Position numbers and translations under genes: made by a program. Of a stretch of DNA of 64,000 nt, positions 1 through 64,000 are shown in pieces. The notes under the pieces were generated by a model. That model ran no database searches, was not told the origin of the DNA, and saw nothing but the letters and a program-made list of their open reading frames with translations. Source of the stretch: Thermotomaculum hydrothermale. GTDB lineage: Bacteria; Acidobacteriota; Holophagae; Thermotomaculales; Thermotomaculaceae. The stretch is taken from positions 558,001-622,000 of the forward strand of contig NZ_AP017470.1 of the NCBI RefSeq assembly GCF_016592575.1. Direction: 5' to 3'. Each line of letters opens with the position of its first letter. Within the stretch, counting starts at the first letter, position 1.

Positions 1-618
1 AACGGGCAAAAAAAATACCATGAATTGATAAATGAAATGAGAAAATTGAAGGCAAAACAGCAACTATGCAGAATGCTTGAAAATGAAAATAAAAAATTAA
101 AAGGATTACTTTTAATAAAATACACATACAATTTTAAATTTATAGGAACAAAGGTTATAGACAATATGGCTTTTTCAGGGGTTAACATTATTACAATAGA
201 TAAGGGGAAAAGGTCTGGAGTTAGAGAAAATTCTGCAGTTGTTGATGAAAAAGGAATTGTTGGAAGGGTGTGGAAGTTGTTTCCAAATCAAAGCCAGGTG
301 CAACTTATTTCAGACAATTCAAGTGGTGTTGGTGTTGTAATCCCAGAAAGAGATGTTGGTGGGGTTTTAACAGGAACGGGAAACCTTTACTATGGGGAAA
401 TAAAGTATATAAGCAAAGATGTTGAGATTAAAAAGGGAGACCTTGTATTTACTTCTGGCACAGATGGAATTTATCCTTCTAATCTTTTTGTTGGAAAGGT
501 TGAGGAAGTATCAAAAGACAAGGATTTTTTTCTAAAAATTAAAGTTAGATTTGCAGCAAGTTTGTCTGCTTTGAGAAATCTGGTTGTAATGGTGCAGGAG
601 AGTAAAGACAATGAGTAA
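1..618 (+). CDS. mreC: Rod shape-determining protein MreC (5' end outside window)
   Basis: MreC is a periplasmic, membrane-anchored scaffold that links the MreB cytoskeleton to the PBP2/RodA cell-wall elongation machine. The reading frame is open to the first base of the window, so the N-terminal membrane anchor is missing. What remains starts with a Lys/Glu-rich coiled coil (KLKAKQQLCRMLENENKKL) followed by the MreC beta domain, with the family pattern INxGKRSGVRENSAVVDEKG and GIVGRV. It ends eight bases inside mreD and is followed by mrdA and rodA, the classic mre operon order. Family and context agree, so the call is firm; only the start is unseen. Confidence 0.95.
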   Translation, partial: NGQKKYHELINEMRKLKAKQQLCRMLENENKKLKGLLLIKYTYNFKFIGTKVIDNMAFSGVNIITIDKGKRSGVRENSAVVDEKGIVGRVWKLFPNQSQVQLISDNSSGVGVVIPERDVGGVLTGTGNLYYGEIKYISKDVEIKKGDLVFTSGTDGIYPSNLFVGKVEEVSKDKDFFLKIKVRFAASLSALRNLVVMVQESKDNE

Positions 619-1102
619 TTCATTGATTGATAAAGCAAAAACAATATCCTTTCATGCATTGATAATTTTTGTTATTGTTTTTTTGCAATTTGTTTTTCTA
701 AATATTATGCCAGGAAGGGCTAATGAAATTGATTTCTTTTTAATAGTGTCAGCTTTTTATATTTTAAGGATTGAGTACAAAATTGCTTTTCCCTTTTTAT
801 TTATTGCAGTTTTTATTGATGAGATTGTTTTTCCAATTGCAAAGATAATTGGGCTAAAAACCCTTGCTGCTTTGATTTTAGCCTACATTTTGTTTCTGGT
901 TTTTAAAAAAATGGTTTTAAAAGGCTGGTTGTTGTGTTTAACAATTGCTACATATTCGGTGATGGTTTTTATTTTTACTAAATTGCTTCTTGCTTTTTTA
1001 AATTATTCAGATTTGAGTTTCATTTTATCTGATTATATATGGCTATTTATCAACTCATTTTTAATAACCTGCATTGTAGGGAAAAAGTTTAATGTACGGT
1101 GA
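611..1102 (+). CDS. mreD: Rod shape-determining protein MreD
   Basis: MreD is a small integral membrane protein of the elongasome, acting with MreC, RodA and PBP2. The 163-residue product is almost entirely hydrophobic with about five predicted membrane segments, the usual size and topology for MreD. Sequence conservation in this family is weak, so the call rests on topology and on its place between mreC (8-base overlap) and mrdA (11-base overlap). The ATG at 611 has a purine-rich GGAGAG upstream. These overlaps suggest translational coupling across the operon. Confidence 0.88.
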   Translation: MSNSLIDKAKTISFHALIIFVIVFLQFVFLNIMPGRANEIDFFLIVSAFYILRIEYKIAFPFLFIAVFIDEIVFPIAKIIGLKTLAALILAYILFLVFKKMVLKGWLLCLTIATYSVMVFIFTKLLLAFLNYSDLSFILSDYIWLFINSFLITCIVGKKFNVR

Positions 1103-2819
1103 AAAGCACCCTTTAATTAAATTTAGAATTCTCTTTTTTTACATCACAGTGATAACTGTGTTTTCCCTATTGTTTGTACGATACTGGTACCTACAGGTTG
1201 TAAAGGGGGAATACTATTACAAAGCATCCAGAGAAAATACTTTAAGGGTTTTACCTTTAATTGCAAAAAGGGGAGAGATTTATGCAATGTCTGGTGAAAA
1301 GATAGCAACATACAAACCTGCCTTTAATATAATGCTTGATAGAAATAGGTTTAACAAAAAGCATATAAAAAAAATTGCTGAATTTTTGAAAATAGATGAA
1401 AAAGAGTTAAGAGAAAGAATTAAAAAATACTCAAATATCCCTCGCTATATATCTGTTGCAATTAAAGAAAATGTTTCTATTGAATTTCTTTCTTATTTTG
1501 AGGCAAGGAAGGCTGATTACCCGGAGTTGTTTGTGGATGTTGAGCCTTTAAGGTTTTACCCTTACAGGGATTTGGTTGCCCATGTTTTAGGATATATTGG
1601 TGAGCCTACAGTTCAAGAGTTAAAAAAAATAGGGGAATATACCTTTATAGGAAAATCTGGAATAGAGAAGGAGTATGACGAGATTTTAAGAGGTAAAAAC
1701 GGAATAAAAAGGCTTATTGTTGATTCAGGAAACAGGCTAAAAGAGGAAAAAATTGTAACAAAACCTGTCGATGGGAAAAAACTCACTCTTTCTTTAATTA
1801 TTCCATTGCAAGAACTAATAAAGACCCAGTTAAGGCAATATAAAGGTTGTGTAATTGTCAATAATGTTAATACAGGTGAGATTTATGCTTTATATTCAAA
1901 CCCATCTTTCGATCCGAATGTCTTTTCTTCAAGGTTTGAAAGAAAAAAATGGAAAAATTTGAAAAAGGCTAAAGGAAACCCTCTATTAAACAGGGCAATA
2001 AGGGGCAGATATTCTCCAGGTTCTATTTTCAAAGTCGCAGTTGCCCTTTCTGCTTTAGAAAAGGGGATATCTCCTAAAACTACTTTTTTCTGTCCCGGAT
2101 ATTTTAAGTACAAAGACCTTGAATTTAAGTGCTGGTTTGAACCTGGGCATGGAAAGTTGAATATGATAGGAGGGATTGCACATTCCTGTAATGTATATTT
2201 TTATAATTTAGGGTTAAAGGTTGGAGTTGAAAATATAGACTCTACATGCTTTAAGATTGAATTATGTGAGAAAACAGGTATAGATATCCCTGGAGAAAAG
2301 AAAGGACTATTACCAACTCCTGAATGGAAGAGAATGAAAATTGGCCAGCCCTGGTATCCCGGGGACACAATTAACCTTTCTATAGGGCAGGGTTATCTTC
2401 TTGTTACCCCCATTGAAGTGGCAAGATTTGTATCAATGGTTGCCAATGGAGGGAAGTTGATAACCCCTCATTTTCTCGTTTCTCCTGAGAGAAAGTTTGA
2501 GGTAAAGGATTTGAATATAAATAAAAATCATATTCTTATTCTTAAAAAGGCTATGAGAAAGGTTGTAACTCAGGGTACAGCAATTAAGTTATCCTTTTTA
2601 AAAATAAAAGTTGCTGGAAAAACAGGTACTGCTCAAACTATTTCAGGTGGTGAAGGAAAAGAGAATAACTCGTGGTTTTCAGGTTTTGCTCCATACGAAA
2701 ATCCCCAGATATGCGTGACAGTTATTGCAGAAAAAGGAGGGCATAGTACTGACATTGCCGTTCCTGTAGCAGGAAAGGTTTTTGAATTTTACGCTAAAAA
2801 CAGGGAGTTATTTAAATGA
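1092..2819 (+). CDS. mrdA: Penicillin-binding protein 2 (peptidoglycan DD-transpeptidase)
   Basis: This is a class B PBP that cross-links peptidoglycan during lateral wall growth. The 575-residue protein has one N-terminal membrane segment (about residues 10-30), a PBP dimerisation domain and a C-terminal transpeptidase domain. All three active-site motifs are visible: S311-I-F-K314 (nucleophile serine), S365-C-N367 and K510-T-G512. Length is close to the E. coli protein. It overlaps mreD by 11 bases and rodA by 4 (ATGA), as expected for the RodA-PBP2 glycosyltransferase/transpeptidase pair. The motifs and neighbours make PBP2 of the elongasome much more likely than the division-specific FtsI. 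Confidence 0.95.
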   Translation: MYGEKHPLIKFRILFFYITVITVFSLLFVRYWYLQVVKGEYYYKASRENTLRVLPLIAKRGEIYAMSGEKIATYKPAFNIMLDRNRFNKKHIKKIAEFLKIDEKELRERIKKYSNIPRYISVAIKENVSIEFLSYFEARKADYPELFVDVEPLRFYPYRDLVAHVLGYIGEPTVQELKKIGEYTFIGKSGIEKEYDEILRGKNGIKRLIVDSGNRLKEEKIVTKPVDGKKLTLSLIIPLQELIKTQLRQYKGCVIVNNVNTGEIYALYSNPSFDPNVFSSRFERKKWKNLKKAKGNPLLNRAIRGRYSPGSIFKVAVALSALEKGISPKTTFFCPGYFKYKDLEFKCWFEPGHGKLNMIGGIAHSCNVYFYNLGLKVGVENIDSTCFKIELCEKTGIDIPGEKKGLLPTPEWKRMKIGQPWYPGDTINLSIGQGYLLVTPIEVARFVSMVANGGKLITPHFLVSPERKFEVKDLNINKNHILILKKAMRKVVTQGTAIKLSFLKIKVAGKTGTAQTISGGEGKENNSWFSGFAPYENPQICVTVIAEKGGHSTDIAVPVAGKVFEFYAKNRELFK

Positions 2820-3898
2820 AAAAAGAGACTGATTGGTTTTTAATTATTGAGGTTTTACTTTTAGCTTTTTTGGGGTATATTACCTTAACTTCTGCTGTTA
2901 TAACTGTTAAAGGGGGGGATATAATACTGAAAAAACAGTCTGTTTTCCTTGTGTTTGGCTTTGTTCTTGCCTTTTTTTTCTATATGATTGATTACAGAAA
3001 ACTCCTTGATTTTGTGCCTTTTATTTATGTTGCCACTTTAATCTTACTTGTTTTAACACTGATAATTGGAAAGGTGGTGCATGGATCAAAATCGTGGTTA
3101 AACTTAGGTTTTTTTATGCTTCAGCCGTCAGAACCTGGAAAACTTGTTGCTATTTTAACCATAGGTTATATAGCAAAGACAGAAAAAACAGATTATTTAA
3201 CCTTTAAAATGGCATTTAAAATTATATTATTCGTTGGATTATTATGTGTTCTTATTCTTTTACAGCCTGATTTTGGGACGGCATCTATTTACATTGTGCT
3301 TCTTGCAGTTGTTCTATTTGTTCTTGGGCTTGACAAAAAGGTTATAATTTTTCTCATAATTCTGGCAATGTTAGGCGGTGTTTTTGCCTGGAAATATGTT
3401 TTTAAGCCTTACCAGAGAAACAGAATATTAACTGTAATTAACCCTGAAAGAGATCCTTTAGGTTCTGGGTATCAGGTAATACAATCAAAAATTGCTGTTG
3501 GGTCAGGTATGATTTTTGGAAAGGGGTTTAAAAAAGGTACTCAAAGTAAATTAAGATACTTGCCTGAGCCTCATACAGATTTTATTTTTGCTGTTTTTTC
3601 TGAAGAATTTGGTTTTTCAGGGGTTGCAGTGGTTTTAGCCCTGTATATGCTGATGATAGTTAGATTGATAAACATTGCCAGGGTTTCTTTAGACAAAGAG
3701 GGAATGATTATGGCAATTGGGGTTGCTGCGATATTCTTTTATCAGGGAATTGTTTCAATGGGAATGGTTGTGGGGTTAGTCCCTACAACAGGAATTCCTT
3801 TACCGTTTTTTTCCTATGGTGGTTCTGGCACTATAACCTACTTTTCAATGATAGGTTTGGTGTTAAATATTTACAGAAAAAGGTTTTCAATTCTTTAG
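2816..3898 (+). CDS. rodA: Peptidoglycan glycosyltransferase RodA (SEDS family)
   Basis: RodA polymerises lipid II into glycan strands and works as a complex with PBP2. The 360-residue protein has about ten membrane segments and SEDS-family signatures: QPSEPGKL in the first half, RNRILTVINPERDPLGSGYQ in the middle, LPEPHTDFIFAV, and a C-terminal VPTTGIPLPFFSYGGSG. It starts in an ATGA overlap with mrdA and is the last gene of the mre operon; two tRNA genes on the opposite strand follow. FtsW is the alternative in this family, but the mreCD-mrdA context favours RodA. Confidence 0.95.
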   Translation: MKKETDWFLIIEVLLLAFLGYITLTSAVITVKGGDIILKKQSVFLVFGFVLAFFFYMIDYRKLLDFVPFIYVATLILLVLTLIIGKVVHGSKSWLNLGFFMLQPSEPGKLVAILTIGYIAKTEKTDYLTFKMAFKIILFVGLLCVLILLQPDFGTASIYIVLLAVVLFVLGLDKKVIIFLIILAMLGGVFAWKYVFKPYQRNRILTVINPERDPLGSGYQVIQSKIAVGSGMIFGKGFKKGTQSKLRYLPEPHTDFIFAVFSEEFGFSGVAVVLALYMLMIVRLINIARVSLDKEGMIMAIGVAAIFFYQGIVSMGMVVGLVPTTGIPLPFFSYGGSGTITYFSMIGLVLNIYRKRFSIL

Positions 3899-3924
3899 AG
3901 GGAAATTTTACAGGGATAAAAAAA

Positions 3925-3999
3925 TGGAGGCGACGGCCGGATTCGAACCGGCGAATAAAGGCTTTGCAGGCCTCTGCCTTACCACTTGGCCACGTCGCC
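3925..3999 (-). tRNA. tRNA-Cys (GCA)
   Basis: Read on the minus strand, this folds as a full cloverleaf: acceptor stem GGCGACG/CGTCGCC, anticodon loop CTGCAAA with anticodon GCA on a five-pair stem, T arm GCCGG-TTCGAAT-CCGGC, discriminator U and an encoded CCA. The U discriminator is typical of tRNA-Cys. It lies 30 bases from the tRNA-Gly gene on the same strand, so the two are probably cotranscribed. Confidence 0.96.
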
Positions 4000-4029
4000 T
4001 CATTTGAAATCGGATAAAAAAAAAGAAAA

Positions 4030-4106
4030 TGGAGCGGGTGATGGGATTCGAACCCACGACTTCAACCTTGGCAAGGTTGCGCTCTAGCCAGCTGAGCTAC
4101 ACCCGC
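4030..4106 (-). tRNA. tRNA-Gly (GCC)
   Basis: The minus strand folds as a cloverleaf with acceptor stem GCGGGTG/CACCCGC, anticodon stem CAACC/GGTTG enclosing TTGCCAA (anticodon GCC), a T loop TTCGAAT, discriminator U and an encoded CCA. It is transcribed ahead of the tRNA-Cys gene. Confidence 0.96.
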
Positions 4107-4276
4107 TTAAATTATCAAAGAGCCTTTCAAAAGGCAGATATATTTATATCAAATTGATTATTTTCGGTCAAGATAAAAATTCAAAAAATCCATAAATAGG
4201 TATAAACATACTGACCTTATTAGATAAAAAACAAAGCAGGTAAGTTTGTTTAATTGATAATAGTTTTTTATTAAGT

Positions 4277-4304
4277 TTGAAGTTTGATTTATTTCTGGTA
4301 TAGT
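4277..4304 (+). promoter_or_regulatory. Possible sigma-70-type promoter for the secreted protein gene
   Basis: TTGAAG (4277-4282) and TATAGT (4299-4304) are separated by 16 bases, about 55 bases upstream of the chosen start at 4362. In such AT-rich DNA chance matches are common, so this is only a candidate. The 4107-4361 interval otherwise shows a small hairpin (GCCTT/AAGGC around 4122-4135) and no convincing gene. Confidence 0.35.
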
Positions 4305-4361
4305 AAAAATAATATTTTTCAGGAAGGACAAAATCTTCAATAAATGTTTAAAGGAGATGTT

Positions 4362-5138
4362 ATGAAATATAAAGGCTTGCTTTATCGTCTGTGTTTTTTG
4401 TTGGTGATTTTTTTGTTTTGTTTTCAGGGGGATGCCTTTTGGGGCAAGAAAAATAAAAATTCTTTTAAAATTTACGGTTTTGTCTGGGCTGATTTTGAGA
4501 GGGGGGCTATGAATTTCCCTGTATTGCTATTTGACAGCAAAACAGGCAGGTTAATTGCAAAAACTAAAACAAACATATTTTCAAAGTACAAATTTAAAAA
4601 TATCCCCGTAGGTGTTTATGTGGTGAAGGTAGGTAAATTTACCAAAGAGGTCAGTGTTTCAACGAAAAACATAAAACTTGATTTCAACCTTTCCGCTCCC
4701 GACGGTCTTATGCACCATTCAGACAGGTTTGTTTATAATGCCGCAAAAGAGATTGAAGAGCAGACCAAGGGGAAAGATCCGGGGAAAAATAATCAGGAGT
4801 TGATGAACTGGATTGCAGGGGAATACTACTCTTATCAAGGAAACACAGAAAGAAAGTTAATGCTTTGTCCAAACGGTGTTTTTTATGATTCAAGCGAGTC
4901 CTCTTATTCTGGTACGATGTCTGATGCAGGGGGTAATCAGACAGGTGCCTGGGGGAGCGGAAGTGCCGATTCAGGAAACGGAAGATGGGCAATTAGAGGA
5001 AATAAACAAAGCGGTACAATTACCTTTTGCTATAAGGGGAAAGACTGCAATACTGTTAAGTATTACGCAATGAAAGATAATTGCTTTAAGATAAACGGTA
5101 TTACATTTTGCTATAAAGGAAAACCAAGGTGCAGGTAA
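4362..5138 (+). CDS. Secreted protein, function unknown
   Basis: I do not recognise the family. I take ATG 4362, preceded by AAGGAG, rather than the in-frame ATG 4344. The product has a signal peptide (hydrophobic segment LCFLLVIFLFCFQGDA), then a short beta-rich domain of carboxypeptidase-regulatory style (pattern FKNIPVGVYVVKV) at about residues 40-110. The C-terminal half is rich in Gly, Ser and Cys, with NWIAGEYYSYQGNTERKL and a twice-occurring FCYKGK motif. The C-terminal part resembles the small beta-barrel domains of secreted proteins where a sample is described as a response to conditions, but I cannot name it. It is monocistronic and meets the convergent PHP gene two bases after its stop. 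Confidence 0.7.
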   Translation: MKYKGLLYRLCFLLVIFLFCFQGDAFWGKKNKNSFKIYGFVWADFERGAMNFPVLLFDSKTGRLIAKTKTNIFSKYKFKNIPVGVYVVKVGKFTKEVSVSTKNIKLDFNLSAPDGLMHHSDRFVYNAAKEIEEQTKGKDPGKNNQELMNWIAGEYYSYQGNTERKLMLCPNGVFYDSSESSYSGTMSDAGGNQTGAWGSGSADSGNGRWAIRGNKQSGTITFCYKGKDCNTVKYYAMKDNCFKINGITFCYKGKPRCR

Positions 5139-5139
5139 T

Positions 5140-6009
5140 TTAAAGTTTTCTTGTTTCCATTATGGAGAACATATCGTTTTTTCTCTCTTTAAGTTTTATG
5201 AAGAATTCGTAAGGCACTTCTGGTACTCCCATTTTTACAAAGGGCTTGTTCTCTCCGTGAAAGTCAGAGCCTCCTGTTGGCACCAGGTTAAACCTGTATG
5301 CAAGTTCAAGTAGTTTTTTGCTTTCCTTTTCTGATATTTCTGAGTGTATAACCTCTATCCCCTGCAAACCGTGCTTTTTTAAAAGGATTATAAAATCAAT
5401 TAAATCATTTGTGTTCATTCCTATTTTTGTTGGGTGGGCTAAAACAGGCACAATGCCGTTTTCAAAAAGGAATTGTACTGCTTCAGGGGTTGTTAGTTTT
5501 TCTTTTGGCACAAATGCAAGGCCGTCATTTCCAATATACTTTGAAAAAGCCTCATTTGTATCTTTAACAAATCCCTTTTTAACCATTAAAGCTGCAAAGT
5601 GTGGCCTTCCTATTAGTTGCCCGTTAGCCTCTTTTTCAAGCTCTTCTAAACTTAACTCAATTCCCAATTCTTTAAGCTTTGCAATTAATTTTATATTTCT
5701 AACCTTTCTTGCATCCTGGAGATAGGCTAATTTATCCATAACCTCTCTGTTTTCAGGGTCTATAAAGTATCCTAATACATGGATTTCAGGGTAACCTTCA
5801 AAGAGAGAACTTATTTCAATTCCTGCAATTGTTTCTATTCCCTGTTTTTCTCCTTCTTTTAAAAATTCCTCAATGCCTTCTGCTGTGTCGTGGTCTGTTA
5901 ATGCTATTGCAGATAATCCTTTTTCTTTTGCAAGTTTAACAAGTTCATCAGGTTTAAAAGTCCCGTCTGATGCGGTTGAGTGCATGTGCAAATCTATAAG
6001 TTTTCTCAT
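5140..6009 (-). CDS. PHP-domain phosphoesterase (YciV/RNase AM-like)
   Basis: PHP-domain phosphoesterases hydrolyse small phosphodiesters or nucleoside 3',5'-bisphosphates using a di- or tri-metal site. The 289-residue protein shows the four PHP motifs in order: DLHMHSTASDG at the N-terminus, ALTDHDTAEG, the mid-protein GIEISSL and VLAHPTK, and C-terminal GGSDFHG. Length and motifs fit the YciV (RNase AM) type. The start ATG follows GGGAGA. It is the last gene of a minus-strand run with the UDP-sugar dehydrogenase (9 bases apart). Exact substrate cannot be read from sequence. Confidence 0.88.
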   Translation of the reverse strand: MRKLIDLHMHSTASDGTFKPDELVKLAKEKGLSAIALTDHDTAEGIEEFLKEGEKQGIETIAGIEISSLFEGYPEIHVLGYFIDPENREVMDKLAYLQDARKVRNIKLIAKLKELGIELSLEELEKEANGQLIGRPHFAALMVKKGFVKDTNEAFSKYIGNDGLAFVPKEKLTTPEAVQFLFENGIVPVLAHPTKIGMNTNDLIDFIILLKKHGLQGIEVIHSEISEKESKKLLELAYRFNLVPTGGSDFHGENKPFVKMGVPEVPYEFFIKLKERKNDMFSIMETRKL

Positions 6010-6018
6010 TTTTTCTCC

Positions 6019-7323
6019 CTATAGTTTGAAGATGTTTTCTTTGTTTATTCCGTCAAAGGCGTTTCTTGTGTCAAGGATAGCCTTGGAATTTTCCGCAATT
6101 TCCTTTAAATTAAATGCAGAGTGGTTGGTTATCATAATAGCAAGGTCAAACAATTCAAGGTTTTCAGGCTTTAACTCAACTGAAGAGTACATTTCCCCTT
6201 CAAAGTATAGTTTTGAGTGGAATGGGTCTGAATAATTTACTATTGCATTGTACGAGTTTAAAAGTTTTATTATGTCAAATGCCGGAGATTCTCTTAAATC
6301 GCTTACATCTTTTTTGTATGTTACCCCTAAAATAAGGATTTTTGCCCTGTTTAATGGTTTACCGAAATTGTTCAGTATCCTTATTGTTTTCTCAACCACA
6401 AACCTTGGCATATTTGCGTTTATGTCTGCAGCGAGTTCAATAAACCTGTTGTAAAAGCCGACTGTTTTCCCCTTCCATAATAGGTATTCAGGGTCTAATG
6501 GTATGCAATGGCCACCAATCCCCGGGCCAGGGTAAAACGGCATAAAACCATAGGGTTTTGTTGATGCAGCCTTTATTACATTCCATATATTTATTCCCAT
6601 TCTGTCGCACATTAAGGTTAATTCGTTTACAAGGGCAATGTTCACAGCCCTGAATGTGTTTTCAAGCAATTTGGCCATCTCTGCCTCTTCAAGTGTGTCA
6701 ACCTTTACAATTTTTTCAATTATTTTCTGGTAAAGAGTTGAGGCAGCTTTAAGGCAGTTTTCAGAGTATCCCCCTAAAATCTTTGGGGTGTTTTCTATTG
6801 AATAGTGTTTGTTTCCAGGGTCAACCCTTTCTGGGGAAAATGCAACAAATATCTCTTCCCCTGCCTTCATCCCCTTTTTTGTCAATTCTTCAACTATAAA
6901 TTCCCTTGTTGTGCCTGGATAGGTTGTTGATTCAAGCACAATTAAAAATGGCTTTTGTTTTAAGTTTTTCAATATATTTTCAACTGCATGCTTAATGTAT
7001 GATAAATCTGGGTTTTTTGATTTAGAAAGAGGCGTGGGTACAGTTATGCTTACCGCATCAAGTTTGGAGATTGCAGAGTAATTGGTTGAAACCTTGAATT
7101 GCCCGTTTGAAATGTATTTTTTTATGTCATCAGATGAAACATCCTGCACATAAGATATACCGTCGTTAAGCATTTCAACCTTAACTTCACTTATGTCAAT
7201 CCCGTAAACCTTAAAGCCTTTTTTCAAGAAGGCAAGGGCAAGGGGAAGCCCAACATAACCCAACCCTATAACTCCTATTTTTAAACTTTTGTCTTCAATT
7301 TTTTTTAGAAATTCGTTTATCAT
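6019..7323 (-). CDS. Nucleotide-sugar dehydrogenase (UDP-N-acetylhexosamine dehydrogenase type)
   Basis: This enzyme oxidises the C6 hydroxyl of a UDP-sugar to a carboxylate with two NAD+, supplying uronic acids for surface polysaccharide. The N-terminal Rossmann motif GVIGLGYVGLPLA, the middle FSPERVDPG and the catalytic cysteine in GPGIGGHCIPLDPEYL are clear, and the C-terminal domain carries ILGVTYKKDVSDLRESPA. The 434-residue length and the FSPERVDPG motif point to the WbpA/WecC group (UDP-GlcNAc or UDP-ManNAc dehydrogenase) rather than UDP-glucose dehydrogenase. It overlaps the upstream DUF21 gene by four bases. The DegT aminotransferase at 62.8 kb could act later in the same kind of pathway. 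Confidence 0.88.
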   Translation of the reverse strand: MINEFLKKIEDKSLKIGVIGLGYVGLPLALAFLKKGFKVYGIDISEVKVEMLNDGISYVQDVSSDDIKKYISNGQFKVSTNYSAISKLDAVSITVPTPLSKSKNPDLSYIKHAVENILKNLKQKPFLIVLESTTYPGTTREFIVEELTKKGMKAGEEIFVAFSPERVDPGNKHYSIENTPKILGGYSENCLKAASTLYQKIIEKIVKVDTLEEAEMAKLLENTFRAVNIALVNELTLMCDRMGINIWNVIKAASTKPYGFMPFYPGPGIGGHCIPLDPEYLLWKGKTVGFYNRFIELAADINANMPRFVVEKTIRILNNFGKPLNRAKILILGVTYKKDVSDLRESPAFDIIKLLNSYNAIVNYSDPFHSKLYFEGEMYSSVELKPENLELFDLAIMITNHSAFNLKEIAENSKAILDTRNAFDGINKENIFKL

Positions 7324-7919
7324 TTTTTATCTCCAAATAATGCAAATTCAATATCTTTTTTTCCCTTGAACCTATTAATTATAACCTGCAAATGCTCAGG
7401 CAGGCAATCCTTTTCCCTATTAAGCATGTGGTAAAACTCTTCTCTTGTTATTAAGTTTTCTTCCCTTTTAAAAAAAGAAGATATAAATTCACTCCATTTA
7501 TTAAGAAGAAATACAGCGGGTTTTAATAAAACTGATAAGAATTTTATAATCCTTGATATTGCAAGGGAAATTGGGGTTGCAAACTTTGAGTACAATGTTT
7601 TAGGGATAATTTCTCCGAAAGTTAGCATTATTGGTATTATGAAGAAAATACCTGTGTTTTTATACTCTGGTATATGTTGCAAAATAAACATAGTGCCTGA
7701 AAAGGATGCTGTTGCGGCAGAAAGGTTTGTTCCAATAAGGCACACTGTTAGAAAATTTATTGGGTTTTCTTTCAATTTTAGTACCAATTTTGCACTTTTG
7801 TTGCCACTTAATGCAAGGTTTAAAAGTTTTCCATTGTCTGAGGAGACTATTGCAATCTCGCTTCCTGAGAAAAAGCCTTCAAAAATAATGGCTATTACGA
7901 AAATTATTAACTCAGTCAT
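7320..7919 (-). CDS. Short DUF21 (CNNM transmembrane) domain protein
   Basis: The 199 residues match the CNNM/DUF21 membrane domain, including FFSGSEIAIVSS near the N-terminus and a TFGEIIPKTLYSK motif at the end of the third or fourth segment. Unlike usual family members, it has no CBS pair or CorC/HlyC domain after the membrane part; only about 60 hydrophilic residues follow. It overlaps its full-length paralogue upstream by eight bases and the dehydrogenase gene downstream by four. Related proteins have been linked to Mg2+/Co2+ efflux. A paired heteromeric transporter with its neighbour is my inference. Confidence 0.8.
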   Translation of the reverse strand: MTELIIFVIAIIFEGFFSGSEIAIVSSDNGKLLNLALSGNKSAKLVLKLKENPINFLTVCLIGTNLSAATASFSGTMFILQHIPEYKNTGIFFIIPIMLTFGEIIPKTLYSKFATPISLAISRIIKFLSVLLKPAVFLLNKWSEFISSFFKREENLITREEFYHMLNREKDCLPEHLQVIINRFKGKKDIEFALFGDKK

Positions 7920-8916
7920 GGAGTTTTTCCACCTTTAATTTGTGTATAAAATTGTTTTTTATTTCCAGCACCTTAAATCTGAACTTATTATCTGAAATCT
8001 CTTCCCCTTCTTCTGGCAACCTTCCAAAAAGGTTAAAAACATAGCCGTTTATTGTTTTAAACCTGTTTTGATTTAGCCTTGTGTCAAAGTGGTATTCAAA
8101 AAGTGAAACAGGCATTTCACCGTTTATAGTATTTTCTTCATACAGATAGTTTTTTATCCCTGTATATGTAAAGTAATTGATTAAATTTTTTCTTGTAATT
8201 ACTCCTGATATGCTTCCTGACTCATCAATTGTTAGAATATTTGTTTTTTCCTTTTGCATAATTTCAATAGCCCTTGAAAGGGGTATTATTTCAGGTAAAG
8301 GGTGGCCTTTTAACAATGATTTGTCATTAATTTTATTTATGGGGGTTGCTGCAAAAAGGCATGGGGTTGAGGCTGCTTTAAATATATTTTCATAGAAAAA
8401 TGCCTCAGTGTCGTCAATTGCCTTTTCTTTTCTTGCTATGTGTATTACATTCAGGAAAAGTATTTGTTCTTCACCATTATTTTTAAAAAACCTTTTTAGA
8501 GGGATTAAAAGGGTTGAAAGTGGATAGACCACAAAAACAGATTTTTTTAAAAATGAGACAGGTTTTTTCAGGGCAATCATTTTGGGGGTAATCTCTCCCC
8601 CTAAAAGCAGTATTATTGTTGCGCTTAACACAAATGCTGTTGAAATTATTGGATTAGGTTGAGGAAAAAGAGAGTATTTAAGTTTAGCGAAAAGTGAAGA
8701 AGTTAATATATTCACAGTTTCATTGCCAATTAAAATTGTGGCAAGTATAAGGTTTTTATAGTTATAAAGTTTTACTATAAGTTTTGAAGAGAGGTCTTGT
8801 TCTTCATTTAATTTTAAAATTTTCCAGGGTGTAAGGGAGAAGAAAGCAGGTTCTGTTCCTGAAAAGAGAAATGAAAAGAACAAAAGAATAATTACTTTAA
8901 CAAGAAAAACTTCCAT
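7912..8916 (-). CDS. CNNM/HlyC-CorC family protein (DUF21-CBS)
   Basis: An integral membrane protein of the CNNM/CorC family, which is tied to divalent cation export. DUF21 occupies about residues 1-140 with the motifs FSGTEPAFFSL and GGEITPKMIALKK. A CBS-like region follows (ILTIDESGSISGVITRKNL), then a C-terminal CorC_HlyC-type domain (INGYVFNLFGRLPEEGEEI). I chose ATG 8916 over the in-frame TTG 8922. It is the first gene of a tightly overlapping minus-strand run (DUF21 short, UDP-sugar dehydrogenase, PHP). Confidence 0.85.
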   Translation of the reverse strand: MEVFLVKVIILLFFSFLFSGTEPAFFSLTPWKILKLNEEQDLSSKLIVKLYNYKNLILATILIGNETVNILTSSLFAKLKYSLFPQPNPIISTAFVLSATIILLLGGEITPKMIALKKPVSFLKKSVFVVYPLSTLLIPLKRFFKNNGEEQILFLNVIHIARKEKAIDDTEAFFYENIFKAASTPCLFAATPINKINDKSLLKGHPLPEIIPLSRAIEIMQKEKTNILTIDESGSISGVITRKNLINYFTYTGIKNYLYEENTINGEMPVSLFEYHFDTRLNQNRFKTINGYVFNLFGRLPEEGEEISDNKFRFKVLEIKNNFIHKLKVEKLHD

Positions 8917-8936
8917 ATTCAAATTTTATCATAGAA

Positions 8937-8956
8937 GGGGGGATAAATCCCCCCCC
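8937..8956 (-). terminator. GC-rich hairpin between the HD gene and the CNNM gene
   Basis: GGGGGG (8937-8942) and CCCCCC face each other across ATAAAT just after the stop of the HD-domain gene. On the minus strand the following tract is TTCTATGATAAAATTT, not a clean T run, so termination would be weak. Confidence 0.4.
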
Positions 8957-8963
8957 ATTTAAA

Positions 8964-9494
8964 TTAGTGTAAAGGCTCAAAGTTTGCAAAATCTGCCTTG
9001 TTAACTATAATTGCCTCGGTAATCCTCTTTCCGTGGTCTCCCTCTTTAGAGTGAACTGCAATCATGTGAAGCACCTCATCAGGAAGCCCAATCTTTCCTG
9101 CCAAAATTGCGCCTGAAAATGGATGCCTTAACAATTTGCCATTTCTGCTTTTTACAAACTTTCCGTCAATTCTTTCATATTCAAGGAGTTTTCCAACATC
9201 GTGCAAAAATGCCCCTGAAATAAGCAAATCCATATTTATTGGCATTTTATCTCCATAAACCTCGCTCATTGCCTTTGCCATTGCAATGGAAGTCTTTAAA
9301 ACACCTTTTATGTGGTCAACCATTTTTACAGGGCAATCTGGAATTAAAAGGGTAAATGGCATTTCATACAAATCCTTTATCTCCCATCCTCCCAACTTCA
9401 TTGCCTCTTCAAAGCATTTATAGGTCTTTTCTTTTAAATCACTATCCTTTATTTCTTCAATCTCTGGAAAAAGCTTTTTCAACTCCTCTCTCAT
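8964..9494 (-). CDS. HD-domain hydrolase
   Basis: HD-domain proteins are metal-dependent phosphohydrolases acting on nucleotides or cyclic dinucleotides. In this 176-residue protein the metal ligands are visible in DHIKGV, GAFLHDVGKLLEYE (the HD pair), HPFSGA, HSKEGDHGKR and NKADFANF. No partner domain is present. The start ATG is preceded by AAGGAGAT. It stands alone, with a GC-rich hairpin after it and 153 AT-rich bases before it in which I see no gene. Substrate is unknown. Confidence 0.82.
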   Translation of the reverse strand: MREELKKLFPEIEEIKDSDLKEKTYKCFEEAMKLGGWEIKDLYEMPFTLLIPDCPVKMVDHIKGVLKTSIAMAKAMSEVYGDKMPINMDLLISGAFLHDVGKLLEYERIDGKFVKSRNGKLLRHPFSGAILAGKIGLPDEVLHMIAVHSKEGDHGKRITEAIIVNKADFANFEPLH

Positions 9495-9647
9495 AAAATC
9501 TCCTTCTTACCGTTTTTTTAGCAAATTCATAATATAAATTTTTCATTTTTTGTCAATGCAAATATATATGGTTTCATTTTTTGTTGTGTTTCTTGAGGGT
9601 TAGAATTTTTTTAGTCATAATCATATTGGTTAACCATAAAACAATGG

Positions 9648-10199
9648 TTATTCAAACAAATATTCCCTTATTTTGGTATTTACCTTTTCAACTGCCTTTT
9701 TAGAAAACCTGTGGCCTTCGTCTTCAAAGATTTCAAATCCAGATTCTGGTTTTAAGTTTTCAAGGGCTTTTCTATGGTCTAAAACCTCATCTTTTTTCCC
9801 TAAAAAAACAACTCCTTTAAAATTAAATGGATAATTGATTTTGAATCTTTCATAATCTTTGATTACTTCTTCTGTCATATTGATTTTTTCTTGTGTGTAA
9901 TAGTTTTCGTAAACTCCCGGTTTGAAATGAATTTCAGGGGTTAAAAGAGGGTTTATTAGAAAGATTGCTTCTGCTTTTTTATAAAGGTCATAGTATTTCA
10001 TTGCATACCAACCGCCTGTTGATTTGCCAACAATCACATCAATTTTATTTTCCTCAATAATTTCTTTCATTCTTTTCAAAGTTCCTTCAAGATCTGTATA
10101 ATCAAATGTTGGAGTTATATAATCTATTCCTGTGTCATTGTAAAATGGCTTACCTATGGACGCAAATCCGTGTAACACTAAAACCTTTTCTTTATCCAT
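9648..10199 (-). CDS. Small alpha/beta hydrolase (YqiA/UPF0227-like esterase)
   Basis: The 183-residue protein looks like a minimal alpha/beta hydrolase: VLVLHGFAS near the N-terminus (oxyanion region), nucleophile serine in GKSTGGWYA, acidic residue in KKDEVLDHRKA and catalytic histidine in DEGHRFSK. Length and motif spacing resemble the YqiA group of small esterases or thioesterases. The ATG follows AGGAGG. A seven-base inverted repeat (TAACCAT/ATGGTTA, 9631-9650) overlaps the stop codon and may help end transcription. Substrate cannot be inferred. Confidence 0.8.
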   Translation of the reverse strand: MDKEKVLVLHGFASIGKPFYNDTGIDYITPTFDYTDLEGTLKRMKEIIEENKIDVIVGKSTGGWYAMKYYDLYKKAEAIFLINPLLTPEIHFKPGVYENYYTQEKINMTEEVIKDYERFKINYPFNFKGVVFLGKKDEVLDHRKALENLKPESGFEIFEDEGHRFSKKAVEKVNTKIREYLFE

Positions 10200-10335
10200 C
10201 TATCCTCCTTAATAAATATTTTTTTATTTCATGTGCCATGTATATTGTAACAAGTTATAGCTTTTAGTTTTAGAGTATAAATCCTGTAAACGAATGGTGG
10301 TGTTCGCTGGATTTTTTTTGTGGAAAAATTTTTGT

Positions 10336-10363
10336 AAAAAAAATCCCCCTTTGAAAAGGGGGA
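10336..10363 (-). terminator. Rho-independent terminator after the citrate synthase-like gene
   Basis: On the minus strand CCCCC and GGGGG, extended by AAA/TTT, form a hairpin that is followed directly by eight T residues (A run 10336-10343 on the plus strand). It lies 24 bases after the stop of the citryl-CoA lyase/citrate synthase gene. Confidence 0.85.
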
Positions 10364-10386
10364 AAATAAATTTATGGGAAATAAAA

Positions 10387-11166
10387 TTATTTCAGGTGTC
10401 TGTCGGTGGGGCCTGTGTAACCGTGGTCGGTTGGGTGGATTTTGCGCATTGGTTTCATCTTTGTCTGTTCTTCGTATATGTGTGCAACAAGGCCTGGTAT
10501 CCTTGCCATTATAAAGAATGCGTTTGCAAGTTGATGGGGGAAGTCTAATTCGCAGAGTATTCCGGCAATTGCACCGTCAACATTTATTGGGAGGTGTTTG
10601 CCAAGGGTTTGTTCCATTGCCTTTTCTGTTTCTTTTAAGATTTTTATGTAATCCCCTGCAACCTCTGCCTTTTCCGCCTCTTCAAGCAATTTTTTTGTTC
10701 TCGGGTCATTTGTGTGAACTCTGTGGCCAAATCCAAAAATCTTTTGTTTTTTCTCCTTTTTCTCTTTTACAATTTCTTTTACCGCATCTTCTATTTTTAT
10801 TCCTTTTTCTTCTGCGTACTTTTTAACCTCTTTTAAGTAAATCATACAGTTTTCAATTGCTCCGCCGTGAAATTTGTTTATTGCTAAAATTCCCGCTGCT
10901 ATTGCTGCATTTAGCGGTGCGCCTGTTGATGCAACTGTTCTTGCGGCAAGGGTGGAGGGTGGGGTTGCCCCGTGGTCAACTGATGATACAAGCATTGTTT
11001 CCATAAGTTTTGCAACCTTTTCGTCTGGCAATTCCCCTTTGATTGCAAGATAAACAACAGCAGGGTAGGAGTATTTCCCCATTAAATAGTCAATTGGATA
11101 GCCCCTTAACTGAATTTTGTTAGGTTCAATCTTTGTAATCTCAGTATCCCAGTGTAATTCACTCAT
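10387..11166 (-). CDS. Citryl-CoA lyase / short citrate synthase homologue
   Basis: Members of this family make or cleave citryl-CoA or citrate. The 259-residue protein is far shorter than ordinary citrate synthase (about 430) but keeps the three catalytic positions: His in KFHGGAIENC, His in FGFGHRVHTNDPR, and Asp in LPINVDGAIAG. Its size and the C-terminal pattern RIPGLVAHIYEEQT...HPTDHGYTGP resemble stand-alone citryl-CoA lyase, the enzyme that with citryl-CoA synthetase replaces ATP-citrate lyase in some reductive TCA cycles. A citrate-forming role cannot be excluded. RBS GGAGAA; it overlaps the glycosyltransferase gene by eight bases. The oorDABC genes lie 1.9 kb upstream on the same strand. 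Confidence 0.82.
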   Translation of the reverse strand: MSELHWDTEITKIEPNKIQLRGYPIDYLMGKYSYPAVVYLAIKGELPDEKVAKLMETMLVSSVDHGATPPSTLAARTVASTGAPLNAAIAAGILAINKFHGGAIENCMIYLKEVKKYAEEKGIKIEDAVKEIVKEKKEKKQKIFGFGHRVHTNDPRTKKLLEEAEKAEVAGDYIKILKETEKAMEQTLGKHLPINVDGAIAGILCELDFPHQLANAFFIMARIPGLVAHIYEEQTKMKPMRKIHPTDHGYTGPTDRHLK

Positions 11167-11929
11167 TTTTCTTCTCCTTGTTTTTATTTAATTCGTAAAG
11201 TTTTGCATACTTTAAAAATGTGTAATTGGTTTCTATCTTTGCAAGAATAAACCCCGCACTTCCCTTTAAAAACTTTCCGTCAAGTATGTATTTTTTCAAA
11301 AATGTGAAGAATATTTTTAAGTTTAAATCTAAAAGGTTTGTTTTTTTGCCTCTATCAAATTTATCATAGGCTTTAAGGTAAGCATAGTTATTCAGTTTTT
11401 CAACTGCAAATTCAATTGAAGGATAGGGGTAATGGTCTATGAATTTATTTATCCTTTTAACCTTGCCATTAATTTTTATGTTTTCGTGAACTCTCCCGCC
11501 TTCCCACTTGCCGTAATCTTTGTGGTATAGCCTTATCTTTTTTTCGCAGTTAAACCTGTTGTTTTTAAACGGTTTTCCTAAAAAGTAAAGGTTTCTTAAG
11601 AATTCAAATCCCCTTATGTTTTCATCAAATCCATTTTCTTTTAGTTTTTTTATCTCTTTTATCAGCGGTTTTGAAAGCCTTTCGTCAGCATCTAAAACAA
11701 GAAGCCAGTTGTTTTCTGTAACTTTGTGGCAGAAGTTTCTCTGCTCAACATAGCCAGGCCATTCATTAAAAATAAACTTTGCCCCTGCCTTTTTTGCCAA
11801 TTCTTCTGTTTTATCTGTGCTTCCTGAGTCAACGACAACAACCTCATCGCAAACCTCAAAAAGGTTTTTTACTGCGTCAAATATGTGCTTTTCTTCGTTT
11901 CTCGTGATAATTACACCGCTTATTTTCAT
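11159..11929 (-). CDS. Family 2 glycosyltransferase (WaaE/LpsA-like)
   Basis: A GT-A fold transferase, probably acting on lipopolysaccharide core or another surface glycan. The N-terminal ISGVIITRNEEKHI, VVVVDSGSTDKT and LVLDADERL (DxD region) are typical of GT2, and the C-terminal pattern of KIRLYHKDYGKWEGGRVHE with a following DHYPYPSIE matches the WaaE/KdtX-type beta-glucosyltransferases. It has no membrane segments. Three bases separate it from the secreted-protein gene upstream, and it overlaps the citrate synthase-like gene downstream. Donor and acceptor are unknown. Confidence 0.85.
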   Translation of the reverse strand: MKISGVIITRNEEKHIFDAVKNLFEVCDEVVVVDSGSTDKTEELAKKAGAKFIFNEWPGYVEQRNFCHKVTENNWLLVLDADERLSKPLIKEIKKLKENGFDENIRGFEFLRNLYFLGKPFKNNRFNCEKKIRLYHKDYGKWEGGRVHENIKINGKVKRINKFIDHYPYPSIEFAVEKLNNYAYLKAYDKFDRGKKTNLLDLNLKIFFTFLKKYILDGKFLKGSAGFILAKIETNYTFLKYAKLYELNKNKEKKNE

Positions 11930-11931
11930 AG

Positions 11932-12969
11932 TTAAAACTTCAGTGTTTTTATGTTAATTCCCGCCTGTTGCATTCTTAAAAGCGTTCCTGCAACATTGCT
12001 TAATATGAGTAATTTTAAGTTTTCCCTTCCCATTAGCTGTGCGTCTGACGGGGGAAGGAATAAAAACTCGCTCTTATCAACAGAAGGCTTAAAGTTAAAG
12101 TTAGCGTTGAAGGTGTAAGACTGGTTTAATGCATTTGAAAAGCTTAATTGAATGTAAGATAAAATTCCGTTGCCGTATCCTATTGATGCGTCTCCCCTGC
12201 CGCTTACATTTGCCGCAGTGCCTTCCACATACATTGATGCAGGTTGTTTTCCATTTCCGTAAAAGAAAGTTATTGTTGAGTCTATATTTTGCTCATCGTT
12301 TGAGTATTCAATCCTTAAAGGCAGATAGTCTTTTGCCCTGATAAAAAACACAACCTTTCCTTTTTTGTAAAAGGTTAATAACTCTTTTAATTTTATTACA
12401 TTAGACCTTTTGTTTCTCCTTGCACCCTCTTTTGGAGGCGGGGTAAATGCAGTTACTTTGTAACACTTATCTCCACCTAAAACAATGTTGCTTTGCATTT
12501 GAAAATTCCACCTGCCAGAGGAGAAGTTGTCCTTCAATAGGTTTATTTTTTTTATAAAGTACGACTTAAAGTTGTTCAAATTGCTTGTGTTTGAATCTGA
12601 GATTGAATATGCGTTAAAGTCTTCAGAGTAGGTTATTGTTTTTGTTGGGGTAACACAGTAAACAACATTGCCAAAGTCTCCCTGAAGGTTGAATTTGCAA
12701 ACTCCAGATGGTTGAAGCACTCCGTCAAAGTTAAATGCAAAGGATAAATCCCCCTGCACATACTTTAACCTTCTTGAAACGCTTGAATAGGGCACTGTTA
12801 TTGACATTTCCCCTGAAAGTTCAAGTGATTTAAATTTGTAGTAGTTATTAGGAAACCAGTTTTTTGCAACAGATTTGAACATTTTATTTAGTATTAGACG
12901 GGGGGTATCCGATGTGAAGCCTGAAACAGGTAAGAGTATAACTATCAAAATTAAAAGAATTTTTCTCAT
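11932..12969 (-). CDS. Secreted protein, possible LolA-like fold
   Basis: I do not recognise a named family. ATG 12969, five bases after GAGG, is preferred to the in-frame GTG 12975. The product begins with a signal peptide (KILLILIVILLPVSGFTS) and then runs as a mostly beta-strand protein of about 325 residues without further membrane segments. Patterns such as YKVTAFTPPPKEG and KDYLPLRIEYSNDEQ recall LolA/LolB-type lipoprotein-binding proteins or outer-membrane lipoprotein-sorting proteins, but this is a loose impression. It lies between the oor operon terminator and the glycosyltransferase. Confidence 0.6.
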   Translation of the reverse strand: MRKILLILIVILLPVSGFTSDTPRLILNKMFKSVAKNWFPNNYYKFKSLELSGEMSITVPYSSVSRRLKYVQGDLSFAFNFDGVLQPSGVCKFNLQGDFGNVVYCVTPTKTITYSEDFNAYSISDSNTSNLNNFKSYFIKKINLLKDNFSSGRWNFQMQSNIVLGGDKCYKVTAFTPPPKEGARRNKRSNVIKLKELLTFYKKGKVVFFIRAKDYLPLRIEYSNDEQNIDSTITFFYGNGKQPASMYVEGTAANVSGRGDASIGYGNGILSYIQLSFSNALNQSYTFNANFNFKPSVDKSEFLFLPPSDAQLMGRENLKLLILSNVAGTLLRMQQAGINIKTLKF

Positions 12970-12995
12970 ATTCACCTCGCAACAGATTATAACAT

Positions 12996-13029
12996 AAAAA
13001 AGGGAAACGCTTTTTCCCGTTTCCCTTTT
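12996..13029 (-). terminator. Rho-independent terminator of the oor operon
   Basis: AAAAGGGAAACG (12998-13009) and CGTTTCCCTTTT (13018-13029) form a 12-pair hairpin with an eight-base loop; on the minus strand it ends in a run of T. It follows the stop of oorC by 24 bases. Confidence 0.85.
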
Positions 13030-13052
13030 AAAGACGAATTTTTTTTGACTTT

Positions 13053-13586
13053 TTATGCGAGATTCATCCCTGTTTTTATTGCTTCAATATTCAATGGAAT
13101 TAAATGGTGATGCCTTTCCGGTAAAACCTTTTCAAGCGCCTTTTCAACAGTATCAGTTTTAACTATTGGTTTGTGTTTTAGATATGTGCCTAAAAGTATC
13201 ATTCCCATTACCTTGTTGTTTTTAAGTTTAATCGCTTCGTCAAATGCCTTTATTCCAATTACTTTAATGTCTTTTCTATCTGACTTTATGTTTATTGTTG
13301 TTGAGTCGTAAATTAAAATTCCCCCCTCTTTTACCTTTGGCTCAAATTTTTCAAAGGAAGGCCTGTTTAAAACAATTGCTGTGTCAAATTTTGCAAGAAT
13401 TGGGGATGATATAGGCTCATCTGAAACAGAGACAATGCAGTTTGCAGTGCCGCCTCTCATTTCAGGGCCATAGGATGGCATCCAGCATACCTCTTTCCCT
13501 TCAAGCATTCCTGAGTATGCTATGATTTGCCCCAAGGATAAAACTCCCTGTCCGCCGAAGCCTGCAAATACTATTTCTTCAGTCAT
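13053..13586 (-). CDS. oorC: 2-oxoacid:ferredoxin oxidoreductase, gamma subunit
   Basis: The gamma subunit of the ferredoxin-dependent 2-oxoacid oxidoreductases. The 177-residue protein starts with the family signature IVFAGFGGQGVLSLGQ and contains SYGPEMRGGTANC, both diagnostic of this subunit. It is the last of four genes in the order delta-alpha-beta-gamma, the order of the oorDABC 2-oxoglutarate oxidoreductase of Epsilonproteobacteria, so 2-oxoglutarate is the likely substrate. RBS AAGGAG. A terminator follows. Confidence 0.92.
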   Translation of the reverse strand: MTEEIVFAGFGGQGVLSLGQIIAYSGMLEGKEVCWMPSYGPEMRGGTANCIVSVSDEPISSPILAKFDTAIVLNRPSFEKFEPKVKEGGILIYDSTTINIKSDRKDIKVIGIKAFDEAIKLKNNKVMGMILLGTYLKHKPIVKTDTVEKALEKVLPERHHHLIPLNIEAIKTGMNLA

Positions 13587-13595
13587 AATTTCTCC

Positions 13596-14369
13596 TTACT
13601 TTATACCTGTTTCATCTTTGAAGACGCCTAATGGATACTGTTTTAATAAAACATCGTCAATCCATTTGTTTGCCTCAACAGGGGTCATCTTCCAGTTTGT
13701 ATTGCAGTTTGAGACAACTTCAATAAATGATGTGCCCTTTTTCAACTCCTGGGCTTTAAATGCCTTCATTATTGCCTTTTTTGTTTTTCTCACTCTTCCC
13801 GGGTTGTTTACTGCAAGCCTTTCAACATAAACAGTGCCGGGAAGCAGTGCAACTATCTCACTCATATTTATTGGCATTCCATCCATTGAATAGTCTCTTC
13901 CCTCAGGTGAGGTTGAGGTTTTCTGGCCTTCAATTGTTGTTGGTGCCATCTGCCCACCTGTCATTCCGTAAATTGCATTGTTTATAAAGATTATGGTTAT
14001 GTTTTCCCCTCTGCTGCAAGCGTGTATTGTTTCCGCAGTGCCTATTGCGGCCAAATCTCCGTCTCCCTGATAGGTAAACACATAGTGGTTGGGAAGCATT
14101 CTCTTTATCCCTGTTGCAACAGCGCATGCCCTTCCGTGTGCAGCCTGCTGCATGTCAACATTCATGTAATAGTATGCAAAAACAGAGCATCCAACAGGTG
14201 CAATCCCTATTGTTTTGTCCTGAATTCCCAATTCCATTACAGTCTCCATTGTTAGCCTGTGAACGACTCCGTGCCCACAACCAGGGCAGTAATGGGTTTT
14301 AACCTTTTTAAGCCCTTCGGTTCTCTCAAATACCTTTTCCATATTTTCAGTTGATACATTTATTCCCAT
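13596..14369 (-). CDS. oorB: 2-oxoacid:ferredoxin oxidoreductase, beta subunit (TPP-binding)
   Basis: This subunit binds thiamine pyrophosphate and the 2-oxoacid. The 257-residue protein has HYCPGCGHGVVHRL near the N-terminus, then the TPP/Mg2+ motif region GDGDLAAIGTAETIHA ... NNAIYGMTGGQ, with the substrate-side pattern APTTIEGQKTSTS. No extra ferredoxin domain is attached, as in the four-subunit enzymes. It sits one base from oorA and nine from oorC, with RBS AGGGAGA. The reaction is 2-oxoglutarate + CoA + oxidised ferredoxin to succinyl-CoA + CO2 and is reversible with low-potential ferredoxin. Confidence 0.94.
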   Translation of the reverse strand: MGINVSTENMEKVFERTEGLKKVKTHYCPGCGHGVVHRLTMETVMELGIQDKTIGIAPVGCSVFAYYYMNVDMQQAAHGRACAVATGIKRMLPNHYVFTYQGDGDLAAIGTAETIHACSRGENITIIFINNAIYGMTGGQMAPTTIEGQKTSTSPEGRDYSMDGMPINMSEIVALLPGTVYVERLAVNNPGRVRKTKKAIMKAFKAQELKKGTSFIEVVSNCNTNWKMTPVEANKWIDDVLLKQYPLGVFKDETGIK

Positions 14370-14370
14370 T

Positions 14371-15450
14371 TTAGTCTCCCTTTATCCCGATTTTTTCGCA
14401 GAATGGCAATATGTTTTCAACTATTTCTTCAGGTGAATATATCATTCCTCCCATTCTGCCGTAAAATCCAACCTCTTTTTTACCGTTTACTCCCAATTTC
14501 ACATCTTCAACCATCTGGCCTGAATTTAACTCGGTTACAAAGAAGCCTTTAACTCTATCATTTGATGCTAATTCACTTAAAATTTTGTATGGGTAAGGCC
14601 AGAGGGTGATAGGTTTGATTAGTCCCACCTTGTAGCCTTTTTTTCTTAAAAGTTGCATAGATTTTGTAGCTATCCTTGCAGATAAGCCGTAAGCAACGAG
14701 GATTAATTCAGCGTCTTCTATGTTGTAAGCGTCGTATCTTACTTCGTTTTCTTCAATTTCTCTGTACTTTGCCTGTAATCTTAAATTTACCTGCTCCATT
14801 TCTTCAGGTTTAATCCAGAGTGATGTAATAAAGTTTGTATCCCTGTCCGGGGTTTTACCCCTTGTTGCCCATGATATATCCCTTTCTGGTTCAGTATAAG
14901 GGTTAAATTTTACCTTTTCCATCATCTGCCCTAATGCCCCATCCATTAAAATCATTGACGGGTTTCTATACTTCCACGCTAAATCAAATGCAAGATAGGT
15001 TAGGTCTGCTATTTCCTGCACTGATGAAGGTGCAAGAACAATTAGCCTGTAATCGCCGTGTCCCCCTCCCTTTGTTGCCTGAAAGTAGTCCCCCTGAGAT
15101 GGCTGAATTGTGCCAAGCCCTGGCCCCCCTCTATTAACATTAACAATTACGCAGGGTAATTCAGCGCCTGCAATGTATGAAATACCTTCCGTCATTAAGG
15201 ATATTCCCGGTGAAGATGATGAAGTCATCACCTTAAATCCTGCCCCTGCGGCGCCGTAAAGCATATTTATTGCTGCAACCTCGCTTTCAGCCTGAAGAAA
15301 TACCCTTCCCTTTTTTCTCATGTGAATTGACATATACTCTCCCACTTCTGATTGGGGAGTGATAGGGTAGGCAAAGTATCCCTCGCAATTTGCCCTTATT
15401 GCCGCTTCTGCAAGGGCATAGTTTCCCTTCATCAATTGATAATCGCTCAT
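14371..15450 (-). CDS. oorA: 2-oxoacid:ferredoxin oxidoreductase, alpha subunit
   Basis: The 359-residue alpha subunit holds the pyrimidine-binding and transketolase-like domains. It opens with LMKGNYALAEAAIRANCEGYFAYPITPQSE, characteristic of the family, and contains the region of VMTSSSSPGISLMTEG. The gamma domain is separate, which places it with the KorA/OorA group and not with fused pyruvate oxidoreductases. It follows oorD by eight bases and oorB begins one base after its stop. RBS TTAGGAG. Confidence 0.94.
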   Translation of the reverse strand: MSDYQLMKGNYALAEAAIRANCEGYFAYPITPQSEVGEYMSIHMRKKGRVFLQAESEVAAINMLYGAAGAGFKVMTSSSSPGISLMTEGISYIAGAELPCVIVNVNRGGPGLGTIQPSQGDYFQATKGGGHGDYRLIVLAPSSVQEIADLTYLAFDLAWKYRNPSMILMDGALGQMMEKVKFNPYTEPERDISWATRGKTPDRDTNFITSLWIKPEEMEQVNLRLQAKYREIEENEVRYDAYNIEDAELILVAYGLSARIATKSMQLLRKKGYKVGLIKPITLWPYPYKILSELASNDRVKGFFVTELNSGQMVEDVKLGVNGKKEVGFYGRMGGMIYSPEEIVENILPFCEKIGIKGD

Positions 15451-15458
15451 ATTTGCTC

Positions 15459-15692
15459 CTAACCTGTTTTTTCTTTTTTCATTCTGTAAACGGTTATTAC
15501 CACATCAGGGCAAACCATTGCACAACTCTGGCAGGCAGTGCATGTATCCTGTTTCATTTCAGAATAGTGGAAACCGCTTGAATTTATCTCTTTTGAAAAT
15601 CCAAGAGTATTTGTTGGGCAATTTGCAATGCATAGCCCGCAACCTTTGCAATTTTCAGTATCAATAACTACCATTCCTTTTTGTCTGGCCAT
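15459..15692 (-). CDS. oorD: 2-oxoacid:ferredoxin oxidoreductase, delta subunit (2[4Fe-4S] ferredoxin)
   Basis: A 77-residue ferredoxin-type subunit with two complete CxxCxxCxxxC clusters: CKGCGLCIANCP and CTACQSCAMVCP. It passes electrons between the TPP site and external ferredoxin. It is first in the four-gene operon; the start ATG lies eight bases after AAGGAGG. Confidence 0.93.
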   Translation of the reverse strand: MARQKGMVVIDTENCKGCGLCIANCPTNTLGFSKEINSSGFHYSEMKQDTCTACQSCAMVCPDVVITVYRMKKEKTG

Positions 15693-15715
15693 TATTACCT
15701 CCTTAGATAATCTTT

Positions 15716-15743
15716 ATTTTAAAGTAAAAATTATTTTTTACAA
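15716..15743 (-). promoter_or_regulatory. Possible promoter of oorDABC
   Basis: On the minus strand TTGTAA (15738-15743) and TAAAAT (15716-15721) are 16 bases apart, about 25 bases ahead of the oorD start. No stronger match is visible in the 117-base gap. Confidence 0.4.
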
Positions 15744-15809
15744 GGGAAATTTATACTTTTTTGTAAAGATTTTTGAGATTTAAAATTATTTCAAGTAAGA
15801 TTTTTATAA

Positions 15810-16970
15810 TTAAAGCTTTTCTAAAATCTCTTTTTTCTTCTGCTTGTATTCTTCTTCAGTAATTAAACCTTCCTGGTATAGTTTCTTTAGTTTTCTCAAT
15901 TTTTCAATTATTTCATCATCATTTTGATTGCTGTTTTGAGTATTGCTCTGAGTGTTAATTTGTTCAGAGATTTGATTCTGGTTTTCCTCAACAGATTCGC
16001 TTTCCTTTAAATAAATCAGATAATCCCTTTCAGTTTGTTCTGTCAATTTAACCTTATTTATTGCATCTTTATAGGTTGAGTAATCTTTTATAGTGTATGC
16101 TTTTTCAAAATAATCTATTGCTTTTTGATAGTCCCCTAAAAGGTAATAACAAACTCCAACATTATAGTATGCTCTGGATATGTATTTTGAGGAAGAGTTT
16201 GCATTTTTCATGCATTCAAGAACATTGAGTGATTTTTCAAGTGCATTTTTATAATCTTTTGCCTTTATGTAATAATACGCCTGTTTCATTCCGCATTTGT
16301 CGTTATTGTAAAACACAAATGAAAGGGACTGCTCCCAGGGGAAAAAGAGTTTTGTAAGCCCATCCATGGCTTTTTTGTACATTCTTGTTTTTAAAATGTG
16401 GTAATCAGGGTACTCTGGTTTTTCGTGATAACTGGAATTTTCAATGTAATCTCTTATCTCGTAAATCTTTGCAGAAAAAATCTTCCCTGTTTGTAAATCA
16501 ATTGTTTTTATTGAGAACTTTAAGTATCCATCAATCCTTGCTATAAACTTTGTTCTAATCCCTTTTTTAGTTTTATATTCTTCCTTTTTCATTTCCTTTT
16601 TATATTCTTCTGTATAAACATTTACCGTAATCAAAGCAGTTGCACCTAAAAGTTTTCCAAGTTTTACTGCGTTTGCTTTGTCAATCCTACCGCTTAAAGA
16701 TAAGTTTTGCTCTTTAAGGATTTGATAAAGGTGCTCTCTATCAACAACTTCAATGTATCCTGTGTTTACAAAGTATGTTGTTAAGTAATCTGCAAGTTCA
16801 TTTGAGGTATAGTATCCCTCCGGTATTACAGCTACTCTTTTTAAATGCAATCCAAGTTCAGGAGGATGGGTTATCCTTTTATAGACATGGGGGTTTGTAA
16901 TCCCTGCATACCATTGGGAATAAAGGTTAATTGCTGTAAATAAAAACAAAATAATACCGAATTTTTTCAT
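15810..16970 (-). CDS. Exported CsgG-like / TPR / SHOCT-domain protein
   Basis: Three parts can be seen in the 386 residues. After a signal peptide (KFGIILFLFTAINLYSQ), residues of about 45-190 resemble the CsgG/TolB-N-like fold that starts many outer-membrane-associated lipoproteins (VVDREHLYQILKEQNLSLSG and LGKLLGATALITVNVY). About residues 230-300 carry TPR-like helices (YYNVGVCYYLLGDYQKAIDY). After a Gln/Asn-rich linker, the last 35 residues match the short SHOCT oligomerisation motif (KLYQEGLITEEEYKQKKKEI). Function is unknown; a periplasmic scaffold is a guess. RBS AAAAGGAG. The terminator of the upstream protease separates the two genes. Confidence 0.75.
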   Translation of the reverse strand: MKKFGIILFLFTAINLYSQWYAGITNPHVYKRITHPPELGLHLKRVAVIPEGYYTSNELADYLTTYFVNTGYIEVVDREHLYQILKEQNLSLSGRIDKANAVKLGKLLGATALITVNVYTEEYKKEMKKEEYKTKKGIRTKFIARIDGYLKFSIKTIDLQTGKIFSAKIYEIRDYIENSSYHEKPEYPDYHILKTRMYKKAMDGLTKLFFPWEQSLSFVFYNNDKCGMKQAYYYIKAKDYKNALEKSLNVLECMKNANSSSKYISRAYYNVGVCYYLLGDYQKAIDYFEKAYTIKDYSTYKDAINKVKLTEQTERDYLIYLKESESVEENQNQISEQINTQSNTQNSNQNDDEIIEKLRKLKKLYQEGLITEEEYKQKKKEILEKL

Positions 16971-17014
16971 TAATGACTCCTTTTGACTCTTTTAAGAAAT
17001 TATACCCTATAAAT

Positions 17015-17043
17015 AAAAAAAGCGGCCTTAAAAATTAGGCCGC
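17015..17043 (-). terminator. Rho-independent terminator of the M6 protease gene
   Basis: GCGGCCT (17022-17028) pairs with AGGCCGC (17037-17043); on the minus strand it is followed by seven T. It lies 24 bases past the protease stop. Confidence 0.85.
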
Positions 17044-17066
17044 CTATTTTTAAATTTAAAATATTT

Positions 17067-19139
17067 TTATTGAGTAGTTACCTCGTTTGAAGGTATTGCT
17101 ATTATATTTGTGTTCCCTTCTGTAAAGGTTAAAGCAAAACCTGTAATATCTCTTTCAGCTGAAACCTTTAAAAATCCCCTTGGTTGAAGGGATGAACCAA
17201 AAAGGTTTTCAAGCATATCCACATATTTTTGTTTTCCACTTAATTCCACTGTTCTTGTTGCCTTTTTAAAACCATAGTAATCGTATAGTTCAAAAGTAAC
17301 TGTATTTGTTCTGTCTGATGTGTTAATAATTGCAATTCCAGTTGATTTTCTGTCAATGTGTTCAATTAAAGGAAAGATAAGCAGTTTTGATGTCTGGTAT
17401 TTTAAAGGAAGGCTTGTTTCTCCACCGGTTGGAATATATTTAAAGGTGATTATTCCCTTTACATTTTCAGTTTTAGATTCAATTTCAATAAATCCCTGGT
17501 CAGGAATTGAAAAATCGAATATATCCGGCACCATTTTTGAGATACCGCCCATTGAAGGCAAGACAAACTCTTTTGTTCCATAATAACTGCCGTTGTTATC
17601 GTAAACTGCAAGTTGAACTTTTTCTCCTATTTCTCCTCCGCATCCAAGAGTTAACCTTGATTCCCACAATCCATTTCTTATATCGTAGTGTGCAAGGTAG
17701 GAAACATTGCCCTTAATTGCAAGGGTAAATTTTATTGTATCTTTCGCTTCCCCTATTTCTGAGACTGTGATGCCTGTTCTATCCCCATTGTAAGCATTGC
17801 TATTTGGGCTGCTTGTAGGAGAAAAAATATCTCCCTGAGTGTAATAATCGCCGGCATCAGCACTCATATTCTGTTCAATTTGTTCCAGTCCATCAGCTTC
17901 CATTAGTCTTAAAAGTTTGTGCTCGGTGTATGAGTTGTCGTAGAGGTAGTCATAACCATATTGGTTTAACCTTGCGTCCACATGCCAGATTAACAACCCG
18001 TCATTTGGATAGGTTACATCGTTTTCTATTCTTTTCCTGTATTGAATCATATAAAACTCGCCAAAGGGAGAGTTTTCAGAATAATTTGGCATAACAAGGA
18101 CAACATCCGGGTTTTCTTCTGATGGATTTAAGGTGATCTCCTGGTCGCCTTCAACAATGATTGTTGGCTCAATCCAGTCAAGCACATACTTTGAGAAACA
18201 GTTGTGGTCTCCCCAGTTGTGATCCATCATATCGAGCCCGCCAACACCACCTTTTGGACCAACAGAGTCATCGTAATCATAATAATCTGGCAATCCTAAA
18301 GCATGGCCTGTTTCATGAATTAAAACATGTGGAGTATACTCAATATCTGTAGCGTTAGGGTCGTAAGGATCAGGGTAATAATAGTTTTCCCACTGCCAGG
18401 AATATCCGCCTAAACTAACCCCGTCAACTTTGAAATCTGTATCCTGAAAGGTAGTCATATATCCCCACCAGAAATCAGACCAGCCTTCATGGGGTCCTGC
18501 CCAGATTATTGCAAAGTAGTCTATTTTCCCATCTCCGTCATTGTCATACTTTGAAAAGTCAACACCCTGCTCATCATAATACTGGAAAACTTCTTTTATA
18601 AAGTTCTCCCTTCCTGTATTATTTTTTTGAATCTGGTCTCTATTGTAAGGTGCCTGATACCATCCTAAAACATCACCTTGAAGGTTAAGTTTTCCATAAG
18701 AAGCCCTGTTGTAATAGTTGTGTAAACTTTCATATGGGTATTCATCAGGGTTTCCATTTCCAAAAACCTTATTTCTCACCGTGTCAATGTCTGTGTAATG
18801 AGGATAATCCTGAAATTCCACGCATATAATTAAAACATTAACATCTCCTGTGGTTGGCATATTTCTCCAGCCTAAAGGTGGGGTTTTCAGGTTTTTTAAT
18901 TTATCTGTTTCTCCTTTTGCCTTATACACTGCTTTAAGCAACTTATAGTGAAGATAGGCTCCTGCACCCTCAGGCATTTTGTAATTTCCGTACGATTTTG
19001 CCCTTTGAATTCTTTCAGCTAATGTTCCATCTTTTTTGTATTTTTGTATCATTTCTCTTGTTGGCGGTTCAAGTGCCCATAGTGATGGAATAAAAAGAAT
19101 TGTTGCCAGAAAAAGTGAAAAAACTTTTTTAAGCCTCAT
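17067..19139 (-). CDS. Secreted M6-family metalloprotease (immune inhibitor A type)
   Basis: A zinc metallopeptidase exported across the inner membrane. The 690-residue precursor has a signal peptide (FSLFLATILFIPSLWA) and a propeptide. The M6 catalytic domain has Asp-rich Ca2+-binding motifs such as KYDNDGDGKIDYF and the zinc site VLIHETGHALGLPDYYD; GGVGGLDMMDH after it is the downstream met-turn region. The last roughly 100 residues are a beta-sandwich domain with the pattern STGIAIINTSD...VTFELYDYYG, which recurs in the 815-residue protein at 44.2 kb. RBS AAGGAGG. It is monocistronic with its own promoter and terminator. Confidence 0.9.
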   Translation of the reverse strand: MRLKKVFSLFLATILFIPSLWALEPPTREMIQKYKKDGTLAERIQRAKSYGNYKMPEGAGAYLHYKLLKAVYKAKGETDKLKNLKTPPLGWRNMPTTGDVNVLIICVEFQDYPHYTDIDTVRNKVFGNGNPDEYPYESLHNYYNRASYGKLNLQGDVLGWYQAPYNRDQIQKNNTGRENFIKEVFQYYDEQGVDFSKYDNDGDGKIDYFAIIWAGPHEGWSDFWWGYMTTFQDTDFKVDGVSLGGYSWQWENYYYPDPYDPNATDIEYTPHVLIHETGHALGLPDYYDYDDSVGPKGGVGGLDMMDHNWGDHNCFSKYVLDWIEPTIIVEGDQEITLNPSEENPDVVLVMPNYSENSPFGEFYMIQYRKRIENDVTYPNDGLLIWHVDARLNQYGYDYLYDNSYTEHKLLRLMEADGLEQIEQNMSADAGDYYTQGDIFSPTSSPNSNAYNGDRTGITVSEIGEAKDTIKFTLAIKGNVSYLAHYDIRNGLWESRLTLGCGGEIGEKVQLAVYDNNGSYYGTKEFVLPSMGGISKMVPDIFDFSIPDQGFIEIESKTENVKGIITFKYIPTGGETSLPLKYQTSKLLIFPLIEHIDRKSTGIAIINTSDRTNTVTFELYDYYGFKKATRTVELSGKQKYVDMLENLFGSSLQPRGFLKVSAERDITGFALTFTEGNTNIIAIPSNEVTTQ

Positions 19140-19170
19140 TAAAAATCCTCCTTAAATAAATTAAGCTTCT

Positions 19171-19198
19171 ATTTTAAATTATTAGGATATTTGTTCAA
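19171..19198 (-). promoter_or_regulatory. Possible promoter of the M6 protease gene
   Basis: On the minus strand TTGAAC (19193-19198) and TAAAAT (19171-19176) are 16 bases apart, about 30 bases from the start codon at 19139. Confidence 0.45.
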
Positions 19199-19252
19199 TA
19201 AGAATTTTTATATTTTTGTTAAAATTTATTTATGAGAGTTAAGGGAATAAAA

Positions 19253-19915
19253 ATGGAAGAAATTTTGTCTGTCAGTATTGATAAGTTTTTAGAGGAGAAC
19301 TTCTTTTTTGATTTTGGGGATCCTGTTGTTGCTGAAAAAACAAACTCAATTATAAATGGATGCAAAAACGAAAGAGAAAAGGCTGTTAAGCTTTTTAATT
19401 TTGTTAGAGATGAGATAACTTACACAATGTACACAGGTTTTTTCCCTGAAAAAAACTATAAGGCAAGCGTTATTTTAAAACGAAGAAAGGGTTTTTGCAT
19501 TCAAAAGGCTATACTCCTTGTTGCAATGTTAAGGTGTGCTGGCATCCCTTCTGCAATTGCTTTTGCTGATATTGTAAATTACAAAATTCCTGAAGATGCA
19601 CTTGAGTTTCTTGGAACAAATTACTTTTCATACCATGGATTTGTTGTTTTAAATTTAAATGGAAAATGGATTAAAGTAACTCCAACTTTTGATAAAAATA
19701 CCTGTTTAAAGGCAGGGTATCCTATTCTTGATTTTGATGGGGAGAATGATGTTATTTTCCCTGAATATCTTGAAAATGGGGAAAAGTTTATTGAATACAA
19801 AAAACATCACGGAATATACTTTGAAGTGCCGTTTCAGGAAATTATTGAAAGCTGGAAAGAGATTTACGGTGAAGAAAGGCTGAATTTGTGGATAAAAGAA
19901 TCAGAAAAATTTTAA
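19253..19915 (+). CDS. Transglutaminase-like (protease-type) domain protein
   Basis: The fold uses a Cys-His-Asp triad for hydrolysis or acyl transfer. In 220 residues the triad is seen as Cys in KRRKGFCIQKAILLVAMLR, His in FSYHGFVVLNLNGKW and Asp in TPTFDKN. There is no signal peptide, so the protein is probably cytoplasmic. ATG 19253 is preceded by AAGGGA and is preferred to the in-frame ATG at 19232. It is followed by lemA and a DUF2207 gene; I cannot say whether they share a transcript. Substrate is unknown. Confidence 0.83.
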   Translation: MEEILSVSIDKFLEENFFFDFGDPVVAEKTNSIINGCKNEREKAVKLFNFVRDEITYTMYTGFFPEKNYKASVILKRRKGFCIQKAILLVAMLRCAGIPSAIAFADIVNYKIPEDALEFLGTNYFSYHGFVVLNLNGKWIKVTPTFDKNTCLKAGYPILDFDGENDVIFPEYLENGEKFIEYKKHHGIYFEVPFQEIIESWKEIYGEERLNLWIKESEKF

Positions 19916-19987
19916 TTTAATTAAAATTGTCATCCTCCAATATAGTAAAATTATAGAAAAGTTATTTTAAAAAATAAGGATGGTTTT

Positions 19988-20503
19988 ATGAGTACAGTTT
20001 TAATTATTTTTTGTCTGGTTATTCTTTTTTACCTGATTTTTATCTATAACAAAATTATTTATTTCAAAAACCTTGCAAAGCAGGCTGAGGCTGATATTGA
20101 TGTTTTTTTAAAGAAAAGGCACGATTTACTTGGGAAATTAATTGATGTTGTTAAGGGGTATTCTGATTTTGAAAAATCAACCCTTAAAAGAATTGTTGAG
20201 GTAAGAAACCTTGCATTTAAGCAGAATGTTAAAAATGCTGGAGAGTTAGAGGGAGAAATTAGAGAGGGTATAAAATCCCTGTTTGCCCTCGTTGAAAACT
20301 ATCCTGATTTAAAGGCAAATGAGAACTATCTTGAATTGCAAAAGGAAATTACAGACATTGAAGAGGATTTGCAAAAGGCAAGAAGGTTTTATAACGGTGT
20401 TGTTCAGTCTTACAACACCTTTATTGAGAAGTTTCCAAATATAATTGTTGCAAAGGTTTTTAATTTAAAACCGCTTAAATACTTTGATTTTAAGGAGGCT
20501 TAA
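19988..20503 (+). CDS. lemA: LemA family protein
   Basis: LemA proteins have an N-terminal membrane segment and a long helical periplasmic domain; their biochemical role is unclear. The 171 residues begin with a hydrophobic helix (VLIIFCLVILFYLIFIY) followed by the typical helical pattern KQAEADIDVFLKKRHDLLGKL and a C-terminal RRFYNGVVQSYNTFIEKFPN. The latter two are family signatures. The pairing with a DUF2207 protein, one base downstream, is a frequent arrangement. RBS AAGGATGG. Confidence 0.92.
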   Translation: MSTVLIIFCLVILFYLIFIYNKIIYFKNLAKQAEADIDVFLKKRHDLLGKLIDVVKGYSDFEKSTLKRIVEVRNLAFKQNVKNAGELEGEIREGIKSLFALVENYPDLKANENYLELQKEITDIEEDLQKARRFYNGVVQSYNTFIEKFPNIIVAKVFNLKPLKYFDFKEA

Positions 20504-20504
20504 T

Positions 20505-22379
20505 ATGAAGCATCTTTTTTCAGTTTTGCTTTTATGTTTTTTAGCATTATCTCTCTTTGCCTCTGAAGAGATTCTTGATTATCAAAGTGATATTACAATT
20601 GGGAGAGATAATACACTTTTAGTTATAGAGAGTATAACGGTAAGGGCAGAGGGGAAAAAGATAAAGAGGGGTATTTACAGAGAGTTTCCCACTGATTATG
20701 TGGATAGCATGGGAAGAAGGGTAAAGGTTAGATTTAAGGTTGAGTCTGTTGAGAGAAATGGAGAAAGAATTAATTACTGGGTTGAGAGAAGGGTAAACGG
20801 TTACAGGGTTTATATGGGTTCAAAAAATTATTACCTTAAACCAGGGGTTTATACCTTTAGATTAACCTATATTACAGACAGACAGATTGGCTTTTTTAAA
20901 GACCACGATGAATTGTACTGGAATGTTACAGGGCAGGGCTGGATTTTCCCTATAAAACAGGTTACTGCTTATGTTTCTTTGCCTGAGGGGTGCAAAACTG
21001 ATGATTTTTTAAAGTGGACTGCTTATACAGGTTATAGAGGTTCAAGGGAAAAGTCTTTTAAGGCTTATTTTGACACAATGGGAAGGCTTGTTTTTGAAAG
21101 CACAAGGCCTTTGTCTTCCAATGAGGGAATGACGATTGTTGTTGCATTTAGAAAGGGGATTGTTCACGAACCTTCAGCTAAAGAAAAGATGATGTTTATT
21201 TTAGAGGATAATAAAAATATTTTAGGTGGGTTAATAGGGTTGCTTATAGTTTTGCTTTATTATTTAATTGTATGGTTTTATGTTGGAAGAGACCCTGAAA
21301 AAGGGCCAATTGTTCCTCAATTTGAACCACCTGATAATCTCTCCCCGGCACAGGTTTGTTATATAGCACACATGGGTTATTCAATAAAATGTTTACTTGC
21401 TGCTTTGGTTAATATGGCAATAAAGGGTGTGTTAAAAATTAAAGAAGAGGATAATATTTTTGCTTTGAAAAGAAAATCCACCGATACTTCAAACCTCTCG
21501 CCTGAAGAGTTAAAACTTTTTGGAAGCTGGCTGGCTATAGGTGGCTATTTTAAGTTTAAACAGTCAAACTACGCTGAAATTCAAGACGGAATTAAGGGTT
21601 TTAAAAAGATTTTAAAAAACACGCTTGAGGGGACTTATTTTCATTCAAACTCTAAATTTTTAATTCCAGGGATTATTCTTTCCTTATTTACACTCTTTGT
21701 TATTGCTATTTATTCAAGGATTCCTCCGGTTGCCGGTTTTATTCTTTTCTGGCTTTCATTCTGGACATTTGGAGTTGTGGCTATCTGGAGCCAATTTATC
21801 AGTAGCTTAAAATCAAGAACTTCTATTGTAAATATTATAGGGTTAGGCTTAGTTTCCATTCTTTTTACATTAGGTGAATTTGGTGGATTTTTTATGCTTA
21901 CAAAAGCAGCATCTGTTGAGGCAGGATTTATTGTTGTGGCTTTAGCAATTGTCAACATACTTTTCTTTTACCTGATTAAAGCACCAACCAGATACGGCAG
22001 AAGGGTAATGGATAAAATTGAAGGATTAAAACTATATCTCTCAATGGCAGAAGACGATTACATTAAGTATAAATTGAAATTCACAAAAGATGTAAATACT
22101 TTTAAATGGTTTCTCCCTTATGCCATTGCATTAGGGGTAGAGAAAAAATGGAGTGAAAAGTTTGAAGGGGCAATTGATAAGGCCGCACTTTCTGAACATT
22201 TTGAAGGTAGCAGGTTTTATGCAGGTGGATTTTTTGCTACAAACTTTTCTTCAACCTTTGCATCTTCAATGTCTTCCGCAATATCCTCATCTTCAAGTGC
22301 TCCTGACTCATCCTCTGGCTTTTCAGGTGGAGGTGGTGCCGGCGGAGGCGGCGGCGGAGGCGGTGGAGGTGGATTTTAA
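20505..22379 (+). CDS. DUF2207 membrane protein with Gly-rich C-terminus
   Basis: The 624-residue protein starts at ATG 20505, behind AAGGAGG. It has a signal peptide (LFSVLLLCFLALSLFA), an extracytoplasmic N-terminal domain typical of DUF2207 (YQSDITIGRDNTLLVIESI), a membrane helix around residue 245 (GGLIGLLIVLLYYLIVWFYV), a cytoplasmic section, a cluster of four further hydrophobic segments around residues 385-500 and a tail ending in a Ser-rich then poly-Gly stretch. The Gly/Ser tail is a hallmark of this family. It follows lemA by one base. Function is unknown; related pairs are suspected of acting at the envelope. Confidence 0.87.
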   Translation: MKHLFSVLLLCFLALSLFASEEILDYQSDITIGRDNTLLVIESITVRAEGKKIKRGIYREFPTDYVDSMGRRVKVRFKVESVERNGERINYWVERRVNGYRVYMGSKNYYLKPGVYTFRLTYITDRQIGFFKDHDELYWNVTGQGWIFPIKQVTAYVSLPEGCKTDDFLKWTAYTGYRGSREKSFKAYFDTMGRLVFESTRPLSSNEGMTIVVAFRKGIVHEPSAKEKMMFILEDNKNILGGLIGLLIVLLYYLIVWFYVGRDPEKGPIVPQFEPPDNLSPAQVCYIAHMGYSIKCLLAALVNMAIKGVLKIKEEDNIFALKRKSTDTSNLSPEELKLFGSWLAIGGYFKFKQSNYAEIQDGIKGFKKILKNTLEGTYFHSNSKFLIPGIILSLFTLFVIAIYSRIPPVAGFILFWLSFWTFGVVAIWSQFISSLKSRTSIVNIIGLGLVSILFTLGEFGGFFMLTKAASVEAGFIVVALAIVNILFFYLIKAPTRYGRRVMDKIEGLKLYLSMAEDDYIKYKLKFTKDVNTFKWFLPYAIALGVEKKWSEKFEGAIDKAALSEHFEGSRFYAGGFFATNFSSTFASSMSSAISSSSSAPDSSSGFSGGGGAGGGGGGGGGGGF

Positions 22380-22453
22380 AATTCAGGGAGGGAGAAGGTA
22401 TTGGGTTAAAGGTAATTAGCGGTTTAGGGTGGGGGTAAATGTTTTAGGGGAAA

Positions 22454-22547
22454 ATTATGAATGATGAATTATGAATTATAGATTGAGGAGTGTTTTTTAT
22501 TTTAAAGTTATTTTTCCTCAATTTAAAATCCATAATCTAAAATCAAG
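22454..22547. repeat. AT-rich palindromic repeat (family copy A)
   Basis: The core GATTGAGGA (22481-22489) faces TCCTCAATT (22515-22523) across a T/A-rich loop, and the arms continue as ATTATGAATTATA on the left and CCATAATCTAAAATC on the right. The same words recur in the 43.8-51.6 kb island. It occupies the 284-base gap between the DUF2207 gene and lysS; no gene is visible in that gap. Confidence 0.7.
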
Positions 22548-22596
22548 AATTTTTTTAAAATATTTTTGCCGATTTCAATTCTTCTTTTGCTTTCCG

Positions 22597-22625
22597 TTGA
22601 CTGAAGTGGTTAATTCTCCTATAAT
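22597..22625 (+). promoter_or_regulatory. Sigma-70-type promoter for the lysS-envelope operon
   Basis: TTGACT (22597-22602) and a perfect TATAAT (22620-22625) are spaced by exactly 17 bases, 38 bases ahead of the lysS start. It is among the best promoter matches I see in the window. Confidence 0.75.
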
Positions 22626-22663
22626 TCAATTTGTTTAAAATTAAATAAAGGAAGAGGTTTGTT

Positions 22664-24175
22664 ATGACAAACGAAAAACAGGTAAACGAATATATTGCTA
22701 ACAGGCGTAATAATTTAAAGGCATTGGTTGATGCAGGAATCAACCCTTATCCCGTTAAATTTGAGTACGATATTACCCCTGCAGAGATTAAAGAGGTTTT
22801 TGAAAAATACGATACAGAGCAACTTGCTGAATTAAACAAAAAGGTTAAAACCTGTGGGAGAATTGTGGCCAAAAGGGTTATGGGCAAGGTTACCTTTATG
22901 CATATTTTTGACGAAGGGGTAAAACTCCAGCTATTTTTTGCACAGGACAAAATAGGAAAACCCAGCTATAAACTTTTAAAAAAGATTGAAGTAGGTGATT
23001 TTATAGGGGTTGAAGGTGTTTTGTTCAGAACAAAGACAAATGAGTTAACTGTAAATGTTGAAAGCTATACATTTCTTGCGAAAGCGATAAGGCCTCTTCC
23101 TGAAAAGTGGCATGGGCTTCAGGACAAGGAATTAAGGTATAGACAGAGATACCTTGATTTGCTTACAAACGAGGAAGTAAGGAAAACTTTTGTTTTAAGA
23201 AGCAGGATTATTTCTGAAATCAGAAAATTCTTTGAATCAAGGGGGTACATAGAGGTTGAAACACCAATGATGCAGTTAATTCCAGGTGGTGCCGCCGCAA
23301 GACCATTTATTACCCACCACAATGCCCTTGATATTGATTTATATTTGCGAATTGCCCCTGAATTGTACCTTAAAAGGCTGATTATTGGTGGATTTAACAA
23401 AGTTTTTGAGATTAACAGGAATTTTAGAAATGAAGGTGTTGATACCCAGCACAACCCTGAATTTACTATGATTGAGTTTTACGAAGCTTATGCTGATTTA
23501 AGGGATATGATGAGGATTACAGAGGAGTTGTTTACCACAATTTGTGATAATGTAATAGGTAAAAGAAAGATTAAATACCTTGACCATGAGATAGATTTTT
23601 CAACACCTTTCAGGAAAATGACAATGAGAGAGGCTATTGTTGAGTTTGGGAAGGATATAAAGTACGAGGATTTAAACTCCAAAGAAACCCTCTTGCCAAT
23701 TGCAAAAAGGTTGGAGATAGAAGATGCTGAAAAATTAAATTACGGTAAATTATTGTCTGAAGTTTTTGAGGCAGTGGCAGAGGAAAAGCTTATACAACCA
23801 ACATTTATAACTGAGTATCCGATTGAGGTTTCCCCCCTGACAAAAACTATTGAGGGAGACGATAGATTTGTTGACAGGTTTGAGTTGTTTATTGCCGGCA
23901 TGGAACTTGCTAATGCATACAGTGAGTTAAATGACCCTGATGAGCAGTTGAGAAGGTTTAAAATGCAGTTAAAAGAGAGGGAAAAGGGAGACGATGAGGC
24001 ACAGATGATGGACGAAGATTTCCTCGTTGCAATGGAGCATGGAATGCCGCCAACAGGGGGAGAAGGAATAGGAATTGACAGGCTTGTAATGATTTTTACA
24101 AATTCACCTTCAATCAGGGATGTAATTTTATTCCCTTATATGAGGCCTAAAAAAGAGGAAAAGCAAGAAAAATAG
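22664..24175 (+). CDS. lysS: Lysyl-tRNA synthetase (class II)
   Basis: It charges tRNA-Lys. The 503-residue protein has the N-terminal OB-fold anticodon-binding domain ([18 protein letters not shown]) and the class II motifs: motif 1 around [23 protein letters not shown], motif 2 [20 protein letters not shown] and motif 3 [10 protein letters not shown]. Motif 2 and the ending match bacterial LysRS. A strong promoter and RBS GGAAGAGG precede it; lolC begins four bases after its stop. Confidence 0.97.
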
Positions 24176-24179
24176 GTTA

Positions 24180-25397
24180 ATGAAAGCTGAAACCTTTATT
24201 GCTTTAAGGTACCTTAAAGCAAAGAGACATCAAACTTTTATAGGAATAATTACAATTATTTCCGTTCTTGGAATAATTATAGGCACTTTTTCTCTTATTA
24301 TAGCCCTCTCACTAATGACAGGGTTTCACAACAAAATGAAGGAAAATTTGCTTGATGCAAATTCACACCTGTCTGTGCACAGTCTTAGCGACACAATGGA
24401 GATTAAAGAGGCTGAAGAAATTATAAAAAAAGCGTCAAAATTGCACTATTTTAAAGCAGGCTCTTATGCCGTATTGACACAGGGGTTGTTAAGAGGAGGG
24501 TTATCCTCAGAATCCAAGCCTGTTGTTGTTAAAGGGGTTCTTTTAAATGAGGAAAAAAAGGTCACTACAATTTTAGATTCAATTAATTTAAAGACCATTC
24601 CCTTAAACGGTGTCGTAATAGGCGAGGAGCTTGCAAAGAGGCAGGGATTAACAATAGGGGATAAGGTTACTGTTTTGTTTTTTAAACCAACCCAAACTCC
24701 TCTGGGGATTATGCCAAGGATAAGGACTTACACTGTTTCAGGTATTTTTTCAAGTGGTATTTACGAGTATGACAAAAACTGGGTTTTTGTAAATTTGAAG
24801 AATCTTCAAAGTGTTTTAAACCTGAAAAACAAAGTTGATTTTGTTCAGTTCAGGTGTTCTTCAATTGATAAAATCGATAAGTTTAAAAGCGAATTGAAAA
24901 AGGTGTTAAGTCCTAAATTTTTTATTATTGATTTAAGGGATACAAACAAAAAACTTTTTGCAGCAATTAAGATTGAAAAGATTATAGTATCTTTGATTAT
25001 AGGTTTAATTGTACTCGTTGCTGCCTTGAATATTACCTCTTCTCTAATTTTGATGGTTATGGAGAAGAGAAAAGACATAGGTATTTTAAAGGCTATGGGC
25101 ATGAAAAATAAGCAAATAATGAAGATTTTTAAATTTCAGGGAATTGTTATAGGTTTTGTAGGTTCATTTTTGGGGTGTTCATTGGGAGTTATAACAGCAT
25201 ATTTTGGGAATAAATACCAGTTGATAAAACTACCCCCTGATGTTTACGACTTTCTCTCTTTTATTCCCTTTGATGTAAGGTTCACCGATGTTGCGCTGGT
25301 TTTTCTTTGTACTGTATTAATAACATATCTTGCAACAATCTATCCTGCTAAAAGAGCTGCAGAGTTAGACCCTGCTAAGGCGGTAAGGTATGAGTAA
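24180..25397 (+). CDS. lolC: Lipoprotein-releasing ABC transporter permease LolC/LolE
   Basis: A permease of the LolCDE complex that lifts outer-membrane lipoproteins from the inner membrane and hands them to LolA. The 405 residues have the four-helix layout of the family, with one membrane helix near the N-terminus (IGIITIISVLGIIIGTFSLI), a large periplasmic domain and three helices after residue 260. The C-terminal GILKAMGMKNKQIMKIFKFQG is an FtsX/LolC motif. Only one permease gene is present, so it could act as a homodimer, as is known for single LolF-type systems. It overlaps lolD by eight bases. Confidence 0.9.
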   Translation: MKAETFIALRYLKAKRHQTFIGIITIISVLGIIIGTFSLIIALSLMTGFHNKMKENLLDANSHLSVHSLSDTMEIKEAEEIIKKASKLHYFKAGSYAVLTQGLLRGGLSSESKPVVVKGVLLNEEKKVTTILDSINLKTIPLNGVVIGEELAKRQGLTIGDKVTVLFFKPTQTPLGIMPRIRTYTVSGIFSSGIYEYDKNWVFVNLKNLQSVLNLKNKVDFVQFRCSSIDKIDKFKSELKKVLSPKFFIIDLRDTNKKLFAAIKIEKIIVSLIIGLIVLVAALNITSSLILMVMEKRKDIGILKAMGMKNKQIMKIFKFQGIVIGFVGSFLGCSLGVITAYFGNKYQLIKLPPDVYDFLSFIPFDVRFTDVALVFLCTVLITYLATIYPAKRAAELDPAKAVRYE

Positions 25398-26067
25398 ACT
25401 CTTAAAGGTAGATTCTATTTCAAAAAGTTATAAAACAGGAAATAAAGTATTAAAAGTATTGGAAAATATATCCTTTGATTTGAATAAAGGTGAATTTCTG
25501 GCAATAACAGGTGTTTCCGGGGTAGGGAAAAGTACTTTGCTTAACCTTGTTGGATTATTAGACAAGCCTGATTCAGGCGAAATTGAATTAGGTAATGTTA
25601 AGTATTCTTCATTAACAGAAGACCAGAAAAGCACTTTCAGAAATAAGCATTTAGGATTTGTTTTTCAATTCCACCACCTTTTACCAGAATTCACCGTCAT
25701 AGAAAATATAGCAATGCCTTTTGTTATAGGAAATGGGGATTTTGATAAAGGATTTAAAAAGGCTGAAATGCTTGCAAAAGCGGTAGGGCTGGGAGAAAGG
25801 CTTGAGCACTTTCCTACAATGCTTTCAGGAGGTGAACAGCAAAGGGTTGCTGTTGCAAGGGCAATAGTTAATAATCCGGATTTATTGTTGATGGATGAGC
25901 CGACAGGAAACCTTGACCCTAAAACTGGAAAGATGGTAATGGACTATGTTTTCCAATTAAGAAATACTTATAATTTAAGTTGTATTATTGTTACTCATAA
26001 TATAGAAATAGCCAAAAGATGTGATAAAATCTTTTCTATGGAAACGCTGGAGTGTAATTATGTTTGA
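25390..26067 (+). CDS. lolD: Lipoprotein-releasing ABC transporter ATP-binding protein LolD
   Basis: The ATPase partner of LolC. It has Walker A GVSGVGKSTLLN, a Q loop (VFQFHHLLPEFTVIENI), the signature MLSGGEQQRVAVARAI and Walker B LLLMDEPTGNLDP followed by the H loop (THNIE). The match to the MacB/LolD group is clear, with the linkage to lolC deciding for LolD. 225 residues, the usual length. Its last eight bases overlap clpC. Confidence 0.92.
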   Translation: MSKLLKVDSISKSYKTGNKVLKVLENISFDLNKGEFLAITGVSGVGKSTLLNLVGLLDKPDSGEIELGNVKYSSLTEDQKSTFRNKHLGFVFQFHHLLPEFTVIENIAMPFVIGNGDFDKGFKKAEMLAKAVGLGERLEHFPTMLSGGEQQRVAVARAIVNNPDLLLMDEPTGNLDPKTGKMVMDYVFQLRNTYNLSCIIVTHNIEIAKRCDKIFSMETLECNYV

Positions 26068-28381
26068 AAACTTTACGGACAGGGCACGGAGAGTATTATT
26101 CTTTGCCAGAAACAAAGCGGGGCAATTTCAAAACCCCTTTGTTGATTCAGTGCATCTTCTTCACGGTGTTTTAATGGAAGAAGACTCTCTTGTAATGTCC
26201 ACTTTAAAATACTGCAAAGTAGATACAATTCTTCTTAGAAAAGAAATAGATGTAATGTGTGTAAAATTGGGAAGGTCAGGTTATGGAGGAGAGATCCCTT
26301 TAACCGAGACAGTTCAGAATATGCTAAAACAGGCAATAAGAGAGTCTTTTGCCTTTGAAAGCGATAAGGTTGATGTTGAGCATATATTCCTTGCTATATT
26401 ACATTTTCCTTCATCTTCCGCTGTTACTGTTTTGAGAAATGCGGGACTTAGAAGTGTAATTGAAGCAAGAAATTACCTTACAGACGAGTTAAACAAGGAT
26501 ATTGATTTCTTCTCAGATATTGAAGATGAAGAAGATATAGAGGAAAAGTTCCCAAATCTTTCAAAGTACGGCAAAGATTTAACTTTGCTTGCAAAACAGG
26601 GTAAGCTTGATAAGTGTGTTGGAAGGGAAGTAGAGATTCAGAGGATAATTCACATACTTTCAAGAAGAAGGAAAAATAATCCTTTGCTTTTAGGGGATGC
26701 TGGTGTTGGGAAAACAGCAATTGTTGAAGGGCTTGCCCAGAGAATTGTTGAAGGAAATATCCCTGATAGCTTAAAAAACAGGTCATTGTTTGCCCTTGAC
26801 CTTGCAAGCATTGTTGCTGGCACAAAGTATAGGGGACAGTTTGAGGAAAGATTAAGGGATATTATTAAAGAGGCTGTGCAGGAAAAGGCAATTTTATTTA
26901 TAGATGAATTTCATACAATTGTAGGCGCAGGTTCTGCTGAAGGCTCTCTTGATGCTGCCAATATGCTTAAACCATCTCTCGCCAGAGGGGAATTACAGTG
27001 TATAGGTGCTACCACCTATAAAGAATTTTCAAAACATATAGAAAAAGACAAATCTTTAATGAGAAGGTTTCAGGTAGTAAAGGTTGTTCAGCCTGATTTT
27101 GAAGAAACTCTGCATATATTAAGAGAGATTAAGGATAGGTATGAGGATTTTCACGGTGTTGAATATACTTATGAAGCATTAAAAAAAGCGGTAAGTCTTT
27201 CGGAAAGGTTTATTCCAGGGAGAATGCAGCCTGACAAGTCTATAGATTTAATAGATGAGGCGGGGGCTAAGGTCAAAATAGAATTTTTAAAGAGCCTTGA
27301 AGAAAAAGGGATATCAAAAAGCGAGGTTGAAGAGAAACCTAAGGTTGAACCAAAGCATATAGAAGAAGCTGTTGCCAATTGGACAGGAATTCCTGTGTCG
27401 TCAATAACAGAAGGAGAAAGGGAGAGGCTGTTAAATTTAAAAGATTACCTTTACTCAAGAATTGTTGGGCAAAACAAGGCAATTGAGATTCTTGTTAAAG
27501 CCATAAAAAGAGCAAGGCTTGGGATGTCTTCTCCCAATAGGCCGTCAGGAGTATTTATGTTTTTAGGCCCAACTGGAGTGGGTAAAACCGAGCTTTCAAA
27601 GCAGCTTGCTGTTTATCTTTTTAGAAGTGAAAAGTCTCTTATAAGATTTGATATGTCAGAGTTTATGGAAAAGCATTCGGTATCAAGGCTTATAGGCGCC
27701 CCTCCCGGTTATGTGGGATATGAAGAGGGTGGTCAGTTAACTGAGGCGGTAAAAAAACAGCCATATTCAGTTATACTTCTTGACGAGATAGAAAAGGCTC
27801 ACCCAGACTTGATAAATATACTCCTACAGATTTTTGATGACGGAAGAGTTACAGATGCTTTTGGAGAGACAATAGATTTCTCAAATACAATTATAATTAT
27901 GACATCAAATGTAGGCTCAAGAATTATTCACCATGGGAAACATCCTGGATTTAAAGTGAAAGACGAGAACCTTAAACCAATGGATAAAAAATCTGACATT
28001 ATGGGGGAGGTTAAAAGATTTTTTACACCAGAGTTTCTGAACAGAATAGACGAAATTATTGTATTCAACCCGTTAGGGAAGGATGATTTAAAGAAGATAG
28101 TTTATATACTTATTAACGATTTAAACGAGTTTTTAAGAGAGAAAAAAATTCAGGTTAAACTTACAGAGAAGGCTGTAGACTGGATTGTTGATATTGCTTG
28201 CAAAGACTTGAACTACGGAGCAAGGCCTTTGAAAAGAGCTGTTCAGGAATATGTGCAGGATAAATTATCTGATGCAATTATAGAAAACTACAAGAACAGC
28301 GAAGGAGAATACACAATAGATGTGCAGAACAATGGAATTATCATAAAGAAAAAGGGGAAGGGTGTGGAGGTTAAATGTTAA
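26060..28381 (+). CDS. clpC: Clp protease ATPase subunit (ClpC/ClpA type)
   Basis: An AAA+ unfoldase that feeds ClpP. I take ATG 26060 ([18 protein letters not shown]), the conserved Clp start, rather than the longer frame from 26021. The N-domain occupies about residues 1-145. AAA module 1 has [18 protein letters not shown] and [15 protein letters not shown] short middle region without the long ClpB coiled coil follows. AAA module 2 has [15 protein letters not shown] and [15 protein letters not shown]. 773 residues. The gene sits between lolD and bamA, which is not its usual place and could give co-regulation with envelope assembly. Confidence 0.9.
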
Positions 28382-30711
28382 AAATCCGAAATTTGGTTAT
28401 TTTTCTGGTTGTCTTTTGTTCTTTGACAGTAAGGGCTGAGGTTATTGAAAAGATAAAGGTTGTTGGAAATGTTAGGATTTCCACTCAATCTATATTATTC
28501 AGGATTCATAGCGAAGAGGGACAGGAGTTAGACCTTGATACAATATCTCAGGATATAAAAAGGCTATGGGATTTAAAGGTTTTTTCAGATATTAAGGTTG
28601 ATGTTGAAGATGGGAAAAATGGGAAGATAGTTATCTTTGCCGTTAAGGAAAGACCGATAGTTAAAGACTATGAATTTTTAGGCAATCACGCAGTAGGTCC
28701 CAATGCCCTTCTTGATAAATTAAAAGAAAAAGGGGTTGTCTTACGAAAAAACAGCCAGCTTGATTATGAAGAGATAGCAAGGATAAAGAAGGCTATAATT
28801 GATATATATAAAGAAAAAGGTTATCAATACACAAAAGTTGAGCACGCATACACCTCGGTGGGAAACAATATTATAAATTTGACTTTTACAATTTATGAGG
28901 GCTCAAAGGTTCATGTTTATAAGATTGATTTTGAAGGTAATAAAGTTTATTCGGATAGAAAGTTGAAGAAAAAGCTTAAAAAACTTAAAGAGCACTGGAT
29001 GTTTTCATGGATTTCGGCAACTGATATTTATTCAGAAAAGAAGTACAATGAAGCAATAGAAAATCTGAAAAAGTTTTACTGGAAACATGGTTATAAAGAC
29101 ATATATGTTGGAGAACCAAAAATAGAAGTTAAGGACTTTACCTCTGAAAAGCAAAAAAAGAAGAATAAAGAGAGATTAAAGGAGCACAAAAAGATTAAAC
29201 AGGATTTAAGAATGTATATAACCATCCCAATTCACGAAGGGAAACAGTACTTTATTGGTAGGGTTTCCTTTGTAGGTAACAAGGTTTTACCTGACACTTA
29301 TCTTGTAAAAAAATGGGAATTGGAAGAAGGGAAGCCATACAATCTTGATAAAATTAACGAATTTGTAAAAGATATTTCTGAAACATATAACAATTTTGGG
29401 TATTTGCAGTTTACAATGGAGAAAATTACAAAAATCAGGGATGGTAACATTGTTGATTTGACTTTTAAAATTAATGAAGGGAAAAGGTTTGTTTTACACA
29501 GGCTCGAATTTAAAGGAAACGATGTAACAAGAGATAAGGTGTTAAGAAGAGAATTCCTCATCCCTGAGGGTTCTGTCTTCAGGATTGATGCTTTCAAAAA
29601 CAGTATGCTTAAAATAAACCAATTGGGATTTTTTGATATAACTCAGCATGAACCACATATTAAATTGGTTCCTGGAGAAAACAAGGTTAATGTTGTTGTA
29701 GAGGGGGAAGAAAGTGGTGTTAATGAATTGAATTTTGGTGGTGGTTACAGCGAATTTTCAGGGTTTTTCTTACAGGGTTCATATTCAACGAGAAACTTTT
29801 TAGGCAGAGGTGAACAGTTAAGTGTTTCAGCAACAACAGGTGCAAGAATTACTTACTATAATATTATGTTTACCGAACCATGGATATTTGATTATCCCCA
29901 TTCTTTTACGGTTAATATATTTAATAGTGAGTCTGAATACTATAACTTTTCGAGAAAGGCAAGTGGTTTTAGCTTTAGTTTTGGATTTAGATTAACCACT
30001 TTTTTAACTTACTCTATCGGGTATAAGTATGAGTTAGTTGATGTTCCTGGTTCTTCATTACAACAAAACTCAATCTTTAAACCTATTTCAAACAGATTAA
30101 CATCTTCAATATTCCAGGCACTTACCTACAACACTTTAAACCATCCATTTATGCCTACAGAGGGGCAAAAGTATTCTTTGAGTTTTGAGTATGCAGGCTG
30201 GCAGTTAGGTGGAGATAATTTTAAGTATACAATAGGATTAAAAGCGTTAAAGCTGATTCCGGCTTACAAAAAGAGTTTCTTTGATGTGAACATAACCGCG
30301 TACTATCAAAAGGGACTTGAGGGTAATGTAATTCCTTATTATGACAGATACTTTATAGGTGGTACAAACACTGTAAGGGGATATGATTACAGAAGAATTG
30401 CTCCTGTTGACCCTGATACAAACCAGTTAATTGGTGGTACAAAGATGTTTGTTGCTAACCTTGAATATGTTATACCTGTTGAAAACAGGTTTCAATTTGC
30501 AGTTTTCTACGATATGGGAGGTGTCTGGACAGAAGATATGGGCTGGTTTTCTAATGAATACTCACTTAAGCGTTCGTGGGGTTTTGAGGCAAGGTTTAAT
30601 CTCCCGGTATTTCAAATGCCTATGAGAGTTATTTATGGATTCCCGCTTGATGAGATACCTGGAGTTGAAAAGAAGGGAAATATTGAGTTTACCATAGGGA
30701 CTATATTTTAA
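28375..30711 (+). CDS. bamA: Outer membrane protein assembly factor BamA
   Basis: BamA inserts beta-barrel proteins into the outer membrane. The 778-residue precursor has a signal peptide (NLVIFLVVFCSLTVRA), POTRA repeats over about residues 20-440 (for example IDFEGNKVYSDRKL and LEFKGNDVTRDKVL), and a C-terminal 16-strand barrel. The barrel includes the conserved loop-6 region GGTNTVRGYDYR and ends in phenylalanine, the usual barrel terminus. RBS GGAGG; its start overlaps the clpC stop. skp follows after 35 bases. Confidence 0.95.
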   Translation: MLKIRNLVIFLVVFCSLTVRAEVIEKIKVVGNVRISTQSILFRIHSEEGQELDLDTISQDIKRLWDLKVFSDIKVDVEDGKNGKIVIFAVKERPIVKDYEFLGNHAVGPNALLDKLKEKGVVLRKNSQLDYEEIARIKKAIIDIYKEKGYQYTKVEHAYTSVGNNIINLTFTIYEGSKVHVYKIDFEGNKVYSDRKLKKKLKKLKEHWMFSWISATDIYSEKKYNEAIENLKKFYWKHGYKDIYVGEPKIEVKDFTSEKQKKKNKERLKEHKKIKQDLRMYITIPIHEGKQYFIGRVSFVGNKVLPDTYLVKKWELEEGKPYNLDKINEFVKDISETYNNFGYLQFTMEKITKIRDGNIVDLTFKINEGKRFVLHRLEFKGNDVTRDKVLRREFLIPEGSVFRIDAFKNSMLKINQLGFFDITQHEPHIKLVPGENKVNVVVEGEESGVNELNFGGGYSEFSGFFLQGSYSTRNFLGRGEQLSVSATTGARITYYNIMFTEPWIFDYPHSFTVNIFNSESEYYNFSRKASGFSFSFGFRLTTFLTYSIGYKYELVDVPGSSLQQNSIFKPISNRLTSSIFQALTYNTLNHPFMPTEGQKYSLSFEYAGWQLGGDNFKYTIGLKALKLIPAYKKSFFDVNITAYYQKGLEGNVIPYYDRYFIGGTNTVRGYDYRRIAPVDPDTNQLIGGTKMFVANLEYVIPVENRFQFAVFYDMGGVWTEDMGWFSNEYSLKRSWGFEARFNLPVFQMPMRVIYGFPLDEIPGVEKKGNIEFTIGTIF

Positions 30712-30746
30712 AGTTCTTCTAAATAAATTTAAAAAGGAGAGGTGTT

Positions 30747-31259
30747 ATGAAAAAATTTGGAGTTTTTTGTGCGATTGTATTTGGGATTCTTTTTGCAGGG
30801 TCTGTTTTTGCTCAGACAAAGGTAGCTGTTTTAGATGCTGATCAGGTGATTTTAAGATCCCAGAAGGGAAAGGCTTTTCTGAAAGAGTTGGATGCTTTTG
30901 CAAAGCAGAAAGATGAACAAATTAAAAAGAAGGTTGCTGAATTCCAGCAGTTGCAGAAAGAGTACAAGGCAAAGGCTCCGTCTCTTTCTGAGGATAAGGC
31001 AATGGAAATGCAGAAGAAACTTTCTGATATGCAGATTGAGATTAAGAGAATGCAGGATGATGCAAAGAGAGAATTTCAATTAAAACAGACAAAGGGTTTT
31101 GAAAAATTTAGAAAAATCTTGCAGCCTATTGTTGAACAAATTGCAAAAGAAAAGGGAATTGATATTGTTTTTTCAAGGGCTCAGAGCGGTATTGCTTACC
31201 ACTCTCCCGCTGTTGACATTACACAGGAAGTAATCAAGAGGTTTGATGCTACAAAGTAA
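30747..31259 (+). CDS. skp: Periplasmic chaperone Skp/OmpH
   Basis: Skp escorts unfolded outer-membrane proteins to BamA. The 170 residues comprise a signal peptide ([16 protein letters not shown]) and a long Lys/Glu/Gln-rich coiled coil (residues of about 45-130) with the family ending of [15 protein letters not shown]...[10 protein letters not shown]. Family length and placement between bamA and lpxD are typical of diderm bacteria. RBS AAGGAGAGG. Confidence 0.92.
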
Positions 31260-32259
31260 AGTTTTCAAACTTTCAGAACTGGCTAAAAAATTTAACCTTG
31301 TTTTAAAAGGGGAAGATAAAGAGATAAGGGAAGTGGCTTCTATCGAGAGTGCCACTCCCTTTTCACTTTGTTATATCAGGGATAAATCTTTCCTTGAAAA
31401 GGCATTAAACTCAAATGCTGGAGCGATAATTATCCCTGAGGGGATTGACGCAGATTTTAAAAAGCCTGTTTTAATAGCAAAAGACCCTTACCTTGCGTTT
31501 ATTGAGATTGAAAAATTATTTATTGAGCCACCAAAGATACATTTAGATTTATCAAAAAGTTTTGTTCATCCTGACGCAGAAGTAGGTGAAAATGTTGAAA
31601 TTGCCCCTTTTTGTTATATAGGTGCAGGAACAAAAATAGGGGACAATGTAAGGCTTTTCCCGGGGGTTAAAATCCTTGATAATGTTGAAATTGGAGACAA
31701 TACTGTTATCTATTCAAATGTTACTGTTTTTGAAAATTGTAAAGTCGGAAAAAACTGTCAAATAGGAGCAAACACCTCAATCGGAGGGGACGGTTTTGGT
31801 TTCCACTTTGCAAATGGAGTGCACAATAAGGTGCCTCAAATAGGGATTGTCAGGATTGAAGATAATGTTGAGATTGGAAGCAATGTTGCAATTGATAGGG
31901 CGACCTTTGGAGAAACGGTAATTGGAGAAGGGACAAAGATTGATAACCTTGTCCAGATAGGACACAATGTAAAAATAGGGAAAAACTGTATTTTAGTTGC
32001 AATGGTTGGTATTGCCGGAAGTACTGAAATTGGCGATTACACTGTTATAGCAGGGAAAGCAGGTATAACAGGCCACATTAAAATTGGCAAGGGAGTGACA
32101 ATAGGAGGAGGCTCTGTTGTCTTAAAGTCTGTTAAAGACGGTGAGTTTGTTGTTGGATACCCTGCTATAAATGACAGAGAGTGGAAAAGGTTACAGGCAT
32201 ATATATCCAAACTTCCTGAAATGTATAAAAAATTAAAGAAAATAAAAGAGGAAGATTAG
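31246..32259 (+). CDS. lpxD: UDP-3-O-acylglucosamine N-acyltransferase LpxD
   Basis: LpxD adds the second acyl chain in lipid A synthesis. It has the N-terminal LpxD uridine-binding domain (about residues 1-100, with [17 protein letters not shown]) and a left-handed beta helix of hexapeptide repeats such as [13 protein letters not shown], ending with [21 protein letters not shown]. The catalytic histidine lies in [13 protein letters not shown] 31246 after AAGAGG overlaps skp by 14 bases; the in-frame TTG at 31243 is less likely. Confidence 0.95.
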
Positions 32260-32285
32260 ATAAGAGTAAGAGGAGGATGGAGAGA

Positions 32286-32714
32286 ATGGCTATTTTGTTT
32301 GAAGAAATAAAAAAAATTCTGCCTCACAGATACCCATTTCTTTTAATTGATAGAGTTTTGGAAGTTGAGGCTGATAAAAAAATTAAAGCAATTAAAAATG
32401 TTACAGGTAACGAGCCTTTTTTTCAGGGGCATTTCCCACATCATGCGGTAATGCCAGGTGTTTTAATTGTTGAAGCAATGGCTCAGGCAGGTGCTATTTG
32501 CCTTTTAGTTGAGAGAGAGGTAAAAGGCACACTTGTGTTTGCCGGTATTGAAAAGGCAAAATTTAGAAAACCTGTCGTGCCGGGTGATACAATAACATTT
32601 GAAGTTGAGGTGTTAAACCTAAAAAAAAGATTTTGCAAATTGCACGGTAAGGCATTTGTTGATGGAACAATGGTTGCCGAAGCAACTTTTTCTTCGGCAC
32701 TTGCAGAAATGTAA
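32286..32714 (+). CDS. fabZ: 3-hydroxyacyl-ACP dehydratase FabZ
   Basis: FabZ dehydrates 3-hydroxyacyl-ACP in fatty-acid elongation and competes with LpxA and LpxD for 3-hydroxyacyl chains. The hot-dog fold motifs ILPHRYPFLLIDRV and FFQGHFPHHAVMPGVLIVEAMAQ carry the catalytic His and Glu. I chose ATG 32286, nine bases after AGGAGG, since the ATG at 32277 directly abuts the RBS. 142 residues, the usual length. The lpxD-fabZ-lpxA order is standard. Confidence 0.95.
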   Translation: MAILFEEIKKILPHRYPFLLIDRVLEVEADKKIKAIKNVTGNEPFFQGHFPHHAVMPGVLIVEAMAQAGAICLLVEREVKGTLVFAGIEKAKFRKPVVPGDTITFEVEVLNLKKRFCKLHGKAFVDGTMVAEATFSSALAEM

Positions 32715-32726
32715 ACAGGAGGAATT

Positions 32727-33497
32727 ATGATTCACCCGACCGCAATTGTCGGTAAAAATGTAGAGATAGGGGAAAATGTTGAGATCGGCCCCTTTTGCGT
32801 GATCAACGATAATGTAAAAATAGGTGATGGTACAAAGTTGATTTCCCATGTGCAAATTGATTCAAATACTGAAATTGGGAAAAACAATGTTATTTACCCC
32901 TTTTGTGTTTTAGGTTACCCTCCACAGGATTTAAAGTACCATGGAGAAGAGACTAAAACTGTAATAGGGGATGAAAATGTTATTCGTGAATACACAACTG
33001 TTCACAGAGGCACTGTTACAGGCAGAAGCGAAACAATAGTAGGTTCAAAAAACTTCATAATGGCTTATAGCCATATTGCCCACGACTGTATTGTAGGTGA
33101 TAACAATATTTTTGTTAACGGTGCAACATTAGGAGGGCATGTTACTGTTGGAAATGGAGTTTATATTGGTGCTTATTCAGGTGTTCACCAGTTTTGCAGA
33201 ATAGGGGACCATGCTTTTATTGGTGGTTATTCTGTTATTACTCAAGATGCACTTCCTTTTGTTAAAACTGTTGGAAACAGGGCTAAAACTTACGACATAA
33301 ATGTTATAGGCCTTGAGAGGAAGGGATTTCCAAGGGAAACAATTGATGCATTGAAAAAATCTTATAGAATTCTTGTGAGAAGAGGGCTTAAACTTAAAGA
33401 AGCCCTTGAAGAAATTAGAAGGGAATTTCCCCATATTCCTGAGGCTCTTTATTTTGCAGACTTTATTGAGCAAAGCCAGAGAGGTATTTGCAGATAA
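32727..33497 (+). CDS. lpxA: UDP-N-acetylglucosamine O-acyltransferase LpxA
   Basis: LpxA starts lipid A synthesis by 3-O-acylation of UDP-GlcNAc. The 256 residues are a left-handed beta helix (IHPTAIVGKNVEIGENVEIGP) with the catalytic His in MAYSHIAHDCIVG and the substrate motif GGHVTVGN, followed by a C-terminal helical part (RGLKLKEALEEIRREFP). RBS AGGAGG. It follows fabZ by 12 bases. Confidence 0.96.
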   Translation: MIHPTAIVGKNVEIGENVEIGPFCVINDNVKIGDGTKLISHVQIDSNTEIGKNNVIYPFCVLGYPPQDLKYHGEETKTVIGDENVIREYTTVHRGTVTGRSETIVGSKNFIMAYSHIAHDCIVGDNNIFVNGATLGGHVTVGNGVYIGAYSGVHQFCRIGDHAFIGGYSVITQDALPFVKTVGNRAKTYDINVIGLERKGFPRETIDALKKSYRILVRRGLKLKEALEEIRREFPHIPEALYFADFIEQSQRGICR

Positions 33498-33503
33498 ACT
33501 CTT

Positions 33504-34484
33504 ATGAGTTTATTGAAACCGCTTAAAATTGCAAATTTAACGATAGACTTCCCCGCCATACTTGCTCCTATGGCGGGGATTACTCATTCCCCTTTCAGAA
33601 ATTTAATCCTTTTATATCAAAAACCTGGTTTGTTTTTTTCTGAAATGTTAAGCTCTAAAAGTGTTTTGTACGAAGATTTTTCTCAATCAATATACTTAAG
33701 GTGTATTGATAGTGTTAGAGAAAGGCCTATTGCCTATCAGATTTTTGCATCTGATGAAGAATCTGCTTTTCTTGCTGCAAAGAGGCTTAACAAGGAAGAA
33801 TATATAGACATTATTGATTTTAACCTTTCCTGTCCTGCACCTGAGATTGCTAAAAAGAGAAAGGCTGGAGCTTTTTTGCTTTCCGATTTAGACCTTGCAT
33901 TTAAAATTTTAAAAGCGGTTAAAAGGGGGTTAACAAAACCTTTTACAGTAAAGGTTAGAATTGGGATGAAAGAGGACAGGGAATTATTAAAAGATTTGAT
34001 TTCAATGGTTGAAGAGGCGGGGGCAGATGCAATAACTGTTCACCCAAGGCTTGTTAAGCAGAAGTTAAAGGGAAAATCAAAGTGGGAGTATATTGCTTTT
34101 GTAAAGGAAATTGCAGGCATTCCTGTTATTGGAAACGGAGATGTTAAAACAAGGGAAGATTTTTTTAGAATGCTTGAAGAAACAGGTTGTGACGGAGTGA
34201 TGATAGGAAGGGCAGCTGTGCAGAAACCCTGGATTTTCGGGGAAATTTCGGAGAAGGAGTATGAAATTACCCCTGATTTTTTAATAAATCTTTATCAAAG
34301 AATGCTTGAATTATACAAAGAATTCTTCCCCCCTGAAAAAGCTTTAGGAAGAATTAAAGAGTTTACCTGGTATTTTTCTAAAAATTTGAAATTTGGCCAT
34401 CATTTTGCCTCAAAAGTGCAGTCCTCAAAATCTGTTAATGAAATATTAAATTTTTTCAAAGATTACATCAAATCCTGTTTTTAA
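33504..34484 (+). CDS. dus: tRNA-dihydrouridine synthase
   Basis: An FMN enzyme that reduces uridines in the tRNA D loop. In 326 residues the TIM barrel shows LAPMAGITHSPFRNL, the catalytic-cysteine motif IIDFNLSCPAPEIAKKRKAGA, VKVRIG, and the FMN phosphate site GNGDVKTREDF and GVMIGRAAVQKPWIF. The catalytic motif has SCPAPEI rather than the common GCP form. It starts six bases after lpxA and is the last gene of this operon. Subtype (DusB-like) not certain. Confidence 0.92.
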   Translation: MSLLKPLKIANLTIDFPAILAPMAGITHSPFRNLILLYQKPGLFFSEMLSSKSVLYEDFSQSIYLRCIDSVRERPIAYQIFASDEESAFLAAKRLNKEEYIDIIDFNLSCPAPEIAKKRKAGAFLLSDLDLAFKILKAVKRGLTKPFTVKVRIGMKEDRELLKDLISMVEEAGADAITVHPRLVKQKLKGKSKWEYIAFVKEIAGIPVIGNGDVKTREDFFRMLEETGCDGVMIGRAAVQKPWIFGEISEKEYEITPDFLINLYQRMLELYKEFFPPEKALGRIKEFTWYFSKNLKFGHHFASKVQSSKSVNEILNFFKDYIKSCF

Positions 34485-34542
34485 TTGTTACCTTTTTTAA
34501 AAAGAATTATCCTATTAAGTGAAAGGAAAGAGAGAGGTTATT

Positions 34543-36066
34543 ATGTTTTCATTGAAAAGGAATTTTAAAACCTTATTGCTTTTAATCCTCTTTTTAGCAG
34601 CAAATTTATTGGTTTACACAAATAAAATGCCTCTATACCACGAAGAGCCTCGAAGAACGATAATTGCAAATGAAATGCTGTTAAGGGGAAGTTATATAGT
34701 TCCAACCGTTTGTTATGAAACATACTTTAAAAAGCCTCCATTACAAAACTGGATTATCCTTTTTCTCGGGAAAATAACCGGGAAAATAACAAATTTTGAT
34801 GCAAGGTTACCTTCTGTTCTCTCTTTTCTTTTGACAGGTTTTTTTCTTTTTTTTCTTTTTGATGACAGAAAACAGGGCTTTATTGCTTCACTAATTTTTC
34901 TAACAAGCTATGTTACCTTGATTTCGTATGCAAACAAAGCAGAGCCGGATATTCTATTTACCTCATTAATCTTTTTGTCATATTATTTCTGGCAAAAGTC
35001 AAAGTCATTAAGTTTTTTTATTATTTCTTCAATCTTTATGGGGCTTGCAATGTTAACAAAAGGAATTTCTCCTATATTTTTCTATCCAGGTTTGGTTTTG
35101 TTCTATGCTTTTAAAAGAGATAATTTTAGCAAAAATTTTTTAAAGTTGGTTTTTCACTTTGTTCTTTCTCTAATTTTTCCTATTTTATGGCTATTTTTAT
35201 TTGCAGAGAAAGCAAATCTAAATTCTCTTCTTTTAGTTTTTTCAAATGAGGTTTCAAGCAGAATGGTTGGTTCTTTTTCATTTGTAGTTTTGCATCTAAT
35301 AACCTTTCCCTTGAGGGCATTTTTAGCCCTTTTCCCCTGGAGTATAGTGTTTATTTTTATCTTTGACAAAAAGTTGACAAAAGAGTTGAAAGAAAATGAA
35401 CTTTTTATGACTTCTTTTTTGATTTTTATTACTTCCTTTCTAATTATGACAGTATTTCCAGGGGGAAAGGGAAGATACTTTATGCCAGCCGCACCTTTTT
35501 TTGCCATAACTTTATCATTTTTATGCCCTAAAGGGTATCTTTTAAAGGATAGTATTAAGTGGTTTTCAATACTGTTTTTAAGTGCAATTTATTTCATTTT
35601 TTCATTTTATGTTATTAAGCATGGGTTTGTTTTCCAGGGAATTGTCCTGATTATTTTAGGTGTTCTGCTTCTATTATTTTTGAGATTTAAGTACTATGTT
35701 TTTGATTTCCTCGTTGTTTTTTCAATGTTTCTCTTTCTCTTTTACATCCACGGTTTATATTTGTACAGGGCAAACACAAAAAAGAATTACAAGCAGATTG
35801 CTTACCGAATATACACTCTGTTTCCTGATAAGAGATTGCCAGTTGTTGTGGATAACACTTTAAAGCCTGAGTTTGTGTCATTGGCATTGAATTTGGAGAG
35901 GATTACAGGGGAGTTTGTATATTCTGAAAATGTAATAAAACCAAATGATTTTTATTTAATAACTTCAAAGGATAAGGTGTGCAAGTGCTGTAAAAAGATA
36001 TTCCTCTGCAATTGCTCTTCAAATGTGCCCACACTTTATGTTTATCATTGTAAGAAAAGGGAATGA
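34543..36066 (+). CDS. GT39/ArnT-like membrane glycosyltransferase
   Basis: Polyprenyl-phosphate-dependent transferases of this group modify lipid A or surface proteins in the periplasm. The 507-residue protein has about ten or more membrane segments and a first periplasmic loop motif YHEEPRRTIIANEML, matching the D/E-rich catalytic loop of ArnT and other GT39/GT83 enzymes; KPPLQNWI follows as in that family. The start ATG follows GAGAGG; a GTG 24 bases upstream is in frame but less likely. It has a Cys-rich end (KVCKCCKKIFLCNC), which is unusual for the family. Donor and acceptor cannot be read. Confidence 0.82.
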   Translation: MFSLKRNFKTLLLLILFLAANLLVYTNKMPLYHEEPRRTIIANEMLLRGSYIVPTVCYETYFKKPPLQNWIILFLGKITGKITNFDARLPSVLSFLLTGFFLFFLFDDRKQGFIASLIFLTSYVTLISYANKAEPDILFTSLIFLSYYFWQKSKSLSFFIISSIFMGLAMLTKGISPIFFYPGLVLFYAFKRDNFSKNFLKLVFHFVLSLIFPILWLFLFAEKANLNSLLLVFSNEVSSRMVGSFSFVVLHLITFPLRAFLALFPWSIVFIFIFDKKLTKELKENELFMTSFLIFITSFLIMTVFPGGKGRYFMPAAPFFAITLSFLCPKGYLLKDSIKWFSILFLSAIYFIFSFYVIKHGFVFQGIVLIILGVLLLLFLRFKYYVFDFLVVFSMFLFLFYIHGLYLYRANTKKNYKQIAYRIYTLFPDKRLPVVVDNTLKPEFVSLALNLERITGEFVYSENVIKPNDFYLITSKDKVCKCCKKIFLCNCSSNVPTLYVYHCKKRE

Positions 36067-36136
36067 GTAAGATTTTTTTGCATTATTTTTTTTCTTGATT
36101 TTCAAGGGCTTTTTCAATATAATTCTCTTTGCGTGT

Positions 36137-36213
36137 GGCGGTGTAGCTCAGGTGGTTAGAGCATGCGGCTCATATCCGCAGTGTCGGGGGTTCGAGTCCC
36201 TCCACCGCCACCA
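36137..36213 (+). tRNA. tRNA with CAT anticodon (probably elongator tRNA-Met)
   Basis: Full cloverleaf with acceptor stem GGCGGTG/CACCGCC, anticodon stem TGCGG/CCGCA enclosing CTCATAT (anticodon CAT), T loop TTCGAGT, discriminator A and an encoded CCA. A paired G1-C72 rules out initiator tRNA. Elongator Met and the lysidine-modified Ile2 type share the anticodon; I favour Met. An eight-T run directly follows. Confidence 0.92.
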
Positions 36214-36415
36214 TTTTTTTTATGCCTTCATTTGATATTTAATTTCATTTAAAATTTAAAAAGTGAAAAATGTTGAAGCCAAATCTATTTTCTTGATGGT
36301 TAATGGTGTAATTTGTGAATAAAAAGTAGAGGTATATTTTATTCTTGCTTGCAGTTGAGAATAAGGGGATTAAATTTATAGATGAATAATTTTATTTTTC
36401 TGTTAAGGGGGGTAT

Positions 36416-36949
36416 ATGGAAGTAAAAGTGAACAATTGCACTTTAAGGCTTGTAAAAGGTGATATCACTAAAGAGAGGGTGGATGCTATTGTTAACGCTG
36501 CAAACAGGCAGTTGTTGCCTGGTGGTGGAGTTTGCGGCGCAATACACAGGGCAGCAGGGGAGGGGCTTGCAAAAGAGTGCAGGGAGATAGGCTTTTGCGA
36601 CACAGGAGAAGCTGTTATTACAAATGGATACAATCTTCCTACAAACTATGTTATACACACTGTTGGGCCTGTTTATTCTGGAAGGGAAGAGGATGCAAAA
36701 TATCTTTCAAATTGCTATAAAAACTCTTTAAAGTTGGCTGTGAAAAACAACTTGAAATCAATTGCTTTTCCCTCAATTTCAACAGGCATCTTTGGTTATC
36801 CTGTAAGAGAAGCCTCAAATGTGGCTTTAAAGACAATTATTGATTTTTTAAAGGAAAATGGTAAGCCGGAATTGGTTGAAATGGTTTTATTTTCAAACAA
36901 TGACTTTAATGTTTACAAAGAATCATTGGAGAATTTAATTTCAAAATAG
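36416..36949 (+). CDS. Macrodomain protein (O-acetyl-ADP-ribose deacetylase type)
   Basis: Macrodomains bind ADP-ribose and some remove it from proteins or deacetylate O-acetyl-ADP-ribose. The 177-residue protein matches the MacroD/YmdB type: VKGDITKERVDAIVNAANRQLLPGGGVCGAIHRAAG holds the catalytic Asn and Asp region, and SISTGIFGYPVREAS the phosphate loop. RBS AAGGGGGG. It stands alone; the 202 bases before it show only a T run after the tRNA and no gene. It meets the DUF819 gene head-on after three bases. Confidence 0.9.
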   Translation: MEVKVNNCTLRLVKGDITKERVDAIVNAANRQLLPGGGVCGAIHRAAGEGLAKECREIGFCDTGEAVITNGYNLPTNYVIHTVGPVYSGREEDAKYLSNCYKNSLKLAVKNNLKSIAFPSISTGIFGYPVREASNVALKTIIDFLKENGKPELVEMVLFSNNDFNVYKESLENLISK

Positions 36950-36952
36950 ATT

Positions 36953-38065
36953 TTATTTAATTAAATAGCCAACAATTTGAACTATGTTGTATGCAAGAAT
37001 TGTTGCAATAACATAGCCAAACAGTCCAACTAAAACAGAAGGAACAACCAACTTTTCCCACTTCTTTGCCATTGCCATTCCGCATGCTGTTGTTGGCCCT
37101 CCTATGTTTGCGTTTGAGGCTATGAGAATTTCAGGAAGGGGAATTTTGAAAAGGTATCCTGTGATTAAAATAAAAATCAGGTGAATTAAAATTGTCCCCC
37201 CGGCAAATACAAAAAGGTATAGCCCTTTTTGAATAATTGTGTGAATGTTTGCACTTGCCCCAACAACGGTGAAAAACATATACATAAAGAATATTCCTAT
37301 TTCTTCGCTGCCTCTAATTTTCCCAAAGAATGAAGGAAATGCTGTTGCAAGGATTACCGTAATTACTGTTGAAATTAGAATATGCGGGATTCCCTTTGTA
37401 AATGTGCTTAAAAACATTGAAACTGTGGCAATAACTGTTGCAATTGATACAGTATAAACAATGTCAAGGGGATAGATTGCACCATTGTCTTCAATTTCAA
37501 TCTCTTCAAGGTAATCTCTGTCTTCAAATTTAAAGAATTTTCTAAAAAATTTACTTACTGATATGAAAAATAATCCCATAATGAGGAAAGCCATAACAAC
37601 ATTGTCTGCAGCAACCGCTGCTGCAAGTGTATCTCCCTCAATCTTTAGTAATTCTGAAATAGCCACAAAGTTTATTGTGCCACCTATGTATGTTGCGCTG
37701 AAAAGCCCGAGAGGTTTAAGCAATGCTTTTGTGCCGCCTAATGCAAAAAACATTGTTATTGCGCCTATAATTGTTCCAATCCCCCCTAAAATAAAGGCAA
37801 TTAGAACCTTTCCTGTTTCTTTAAATATTGAAACAAGGTTTGCCTTAAATAGAAACATTGGTATTGCAATAGGTACAATCCAGGAATAGACAAAGTCGTA
37901 AACACTGCTTTTTTCAGGAACTATTTTTAGGTTTGCAAGGAGTATCATTGTAAACATTCCTATGACAACCCCTGATATTTGCTTTCCCCACTTTGTCTTT
38001 TTTTCTAACACAAAGGCTAAAGCGGAAATTCCAACTGTTATCCCAACAAGGAGAGATTGAGGCAA
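36953..38065 (-). CDS. DUF819 (YjcL-like) membrane protein
   Basis: An integral membrane protein of 370 residues with about ten membrane segments, matching the DUF819 family; characteristic stretches are GLFSATYIGGTINFVAISE, AADNVVMAFLIMG and NANIGGPTTACGMAMAKKW. Both halves carry similar Gly/Asn-rich helix breaks, suggestive of an inverted-repeat transporter. Substrate is unknown. The only sensible start is TTG 38065, with AAGGGG upstream. It lies 19 bases after a small acidic protein gene on the same strand. Confidence 0.85.
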   Translation of the reverse strand: MPQSLLVGITVGISALAFVLEKKTKWGKQISGVVIGMFTMILLANLKIVPEKSSVYDFVYSWIVPIAIPMFLFKANLVSIFKETGKVLIAFILGGIGTIIGAITMFFALGGTKALLKPLGLFSATYIGGTINFVAISELLKIEGDTLAAAVAADNVVMAFLIMGLFFISVSKFFRKFFKFEDRDYLEEIEIEDNGAIYPLDIVYTVSIATVIATVSMFLSTFTKGIPHILISTVITVILATAFPSFFGKIRGSEEIGIFFMYMFFTVVGASANIHTIIQKGLYLFVFAGGTILIHLIFILITGYLFKIPLPEILIASNANIGGPTTACGMAMAKKWEKLVVPSVLVGLFGYVIATILAYNIVQIVGYLIK

Positions 38066-38084
38066 CTTTTTTCCCCTTTAACTT

Positions 38085-38375
38085 TTATTCGTGATTGTGT
38101 TCGTGTTCTTCTTCAGCATTTTCAGATAGAATTTCAACAAATAAATCACTTGTTACAAGTGCTGAAATTACAATTCCTGTTAATGCAGCCTTTTCATCTT
38201 TTTTGTAAAATTCTATAAACCTGTCTAATGCCTTTTCCCAGTCCGGGTCATCTGTTTCAAAGTTTTTCTTAATCTCTTCCTTGTTTGCGAAAAGGTTTTG
38301 AAGAATGCCGTATGCTGTATCAACAACATATTCCCCTAATTCTTCCAATGTTAATTCTTTTTTTTCTTCATTCAT
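38085..38375 (-). CDS. Small acidic protein with His-rich tail, unknown function
   Basis: I do not recognise this 96-residue family. It is acidic and helical with no signal peptide, includes a somewhat hydrophobic stretch (ALTGIVISALVTSDLFVEIL), and ends in EEHEHNHE, which could bind a divalent metal. RBS AAAGGAG is good and codon use is like its neighbours. It is probably cotranscribed with the DUF819 gene. Confidence 0.65.
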   Translation of the reverse strand: MNEEKKELTLEELGEYVVDTAYGILQNLFANKEEIKKNFETDDPDWEKALDRFIEFYKKDEKAALTGIVISALVTSDLFVEILSENAEEEHEHNHE

Positions 38376-38442
38376 AATTTTCTCCTTTTAAATTTTATAC
38401 ATATATTCTATTAAAAAATATTCTTTTCACAACAAAAAACAT

Positions 38443-39126
38443 TTAAATTAATACCCTGAACAAAAAGGCTGCAACCGAAGTTGAAAGGTTTAATGAGTTT
38501 ATCTTTCCCTTCATAGGGATTGTAATTACCGTGCTTTTCTTCAATATATCCTTTGAAATCCCCTCTCCCTCACTGCCAAAAATAAAGAGGTTTTTATCTG
38601 TTTTTAGGGTAAATTCATTGAGGTTGATGGCGTTTTCTGTGTTTTCCACTGAATAGAGTGAAAACCCATTTCTTCTTAAAAATTCAATATCTTCCCCAAT
38701 ATTTTCAGAAAGGCACACAGGAAGATAACACACAGCACCTGTGGAGGTTTTGAAAACTGCAGGGCTTACCTTTGCCCCAAATTTTTCACCAATTATTAGT
38801 GCATCAATTCCCGCACACTCACAAACCCTTATTGCCGCCCCTAAATTGTGGGGGTCGTTGACCCTGTCCAAATAAACCAGATTTATATTTTCTTTATCAG
38901 AAATAACACTTTCTAACTTGGCGTATTCAAAGGATTTAAGTTTTGCAATAACACCCTGATGCTCATTTGTTTTTGCAATCTTTGTTAAAATGTTTTTGTC
39001 TTTTCTAATTACAGGTATCCCTCTTACCTCAAAGCCTAACTTTTTCCTTGAAAAGTAAATGTACTCAATGTTTTTTTTGTTTGCTTTAACGCATTCTTTT
39101 ACTGCGTTTACTCCGTAAATTATCAT
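38443..39126 (-). CDS. SpoU/TrmH-family 23S rRNA methyltransferase (RlmB-like)
   Basis: An AdoMet-dependent 2'-O-ribose methyltransferase of the SPOUT knot class. The N-terminal substrate-binding domain begins YGVNAVKECVKANKKNIEYI and the three knot motifs follow: LDRVNDPHNLGAAIRVCECAG, FIFGSEGEGI and IPMKGKINSLNLSTSVAAFLF. 227 residues is slightly short but complete. The order fits RlmB (Gm2251 of 23S rRNA), though other members share the motifs. It begins two bases after gltX. Confidence 0.88.
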   Translation of the reverse strand: MIIYGVNAVKECVKANKKNIEYIYFSRKKLGFEVRGIPVIRKDKNILTKIAKTNEHQGVIAKLKSFEYAKLESVISDKENINLVYLDRVNDPHNLGAAIRVCECAGIDALIIGEKFGAKVSPAVFKTSTGAVCYLPVCLSENIGEDIEFLRRNGFSLYSVENTENAINLNEFTLKTDKNLFIFGSEGEGISKDILKKSTVITIPMKGKINSLNLSTSVAAFLFRVLI

Positions 39127-39128
39127 TT

Positions 39129-40604
39129 TTAAAAATGCTCTAAAAAGAGTTTAACCCTTTTTTCAATTGGAATAACCTGTTCAATCCCTCTTCCTTCAAT
39201 AAGGGATTCAGTTAACACATCAATTTCAGGGCCTGAATTTTTGCCTGAAACAACAACTCTTAAAGGGTGGAATAGATATTTTCCCTTAAAGCCTTCCTTT
39301 TTAACATTGTTTACTGTTTCCCAAAGGTTTTCAATTGTAATTTCTTCAAGTTCGGAGAGTTTTTCTGCAATAACCTTTGATGCTTCAAGTTGTTTTTTAT
39401 CATTTTCAAACAACTCTAAAATCTCTTTTTCTTCCCACGGCTTGTATTCAAAGAGAAATGAAACTTCATCTGGAATTTCTTTTAAAACAGTTAACCCCTT
39501 TTTAACCATATTAATCACTTTAAGAATCCAGTCTTTCTTTTCTGTGTATGCCTTTTCAAGAAACGGGTATTTGTCCAGTACAAATTCCTTTGATAATTCA
39601 AGGTATTTGTCATCTGATAACTTTTTAATATGAAGAGAGTTAATCCAGTTTAGTTTATCTGTATCAAAAACAGCAGGGGATTTTGATACCCTCTTTAATG
39701 AAAACTTTTCAATTAACTCTTTTAAAGTAAATTCTTCCCTATCTGTGCCGTCATTCCAGCCTAAAAGTGCAAGGTAATTTGTCATTGCTTCAGGCAAATA
39801 TCCCTCTTTCTTAAATTGAGAAACACTTGTTGCACCGTGTCTTTTGCTTAACTTGCTTCTATCTTTTCCTAAAATAAGGGATACATGGGCAAATTTAGGA
39901 GGCTTCCAGCCTAATGCCTCATATAGCATCATCTGTCTCAATGTATTTGGAAGGTGCTCTTCAGCCCTTATTACATGGGAAATTTCCATAAGGTGGTCAT
40001 CCACAACAACGCAGAAGTTGTAAACAGGCATACCGTTTGAACGGAGAATAACAAAGTCTCCCAAAACACCGCTTTTCCACTCAACCTTTCCCCTTACCAA
40101 ATCGTAAAGAACATAATCTTTTTCAGGCACCTTAAACCTTATTGTGTATGGAATTCCCTTATCCAATTTTTCTTTAATTTCCTTCTCGCTTAAGCGCAAA
40201 CACCTTCTGTCATAGTGGGGAGGCCTTTTTTCCTCTTCAGCCTTTTTTCTCATTTCTTCTAACTCTTCATCGGTGCAAAAGCATCTGTAAGCCTTGCCCT
40301 CTTCAAGGAGTTGATATGCGTATTTTTTATATAAATCAAGTCTTTCACTCTGCCTGTAAGGGCCGTAATCTCCGCCAATATCCGGTCCTTCATCCCATTG
40401 AAGGTTTAACCATCTTAAATCGTTTAAAACCATCTCTTCAGATTCTTTTGTTGAACGCTCTAAGTCTGTATCTTCAACCCTTAAAATAAATTTACCGCCT
40501 GTTTTTCTTGCGTAAAGGAAATTGAAAAGTGCAGTCCTTGCGCCCCCTACATGTAAATGCCCTGTTGGGCTTGGCGCAAACCTTACTCTTATTTTATTTT
40601 CCAT
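39129..40604 (-). CDS. gltX: Glutamyl-tRNA synthetase
   Basis: It charges tRNA-Glu (and possibly tRNA-Gln for later transamidation). The 491-residue class I synthetase has RFAPSPTGHLHVGGARTALFN (HIGH box region) and the KMSKS-type loop DRSKLSKRHGATSV. A cysteine set with spacing CFCTDEELEEM...YDRRC, in the family zinc-site region, is partly preserved. RBS AAAGGGAG. It lies downstream of rpsT and its terminator on the same strand. Confidence 0.96.
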   Translation of the reverse strand: MENKIRVRFAPSPTGHLHVGGARTALFNFLYARKTGGKFILRVEDTDLERSTKESEEMVLNDLRWLNLQWDEGPDIGGDYGPYRQSERLDLYKKYAYQLLEEGKAYRCFCTDEELEEMRKKAEEEKRPPHYDRRCLRLSEKEIKEKLDKGIPYTIRFKVPEKDYVLYDLVRGKVEWKSGVLGDFVILRSNGMPVYNFCVVVDDHLMEISHVIRAEEHLPNTLRQMMLYEALGWKPPKFAHVSLILGKDRSKLSKRHGATSVSQFKKEGYLPEAMTNYLALLGWNDGTDREEFTLKELIEKFSLKRVSKSPAVFDTDKLNWINSLHIKKLSDDKYLELSKEFVLDKYPFLEKAYTEKKDWILKVINMVKKGLTVLKEIPDEVSFLFEYKPWEEKEILELFENDKKQLEASKVIAEKLSELEEITIENLWETVNNVKKEGFKGKYLFHPLRVVVSGKNSGPEIDVLTESLIEGRGIEQVIPIEKRVKLFLEHF

Positions 40605-40657
40605 AATTACTCCCTTTTTTTATTTCCTGTAAATTTTAGCATTTTTGAGGGAATTTT

Positions 40658-40684
40658 AAAAAAAAAAGGCGGGATAAACCCGCC
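40658..40684 (-). terminator. Rho-independent terminator of rpsT
   Basis: GGCGGG (40668-40673) and CCCGCC (40679-40684) form a six-pair hairpin; on the minus strand ten T follow. Confidence 0.9.
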
Positions 40685-40709
40685 GTTTAATCTCAAGTTT
40701 CTTTCAAAC

Positions 40710-40982
40710 TTACGCGTTTGCAGAAGCTTTGTTGATAAGTCTGGTAAGTTTTGATACATACCTTGCTGCAGTGTTTTTGTGAATAATTCCTTTATCAGCC
40801 TTTCTCTGAATGAGAGAAACAGCTTCAGGTAAGAATTTTTTTGCTTCTTCAACCTTATTTTCTTCAACCCATCTTCTAATTTTTTTCATAGCAGTTCTAA
40901 TCTGGGATTTTGCCATTCTATTTCTCATTCTTCTTTTTAAAGCCTGTCTGGCTCTCTTGGCTGCTGATTTTGTGTTTGCCAT
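40710..40982 (-). CDS. rpsT: 30S ribosomal protein S20
   Basis: A small basic protein that binds 16S rRNA early in 30S assembly. The 90-residue product starts MANTKSAAKRARQALKRR, the classic S20 N-terminus, at ATG 40982, five bases after GGAGG; the longer frame from 40994 is not used. It ends with the helical region NTAARYVSKLTRLINKA. A promoter at 41017-41045 and a terminator enclose it as a single-gene transcript. Confidence 0.96.
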   Translation of the reverse strand: MANTKSAAKRARQALKRRMRNRMAKSQIRTAMKKIRRWVEENKVEEAKKFLPEAVSLIQRKADKGIIHKNTAARYVSKLTRLINKASANA

Positions 40983-41016
40983 TAAAACCTCCACATAATT
41001 TATCTGTCAGATTGAA

Positions 41017-41045
41017 AGTTTATTTTATTTTCCATAGATTGTCAA
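41017..41045 (-). promoter_or_regulatory. Promoter of rpsT
   Basis: On the minus strand a perfect -35 TTGACA (41040-41045) and TAAACT (41017-41022) are spaced by 17 bases, 35 bases from the rpsT start. Confidence 0.65.
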
Positions 41046-41100
41046 CATTTTTAATGTAAAAATCAGTCTTTTCTGTTAAATTAATATTAACGGAGGAGAA

Positions 41101-42039
41101 ATGGATAAAGTTGTAGTAATTGTTGGCCCAACATCAACTGGAAAGTCTGACATTGCTATAAAACTTGCGGAAGAGTTAAATGGGGAAATTGTTAATGCAG
41201 ATTCAATGCAGGTTTATAGGGGTATGGATATAGGAACGGCAAAACCGACAAGGGAAGACTTTGAAAAAGTTCCCCATCACCTTTTTGACATATGCGATTT
41301 AACAGAGAGGTTTTCTGCTGGTGAGTATGCCAAAAGGGCTTCTAAAACTATAAAAGAAATATTATCAAGGGGGAAATTGCCTGTTGTTGTAGGAGGGACA
41401 GGGCTTTATACGCAGGCTTTAATATTCGGTTTTTTTGAAGAGGATAATGTGGATAAATCTGCAGAAAAGAGTCTAAAAAAGACAATTTCAATTATGGGCA
41501 CTGAATACCTCTATTCTTTTCTTGAAAAGATTGACCCTGACTTTGCACAAAGGATAAATCCATCGGATACTCAAAGGATTTTAAGGGGGTTAACTTTTTA
41601 TTTTTCAACAGGCAGGCCTCTTTCTTCAATGTGGGAGAAAACAAAACCCTTGCTTGATAATGTTGAATTTATAGTTATAGGCTTAAAAGCGGATAGAGAA
41701 AAACTGTATGAAGCAATAAATTTGAGGGTGGACAGAATGATAACGGCAGGATTGCTAAATGAGGTTAAAACACTTTACTCTCAATATTCTGATAGAGAAC
41801 TTCACCCTTTTAAAGCAATAGGTTACAGGGAATTAATCTCTTATATAGAGGGGGAGATAACCCTAACAAAAGCAATCAACGACATTAAGAAAAACACAAG
41901 AAGGTTTGCTAAAAGGCAGATGACATGGTTTAAAAATAAGCCTATAAAATGGTTTGAGGTTGACCCGTTAAATAAAAAAATACCTTTTGATGAAATCAAA
42001 GATTATATTAAAATTGAATTAGCAAAAAATAAGGAGTAA
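41101..42039 (+). CDS. miaA: tRNA dimethylallyltransferase MiaA
   Basis: MiaA transfers a dimethylallyl group to A37 of tRNAs reading UNN codons. The 312-residue protein has the P-loop [15 protein letters not shown], the [17 protein letters not shown] motif and [13 protein letters not shown], ending with ALGYR-like AIGYREL and [24 protein letters not shown]. It is followed after two bases by hfq, a pairing known in many bacteria. Confidence 0.96.
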
Positions 42040-42041
42040 TT

Positions 42042-42275
42042 ATGACAGAAAAATCCATTAATATTCAGGATGATTTTTTAAACAGGGTTAGAAGGGAAAA
42101 GCTTTTAATTCACATCTTTCTTGTAAGTGGTAAAAGGTTAATAGGCAAGATTAAATCGTTTGACAAGTTTACAATACTTCTGGTAAACAGGGGAGTAGAG
42201 CAATTGGTCTTTAAACATGCTATTCAAACAATTTTAATTGCAGATAAGGAAGGTATGGATGAATCTGGAGATTAA
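42042..42275 (+). CDS. hfq: RNA chaperone Hfq
   Basis: Hfq is an Sm-like hexameric RNA chaperone for small RNA-mRNA pairing. The 77 residues show the Sm1 region [36 protein letters not shown] and the Sm2-like [10 protein letters not shown] (family form YKHAIST). It lacks a long C-terminal tail. RBS AAGGAG. Its last 17 bases overlap the Crp/Fnr gene in another frame. Together with the bridge-RNA candidate, this suggests an organism with a working RNA-based regulation layer, though nothing links the two. Confidence 0.93.
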
Positions 42276-42966
42276 AATTGATTTGTTAAAAAAGGTTTAC
42301 ATCTTTTCCGAGGTTTCAGAAAAGCACCTTAAAGAGATACTTATACATTGTAAAGAAAAAAGAGTGACAAAAGGGGAAATTATAGTCAGTGAAAATGAAT
42401 TAGGTGATTCAATGTATCTTATACTTGAAGGTGAGGTAAAGGTTAGTTTAATGTCAGAGGAAGGGAAGGAGATTATCCTTTCTACTTTAAGAAAGGGAGA
42501 CTGTTTTGGGGAGATGAGCCTTCTTGATGGTGAACCTCGTTCTGCAAATGTAATTGCTTTAACCGATACTGAATTGCTTGAGCTTTCAAGGGAGAGTTTT
42601 CTTAATGAAATTGTTTCCAATAAACATATTGCAGGTGCTATTTTAAAGGTGTTAAGCATGAGGTTAAGGGAGGCAAATGAAAGAATTTTAGGTTTAATGA
42701 GCAAAGATGTTTTTGATAGATTGGCAGAATACTTTCAGAAAGAGGCAAGTGTTAAGGGAAGAGAACTTATAGACGGTAGTGTTGTATTTGAAAGGCTTCC
42801 CCAGAGTGAAATTGCTTCAATTGTAGGAAGTTCAAGGGAAACGGTAACAAGGGCTATTAAAGAAATGGTTGATAAAGGGATGATAATTGCTTCAGGGAAG
42901 CAGATAATTTTAAAAAAAAACTTTCAAAACCTTTTGATAAAAAGGCATAAGGAAAGATATGGATAA
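42259..42966 (+). CDS. Crp/Fnr-family transcriptional regulator
   Basis: A cyclic-nucleotide-binding-fold regulator with a helix-turn-helix at its C-terminus. I chose ATG 42259, five bases after AAGGAAGG, rather than a TTG further up. The N-terminal beta barrel includes [16 protein letters not shown] and [23 protein letters not shown] corresponds to the Arg/Ser phosphate site of CRP, so a cyclic nucleotide is a possible ligand. The HTH is [19 protein letters not shown]. There is no Fnr-type N-terminal cysteine cluster. 235 residues. It overlaps hfq and the PilZ gene by 17 and eight bases. Confidence 0.9.
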
Positions 42967-43309
42967 TTTTAAAAATAAATTAGAACTTAAACAATTGAAG
43001 ATTCCTATTTCTATTGAGTATTCACTTGACCAGGATGTTGAAATTTTGCCTGTTTCTTTTTTAAGCATGAGAGGAATGTTTGCTGAAACAACAATAGATT
43101 ATCCAATAGGGGCAAATGTTGTTGTTCGTTTTTATTTACCTCAATTTGATAAAGTTGTTGAAGCTGTAGGTGAAATTGTTGAAAAGGTTAAGGAAGGAGT
43201 GGAAGAAACAGGGAAGTGGAATGTGCCAGGAATTTTTATAAAGTTTAAAGCTATAAACACAGAAGATAGAGAATATCTTGAATCTTTTTTAAAAGAAAAT
43301 GCTATTTAA
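42959..43309 (+). CDS. PilZ-domain-like protein
   Basis: PilZ domains bind cyclic di-GMP. The 116-residue protein has the beta-barrel pattern of PilZ (LSMRGMFAETTIDYPIGANVVVRFYLPQ and GIFIKFKAINTEDREYLESFL). The usual RxxxR and DxSxxG ligand motifs are weak: the first is not evident and the second appears as SFLSMRG. It may therefore be a non-canonical member. It starts within the end of the Crp/Fnr gene and the RBS AAGGAAAG lies inside that gene. Confidence 0.78.
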   Translation: MDNFKNKLELKQLKIPISIEYSLDQDVEILPVSFLSMRGMFAETTIDYPIGANVVVRFYLPQFDKVVEAVGEIVEKVKEGVEETGKWNVPGIFIKFKAINTEDREYLESFLKENAI

Positions 43310-43310
43310 T

Positions 43311-43781
43311 TTAATCCTTTAAAACTGCATAAACCTCATTTTTATTTATCTGTTTTTCTTCTTTTCTGCTTTTCCAGAATTTAAAAAAGTTTACAATCCT
43401 CTTTCCAATTGGCGGTTTTTTAAGTTTATCCTTGTAAAAATCTTTTGGATATTTTGTAACCAGCACAACCTGATAACATAAAAGCCCCTTGCCCTTTTTA
43501 ATCCTCTTTACCGGGCGGTTAAAGATGTAAAAATCAGAGATAAAGTCTATTTCATGCTCTCCGTCTTTTAAATTGTAAATGTAAAGTTTGTCTCCTTTTT
43601 TATGGATTATTGGGATTTCTTTTCCATCAACTATTAACTTTAAGGGATATTTTACTGTTTTGTTAAACAGAAAAATAAAAGTATTGGTTTTTTTGCACTT
43701 TTTATCGTATTTTGAAAGATGAACTTTGCAGGATATTGAAAAAATGGATATTAAAACAAGAATAAAACCTAATTTCCTCAT
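43311..43781 (-). CDS. Small lipoprotein, unknown function
   Basis: The 156 residues begin with a lipoprotein signal sequence ending in IFSISC (lipobox-like, Cys 18). The mature part is Lys-rich with beta strands and two further early Cys. I do not recognise a family. RBS CAGGAGG. It faces the PilZ gene convergently, one base between stops. A 414-base gap follows on its 5' side; this holds the repeat block described at 43851-44110 and then the promoter of the 815-residue protein gene. Confidence 0.7.
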   Translation of the reverse strand: MRKLGFILVLISIFSISCKVHLSKYDKKCKKTNTFIFLFNKTVKYPLKLIVDGKEIPIIHKKGDKLYIYNLKDGEHEIDFISDFYIFNRPVKRIKKGKGLLCYQVVLVTKYPKDFYKDKLKKPPIGKRIVNFFKFWKSRKEEKQINKNEVYAVLKD

Positions 43782-43850
43782 AATTCCTCCTGAAAAGAAA
43801 ATATCATAACTCGTTTAAATAGTAAATAGAAAGATTAGAAAAGGGGTATT

Positions 43851-44110
43851 GGATGTTGGATTATGAATTTTAGATTATGGATTATAAATTATGGATTTTA
43901 GATTATGGATTCTGAATGCTGGATTGAGGAAGGGATTTTTTAAATAAAAGGATTTTTACCTCAATCCATAATCTATCATTCAAAATTCAAAATCTTTTAA
44001 AAAAGGATTTTTACCTCAATCCATAATCTATCATTCAACATTCAAAATCTTTTAAAAAAGGATTTTTACCTCAATCCAACATTCAACATTCAACATCTTT
44101 TAATAAAAAA
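43851..44110. repeat. Inverted/tandem AT-rich repeat block (family copy B)
   Basis: The left part (43851-43930) contains two imperfect copies of a word set around GATTATGAATTTTAGATTATGG. The right part holds three direct units of 55 bases starting at 43951, 44006 and 44061, each beginning GATTTTTACCTCAATCC. The left GGATTGAGG (43921-43929) is the complement of each right CCTCAATCC, so the whole block can fold. The third unit is degenerate. No open frame of note runs through it. Confidence 0.85.
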
Positions 44111-44141
44111 ATTTTGTCTCTAAATGTCGCAATTTGTTGCT

Positions 44142-44170
44142 TTGAAAAGTTGGGGGAGAAGGTGTAAAAT
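44142..44170 (+). promoter_or_regulatory. Sigma-70-type promoter for the 815-residue exported protein
   Basis: TTGAAA (44142-44147) and TAAAAT (44165-44170) are spaced by 17 bases, 26 bases before the start at 44196. Confidence 0.6.
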
Positions 44171-44195
44171 CTATAAAAAAGCAGGAGAAAGTTAA

Positions 44196-46643
44196 ATGAA
44201 GATTTTATTCTTCAAAAAGGAAATATTAAAAAATAAAAAAGAAGCCGCAGAAGAAAAAACAAAAGGATTATTCAACAAAGTAAGCAAGAAAATAAGAAAA
44301 AAAATTGCTTTAGGACTATTATCACTAACACTACTAACATCAATAAACGCAACTGCTAATGATTGGTTTAAGAATTATGTAATTCCTGCTAAAGGTTATG
44401 AAACTAAATTTACAGCAATTAATGATGATGTTTTAGATAGTAATTATCAATATGTTATTAGATTTAGAGCTTATGATGATAAAGGAAATGTTCTTGATGA
44501 AGTTGGTGAGTATCTTAATTTTGTTAATAAAAAAGAGTATTCATTAACTGATTTATTTCCTTCTATTGATCCTAATAACATAAGTTTAGTAGAAGTTCTT
44601 GGTACTAATAAGAACCGTGTTTGGATTACTTATAGTAAAAAAGATGGTGATAATGTTCAAAAAGCTATGGTTTTGGCTCCTGAGTTTTTAAGAACTAAAG
44701 TTTATGATATTCATTTTACTAATAATGATTATTGGAATTTCTTATTAAACATTGCTAATTTAGAACCAGGAGCAGTTGTTAAAGCAAAAATATTACCTAA
44801 TAATGAATTAATCTTTTTTGACGGAACTACTAATGCTTATGGTTTTTTAATGCCTGATTTGAGCGTGATTAGAGGGGCTAGTATTAATATTAAAGACCAA
44901 ATTTTTGGTTCTGTACCTGAAGATGCTGGTTGGATGGAAATAACTAGTGAGAAAGAATCTAATGATCCTTTTTCTAAACCTGAATCATTAGCTAGTTTAG
45001 TAGGTAATACTTTGTTTATGAAACGAAATAGAGAGAGCGGCGGTGCTTTTTCTAATCAAGATGCTTTTGAAGAGTTAATAATACCTCATATTGATGATGA
45101 TACTAAAAATCCTGATCCTAACAAGAGGTATTGGTGGACTGGTTTGGTTTTGGTTAATCCTAACTCTGAAGATGTTAAGGTAAGGATAGAATATTATAAA
45201 GCTAATGGTTTTCACTTAGATGTTAATCCTGAAAAAGAAGGAAGAAATGATTATGAATTAACAATACCTGCAGGAGGAAAAATCGTTGATTTAATCAGCA
45301 ACTTAGGAATGCCTGAAAACGCTGCTTATGCGAGAGTAATAGCAACTGCTCCAATAATTGGCGGAGAATTGTTTGGCGGAGAACCAAGCGGAAAGAACTG
45401 GCCGATAATGGCCGGCGTAAGCTTATTATTACCAGGCAATAAAGGTATTTTTTACAGCGTAGAAGATATGAGGCCTGTACCTCAAGCTTATATAATACCA
45501 GTTGCTAAAAGCAAGGAAAACACTGAATGGACTGGCTTAGCATTATTAAACAATCATCTTGTAGATGACGAAGTAATAATTTATTACAACAATGATAAAG
45601 GAGAAACCCTTGGAGAGCAAAAGATAAGAATAAATGCGATGAACAAGTATGTAAAAACCTTAGAAGATATGTTAAAAGAAGCTAACTTAAGCGATATAAG
45701 AGAAGAAGTAAGTTATTTAAAAATAAAGTCAAAATATGTTAATACTAACAATACTCTTGACAACTTAGGAATTTTAGCCTATGCGCTATACGGTGGTTTG
45801 GAAGTAAAGAATAATGAGTTAATACATACTTTTATGATAGGAGAAGATGCTGTAACTACAAGCCCAATTGATTTACATGTTGTTTTAGGTAATAAAACCG
45901 TTGGTTTAGATAGTATGAGTGACATTATTAATTCTAATCATTTAATAGTTGAGGATAATGATGAAATATTAGCTCATGTCATAGCAACATTGAAGAATAC
46001 GAAGTTAGGAGAGATTACTGGTTATGATATTATAGCTTTTGATGATGATTGGAACAGAGTAGGAACTATTGCTGCTTATGTTAGGCTAAGAGATGGTCCT
46101 GATTATAATAAGTTCCGTGTTAATAATACAACTCCACAGGATATTGTTGATTCTGATACTTGTCCTTATGGTACTTATAATGTTGGAATAAAGGTTTATA
46201 CCAGAATTAACGGCGTAGAAAAATGGTGGTATTACCGATTACCAGGAGTTAAAATAACCAGAAACCCAGAGCAAGATTATGATGTTGATTCTTTGAAAGG
46301 AGAAGGATGGAGTTATCTAAAGAGTAAGAGTAATTTTGATGAATTTTGTAAGCTTATTAGTCTTGATGATGTTGTTTATATGGATGGTAATCATTATTCC
46401 TATGAAACCTTGTATGGTCCTTTCCAGAAGCTATTTGATGGAAAGGAGGAAGCAGGTAATTTTGAAGCTGATCATATAGAAATTATTGATACTCATGGTG
46501 GTTTTGAAAACTCAAATGCAGGAGCAATAAAAATTTGGCGTACTGATGGTCATCCTGAATGGTTTTCCACAAGTAGTGAAGCAACAGTGGAGAAGTGGAA
46601 AAAGTTTTATGAAGTAGGTAGTTATAATAACAGTAATAAATAA
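44196..46643 (+). CDS. Large exported beta-domain protein, unknown function, atypical base use
   Basis: I do not recognise the family as a whole. The 815 residues begin with an extended, very basic N-terminus of about 38 residues and then a hydrophobic stretch (IALGLLSLTLLTSINATA) that looks like a late signal peptide. Two related beta-sandwich domains follow at about residues 300-415 (WWTGLVLVNPNSEDVKVRIEYY) and 430-550 (EWTGLALLNNHLVDDEVIIYY); a similar domain closes the M6 protease at 17.1 kb. The C-terminal 250 residues are unlike anything I know. Codons end mostly in T in the first 1 kb and change style around 45.2-45.8 kb, suggesting foreign or mosaic origin. RBS GGAG. It is flanked by repeats and an IS. 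Confidence 0.75.
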   Translation: MKILFFKKEILKNKKEAAEEKTKGLFNKVSKKIRKKIALGLLSLTLLTSINATANDWFKNYVIPAKGYETKFTAINDDVLDSNYQYVIRFRAYDDKGNVLDEVGEYLNFVNKKEYSLTDLFPSIDPNNISLVEVLGTNKNRVWITYSKKDGDNVQKAMVLAPEFLRTKVYDIHFTNNDYWNFLLNIANLEPGAVVKAKILPNNELIFFDGTTNAYGFLMPDLSVIRGASINIKDQIFGSVPEDAGWMEITSEKESNDPFSKPESLASLVGNTLFMKRNRESGGAFSNQDAFEELIIPHIDDDTKNPDPNKRYWWTGLVLVNPNSEDVKVRIEYYKANGFHLDVNPEKEGRNDYELTIPAGGKIVDLISNLGMPENAAYARVIATAPIIGGELFGGEPSGKNWPIMAGVSLLLPGNKGIFYSVEDMRPVPQAYIIPVAKSKENTEWTGLALLNNHLVDDEVIIYYNNDKGETLGEQKIRINAMNKYVKTLEDMLKEANLSDIREEVSYLKIKSKYVNTNNTLDNLGILAYALYGGLEVKNNELIHTFMIGEDAVTTSPIDLHVVLGNKTVGLDSMSDIINSNHLIVEDNDEILAHVIATLKNTKLGEITGYDIIAFDDDWNRVGTIAAYVRLRDGPDYNKFRVNNTTPQDIVDSDTCPYGTYNVGIKVYTRINGVEKWWYYRLPGVKITRNPEQDYDVDSLKGEGWSYLKSKSNFDEFCKLISLDDVVYMDGNHYSYETLYGPFQKLFDGKEEAGNFEADHIEIIDTHGGFENSNAGAIKIWRTDGHPEWFSTSSEATVEKWKKFYEVGSYNNSNK

Positions 46644-46696
46644 AAGTAAATTATTCGGCAATCTAACATTATTTGTGTCAGTAAGAAAACACTTTT

Positions 46697-46740
46697 AATT
46701 TAAAAGAACCCCTTCCTCAATCCAGCATTCATAATCCATT
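46697..46740. repeat. Partial AT-rich palindromic repeat flanking IS copy 1 (family copy C)
   Basis: CCTTCCTCAATCC followed by CATTCATAATCC is the right arm of the repeat family; the segment ends where IS copy 1 begins. The last part (46729-46739) pairs with the putative guide of the IS RNA. Confidence 0.65.
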
Positions 46741-46794
46741 TATAAACAAAGTCAAGTGGGGAAATAATTTTTTTGTTTCACCTCCTTTCTTGAA

Positions 46795-47000
46795 TTCAGG
46801 TTAAAGGTTATATATCTATCGGTTCACCTTTGCTTTTTAGCATTATCAGGGATTCTTCATTCATTTATCCGAGGTCATTGCCTCACTTTGCTTTCCATAA
46901 GCCGGTTCCTAAACAAAATTTAGTGCTTATATGCACATGAATTCTGACAGGGTGTCCCGGCTTAAATGGAATCGCCTGATTGAAAGGCGAACCGCTCCCT
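46795..47000 (-). ncRNA. Putative bridge RNA (seekRNA) of IS copy 1
   Basis: The mirror of the structure described for copy 2. The basal stem and loop occupy 46893-46971. The guide at 46937-46947 pairs with the flank at 46729-46739 with nine Watson-Crick and two G-T wobble pairs, and the guide at 46912-46922 is complementary to one strand of the other flank at 48252-48262 over 11 of 11 bases. RNA ends are a guess. Confidence 0.72.
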
Positions 47001-47003
47001 GCT

Positions 47004-48122
47004 TTAAGTTGTTATCAATGGTTTCTCACATTTGTTTTCTCCCGTTACAAGCATTGGGTTATACGGCCTTTTATGTATAAGTACCCCGTAGCATATTGCC
47101 GCTATTTTTCTTGATAGTGCCACTCTTGCTTTTTTCCAGCCTTTTCTTCTTTTTATGTTTTCATACCATTTTTTTAGCGGTATGGAGTTACAACTTTTTG
47201 ATCTTAAAACAGCTATTGCCACCTGTGAGAGGTATCCCCTGAGCATTCCGTTTCCCTGTTTGGTTATTCCCTGATTGCCTATTGTTTTGCCTCCGCTTTC
47301 TCTTATTTTAGGGCATTGACCGAAGTAGGATATGAGTTTGCGTACGTTTTTAAATCTTTCTATGTTTTTTCCTACCCTTGAGATAAATGCGGCAGAAGTT
47401 ATTTTCCCCATTCCGGGGACGGTTAATAGCAGATTGTACATTTCTTTAAAGTCGGCATCTTTGTTTATTTGAGAGTGTATTAATTGTTCCGTTTGTTCTA
47501 TTTGCTTTTCAAGTAGTTTGAATTGTTCAAACATGTGGGATATTTCAAAGTGGAGTATAGGTTGTGTTTCAGATGATATGCTTTTTAGAACAGATTCAAT
47601 CTTTTTAGCTTTATTGAGTGTTCTTAAAGGTATTTTTATTTCTTTTTCCCTTAATCTTTGCCTTATTCTGTTTATTAGCCTTGTTCTGCTTTTTACAAGG
47701 TCAGCACGGTGGGATATGAGTTTGCGTAAACTATGTTCTTTTTCCGACGGGATATATACAGGTTCTGGAAGGATTTCTTTCCATAAGCTTATTGCAAGCC
47801 GTTTTGCATCTTCTTTGTCTGTTTTTTTCATTGACTTTGAGATGTAGGCGTTTTTTAAGGTGTTTACCACATATACAGATATTCCTATGGCTTTGAGTAT
47901 GTTGCAGTATTGAAAGGTTAATGAACTGATTTCAATTGCCGAATAGATTTCGTTTTCTTCAATTAGGCTTTCAAAAAAGGTAATAAATGTTTGCTCTTCA
48001 GTGTCAATTTCTTTGCTTTTAACCTTTGTTCCCTGCTCGTTTATAATGTAGATGTAACTTTTTTTAGTGTGCAGGTCAATTCCGCAGTATAATTTCGGTT
48101 TTTTTGAGGTACAATGTTTCAT
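47004..48122 (-). CDS. IS110-family transposase (DEDD), copy 1
   Basis: A recombinase that excises and inserts the element with the help of a bridge RNA. The 372-residue protein has an N-terminal RuvC-like domain with D16 (YCGIDLH), E64 (SAIEISS), D102 and D105 (TDKEDAKRLA). A coiled central part follows, then the C-terminal Transposase_20 domain, with LLLTVPGMGKITSAAFISRVG and the catalytic serine S276 in PKIRESGGKTIGNQGITKQGN. All residues expected for activity are present. RBS AAAGGAGG lies eight bases before the ATG. It is identical to copy 2. Confidence 0.95.
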   Translation of the reverse strand: MKHCTSKKPKLYCGIDLHTKKSYIYIINEQGTKVKSKEIDTEEQTFITFFESLIEENEIYSAIEISSLTFQYCNILKAIGISVYVVNTLKNAYISKSMKKTDKEDAKRLAISLWKEILPEPVYIPSEKEHSLRKLISHRADLVKSRTRLINRIRQRLREKEIKIPLRTLNKAKKIESVLKSISSETQPILHFEISHMFEQFKLLEKQIEQTEQLIHSQINKDADFKEMYNLLLTVPGMGKITSAAFISRVGKNIERFKNVRKLISYFGQCPKIRESGGKTIGNQGITKQGNGMLRGYLSQVAIAVLRSKSCNSIPLKKWYENIKRRKGWKKARVALSRKIAAICYGVLIHKRPYNPMLVTGENKCEKPLITT

Positions 48123-48152
48123 GTCAAGCCTCCTTTCTGTAAGGGTTTCTTA

Positions 48153-48227
48153 GGGCCTATTTTATCAAAAGTGAGGCACAGACCTCGTGAAAGAAATAGT
48201 GAGGCATAGACCTCGAAGAATAGGCCC
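48153..48227 (-). other. Structured 5' region of IS copy 1 (two 17-base hairpin motifs)
   Basis: The mirror of 50035-50109 in copy 2: an outer stem GGGCCTATT/AATAGGCCC enclosing two copies of a CGAGGTC-N2-TGCCTCAC motif. See the copy 2 entry. Confidence 0.7.
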
Positions 48228-48249
48228 CGGGGGCTTGACTTTGTTTATA

Positions 48250-48320
48250 GCAACAAAATTTAAAATCTAAAATCTAAAATTCATAATCCAACATCCAGAA
48301 TTTAAAATTAACTAAATTGT
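48250..48320. repeat. AT-rich repeat flanking IS copy 1 (family copy D)
   Basis: GCAACAAAATTTAAAATCT directly after the IS, then ATCTAAAATTCATAATCC and CATCCAG-type words of the repeat family. The first 19 bases recur, inverted, beside IS copy 2 (49993-50012 region). No gene is seen between the IS and the stop of the DUF1703 gene. Confidence 0.65.
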
Positions 48321-48353
48321 GTCAACTATATCAGGATAAAATACCTAAAACCT

Positions 48354-49901
48354 TTAAATCTTCTCCCAACTGTACGAAGTTATATTTCTCTCTTCCTTGC
48401 TGAAACTTATGCCTATAAGATAGATTTCATTAGCTTCATTTTTGTGTTTTTCAAAGTATTTCTTCTCTTTTATCTGTTCAAGGGGATTTTTGTTGTCCTT
48501 CTCTTCCTCTATTACCTTGAATTCAAAGATATAAACCTTGTCTTCTATTTTTATGGTTAAGTCTATTCTTCCCCTGCTTGTTACATCTTCTGCTATCGGT
48601 TGTACCCCAAGTGAGTGAAAGTATGTGTATATTACGCTTGCATAGTATCCTTCGTAAGAGGCTATCTCGTTCTTCGTAAAGTTTGTGTATGAGATTGATG
48701 AAAAGAGTGTTTTTAAACCAGAGATTATTTTATCAACATTCCCCTCAACAAGGCCTTGATAAACTATGTTTAGCGTTCTTGTATAGGATGGCTGGTTTAT
48801 TCCTGATAAAAACCTTAAGATTCTCTCGTTCAGGGAGATTTTTACCTCTAAATTCGGATAGCTTAATTTGTAAATTTGCTTTATTCCAAGCATTTTTGTG
48901 CCTGTAATTGTAAGATAACCTGTCTGCCATAAAAGTGATTCAATCTCCATTGTGTATACATCAAAACTGCTTAATAATTCGTCTGATGCTTCCACAGTGT
49001 CAAGGTTTGGGATATAGTATTTTTCCTTTTTTAATAGCTTCATTAAGAATGTCGGTGTACCTGTTTCAAACCAATAGGGGCGGAATTGAAAACCTTTTGA
49101 GATAAAGAGAAGTATATCAAAGGGATTATATACCTTTTCTCCAAGCCAGGAATAGCCGTTGTACCAGAGTTTTACCTGTTCTCTGTCAACATTTTTCAGG
49201 TATTCGGAAAAGTATCTTTCTAACTCTTCATCTGTGTAACCACAAAGTGTTGAGTATCGGGGATCAAGGGTTATATCTTCAAGATTGTTGAGTTTGCTAA
49301 ATAGATTTACCTTGCTGAATTTGGTTACACCTGTAAGAAAAACGAACTTCAGGTATTCATCCAATCCCTTTAGCACTCCATAAAAGTCTGCAAGTGAGTC
49401 TCTAATCTTTTCAGCAACCTCTGGCTTTGTAATGTTATCTAAAATAGGCTTATCGTACTCATCTATTAAAATTACCACCCTCTCTCTTTGCGTCTCATAC
49501 AAATTAAGCACCATTTCCCTTAATGCAAGCCCCGGCTCATCCTTGGATATGGCTAAACCATACCTCTTTGCATGCTCTTCAAGTAATGAAAAGATTACCT
49601 TGTATAGTTTTTGTGTGTTATCAATCTCACCGGTACTAAAATCTATCCTTATTACAGGATATCTCTTATCCCAATTCCACTTATCGTGAATGTATAAGCC
49701 TTCAAATATCTCCTTGTTCCCCTCAAAAATATTCTTCAATGTGTCAACTGTTAATGTTTTGCCAAACCTTCTTGGACGAGAGAGAAAGTAATAACTTCCC
49801 CCCTCAATCAATTCAAGAATTTTATCTGTTTTATCAACATAAACATAATTGCCTTTAATTATCTTTTCCAGACTATTCAATCCAATCGGAAGCTTTTTCA
49901 T
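48354..49901 (-). CDS. AAA-ATPase-like / PD-(D/E)XK nuclease-like protein (DUF1703)
   Basis: This family joins an N-terminal AAA-ATPase-like domain to a C-terminal nuclease-like domain; its biological role is unknown and it is often found in many copies per genome. I start at ATG 49901 (MKKLPIGLNSLEK), eight bases after AAGGA. Walker A is YFLSRPRRFGKTLTV and Walker B VVILIDEYDKPIL. A leucine- and aromatic-rich middle follows (FDILLFISKG). The nuclease-like motif GRIDLTIKIEDKVYIFEFKV shows the D and E-x-K positions, so the fold's catalytic residues appear intact. 515 residues. It lies alone between two inverted IS copies, suggesting it was carried or trapped by them. Confidence 0.87.
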   Translation of the reverse strand: MKKLPIGLNSLEKIIKGNYVYVDKTDKILELIEGGSYYFLSRPRRFGKTLTVDTLKNIFEGNKEIFEGLYIHDKWNWDKRYPVIRIDFSTGEIDNTQKLYKVIFSLLEEHAKRYGLAISKDEPGLALREMVLNLYETQRERVVILIDEYDKPILDNITKPEVAEKIRDSLADFYGVLKGLDEYLKFVFLTGVTKFSKVNLFSKLNNLEDITLDPRYSTLCGYTDEELERYFSEYLKNVDREQVKLWYNGYSWLGEKVYNPFDILLFISKGFQFRPYWFETGTPTFLMKLLKKEKYYIPNLDTVEASDELLSSFDVYTMEIESLLWQTGYLTITGTKMLGIKQIYKLSYPNLEVKISLNERILRFLSGINQPSYTRTLNIVYQGLVEGNVDKIISGLKTLFSSISYTNFTKNEIASYEGYYASVIYTYFHSLGVQPIAEDVTSRGRIDLTIKIEDKVYIFEFKVIEEEKDNKNPLEQIKEKKYFEKHKNEANEIYLIGISFSKEERNITSYSWEKI

Positions 49902-49934
49902 AGCAAAATCCTTAAAAATTCTTTTATTCAATTA

Positions 49935-50012
49935 TACCATAATTCATAATTATTGAGTTTGAGGTTTAAAATGTCTTTTCCTACTTTTTAAAAAGATTTT
50001 AAATTTTGTTGC
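49935..50012. repeat. AT-rich repeat flanking IS copy 2 (family copy E)
   Basis: CATAATTCATAATTATTGAG and a later AGATTTTAAATTTTGTTGC, which abuts the IS. The last 19 bases are the inverted counterpart of the flank of copy 1. The 11 bases 50000-50010 (TAAATTTTGTT) are identical to the 3' guide of the IS RNA. Confidence 0.65.
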
Positions 50013-50034
50013 TATAAACAAAGTCAAGCCCCCG

Positions 50035-50109
50035 GGGCCTATTCTTCGAGGTCTATGCCTCACTATTTCTTTCACGAGGTCTGTGCCTCACTTTTGATAA
50101 AATAGGCCC
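50035..50109 (+). other. Structured 5' region of IS copy 2 (two 17-base hairpin motifs)
   Basis: GGGCCTATT (50035-50043) is complementary to AATAGGCCC (50101-50109), giving a nine-pair outer stem. Inside lie CGAGGTCTATGCCTCAC (50047-50063) and CGAGGTCTGTGCCTCAC (50075-50091), direct repeats with one difference, each able to form a small hairpin. A third copy, inverted with two differences, lies at 51376-51392 at the other end of the IS. It sits in the leader of the transposase gene, so it may control its expression or bind the transposase. Confidence 0.7.
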
Positions 50110-50139
50110 TAAGAAACCCTTACAGAAAGGAGGCTTGAC

Positions 50140-51258
50140 ATGAAACATTGTACCTCAAAAAAACCGAAATTATACTGCGGAATTGACCTGCACACTAAAA
50201 AAAGTTACATCTACATTATAAACGAGCAGGGAACAAAGGTTAAAAGCAAAGAAATTGACACTGAAGAGCAAACATTTATTACCTTTTTTGAAAGCCTAAT
50301 TGAAGAAAACGAAATCTATTCGGCAATTGAAATCAGTTCATTAACCTTTCAATACTGCAACATACTCAAAGCCATAGGAATATCTGTATATGTGGTAAAC
50401 ACCTTAAAAAACGCCTACATCTCAAAGTCAATGAAAAAAACAGACAAAGAAGATGCAAAACGGCTTGCAATAAGCTTATGGAAAGAAATCCTTCCAGAAC
50501 CTGTATATATCCCGTCGGAAAAAGAACATAGTTTACGCAAACTCATATCCCACCGTGCTGACCTTGTAAAAAGCAGAACAAGGCTAATAAACAGAATAAG
50601 GCAAAGATTAAGGGAAAAAGAAATAAAAATACCTTTAAGAACACTCAATAAAGCTAAAAAGATTGAATCTGTTCTAAAAAGCATATCATCTGAAACACAA
50701 CCTATACTCCACTTTGAAATATCCCACATGTTTGAACAATTCAAACTACTTGAAAAGCAAATAGAACAAACGGAACAATTAATACACTCTCAAATAAACA
50801 AAGATGCCGACTTTAAAGAAATGTACAATCTGCTATTAACCGTCCCCGGAATGGGGAAAATAACTTCTGCCGCATTTATCTCAAGGGTAGGAAAAAACAT
50901 AGAAAGATTTAAAAACGTACGCAAACTCATATCCTACTTCGGTCAATGCCCTAAAATAAGAGAAAGCGGAGGCAAAACAATAGGCAATCAGGGAATAACC
51001 AAACAGGGAAACGGAATGCTCAGGGGATACCTCTCACAGGTGGCAATAGCTGTTTTAAGATCAAAAAGTTGTAACTCCATACCGCTAAAAAAATGGTATG
51101 AAAACATAAAAAGAAGAAAAGGCTGGAAAAAAGCAAGAGTGGCACTATCAAGAAAAATAGCGGCAATATGCTACGGGGTACTTATACATAAAAGGCCGTA
51201 TAACCCAATGCTTGTAACGGGAGAAAACAAATGTGAGAAACCATTGATAACAACTTAA
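50140..51258 (+). CDS. IS110-family transposase (DEDD), copy 2
   Basis: Identical in all 372 residues to copy 1, with D16, E64, D102, D105 and S276 intact. The ATG is preceded by AAAGGAGG. The identity suggests one copy derives from the other recently. The 3' non-coding end, starting nine bases after the last codon, carries the putative bridge RNA. The antisense frame at 50415-50744 is only a shadow. Confidence 0.95.
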   Translation: MKHCTSKKPKLYCGIDLHTKKSYIYIINEQGTKVKSKEIDTEEQTFITFFESLIEENEIYSAIEISSLTFQYCNILKAIGISVYVVNTLKNAYISKSMKKTDKEDAKRLAISLWKEILPEPVYIPSEKEHSLRKLISHRADLVKSRTRLINRIRQRLREKEIKIPLRTLNKAKKIESVLKSISSETQPILHFEISHMFEQFKLLEKQIEQTEQLIHSQINKDADFKEMYNLLLTVPGMGKITSAAFISRVGKNIERFKNVRKLISYFGQCPKIRESGGKTIGNQGITKQGNGMLRGYLSQVAIAVLRSKSCNSIPLKKWYENIKRRKGWKKARVALSRKIAAICYGVLIHKRPYNPMLVTGENKCEKPLITT

Positions 51259-51261
51259 AGC

Positions 51262-51467
51262 AGGGAGCGGTTCGCCTTTCAATCAGGCGATTCCATTTAA
51301 GCCGGGACACCCTGTCAGAATTCATGTGCATATAAGCACTAAATTTTGTTTAGGAACCGGCTTATGGAAAGCAAAGTGAGGCAATGACCTCGGATAAATG
51401 AATGAAGAATCCCTGATAATGCTAAAAAGCAAAGGTGAACCGATAGATATATAACCTTTAACCTGAA
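51262..51467 (+). ncRNA. Putative bridge RNA (seekRNA) of IS copy 2
   Basis: Structure read by eye. A first hairpin is TCGCCT/AGGCGA (51272-51290). A second has a basal stem TTCCAT+AAGCCGG (51291-51305, two-base bulge) with CCGGCTT+ATGGAA (51357-51369). Its internal loop holds TCAGAATTCAT (51315-51325) on the 5' side and TAAATTTTGTT (51340-51350) on the 3' side, separated exactly by an apical hairpin GTGC-ATATAA-GCAC (51326-51339). The first stretch is the reverse complement of the right flank (51523-51533), 11 of 11; the second is identical to the left flank (50000-50010), 11 of 11. This is the two-guide target loop of IS110/IS1111 bridge RNAs. The donor loop is not identified; AAAGGT/ACCTTT (51431-51459) is a candidate stem. 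RNA ends are uncertain. Confidence 0.78.
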
Positions 51468-51521
51468 TTCAAGAAAGGAGGTGAAACAAAAAAATTATTT
51501 CCCCACTTGACTTTGTTTATA

Positions 51522-51602
51522 AATGAATTCTGAATTCTTGATTGAGGAAAAACTTTAATTTAAAAAATCCCTTCCTCAATTCAACATTCAAAATCTATAA
51601 TT
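51522..51602. repeat. AT-rich palindromic repeat flanking IS copy 2 (family copy F)
   Basis: GATTGAGGA (51540-51548) and TTCCTCAAT (51572-51580) form the core, with ATGAATTCTGAATTC to the left and CATTCAAAATCTATAATTC to the right. The first 11 bases after position 51522 pair with the IS RNA guide. The rest of the gap to ubiX (to 51703) holds no gene; a TAAAAT box at 51687-51692 lies only 12 bases from the ubiX start. Confidence 0.7.
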
Positions 51603-51703
51603 CAAAATCTCCTTATAACTTTACTCCCCAACTCTAAACCTTTAACGACCTTGAACCCAAAACCTTTTAACCTTTTTATTTTGTGATAAAATACTAAACT
51701 GCT

Positions 51704-52279
51704 ATGAAAAAGAGAATTGCTGTAGCTGTAACAGGCGCAAGTGGGTTAAAATTAGGGGATTATTTTTTGAGAAAACTTGCAATACATAGTGAGTATTTTG
51801 AAAAGATTTTCGTTATTTTTTCAGAAAATGCGAAATATGTTGCCCAGTCTGAAGGGTTTAGCCTTGATTTTGATTTTTATAAAAAGCATTTTGATTTGTT
51901 AAACGATAGAGATTTTGCGTCTCCAATAGCAAGTGGTTCCTATCCCCTTGACGGAATGGTTATAATTCCCTGCTCAGTTTCTTCTCTTGCCTCAATTGCA
52001 ACAGGTGTGGGAATAAACCTTATTCACCGTGCTGCAGATGTATGCTTAAAAGAGAGAAGGAAGCTTATTTTAGTGCCGAGGGAGACTCCCTTATCCCCAA
52101 TACACCTTGAAAATATGCACAAATTATCGCTTGCAGGGGCTATAATTGCGCCGTTTATCCCCTCTTTTTACAACAAACCTGAATCTATTGAAGATATGCT
52201 TGATTTCTTTTCCTTAAGGATACTTGATTTACTGGGAATTTCTTTAAAAGATGAAAGAAGGTGGAAAATTGATGAATAA
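51704..52279 (+). CDS. ubiX: UbiX-like flavin prenyltransferase
   Basis: UbiX makes prenylated FMN for UbiD-type decarboxylases, including the one of the futalosine menaquinone route. The 191-residue flavoprotein starts with VAVTGASGLKLGDYFLRKL and has the IIPCSVSSLASIATGVG, VCLKERRKLILVPRETPLS and LENMHKLSLAGAIIAP motifs of the family. There is no clear RBS. It overlaps ubiA by eight bases and mqnE follows, so it most likely serves menaquinone synthesis. Confidence 0.92.
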   Translation: MKKRIAVAVTGASGLKLGDYFLRKLAIHSEYFEKIFVIFSENAKYVAQSEGFSLDFDFYKKHFDLLNDRDFASPIASGSYPLDGMVIIPCSVSSLASIATGVGINLIHRAADVCLKERRKLILVPRETPLSPIHLENMHKLSLAGAIIAPFIPSFYNKPESIEDMLDFFSLRILDLLGISLKDERRWKIDE

Positions 52280-53120
52280 ATTTATGGAAATTTTGAGAAT
52301 GATAAAGATTGAACACACTGTTTTTGCTCTTCCTTTTGCATTGCTTGGGATGATTTTTGCCGCAAAGGGTATTCCTGATTTAAAAACATTTACTCTGGTA
52401 ATCTTGTGCACCTTGTTTGCAAGAAATGCTGCTATGGCTTTCAACAGATACCTTGATGCAGACATAGATGCAAAAAATCCAAGAACAAAGGATAGGTCTA
52501 TCCCTGCTGGGAGACTATCAAGGTTTTTTGTTTTGGTTTTTGTTATTGTAAATTCAATTCTCTTTATTGGAACAACCTATTTCTTAAATTCCCTTGCCTT
52601 TAAATTATCCCCTATTGCTATTTTTATTGTTCTTTTTTACTCATACACAAAAAGGTTTACCTCATTTTCTCACCTTGTTTTAGGGCTTGCAGACGGAATT
52701 GCCCCGGCAGGCGGCTGGATTGCTGTTACTGGAAAATTTGATTTTAAAATTATCTTTCTCTCCCTTGCCGTTATGCTGTGGGTTGCAGGTTTTGATATCT
52801 TCTATTCACTTCAGGATATAGAGTTTGATAGAAGTGAAGGGCTTTATTCCCTTCCCTCAAGGATTGGGGTAAAAAAAGCCCTGTATATTTCAAGGTTTTT
52901 TCACTTTATTGTTGTGGTGTGTCTTTTTTACTTTGGATACATTGTTAAAGCTGGTATGTGGTACTGGATAGGGCTTTCAATTGCATCATTATTGCTTTTT
53001 TACGAACATACTCTTGTAAAGGAAAATGATTTGTCTAAAATAGACCAGGCGTTTTTTACAGTTAACGGGTTTTTCAGTGTTATTATTTTGATATTTGCAA
53101 CATTAGACTTTTATTTGTAA
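52272..53120 (+). CDS. UbiA-family prenyltransferase (probable MqnP)
   Basis: An integral membrane prenyltransferase that attaches an isoprenoid chain to an aromatic ring. The 282-residue protein has about eight membrane segments and both Asp-rich motifs: NRYLDADIDAKNPRTKDR (first) and DIFYSLQDIEFDRSEGLYS (second). I start at ATG 52272 after AAGGTGG, not at the earlier in-frame ATG 52251. Its place between ubiX and mqnE points to prenylation of dihydroxynaphthoate precursors in the futalosine pathway (MqnP) rather than ubiquinone synthesis. Confidence 0.9.
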   Translation: MNKFMEILRMIKIEHTVFALPFALLGMIFAAKGIPDLKTFTLVILCTLFARNAAMAFNRYLDADIDAKNPRTKDRSIPAGRLSRFFVLVFVIVNSILFIGTTYFLNSLAFKLSPIAIFIVLFYSYTKRFTSFSHLVLGLADGIAPAGGWIAVTGKFDFKIIFLSLAVMLWVAGFDIFYSLQDIEFDRSEGLYSLPSRIGVKKALYISRFFHFIVVVCLFYFGYIVKAGMWYWIGLSIASLLLFYEHTLVKENDLSKIDQAFFTVNGFFSVIILIFATLDFYL

Positions 53121-53129
53121 GGATTTTGT

Positions 53130-54227
53130 ATGTTTAGTGATAGTTTTCTTGAAAAGATTTTTGATAAGGTAAAAAGGGGCGAAAGGGTTACCTTTGACGA
53201 AGGGGTAAGGCTTTTCGAAACAGAGGATTTAATTGGGTTAGGCTATATTGCGGATTTTGTAAACAGAAAGAAAAACGGAAACATTGTTTACTTTAACATA
53301 AACAGGCACATAAATCCGACTAATTTGTGTATAAATAAGTGCCAATTCTGTGCTTTTTACAGAAACTCGTTAGATGAGCCTGGTGCTTATGAAATGAGCG
53401 TTGAGCAGATAATTAAAACCTTGAAACCTGAAGTTGAAAATGGCTGCAAAGAGGTGCACATTGTTGGGGGATTGCATCCTGAATGGAAGTTTGAAGATTA
53501 TTTAGCAATTATCAGGGGAATAAAAGAGAATTTTCCTGAATTGCATATAAAGGCTTTTACCTGCGTTGAGTTTGACCATTTTTCAAGAATTTCAGGCCTT
53601 TCAATAGAAGAGGTGATTGATAAATTAAAAGAGGCAGGGTTGGGTTCTGTACCTGGCGGTGGGGCAGAGGTCTTCAGCCAGAGGGTTAGAAGAATTTTAT
53701 GCAGAAACAAGATTTCAGGGGAAAGGTGGCTTGAGATTGCTGAAAAAATCCACCAAAAAGGGCTAAAATCGAATGCCACAATGCTCTACGGACACATAGA
53801 AACCTATGAAGAGAGGATAGACCACCTTGATAGGTTGAGAAAGTTACAGGATAAAACAGGCGGATTTAATGCATTTATTCCGTTGTCCTATCATCCAGAA
53901 AACACTGAACTTGAAAAAAGGCTAAACATTAAAGGCTCAACAGGGATAGACGATTTAAAGGTTATTGCAGTATCAAGGATTTTCCTTGACAACTTTAAGC
54001 ACATAAAGGCTTACTGGGTTATGTTAGGCAAAAAACTTGCTCAAACCGCACTGTGGTTTGGGGCAAACGATTTAGACGGCACAGTTGTTGAGGAGACTGT
54101 TACCTATATGGCAGGCTATAAAACAGAGAGGAAGGCCACAATTCCTGAAATAGTGAATTTAATAAAAACTGCAAAGAGAAAACCTGTTGAAAGGGATACG
54201 CTTTACAACACAATCAGGGAATACTAA
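53130..54227 (+). CDS. mqnE: Aminofutalosine synthase MqnE (radical SAM)
   Basis: MqnE joins 3-((1-carboxyvinyl)oxy)benzoate to adenosine using AdoMet, an early step of the futalosine menaquinone pathway. The radical SAM cluster motif CINKCQFCAF (CxxxCxxC) is clear and the sequence has the family features EVHIVGGLHPEWKFEDY, GSVPGGGAEVFSQRVR and the end-region AYWVMLGKKLAQTALWFGANDLDGTVVEE. The length of 365 fits. The last stretch is also shared by MqnC, but SVPGGGAE and length favour MqnE. RBS AAGGA; it starts nine bases after ubiA. Confidence 0.92.
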   Translation: MFSDSFLEKIFDKVKRGERVTFDEGVRLFETEDLIGLGYIADFVNRKKNGNIVYFNINRHINPTNLCINKCQFCAFYRNSLDEPGAYEMSVEQIIKTLKPEVENGCKEVHIVGGLHPEWKFEDYLAIIRGIKENFPELHIKAFTCVEFDHFSRISGLSIEEVIDKLKEAGLGSVPGGGAEVFSQRVRRILCRNKISGERWLEIAEKIHQKGLKSNATMLYGHIETYEERIDHLDRLRKLQDKTGGFNAFIPLSYHPENTELEKRLNIKGSTGIDDLKVIAVSRIFLDNFKHIKAYWVMLGKKLAQTALWFGANDLDGTVVEETVTYMAGYKTERKATIPEIVNLIKTAKRKPVERDTLYNTIREY

Positions 54228-54229
54228 AA

Positions 54230-55435
54230 ATGCGCATACTATATACTTTTTTGCTATATCTTTCTTATCCTTTTTTGTATTTTAAGTTAAAAAAAAGATT
54301 TGGCAAAGAGTATATTAAACAGAGAAAGAAAACTAAAATAAAAGGAAATTTTGACTGTATAATTCACGCAGCAAGCGTTGGAGAACAGGTTTTGATTATT
54401 CCTCTTGTAAAAGAGTTTATAAAAAATGGTAAAAAGGTTTTGATTACCTGTGCCACTGATACAGGGTTTCAAAAGGCAAAGGACAACTTTGGAGGAGAAG
54501 AATTGGTTTCAATCTCTTATCTTCCATTTGATTTTCCGTCATCTTTAAAGGCATTTTTTAAAAATGTAAAGGCAAAGTCTTTAATTCTTGTAGAAACTGA
54601 AATCTGGCCTAACATAATTTACTTTGCACATAAAAACGGAATAAAAATATTCCTGATTAACGGAAGAATATCAGACAAGTCTTATCTTTCATATAAAAAA
54701 TTATCCTTTTTCTTAAAAAATCTCTTTAAGTTTTTTGAAAAGGTTGTTGTGAGAAGTGAAAAGGATTTTGAAAGGTTTGTGGCTATTGGTTGTCCTGAAA
54801 ATAAAGTTAAGGTGTGTGGCAATCTAAAATTAACAAATAAACCTGAAGTAAAACACAATGTAAAAATAGAAACTAAAAAACCTGTTGTTGTCTTCGGTTC
54901 AACAAGGGATGGTGAAGAAGAGGTTATTCTTCATTACTTAAACGACTTAATAAAAAAAGGCTTGTTTTTACCTATATTTGTGCCAAGACACATTGAAAGA
55001 ACAGGTGAGATTATTGAGGTTGTTAAAAATTTCGGTTTTGAGCCTGTTTTAAGCAATGGAGAGGTTGATTTTAAACTTAAAGATAATGAGGTTTTAATTG
55101 TTAATGAGACAGGAAAATTGGTAAGTTACTACGCTATAGCGGATTTGTGCTTTGTGGGGGGTAGCCTTGTAAATTTTGGTGGGCAAAACTTTGCAGAGCC
55201 TTTGTTTTTAGGTAAGCCGACTGTAACTGGAAAATTTCTTTCAAACTTTGAGGATTTGAGAGATGCACTTGGTAATTACTTTACAGTGGCCGAAAATGGC
55301 AAAGAATTAAAGTTTTTTATTGAAAATTTCTTTGAAAATAGGCAATATTTTATTAAAAAGGCAATGGAGGCAGCAGCTTATCTTGAAAGTAACTCTCAAA
55401 GCCTTGAATGTGTTTTAGGGGAAATAAAATGCTAA
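54230..55435 (+). CDS. waaA: Kdo transferase WaaA/KdtA
   Basis: WaaA adds one or more Kdo sugars to lipid IVA. The 401-residue GT-B enzyme opens with a hydrophobic anchor (LYTFLLYLSYPFLYFKL) and has the motifs IIHAASVGEQVLIIPLV, LVETEIWPNIIYFA, INGRISDKSY, VVFGSTRDGEEE and a C-terminal VGGSLVNFGGQNFAEPLFLGKPT. It overlaps lpxK by seven bases. The Kdo-kinase-like gene at 62 kb could act on its product. Confidence 0.94.
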   Translation: MRILYTFLLYLSYPFLYFKLKKRFGKEYIKQRKKTKIKGNFDCIIHAASVGEQVLIIPLVKEFIKNGKKVLITCATDTGFQKAKDNFGGEELVSISYLPFDFPSSLKAFFKNVKAKSLILVETEIWPNIIYFAHKNGIKIFLINGRISDKSYLSYKKLSFFLKNLFKFFEKVVVRSEKDFERFVAIGCPENKVKVCGNLKLTNKPEVKHNVKIETKKPVVVFGSTRDGEEEVILHYLNDLIKKGLFLPIFVPRHIERTGEIIEVVKNFGFEPVLSNGEVDFKLKDNEVLIVNETGKLVSYYAIADLCFVGGSLVNFGGQNFAEPLFLGKPTVTGKFLSNFEDLRDALGNYFTVAENGKELKFFIENFFENRQYFIKKAMEAAAYLESNSQSLECVLGEIKC

Positions 55436-56493
55436 ACAGCACTTTATTGAAGATTTTACTCTTTCCTTTATATTTGATTTATGTTTTTTTGGTAAATTTA
55501 AGGAATTTTCTTTATTCTGCAGGGTATTTAAAGTCAAAAAAATTGGGAAAGAAGGTAATCTCAGTTGGAAACATAACCGCCGGGGGGACAGGAAAAACCC
55601 CTTTTACAATTACCCTTGCTGAATTAATTATTAATGAGTTTGGATTAAAACCCTGTGTGCTTTCAAGGGGGTATAAAAGAAACAATGAGGGGGAAATAAG
55701 GGTTGTTGAGGAAGGGTGTTCATTTGTAAAGTGTGGAGATGAGCCATTGCTTATAAAACAGAGGTTGAAAGATAAGGGATGTGTGATTGTCGGGAAAAAT
55801 AGATACGAAAGTGCAAAAAAATTTGGCGAACAGTGTGGTTGCCATGTTTATATCCTTGATGACGGGTATCAGCATAGAAAACTATTCAGAGATATAGATA
55901 TTTGCCTTATTGACTGTTCAAATCCTTTTGGAAATGGGAAGATAATACCCTATGGCATTCTAAGAGAGCCTGTCTATGAGTTAAAAAGGGCGGATATTAT
56001 AGTTTTAACAAGGGCAAAGTATGCAAAAAATATAACACTTTTGAGAAAAACTATTGAAAAGATAAACAACAGTGCTTTGATTTTTGAAGCAAACCTTGAA
56101 ATCAGCCATTTTTATCAACCTGTTAGAGACAAAATTATCGCACTTGAAGATATGCAGGAAAAGAAGGTTTTAAGTTTTTCCGCAATAGGTAATCCCCTTT
56201 CTTTTAAAGCAGATTTGGTTACAGCAGGCTTAAATGTGGTAAAATCATTTTCATTCAGAGACCATGTTGTGCCCAGCGAAGAAAAGCTTGAAAAATTAAA
56301 TGCTGTTGCAAATGAGTTGAAAGTGGATTATATTGTTGCAACGGAAAAGGACTGGGTCAAACTAAAAGAGGAAAAAGTGCTTGAAATTTTTGGGGAAAAG
56401 TTGATAATTTGTGTTTCTAATATGCTTTTAAGCAGAGAAAATGACTTTTTAAAATACTTGGAGGGGAAATTAAATGACAAAGGAAATTCTTGA
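55429..56493 (+). CDS. lpxK: Tetraacyldisaccharide 4'-kinase LpxK
   Basis: LpxK phosphorylates the lipid A disaccharide. The 354-residue membrane-associated kinase has an N-terminal hydrophobic helix, P-loop GNITAGGTGKTPFTITLAE, LSRGYKR, and the DDGYQHRKLFRDIDICLID motif. ATG 55429 after AGGGG is preferred over the upstream frame extension. It overlaps waaA and, by 20 bases, greA. Confidence 0.94.
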   Translation: MLNSTLLKILLFPLYLIYVFLVNLRNFLYSAGYLKSKKLGKKVISVGNITAGGTGKTPFTITLAELIINEFGLKPCVLSRGYKRNNEGEIRVVEEGCSFVKCGDEPLLIKQRLKDKGCVIVGKNRYESAKKFGEQCGCHVYILDDGYQHRKLFRDIDICLIDCSNPFGNGKIIPYGILREPVYELKRADIIVLTRAKYAKNITLLRKTIEKINNSALIFEANLEISHFYQPVRDKIIALEDMQEKKVLSFSAIGNPLSFKADLVTAGLNVVKSFSFRDHVVPSEEKLEKLNAVANELKVDYIVATEKDWVKLKEEKVLEIFGEKLIICVSNMLLSRENDFLKYLEGKLNDKGNS

Positions 56494-56944
56494 CAAACTC
56501 ACCAAAGAGATTAAAGAACTTGAGTATGAGTTGACAGTAACTTTGCCTAAAGAAATTGCAAAGGCAGCTGCACAGGGGGATTTATCAGAAAACGCAGAAT
56601 ACGAAGCGGCTCTTGAAAAGCAGAGGCTTTTACAGACAAAGTTGATGAATTTAAAAAAGAGGAGGGCTGAGATTGCCCAGATAGATGTTTCAAGGCTTCC
56701 TAAGGACAGGGTAAGCTATGGGACAACAGTTGTTCTCTATGACCTTGACAAGGACGAAGAGATTACATACACCCTTGTAATGCCTGAGGAAACAGAGGAA
56801 GGAAGCGACAAGATTTCGATTACCTCTCCAATAGGTAAAGCGTTGGTTGGAAAGAGAGAGGGAGACGAGGTTACCGTCAGGGTGCCATCAGGGGAGAGAA
56901 ACTTTGAAATAGTGGAGATTCAAACCCTGCACGATAAACAATGA
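56474..56944 (+). CDS. greA: Transcription elongation factor GreA
   Basis: GreA rescues backtracked RNA polymerase by stimulating transcript cleavage. The 156-residue protein has the N-terminal coiled coil with the conserved tip DLSENAEYEAA (acidic residues reaching the active centre) and the C-terminal FKBP-like domain (ITSPIGKALVGKREGDEVTVRVPSG). RBS GGAGGGG. The ATGA overlap links it to the methyltransferase gene. Confidence 0.95.
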   Translation: MTKEILDKLTKEIKELEYELTVTLPKEIAKAAAQGDLSENAEYEAALEKQRLLQTKLMNLKKRRAEIAQIDVSRLPKDRVSYGTTVVLYDLDKDEEITYTLVMPEETEEGSDKISITSPIGKALVGKREGDEVTVRVPSGERNFEIVEIQTLHDKQ

Positions 56945-57930
56945 AAGATTTTTTAACTGCTTTAAAAGAAAATTTTTTAATTGCAGACGGAGCATTTGGC
57001 ACATACCTTAATCAGAAGGGGAGGCCTGCAAATATTTGTCGAAGCGAGGAAAATCTAAAAAATCCAGAGCTTGTAATTCAAATACATAAAGAGTATATTG
57101 AAGCAGGTGCAAAGATAATAGAGACAAATACCTTTGACGGAAATATACTTAAACTTTCTCAATTTGAACTTGAAGATAGATTCGAGCTTTTAAACAAGCT
57201 TGCTGTTCAGAATGCAAAAAAAGCGGCAAAGGGTTATGATGTTTATGTTGCAGGCTCAATTGGGCCAACAAATGCTCTTTTAAAACCTTATGGAAATTTA
57301 ACAGAAGAAGATTTTAAAGACATTTTTTCATCTCAAGCAAAAATTTTAATAGAGGAAGGGGTGGATTTGCTAATCCTTGAAACCTTTTCTTCCCTACTTG
57401 AAATTGAAAATGCGGTAAAGGGAATAAGAAAGATTGATAGTTCAATTCCTATTGTGGCAGAAATAACAATACTTGAAGATGGATTAACTAAATTTGGTGA
57501 CAGGCCGGATACTTGCTTTGAAACATTGCTTAATGCAGGTGCAAATGTTGTTGGCATAAACTGTACCCTTGGCCCCGCTGAGCTTTTTAATCACTATTTG
57601 CCATATTTCAATAAATTTAAAGACACACTTTTAAGTGCAATGCCCAATTCTGGTTATCCTGTTACAGTTGGAGATAGGGTTGTTTACCCTGTGTCAGAAG
57701 ACTATTTCAAAGAGTATGGATTGTTATTCCTTGAAAATGGGGTAAAACTTGTTGGTGGCTGTTGCGGAACAACTCCATCTCACATAAAGAAGCTTGCTGA
57801 TACGGTGAAAGAGGCTGATATTAACAGAAAAAATCCTCAATATCTTTTCTTGAGACTGCTTTTGCAGCCGAAGAAGACATTGATGAAGGCCTTTTTGATG
57901 ATTCCCTTCCTGAAGTATTTAAAAAATTAG
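56941..57930 (+). CDS. Homocysteine S-methyltransferase domain (5' part of a frameshifted bifunctional gene)
   Basis: This is the N-terminal half of a bifunctional homocysteine S-methyltransferase/methylenetetrahydrofolate reductase. It contains DGAFGTYLNQKG, GINCTLGPAELFNHYLPY and the zinc motif VGGCCGTTPSHIKKLAD, the cysteines being the homocysteine-activating Zn ligands. About the last 33 residues (after INRK) are out of frame: the run of six A at 57828-57833 separates this frame from one that continues into the reductase. An A AAA AAT heptamer is exactly in the phase used for -1 frameshifting. It could be a sequencing indel, a true disruption or a programmed event. Confidence 0.88.
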   Translation: MKDFLTALKENFLIADGAFGTYLNQKGRPANICRSEENLKNPELVIQIHKEYIEAGAKIIETNTFDGNILKLSQFELEDRFELLNKLAVQNAKKAAKGYDVYVAGSIGPTNALLKPYGNLTEEDFKDIFSSQAKILIEEGVDLLILETFSSLLEIENAVKGIRKIDSSIPIVAEITILEDGLTKFGDRPDTCFETLLNAGANVVGINCTLGPAELFNHYLPYFNKFKDTLLSAMPNSGYPVTVGDRVVYPVSEDYFKEYGLLFLENGVKLVGGCCGTTPSHIKKLADTVKEADINRKNPQYLFLRLLLQPKKTLMKAFLMIPFLKYLKN

Positions 57931-58769
57931 GCAAAGAATTTGTTATAAGTGTTGAGGCAAATCCACCTAAAAGCCCATCACCTGAAAGGCAATTAAAGAA
58001 AATTAAGCATTTAAAAGAGTTAGGTGTTGATGCAGTAAACATTGCAGAAAACCCGCTTGCAAGGGTTAGAATGAGCGCAATGGTCTATTCCTTTTACATA
58101 AAAACTATTTTAGGCCTTGAACCTATTTTGCATGTAACATGCAGAGATAGAAATTTAATAGGCTTGCAGTCAGACCTTTTAGGCGCCTATGCTTTGGGGG
58201 TGAGGGGAATACTTGCTTTAACTGGAGACCCAACATCTGTTGGTGAATTTCCCGAAGCAACCGGTGTTTTTGATATTAATTCTGTTGGTATTGTTGAGAT
58301 GGTCTCAAGAATGAACAAAGGCTTTGATTTTGGAATGAATGAGATTAAGGGAAGAACAAATTTGTTCCCGGGAGTAGCTTTCAATCCCCTTGCATATGAT
58401 AGAGATAAAGAGTTGAAAAAACTTGAGCAAAAAATTGAGGCAGGGGCAAAATTTCTTCAAACCCAGCCTGTTTATTCAGAAGATGTGCTTGAATACCTTG
58501 CAGAAATCAGGGAAAAATTTTCTATCCCCATTTTAGTTGGAATACTGCCTTTAAAAAGCTATGCACATGCAAGGTTTTTAAATAATGAATTTCCAGGGAT
58601 TAATATTCCTCAGGATATACTAAAATCCCTTGAAAATTCAGGGAAAAACTTTGAAAAAGGGATTGAGATAGCGAGAGAAATTTTAATAAAAGCAAAGCAA
58701 TATGTTGACGGTGCTTACTTTATGCCACCATTTAACAGATTTGACATAATTGAAGAGATTTTAAAATAA
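57825..58769 (+). CDS. Methylenetetrahydrofolate reductase domain (3' part of the same gene)
   Basis: The reductase frame is open from 57825, directly after an in-frame stop at 57822-57824, and contains the family N-terminus KEFVISVEANPPKSPS and VDAVNIAENPLARVRMSAM before the first internal ATG at 58071. Further motifs are ILHVTCRDRNLIGLQSDLLGAYALG (FAD region) and LALTGDPTSVG. A start at 58071 would drop about 80 residues and lacks an RBS, so this is best read as the end of one bifunctional protein of about 609 residues. The pair supplies methyl groups from folate to homocysteine, with cobalamin likely needed elsewhere. Confidence 0.85.
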   Translation, partial: QKKSSISFLETAFAAEEDIDEGLFDDSLPEVFKKLGKEFVISVEANPPKSPSPERQLKKIKHLKELGVDAVNIAENPLARVRMSAMVYSFYIKTILGLEPILHVTCRDRNLIGLQSDLLGAYALGVRGILALTGDPTSVGEFPEATGVFDINSVGIVEMVSRMNKGFDFGMNEIKGRTNLFPGVAFNPLAYDRDKELKKLEQKIEAGAKFLQTQPVYSEDVLEYLAEIREKFSIPILVGILPLKSYAHARFLNNEFPGINIPQDILKSLENSGKNFEKGIEIAREILIKAKQYVDGAYFMPPFNRFDIIEEILK

Positions 58770-58871
58770 AAGGGAAAAATAAAATTTAAAAAACAATCTG
58801 TAAACTCTTTTAAGTTGATAAAAATAAATTCTTAAATTAAAATAAATCAAACGATTTAGCTGGAGGAAGTT

Positions 58872-59189
58872 ATGAAAAAAGAGCCTTCTGCAATGAGGGG
58901 TATGCTCTGGATGATACTGATTTCCATTCTCCTTTTCTGGCTACCATTTTTTGGCCCATTAATAGCTGGATTTGTGGGAGGAAAGAAAGCTGGCTCGGTA
59001 GGTTCAGCTATTTTAGCTGTATTTTTGCCAGCGATTTTAATAGGGATTTTTCTTTTCTTTTTTGGAACTGTGTTAAGCGGTATCCCTGGTTTAGGATTTG
59101 TGGCAGGGTTAGGGGGATTTATGCTTGCTTTAACAGGTATTGGCCCTTTGCTAATAGGGGCTATTATAGGAGGAGCATTGGCCGAATAG
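58872..59189 (+). CDS. Small glycine-rich membrane protein, unknown function
   Basis: The 105 residues have three hydrophobic segments (MLWMILISILLFWLPFFGPLIAGFV, AVFLPAILIGIFLFFFGTVL and the Gly-rich tail). The GPLIAGFVGGKKAGSVGSAILA pattern resembles small DUF5518-like membrane proteins. RBS GGAGGAAG is strong, so it is probably a real gene. No functional clue from the neighbours. Confidence 0.6.
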   Translation: MKKEPSAMRGMLWMILISILLFWLPFFGPLIAGFVGGKKAGSVGSAILAVFLPAILIGIFLFFFGTVLSGIPGLGFVAGLGGFMLALTGIGPLLIGAIIGGALAE

Positions 59190-59233
59190 TTGGGTTTGTT
59201 GAATAAAAAGATGTGAAAGGATATAATTGAACC

Positions 59234-60676
59234 ATGAAAGTAATACTTGCTGGATACAATGTTGATATTGATTTAATTGAGAGTGCCAAAAAAAGCAGGA
59301 AAATTGCACCAGAACAGTTAACTCCTGAAACTATTTCTGCCGCTTATGCAAGGATTAGCAGAAGTTCAAAGGATGTGAATCTATTAAGGAAAGAAGCAAG
59401 GGAAGATGTTGAGAAGGCGCGAAAATCAAATGAAAATATTGTTTTTGGCCTTGGTCATTCTTCAGTAGCAGAGCATGCGTGCTTTAACTTTGATATTATA
59501 GGTATTTCAAGGTATGCAACAGAATTTTTGGAAAATTTCAGGCTTGCCTCCTATACTGAAAAATCCCAGAGGTATGTAAAGATAGGAGATGAGAAGATTG
59601 TTCCTAAAGAATTTTCTAAATCTCCCTTTAATGAGTTATTTACTTCAATCGTGAATATGCAGTATGATTTTTACAACAAAGCATATCAGGCAATTGAAAC
59701 AGTGTTAATTGAAGAAGGGTACGACAGAAAAGAAGCCTTTTTAATGGCAAAAGAGGATGCAAGGTATGCTCTTCCCCTTGCTACAAAGGGACAGCTTGGT
59801 ATGACTGTTAATGGAAGAGAGCTTGAATATATTATTCAAAGGCTACAGGCTGAGAGAGTTGAAGAAGTGAAGGAATTAGGAAAAAAACTTTATGAAGAGG
59901 CATACTATATAGCACCCTCTTTAATAAAATACACCGAGCCAGAGGAGTATCACAAACTTTATCCAGAATTAAAGAAAAAGGTGGTATCTCTTGTTAGTGA
60001 GAAAAATTTTCCAATAATTTTTGCCAAAACTGATGTTTATATGGTGGATAACACTCCTAACCCTGACGAGGAGATTTTAACATCAATACTTTTTTCTCAC
60101 TACAATGTAAGTTACCAAACTGCCAAAACAGTTGTCTCTCTTCTTTCATTTGACGAAAAAAAAAGTTTATTCCTTGAAATTTACAGGAATTTAAAGCCGT
60201 ATCACAGTTTATTGCGTGAGTTTGAAAGGGCAAGTTTTACCTTTCAAATTACCCTTTCTGCAAGTGCCTTTGCTCAGTTAAAAAGGCATAGAATAGCAAC
60301 AATTTTAAAACAAAATTACTCACCATCTCACGGTGTTACAATCCCTGAAACATTTGAAAAAGCAAACCTTGTTAAAGAGTTTGAGAATTTAATTGCTAAA
60401 ACAAATGAAATATTCTACAGGTTTATGGACATAAACGATGCTGCATGCTATTACATTCTTACAAATGCTCATAAGAGAAGAGTTTTATTTACAGTTAACG
60501 CAAGAGAACTTTATCACTTTGTAAGGCTTAGAGAAGACAAACATGCCCAATGGGATATAAGGAGTCTGGCAGAGCAAATTTTAATTCATGTAAAACAGGT
60601 GGCGCCTTTAACCTTTATGTTAGCCTGCGGGAAAGATAAATTTGATAAAGTTTACAGAGAGGTATTTGGTTCATGA
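59234..60676 (+). CDS. Duplicated ThyX-like protein
   Basis: ThyX is a flavin-dependent thymidylate synthase of about 220-250 residues; this 480-residue protein contains two ThyX-like halves. The first has FGLGHSSVAEHACFNFDI and RLASYTEKSQRYV, the second QLKRHRIATILKQNYSPSHG and VNARELYHFVRLREDKHAQWDIR. The RHR of the ThyX motif is found only in the second half, whereas the S-x-x-E-K-S-x-R-Y part is in the first. Such double forms are known in some thermophilic and anaerobic lineages. Whether it makes dTMP is not clear. It meets selA in an ATGA overlap. Confidence 0.82.
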   Translation: MKVILAGYNVDIDLIESAKKSRKIAPEQLTPETISAAYARISRSSKDVNLLRKEAREDVEKARKSNENIVFGLGHSSVAEHACFNFDIIGISRYATEFLENFRLASYTEKSQRYVKIGDEKIVPKEFSKSPFNELFTSIVNMQYDFYNKAYQAIETVLIEEGYDRKEAFLMAKEDARYALPLATKGQLGMTVNGRELEYIIQRLQAERVEEVKELGKKLYEEAYYIAPSLIKYTEPEEYHKLYPELKKKVVSLVSEKNFPIIFAKTDVYMVDNTPNPDEEILTSILFSHYNVSYQTAKTVVSLLSFDEKKSLFLEIYRNLKPYHSLLREFERASFTFQITLSASAFAQLKRHRIATILKQNYSPSHGVTIPETFEKANLVKEFENLIAKTNEIFYRFMDINDAACYYILTNAHKRRVLFTVNARELYHFVRLREDKHAQWDIRSLAEQILIHVKQVAPLTFMLACGKDKFDKVYREVFGS

Positions 60677-62043
60677 AAGAGTTGTTTAAACAAATCCCCT
60701 CTGTTGATCAAATACTCTCAAAAAAAGAAATAAAAGATTTAATAGATAAATTTGGATACCCCCTTGTAAAAGATTCTGTCAGGAAATCTATTGAAAAGGT
60801 AAGGGATGAAATTAAATCGGGGAAATTGAAAGAGAAAATTCCGGAAATGGTTTTTGAATTAATTCCCCTAAAAGTTGAGGAGGTAATTAAGCCTTCCTTA
60901 AAAAAGGTTATTAACGGTACTGGGATAATTATCCATACAAATTTAGGTAGGGCAGTTTTACCTGAAAGTGTTGCAGATTATATTAAATCTCTTTCAACCT
61001 GTTATTCCAACCTTGAATATGATATAGAAAAGGGCAAAAGAGGGCATAGGGACTCCCATGCAGAAAGGCTATTATCAACCTTCTTTAATGTGGAAGCTGC
61101 AACAGTTGTAAATAACAACGCAGCAGCGGTTATGCTTATTATTAACACCTTTGCAGAAGGAAAAGAGGTTGTTGTTTCAAGGGGAGAGTTAATTGAAATA
61201 GGCGGTTCTTTTAGAATACCTGAGATTATGAAAAAGGCAGGGGCAAAGCTTGTTGAAGTTGGCACCACAAACAAAACCCACCTTGAGGATTACGCAAATG
61301 CAATTAACGAAAACACAGGACTTGTTTTAAAAGTGCACCCGTCAAATTACAGGATTACAGGATTTACAAAAAGTGTGCCTGCAAAGGATATTGCAAAATT
61401 ATGTAAGCAAAAAGGGGTTGTTTTTGCTGAAGACATGGGAAGCGGGAATATTTACGATTTAAGTGAATTAGGGATAAATGATGAACCAACTGTTAAGGAG
61501 AGTGTGAATGCAGGAATTGATCTTATATCCTTTTCAGGGGATAAATTGTTAGGCTGTGTTCAGGCTGGAATTATTATAGGTAAAAAAGAATACATTGGAA
61601 GAATTAGAAAAAACCACCTTTTAAGGGCTTTAAGGGTGGATAAAATAACCTATGCAGCAATAGAAAAACATATGGAATTGCTTTTGAGAGAAAAATACCA
61701 TGAAATCCCTGTTTACAATATGATTTTTAAGCAAGCGGAAGCAATAAGGAAAGAGATTGAGGAGTTTATTTCAGGTTTTAAATTAGAGAATAGTGAACTT
61801 GAAATTGTTGAGACAAGTTCAAAAATAGGCGGTGGCACAACCCCTGAGCGTGAGATAGGGAGCTTTGCTTTAACCTTTAATTTAAACAAATCTCCTGAGG
61901 AGATTGAGCAGTATTTTAGAAGCAGAGAAATTCCTGTAATAGGAAGAATAAAGGGTGAGAGGTTTTTAATAGATTTCAGGACAATTCTAAAAAAAGATAT
62001 TCCAATTTTAAAAAATTATGTCAGTCAATTACTATCACATTAA
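60673..62043 (+). CDS. selA: L-seryl-tRNA(Sec) selenium transferase SelA
   Basis: SelA converts seryl-tRNA(Sec) to selenocysteinyl-tRNA with selenophosphate. The 456-residue PLP enzyme shows the N-terminal domain of the family, IIHTNLGRAVLPE, the phosphate-side EVGTTNKTHLEDY, EDMGSGNIYDL and the PLP lysine K291 in FSGDKLLGCVQAG (E. coli: GDKLLGGPQAG). Full length, so likely active. selB, selC and selD are not in this window. It overlaps the ThyX-like gene by four bases and the kinase-like gene by 26. Confidence 0.95.
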   Translation: MKELFKQIPSVDQILSKKEIKDLIDKFGYPLVKDSVRKSIEKVRDEIKSGKLKEKIPEMVFELIPLKVEEVIKPSLKKVINGTGIIIHTNLGRAVLPESVADYIKSLSTCYSNLEYDIEKGKRGHRDSHAERLLSTFFNVEAATVVNNNAAAVMLIINTFAEGKEVVVSRGELIEIGGSFRIPEIMKKAGAKLVEVGTTNKTHLEDYANAINENTGLVLKVHPSNYRITGFTKSVPAKDIAKLCKQKGVVFAEDMGSGNIYDLSELGINDEPTVKESVNAGIDLISFSGDKLLGCVQAGIIIGKKEYIGRIRKNHLLRALRVDKITYAAIEKHMELLLREKYHEIPVYNMIFKQAEAIRKEIEEFISGFKLENSELEIVETSSKIGGGTTPEREIGSFALTFNLNKSPEEIEQYFRSREIPVIGRIKGERFLIDFRTILKKDIPILKNYVSQLLSH

Positions 62044-62755
62044 ATGCAAAAATATAACATTGGCGGTAAATCCCAAAGTAAAAATTAATTGCGGAGATTT
62101 AAGGTTTATCTTCTCGTCTTTAAAAGATTCCCCTTTAAAAGGGCGAAAAAATTTAAAAGAGTTTTCTTTTTTAATGAAAAACTATGTATTAAGGGAATAC
62201 CATCACGGTGGGATTCTGAGAAATGTCTTAAAAAATAAATACTGGAGTAAAAACCCCAGAGCTTTTAGAGAAATACTTATCCTTTTAAAACTAAACGAAA
62301 AGGGAATAAATGTCCCTGAACCATTGTTTGCTGGAAAAACGCAGGACTTTTTTTATACCCAGTTTATTGCCACAGAGAAGATTGAAAACGCAAGGGATTT
62401 GTCAGAGGTTGATTTGAATAACAAGGTTGTGGAAGGTGTATTTAAAAGTATGGAAAAGTTGTTTGATACAGGGCTTTATCACCCTGATATGAATATAAAA
62501 AATATTCTTTTAAAAGAGGGTGAAGTTTACTTTATAGATTTTGACAAAGCCTTTTTCTATGCTAAAAGTTTGCCAGAGGAGAAAAGGTATAAAATTTACA
62601 AAAGGCTTTTTCGATCTTTTCATAAAATGGGTAAATTACAGTTTTTCCTTGAATATAAATTTGAAAATACCCCGCCTTATATACAAAAAGCATTTAAAGA
62701 TTACCTTAAAGTTTCTTCTATACGCTCATTTTTATGGATTTTTAATAAAAAATAG
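62018..62755 (+). CDS. Kdo-kinase/WaaP-like lipopolysaccharide kinase
   Basis: Protein-kinase-like enzymes of this family phosphorylate Kdo or heptose in the LPS inner core. The 245 residues show NYVLREYHHGGILRN (nucleotide-binding lysine/arginine region), the catalytic loop GLYHPDMNIKNILL and the metal motif YFIDFDKAFF. This fits KdkA or WaaP-type enzymes. The start ATG 62018 lies inside selA with no clear RBS, so the true start may be later. No TM segment. Confidence 0.83.
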   Translation: MSVNYYHIKCKNITLAVNPKVKINCGDLRFIFSSLKDSPLKGRKNLKEFSFLMKNYVLREYHHGGILRNVLKNKYWSKNPRAFREILILLKLNEKGINVPEPLFAGKTQDFFYTQFIATEKIENARDLSEVDLNNKVVEGVFKSMEKLFDTGLYHPDMNIKNILLKEGEVYFIDFDKAFFYAKSLPEEKRYKIYKRLFRSFHKMGKLQFFLEYKFENTPPYIQKAFKDYLKVSSIRSFLWIFNKK

Positions 62756-62795
62756 AGTAAAGTTTTATCTGGAGATTTTATAAAAGGAGTAAACT

Positions 62796-63962
62796 ATGCA
62801 AGTACCTTTACTTGACCTGAAAATTCAGTATAGAGCGCTTAAAGAAGAAATTGAACCTAAGTTGAGAGAAATCTATGAAAAACAGTATTTTATTTTAGGG
62901 CCAGACGTCCAGTCTTTTGAAGAAAAGATGGCTGAATACTGTGGGACAAAATACGCCATAGGGTGTGCATCAGGTTCAGACGCCCTTGTGCTTGCTTTAA
63001 TGGCCTGCGATGTTAAACAGAATGATGAGGTTTTAACAACCCCCTATACATTTTTTGCAACAGCAGGGGCAATTGCAAGGATATGTGCAATACCTGTTTT
63101 CATTGATATTAATCCTGACGATTTTAATTTAAACCCTCAACTTCTTGAAAAATTCCTTGAAGAAAATGCTGAAAAGAAAGATGGAGAGGTTTACAACAAA
63201 AAAACTGGAAGAAAAATTAAAGCAATACTGCCAGTTCACCTTTACGGACAGACAGCAGATATGAAGGCTATTCTTGCAATTGCAGAAAAGTGGGGGCTTC
63301 CTGTTATTGAAGACTCTGCCCAGTCAATTGGTTCTATTGACGGAAATTTGAATAAAAAAGCGGGGAATATGGGGAAGATAGGCTGCTTTTCATTCTTTCC
63401 TTCAAAGAATTTAGGTGCTTTTGGAGACGGTGGGGCTTTAACCACAAACGATGAAAATGTGGCAAAAAGGCTTAAATCTTTAAGGGTTCACGGTGAATCA
63501 AAGAGGTACTATCACGATGAGGTAGGCTTTAATTCAAGGCTTGACGCCATTCAGGCTGCAGTGCTTGAAATTAAATTGAAGTACCTTGAAGAATGGCATA
63601 GGGGTAGGCAGAAAAACGCCGATTTTTACAATAAAGCGTTTAATGAAGCAAATTGCGATGGGATTTTAGCCACACCTCAGGTTTTAAGAAACAATAGACA
63701 CATTTTTAATCAGTATATTTTAAGGGTAAAGGACAGGGATAAACTTGTTGATTATTTAAGGGAGAACAATGTAGGCTGTGCTATTTATTACCCAGTACCT
63801 TTACATTTGCAGAAATGCTTTGAATACTTAGGATATAAAGAAGGTGATTTACCTGAGGCTGAAAAAGCGGCAAAAGAAACCATAGCATTGCCGATTTACC
63901 CTGAGTTAACTGAAGAGCAAAAACAGTATGTTGTAGATACAATTTTGAGGTTTTATTCGTAA
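62796..63962 (+). CDS. DegT/DnrJ/EryC1/StrS-family sugar aminotransferase
   Basis: A PLP enzyme that puts an amino group on a nucleotide keto-sugar for surface glycans. The 388-residue protein has YAIGCASGSDALVLALMA, PVHLYGQTADM, VIEDSAQSIGSIDG and the PLP-lysine motif FSFFPSKNLGAFGDGGAL, ending with the family's CAIYYPVPLHLQKCF. It resembles the WbpE type. RBS AAGGAG. The UDP-N-acetylhexosamine dehydrogenase at 6-7.3 kb would act before such an enzyme, though far away. The window ends 38 bases after its stop. Confidence 0.92.
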   Translation: MQVPLLDLKIQYRALKEEIEPKLREIYEKQYFILGPDVQSFEEKMAEYCGTKYAIGCASGSDALVLALMACDVKQNDEVLTTPYTFFATAGAIARICAIPVFIDINPDDFNLNPQLLEKFLEENAEKKDGEVYNKKTGRKIKAILPVHLYGQTADMKAILAIAEKWGLPVIEDSAQSIGSIDGNLNKKAGNMGKIGCFSFFPSKNLGAFGDGGALTTNDENVAKRLKSLRVHGESKRYYHDEVGFNSRLDAIQAAVLEIKLKYLEEWHRGRQKNADFYNKAFNEANCDGILATPQVLRNNRHIFNQYILRVKDRDKLVDYLRENNVGCAIYYPVPLHLQKCFEYLGYKEGDLPEAEKAAKETIALPIYPELTEEQKQYVVDTILRFYS

Positions 63963-64000
63963 AAAAATATTTTGCAGTTTTGAGATATTAAAGTATAATC

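Follow-up and report, generated by a model that had tools for sequence, protein, structure and literature searches.

A probable run-length miscount divides a PRK08645-type methyltransferase/methylenetetrahydrofolate reductase gene in the Thermotomaculum hydrothermale assembly

A bifunctional gene recorded in two frames

The window (the whole stretch of DNA analysed, 64,000 nucleotides long, G000:C1:558001-622000) belongs to a genome assembled as a single contig of 2,317,141 bases, with a completeness score of 97.52%. Two overlapping reading frames on its forward strand (Table 1) encode, respectively, a homocysteine S-methyltransferase domain (PF02574, S-methyl_trans; Pfam E-value 1.6e-67) and a methylenetetrahydrofolate reductase (MTHFR) domain (PF02219, MTHFR; Pfam E-value 2.4e-36). 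When compared with the NCBIfam profile NF006396 (PRK08645), which has 611 positions, the methyltransferase half matched positions 1-291 with 322.7 bits and the reductase half positions 313-600 with 351.5 bits. Together, the halves match the profile almost end to end. These matches indicate that the two frames are the halves of one bifunctional enzyme, PRK08645, of which both the N-terminal homocysteine S-methyltransferase domain and the C-terminal MTHFR domain are present. The difference from the known family is that the gene is recorded here in two frames, each of which, by itself, falls below the profile cut-off of 453 bits. A single open frame for both domains is not found in the window as recorded; one is found in the metagenome-assembled genome Acidobacteria bacterium S012_49 (locus L032, WFPG01000205.1; genome G297) and, up to the end of the contig, in a genome of the same genus (locus L002; genome G205).

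Table 1. Features of the divided gene, and places at which a single-base shift was detected in the genome
Feature	Position	Strand	Remarks
Homocysteine S-methyltransferase half	56941..57930	+	329 aa as read; family match, residues 1-295
MTHFR half	57825..58769	+	Without a canonical start before 58071
Heptamer A AAA AAT, in phase	57828..57834	+	Six-A run at 57828-57833; seven A, in frame, in the relative L032
Possible stem-loop after the heptamer	57837..57883	+	Not kept in L032
Second in-phase A AAA AAT	57921..57927	+	Abuts the TAG stop at 57928-57930; missed by the earlier note
Shift 1, methyltransferase/MTHFR gene	57828-57833	+	One A fewer than the frame needs
Shift 2, purD	about G000:C1:403497-403502 (L126:5497-5502)	-	G6 here, G5 in G205
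Shift 3, metal-dependent hydrolase (PRK00685-like)	about G000:C1:651920-651925 (L110:9920-9925)		A run apparently one longer (inferred)

Both frames were confirmed with the limits given in an earlier note on this DNA, which had also stated that they overlap only at 57825-57930. The reductase frame opens directly after a TAA at 57822-57824, while the methyltransferase frame ends at the TAG at 57928-57930; its tail, PQYLFLRLLLQPKK, is translated only by ribosomes that have not shifted at 57828. Before 58071 the reductase frame contains no ATG, GTG or TTG, and that position already lies inside the domain, so that production of a whole reductase from the sequence as recorded needs either a change of frame within 57825-57930 or a rare start codon.

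A search of the genome with PF02219 showed the MTHFR domain of this gene to be the only one found. The idea that this copy is a spare one, with a second MTHFR encoded elsewhere, was rejected, since the same search returned no other match in the genome. A second gene with a methyltransferase domain, MetH-like, was observed in a 789-aa frame at G000:C1:804678-807014. Of the 1182 positions of the metH profile it matches 4-586 and 653-861, the rest being unmatched, and the second of these pieces (653-861) crosses one TGA. Judging from known pathways, the MetH-like gene would need the product of an MTHFR.

To judge from codon comparisons, the reductase half is as constrained as the methyltransferase half, only the linker being looser. 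Differences between the window and L032 at codon positions 1, 2 and 3 numbered 29, 14 and 160 in codons 1-297, 12, 5 and 21 in the linker (codons 298-335), and 36, 9 and 129 in codons 336-610. With L002 as the outgroup, the amino-acid changes assigned to this lineage and to that of L032 numbered 17 and 9 for the first half and 4 and 1 for the linker; for the portion of the reductase present in L002 the figures were 6 and 3. The comparison with L032 and L002 thus gave no sign of an old loss, in agreement with the view taken in the earlier note that neither half shows decay, and an old pseudogene was rejected since both halves evolve alike against L032.

Elsewhere in the window, stretches near 46694-46864 and 51399-51536 hit identical places in G297 contigs, one on each strand, as did those near 48146-48262 and 50000-50116. 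The region 46690-51540 therefore holds two nested inverted pairs, arranged around an ORF (48354-49931) parts of which match many G205 contigs; this region looks like a mobile element. A short stretch at 43851-44049, for which both relatives gave matches in many contigs and on either strand, is perhaps a dispersed intergenic repeat.

The slippery heptamer and its surroundings

The codons AGA AAA AAT place the heptamer A AAA AAT at 57828 in phase for a -1 slip, exactly as the earlier note had it. A further in-phase copy of this heptamer, at 57057, was overlooked in that note, as was the one abutting the stop codon. A list of slippery-type heptamers gave 16 matches in the interval 56941-57940, 12 of them in phase. 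As a background, the 55 window ORFs kept as genes (at least 150 aa; 57,735 bases in all) were scanned for the same kind of motif. In-phase A AAA AAN occurred 84 times, 16 of them as A AAA AAT, and matches to A-run heptamers, in and out of phase, amounted to 218. The heptamer is therefore ordinary in sequence rich in A and T runs. In addition, the shortening of a run from A7 to A6 before a T turns AGA AAA AAA into AGA AAA AAT by itself, so the exact phase is no independent sign of programming, and the phase argument put forward in the earlier note is circular.

The 80 nt that follow the heptamer (57835-57914) fold at -19.1 kcal/mol at 37 C (z -2.19), 5 of 200 shuffled sequences being as good, and the stem ranks second among those at the 84 places in the window where A AAA AAN is in phase. 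Folding as strong was found in 5.3% of 917 coding stretches of 80 nt and in 4 of 88 stretches of the same gene. A higher temperature weakened the stem, to -9.8 (55 C) and -7.6 (60 C). At the matching place in L032 it was absent (z -0.09), so that the conservation of a downstream stem, which the earlier note had proposed to look for in orthologues, was not borne out. The sequence of G205 folds at -24.4 there, though without a heptamer; since the folds of L032 and G205 are not the same as the stem here, a conserved stem was rejected. The stretch following the second heptamer (57921) was unremarkable (z 0.19). A GAGG at 57811-57814, 13 nt upstream of the heptamer, is, by resemblance, a candidate upstream stimulator. 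The downstream stem is mildly unusual; it is the only positive sign of recoding and the best evidence against a miscount of the A run.

The junction in relatives and single-base shifts elsewhere in the genome

Locus L032, whose identity to this genome is 85% at the protein level over the reductase and 79% at the DNA level, keeps the upstream neighbours and the length of the gene, and has a single 610-aa frame over the join, with no split. At the run it reads GAA AGA AAA AAA TCA (A7), where the window reads AAC AGA AAA AAT CCT. In L002 (73% DNA identity) the frame is open over the join up to the contig end; the sequence there is CAA AAT AAG, the A run itself not being kept.

A search of 297 genomes of the phylum provided matches in 286 and, among the matches listed, L002 included, no internal stop was present in any from another genome; a few of those listed were partial. 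A first motif test detected the fused frame in 21 of 28 loci. When it was repeated with other motifs the fused frame was detected in 27 of 35, and the junction could be located in 26 loci, a count that excludes a spurious row for L013 (in L033 and L034 the frame was found and the junction was not located). An in-phase A6/T6 heptamer at the junction was present in only one of these 26 loci, L032, where it takes the form of an in-frame A AAA AAA in an unsplit frame. Conservation of the heptamer among orthologues, the other comparison proposed in the earlier note, was thus not observed. Seven of the eight loci missed by the repeated test (L004-L007, L011, L013 and L020, the match of the last spanning query positions 1-515) are stop-free open frames of 615-710 aa, and in the eighth, L037, the frame over the join is 399 aa long, narrowly short of the cut-off of 400. 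These misses are due to the filter, not to broken frames.

Similar shifts were then sought in a larger part of the genome. Stop-to-stop frames of at least 100 residues from G205 and G297 were compared with 464 kb of this genome, made up of the window plus 20 stretches of 20 kb. Five places were flagged in the 150,037 bases covered, and three genes contained true shifts, at or near base runs (Table 1). Two flags were dropped, one (L123/L056) corresponding to a tRNA cluster and the other (L118/L154) being a stretch antisense to the neighbouring gene, before the start Met. The gene purD is single-copy here and has a frame of 258 residues, compared with 428 and 420 in the relatives, both of which are open; both of its halves match TIGR00877. 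The relative of the hydrolase in G205 (L138) has an open frame. The shifts differ in sign, since purD and the hydrolase gene have one base extra while the methyltransferase/MTHFR gene is one short. Within the window alone, the break in the methyltransferase/MTHFR gene is the only one in 46,112 covered bases. In the converse test the frames of this genome were compared with the relatives' loci, some of which overlap; 153,383 bases were covered and no true shift was detected; the flags raised (L118/L154 and L125/L134) were dropped because the frames are antisense to two adjacent genes. Three shifts on one side against none on the other is a pattern suggestive of an assembly fault, with numbers too small to prove it: if the rates were equal, the chance of finding all three in this genome would be one in eight.

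Explanations for the split

The split is most likely (a probability of about 0.7) an assembly error, a homopolymer miscount within an ordinary, functional PRK08645-type gene. The A run at the inter-domain linker would have been recorded one base short, and the cell would make one fused protein of ~609 residues from one open frame; the shift would belong to the recorded sequence only, the DNA of the cell being free of it. Two observations are consistent with this: in L032 the run at this position is of the length that keeps the frame, and similar shifts occur elsewhere in the assembly (three genes in the 150,037 bases, this one included). Since the relatives are intact, and one of them has A7 in the same run, a miscount is most likely, rather than special decoding. 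The earlier note had left the choice between a lost A and programmed frameshifting; the former is better supported, by the A7 of L032 and by the two further shifted genes, while the latter fails the comparisons made, in that the split is shared by neither relative and the stem is not kept in L032. The case is like the singletons of Antonov et al. 2013 (PMC3711429), in which a frame is broken in one genome and intact in its relatives, and no difference from them was found in what was tested; according to the part of that paper available, singleton frame breaks validated by BLASTp are expected to stem from errors of sequencing and not from genuine indels. The sequences of the relatives are compatible with a miscount and with a real, recent indel alike. 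The sequencing platform used for Thermotomaculum hydrothermale was not found in the portions of the PMC literature available, and among the matches listed there for a frameshift in a bifunctional methyltransferase/MTHFR no related paper appeared (one dealt with switchgrass, and was unrelated by its title).

A real and recent deletion of a single base from the A run of the sequenced strain, by slipped-strand mispairing, is the next likeliest reading; it is unlikely, although it has several points in its favour. A run of seven A such as that of L032 is a plausible hotspot for such mispairing, the absence of decay is as expected for a recent event, and further single-base shifts are present in the genome. 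Following such a deletion the reductase might be lost, or might be made at a low level through unprogrammed slippage, or else the run might switch between six and seven A. The rescue of a real indel with no evolved signal would have a precedent in E. coli, where a frameshift in rpoB is suppressed intrinsically, a case that, in the available part of the report, differs in involving a +1-nt mutation and a heptanucleotide with a slippery CCC codon (PMC7022156). However, a deletion here would cost the cell the sole MTHFR found, and the same argument applied to purD would leave it with no intact copy of that gene either; two broken core biosynthetic genes in a 97.52%-complete genome were judged less likely than miscounts.

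Programmed -1 frameshifting that uses the A AAA AAT at 57828, or the one at 57921, with the downstream stem as stimulator, and that yields both a short methyltransferase and a fused enzyme, is improbable. As in -1 frameshifting of the dnaX or IS type, an in-phase A-rich heptamer lies here before a stretch able to fold; it is within the overlap, with a second copy before the stop, its stem stands second of 84 in rank, and the GAGG is upstream of it. In the part of Sharma et al. available (PMC4066793), a strong IS3 pseudoknot brought 61 of 64 heptamers above background in E. coli, and A_AA.A_AA.U was not among the three that did not shift. The same source (PMC4066793) places A_AA.A_AA.G among the most efficient E. 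coli motifs and reports better shifting with homogeneous ZZN codons than with heterogeneous ones, AAU being of the latter kind, which counts against the heptamer present here. The difference from the dnaX and IS systems is that neither split nor stem is conserved in L032 and that G205 has no heptamer, both relatives being open without any shift. The weakness of the stem at 55 C, the frequency of comparable folds in coding sequence, this gene included, and the lack of anything notable after the second heptamer also argue against programming, and a -1 shift cannot explain the purD break, which is of opposite sign.

It is quite improbable that the six A are real and that the only MTHFR is made solely by stem-helped -1 slippage on A AAA AAT, that is, by a newly arisen, lineage-specific corrective frameshift in a core metabolic gene, from which the short methyltransferase would come as well. 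Transcriptional slippage on the A6, supplying a share of in-frame mRNA, is very improbable: the run at the join is homopolymeric, but six A is short compared with the sites in Antonov et al., which, in the part of that paper available, are often runs of at least 8 nucleotides or two shorter runs together (PMC3711429). Moreover, the 218 A-run heptamer matches in the window ORFs were accompanied by no other break in the 46,112 covered bases. Scarcely credible is the reading of the locus as two separate genes, with the reductase starting internally at 58071 or at a rare start codon; separate genes for the homocysteine methyltransferase and MTHFR activities exist in other bacteria, but here 58071 is residue 83 of a frame whose family match runs from residue 37, the segment ISVEANPPK, upstream of 58071, lines up with the beginning of an MTHFR chain of solved structure, and only rare codons (ATA at 57840 and 57945; ATT at 57879, 58002 and 58041) precede 58071. 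An internal start was rejected, there being no canonical start before 58071, itself inside the domain.

If the six A were real, the gene would offer a rare example of a core enzyme that depends wholly on frameshifting. With a miscount of the run, the preferred reading, the proteins predicted from the genome would include neither MTHFR nor PurD in intact form, and false gaps in the synthesis of folate, methionine and purines could appear in pathway reconstructions.
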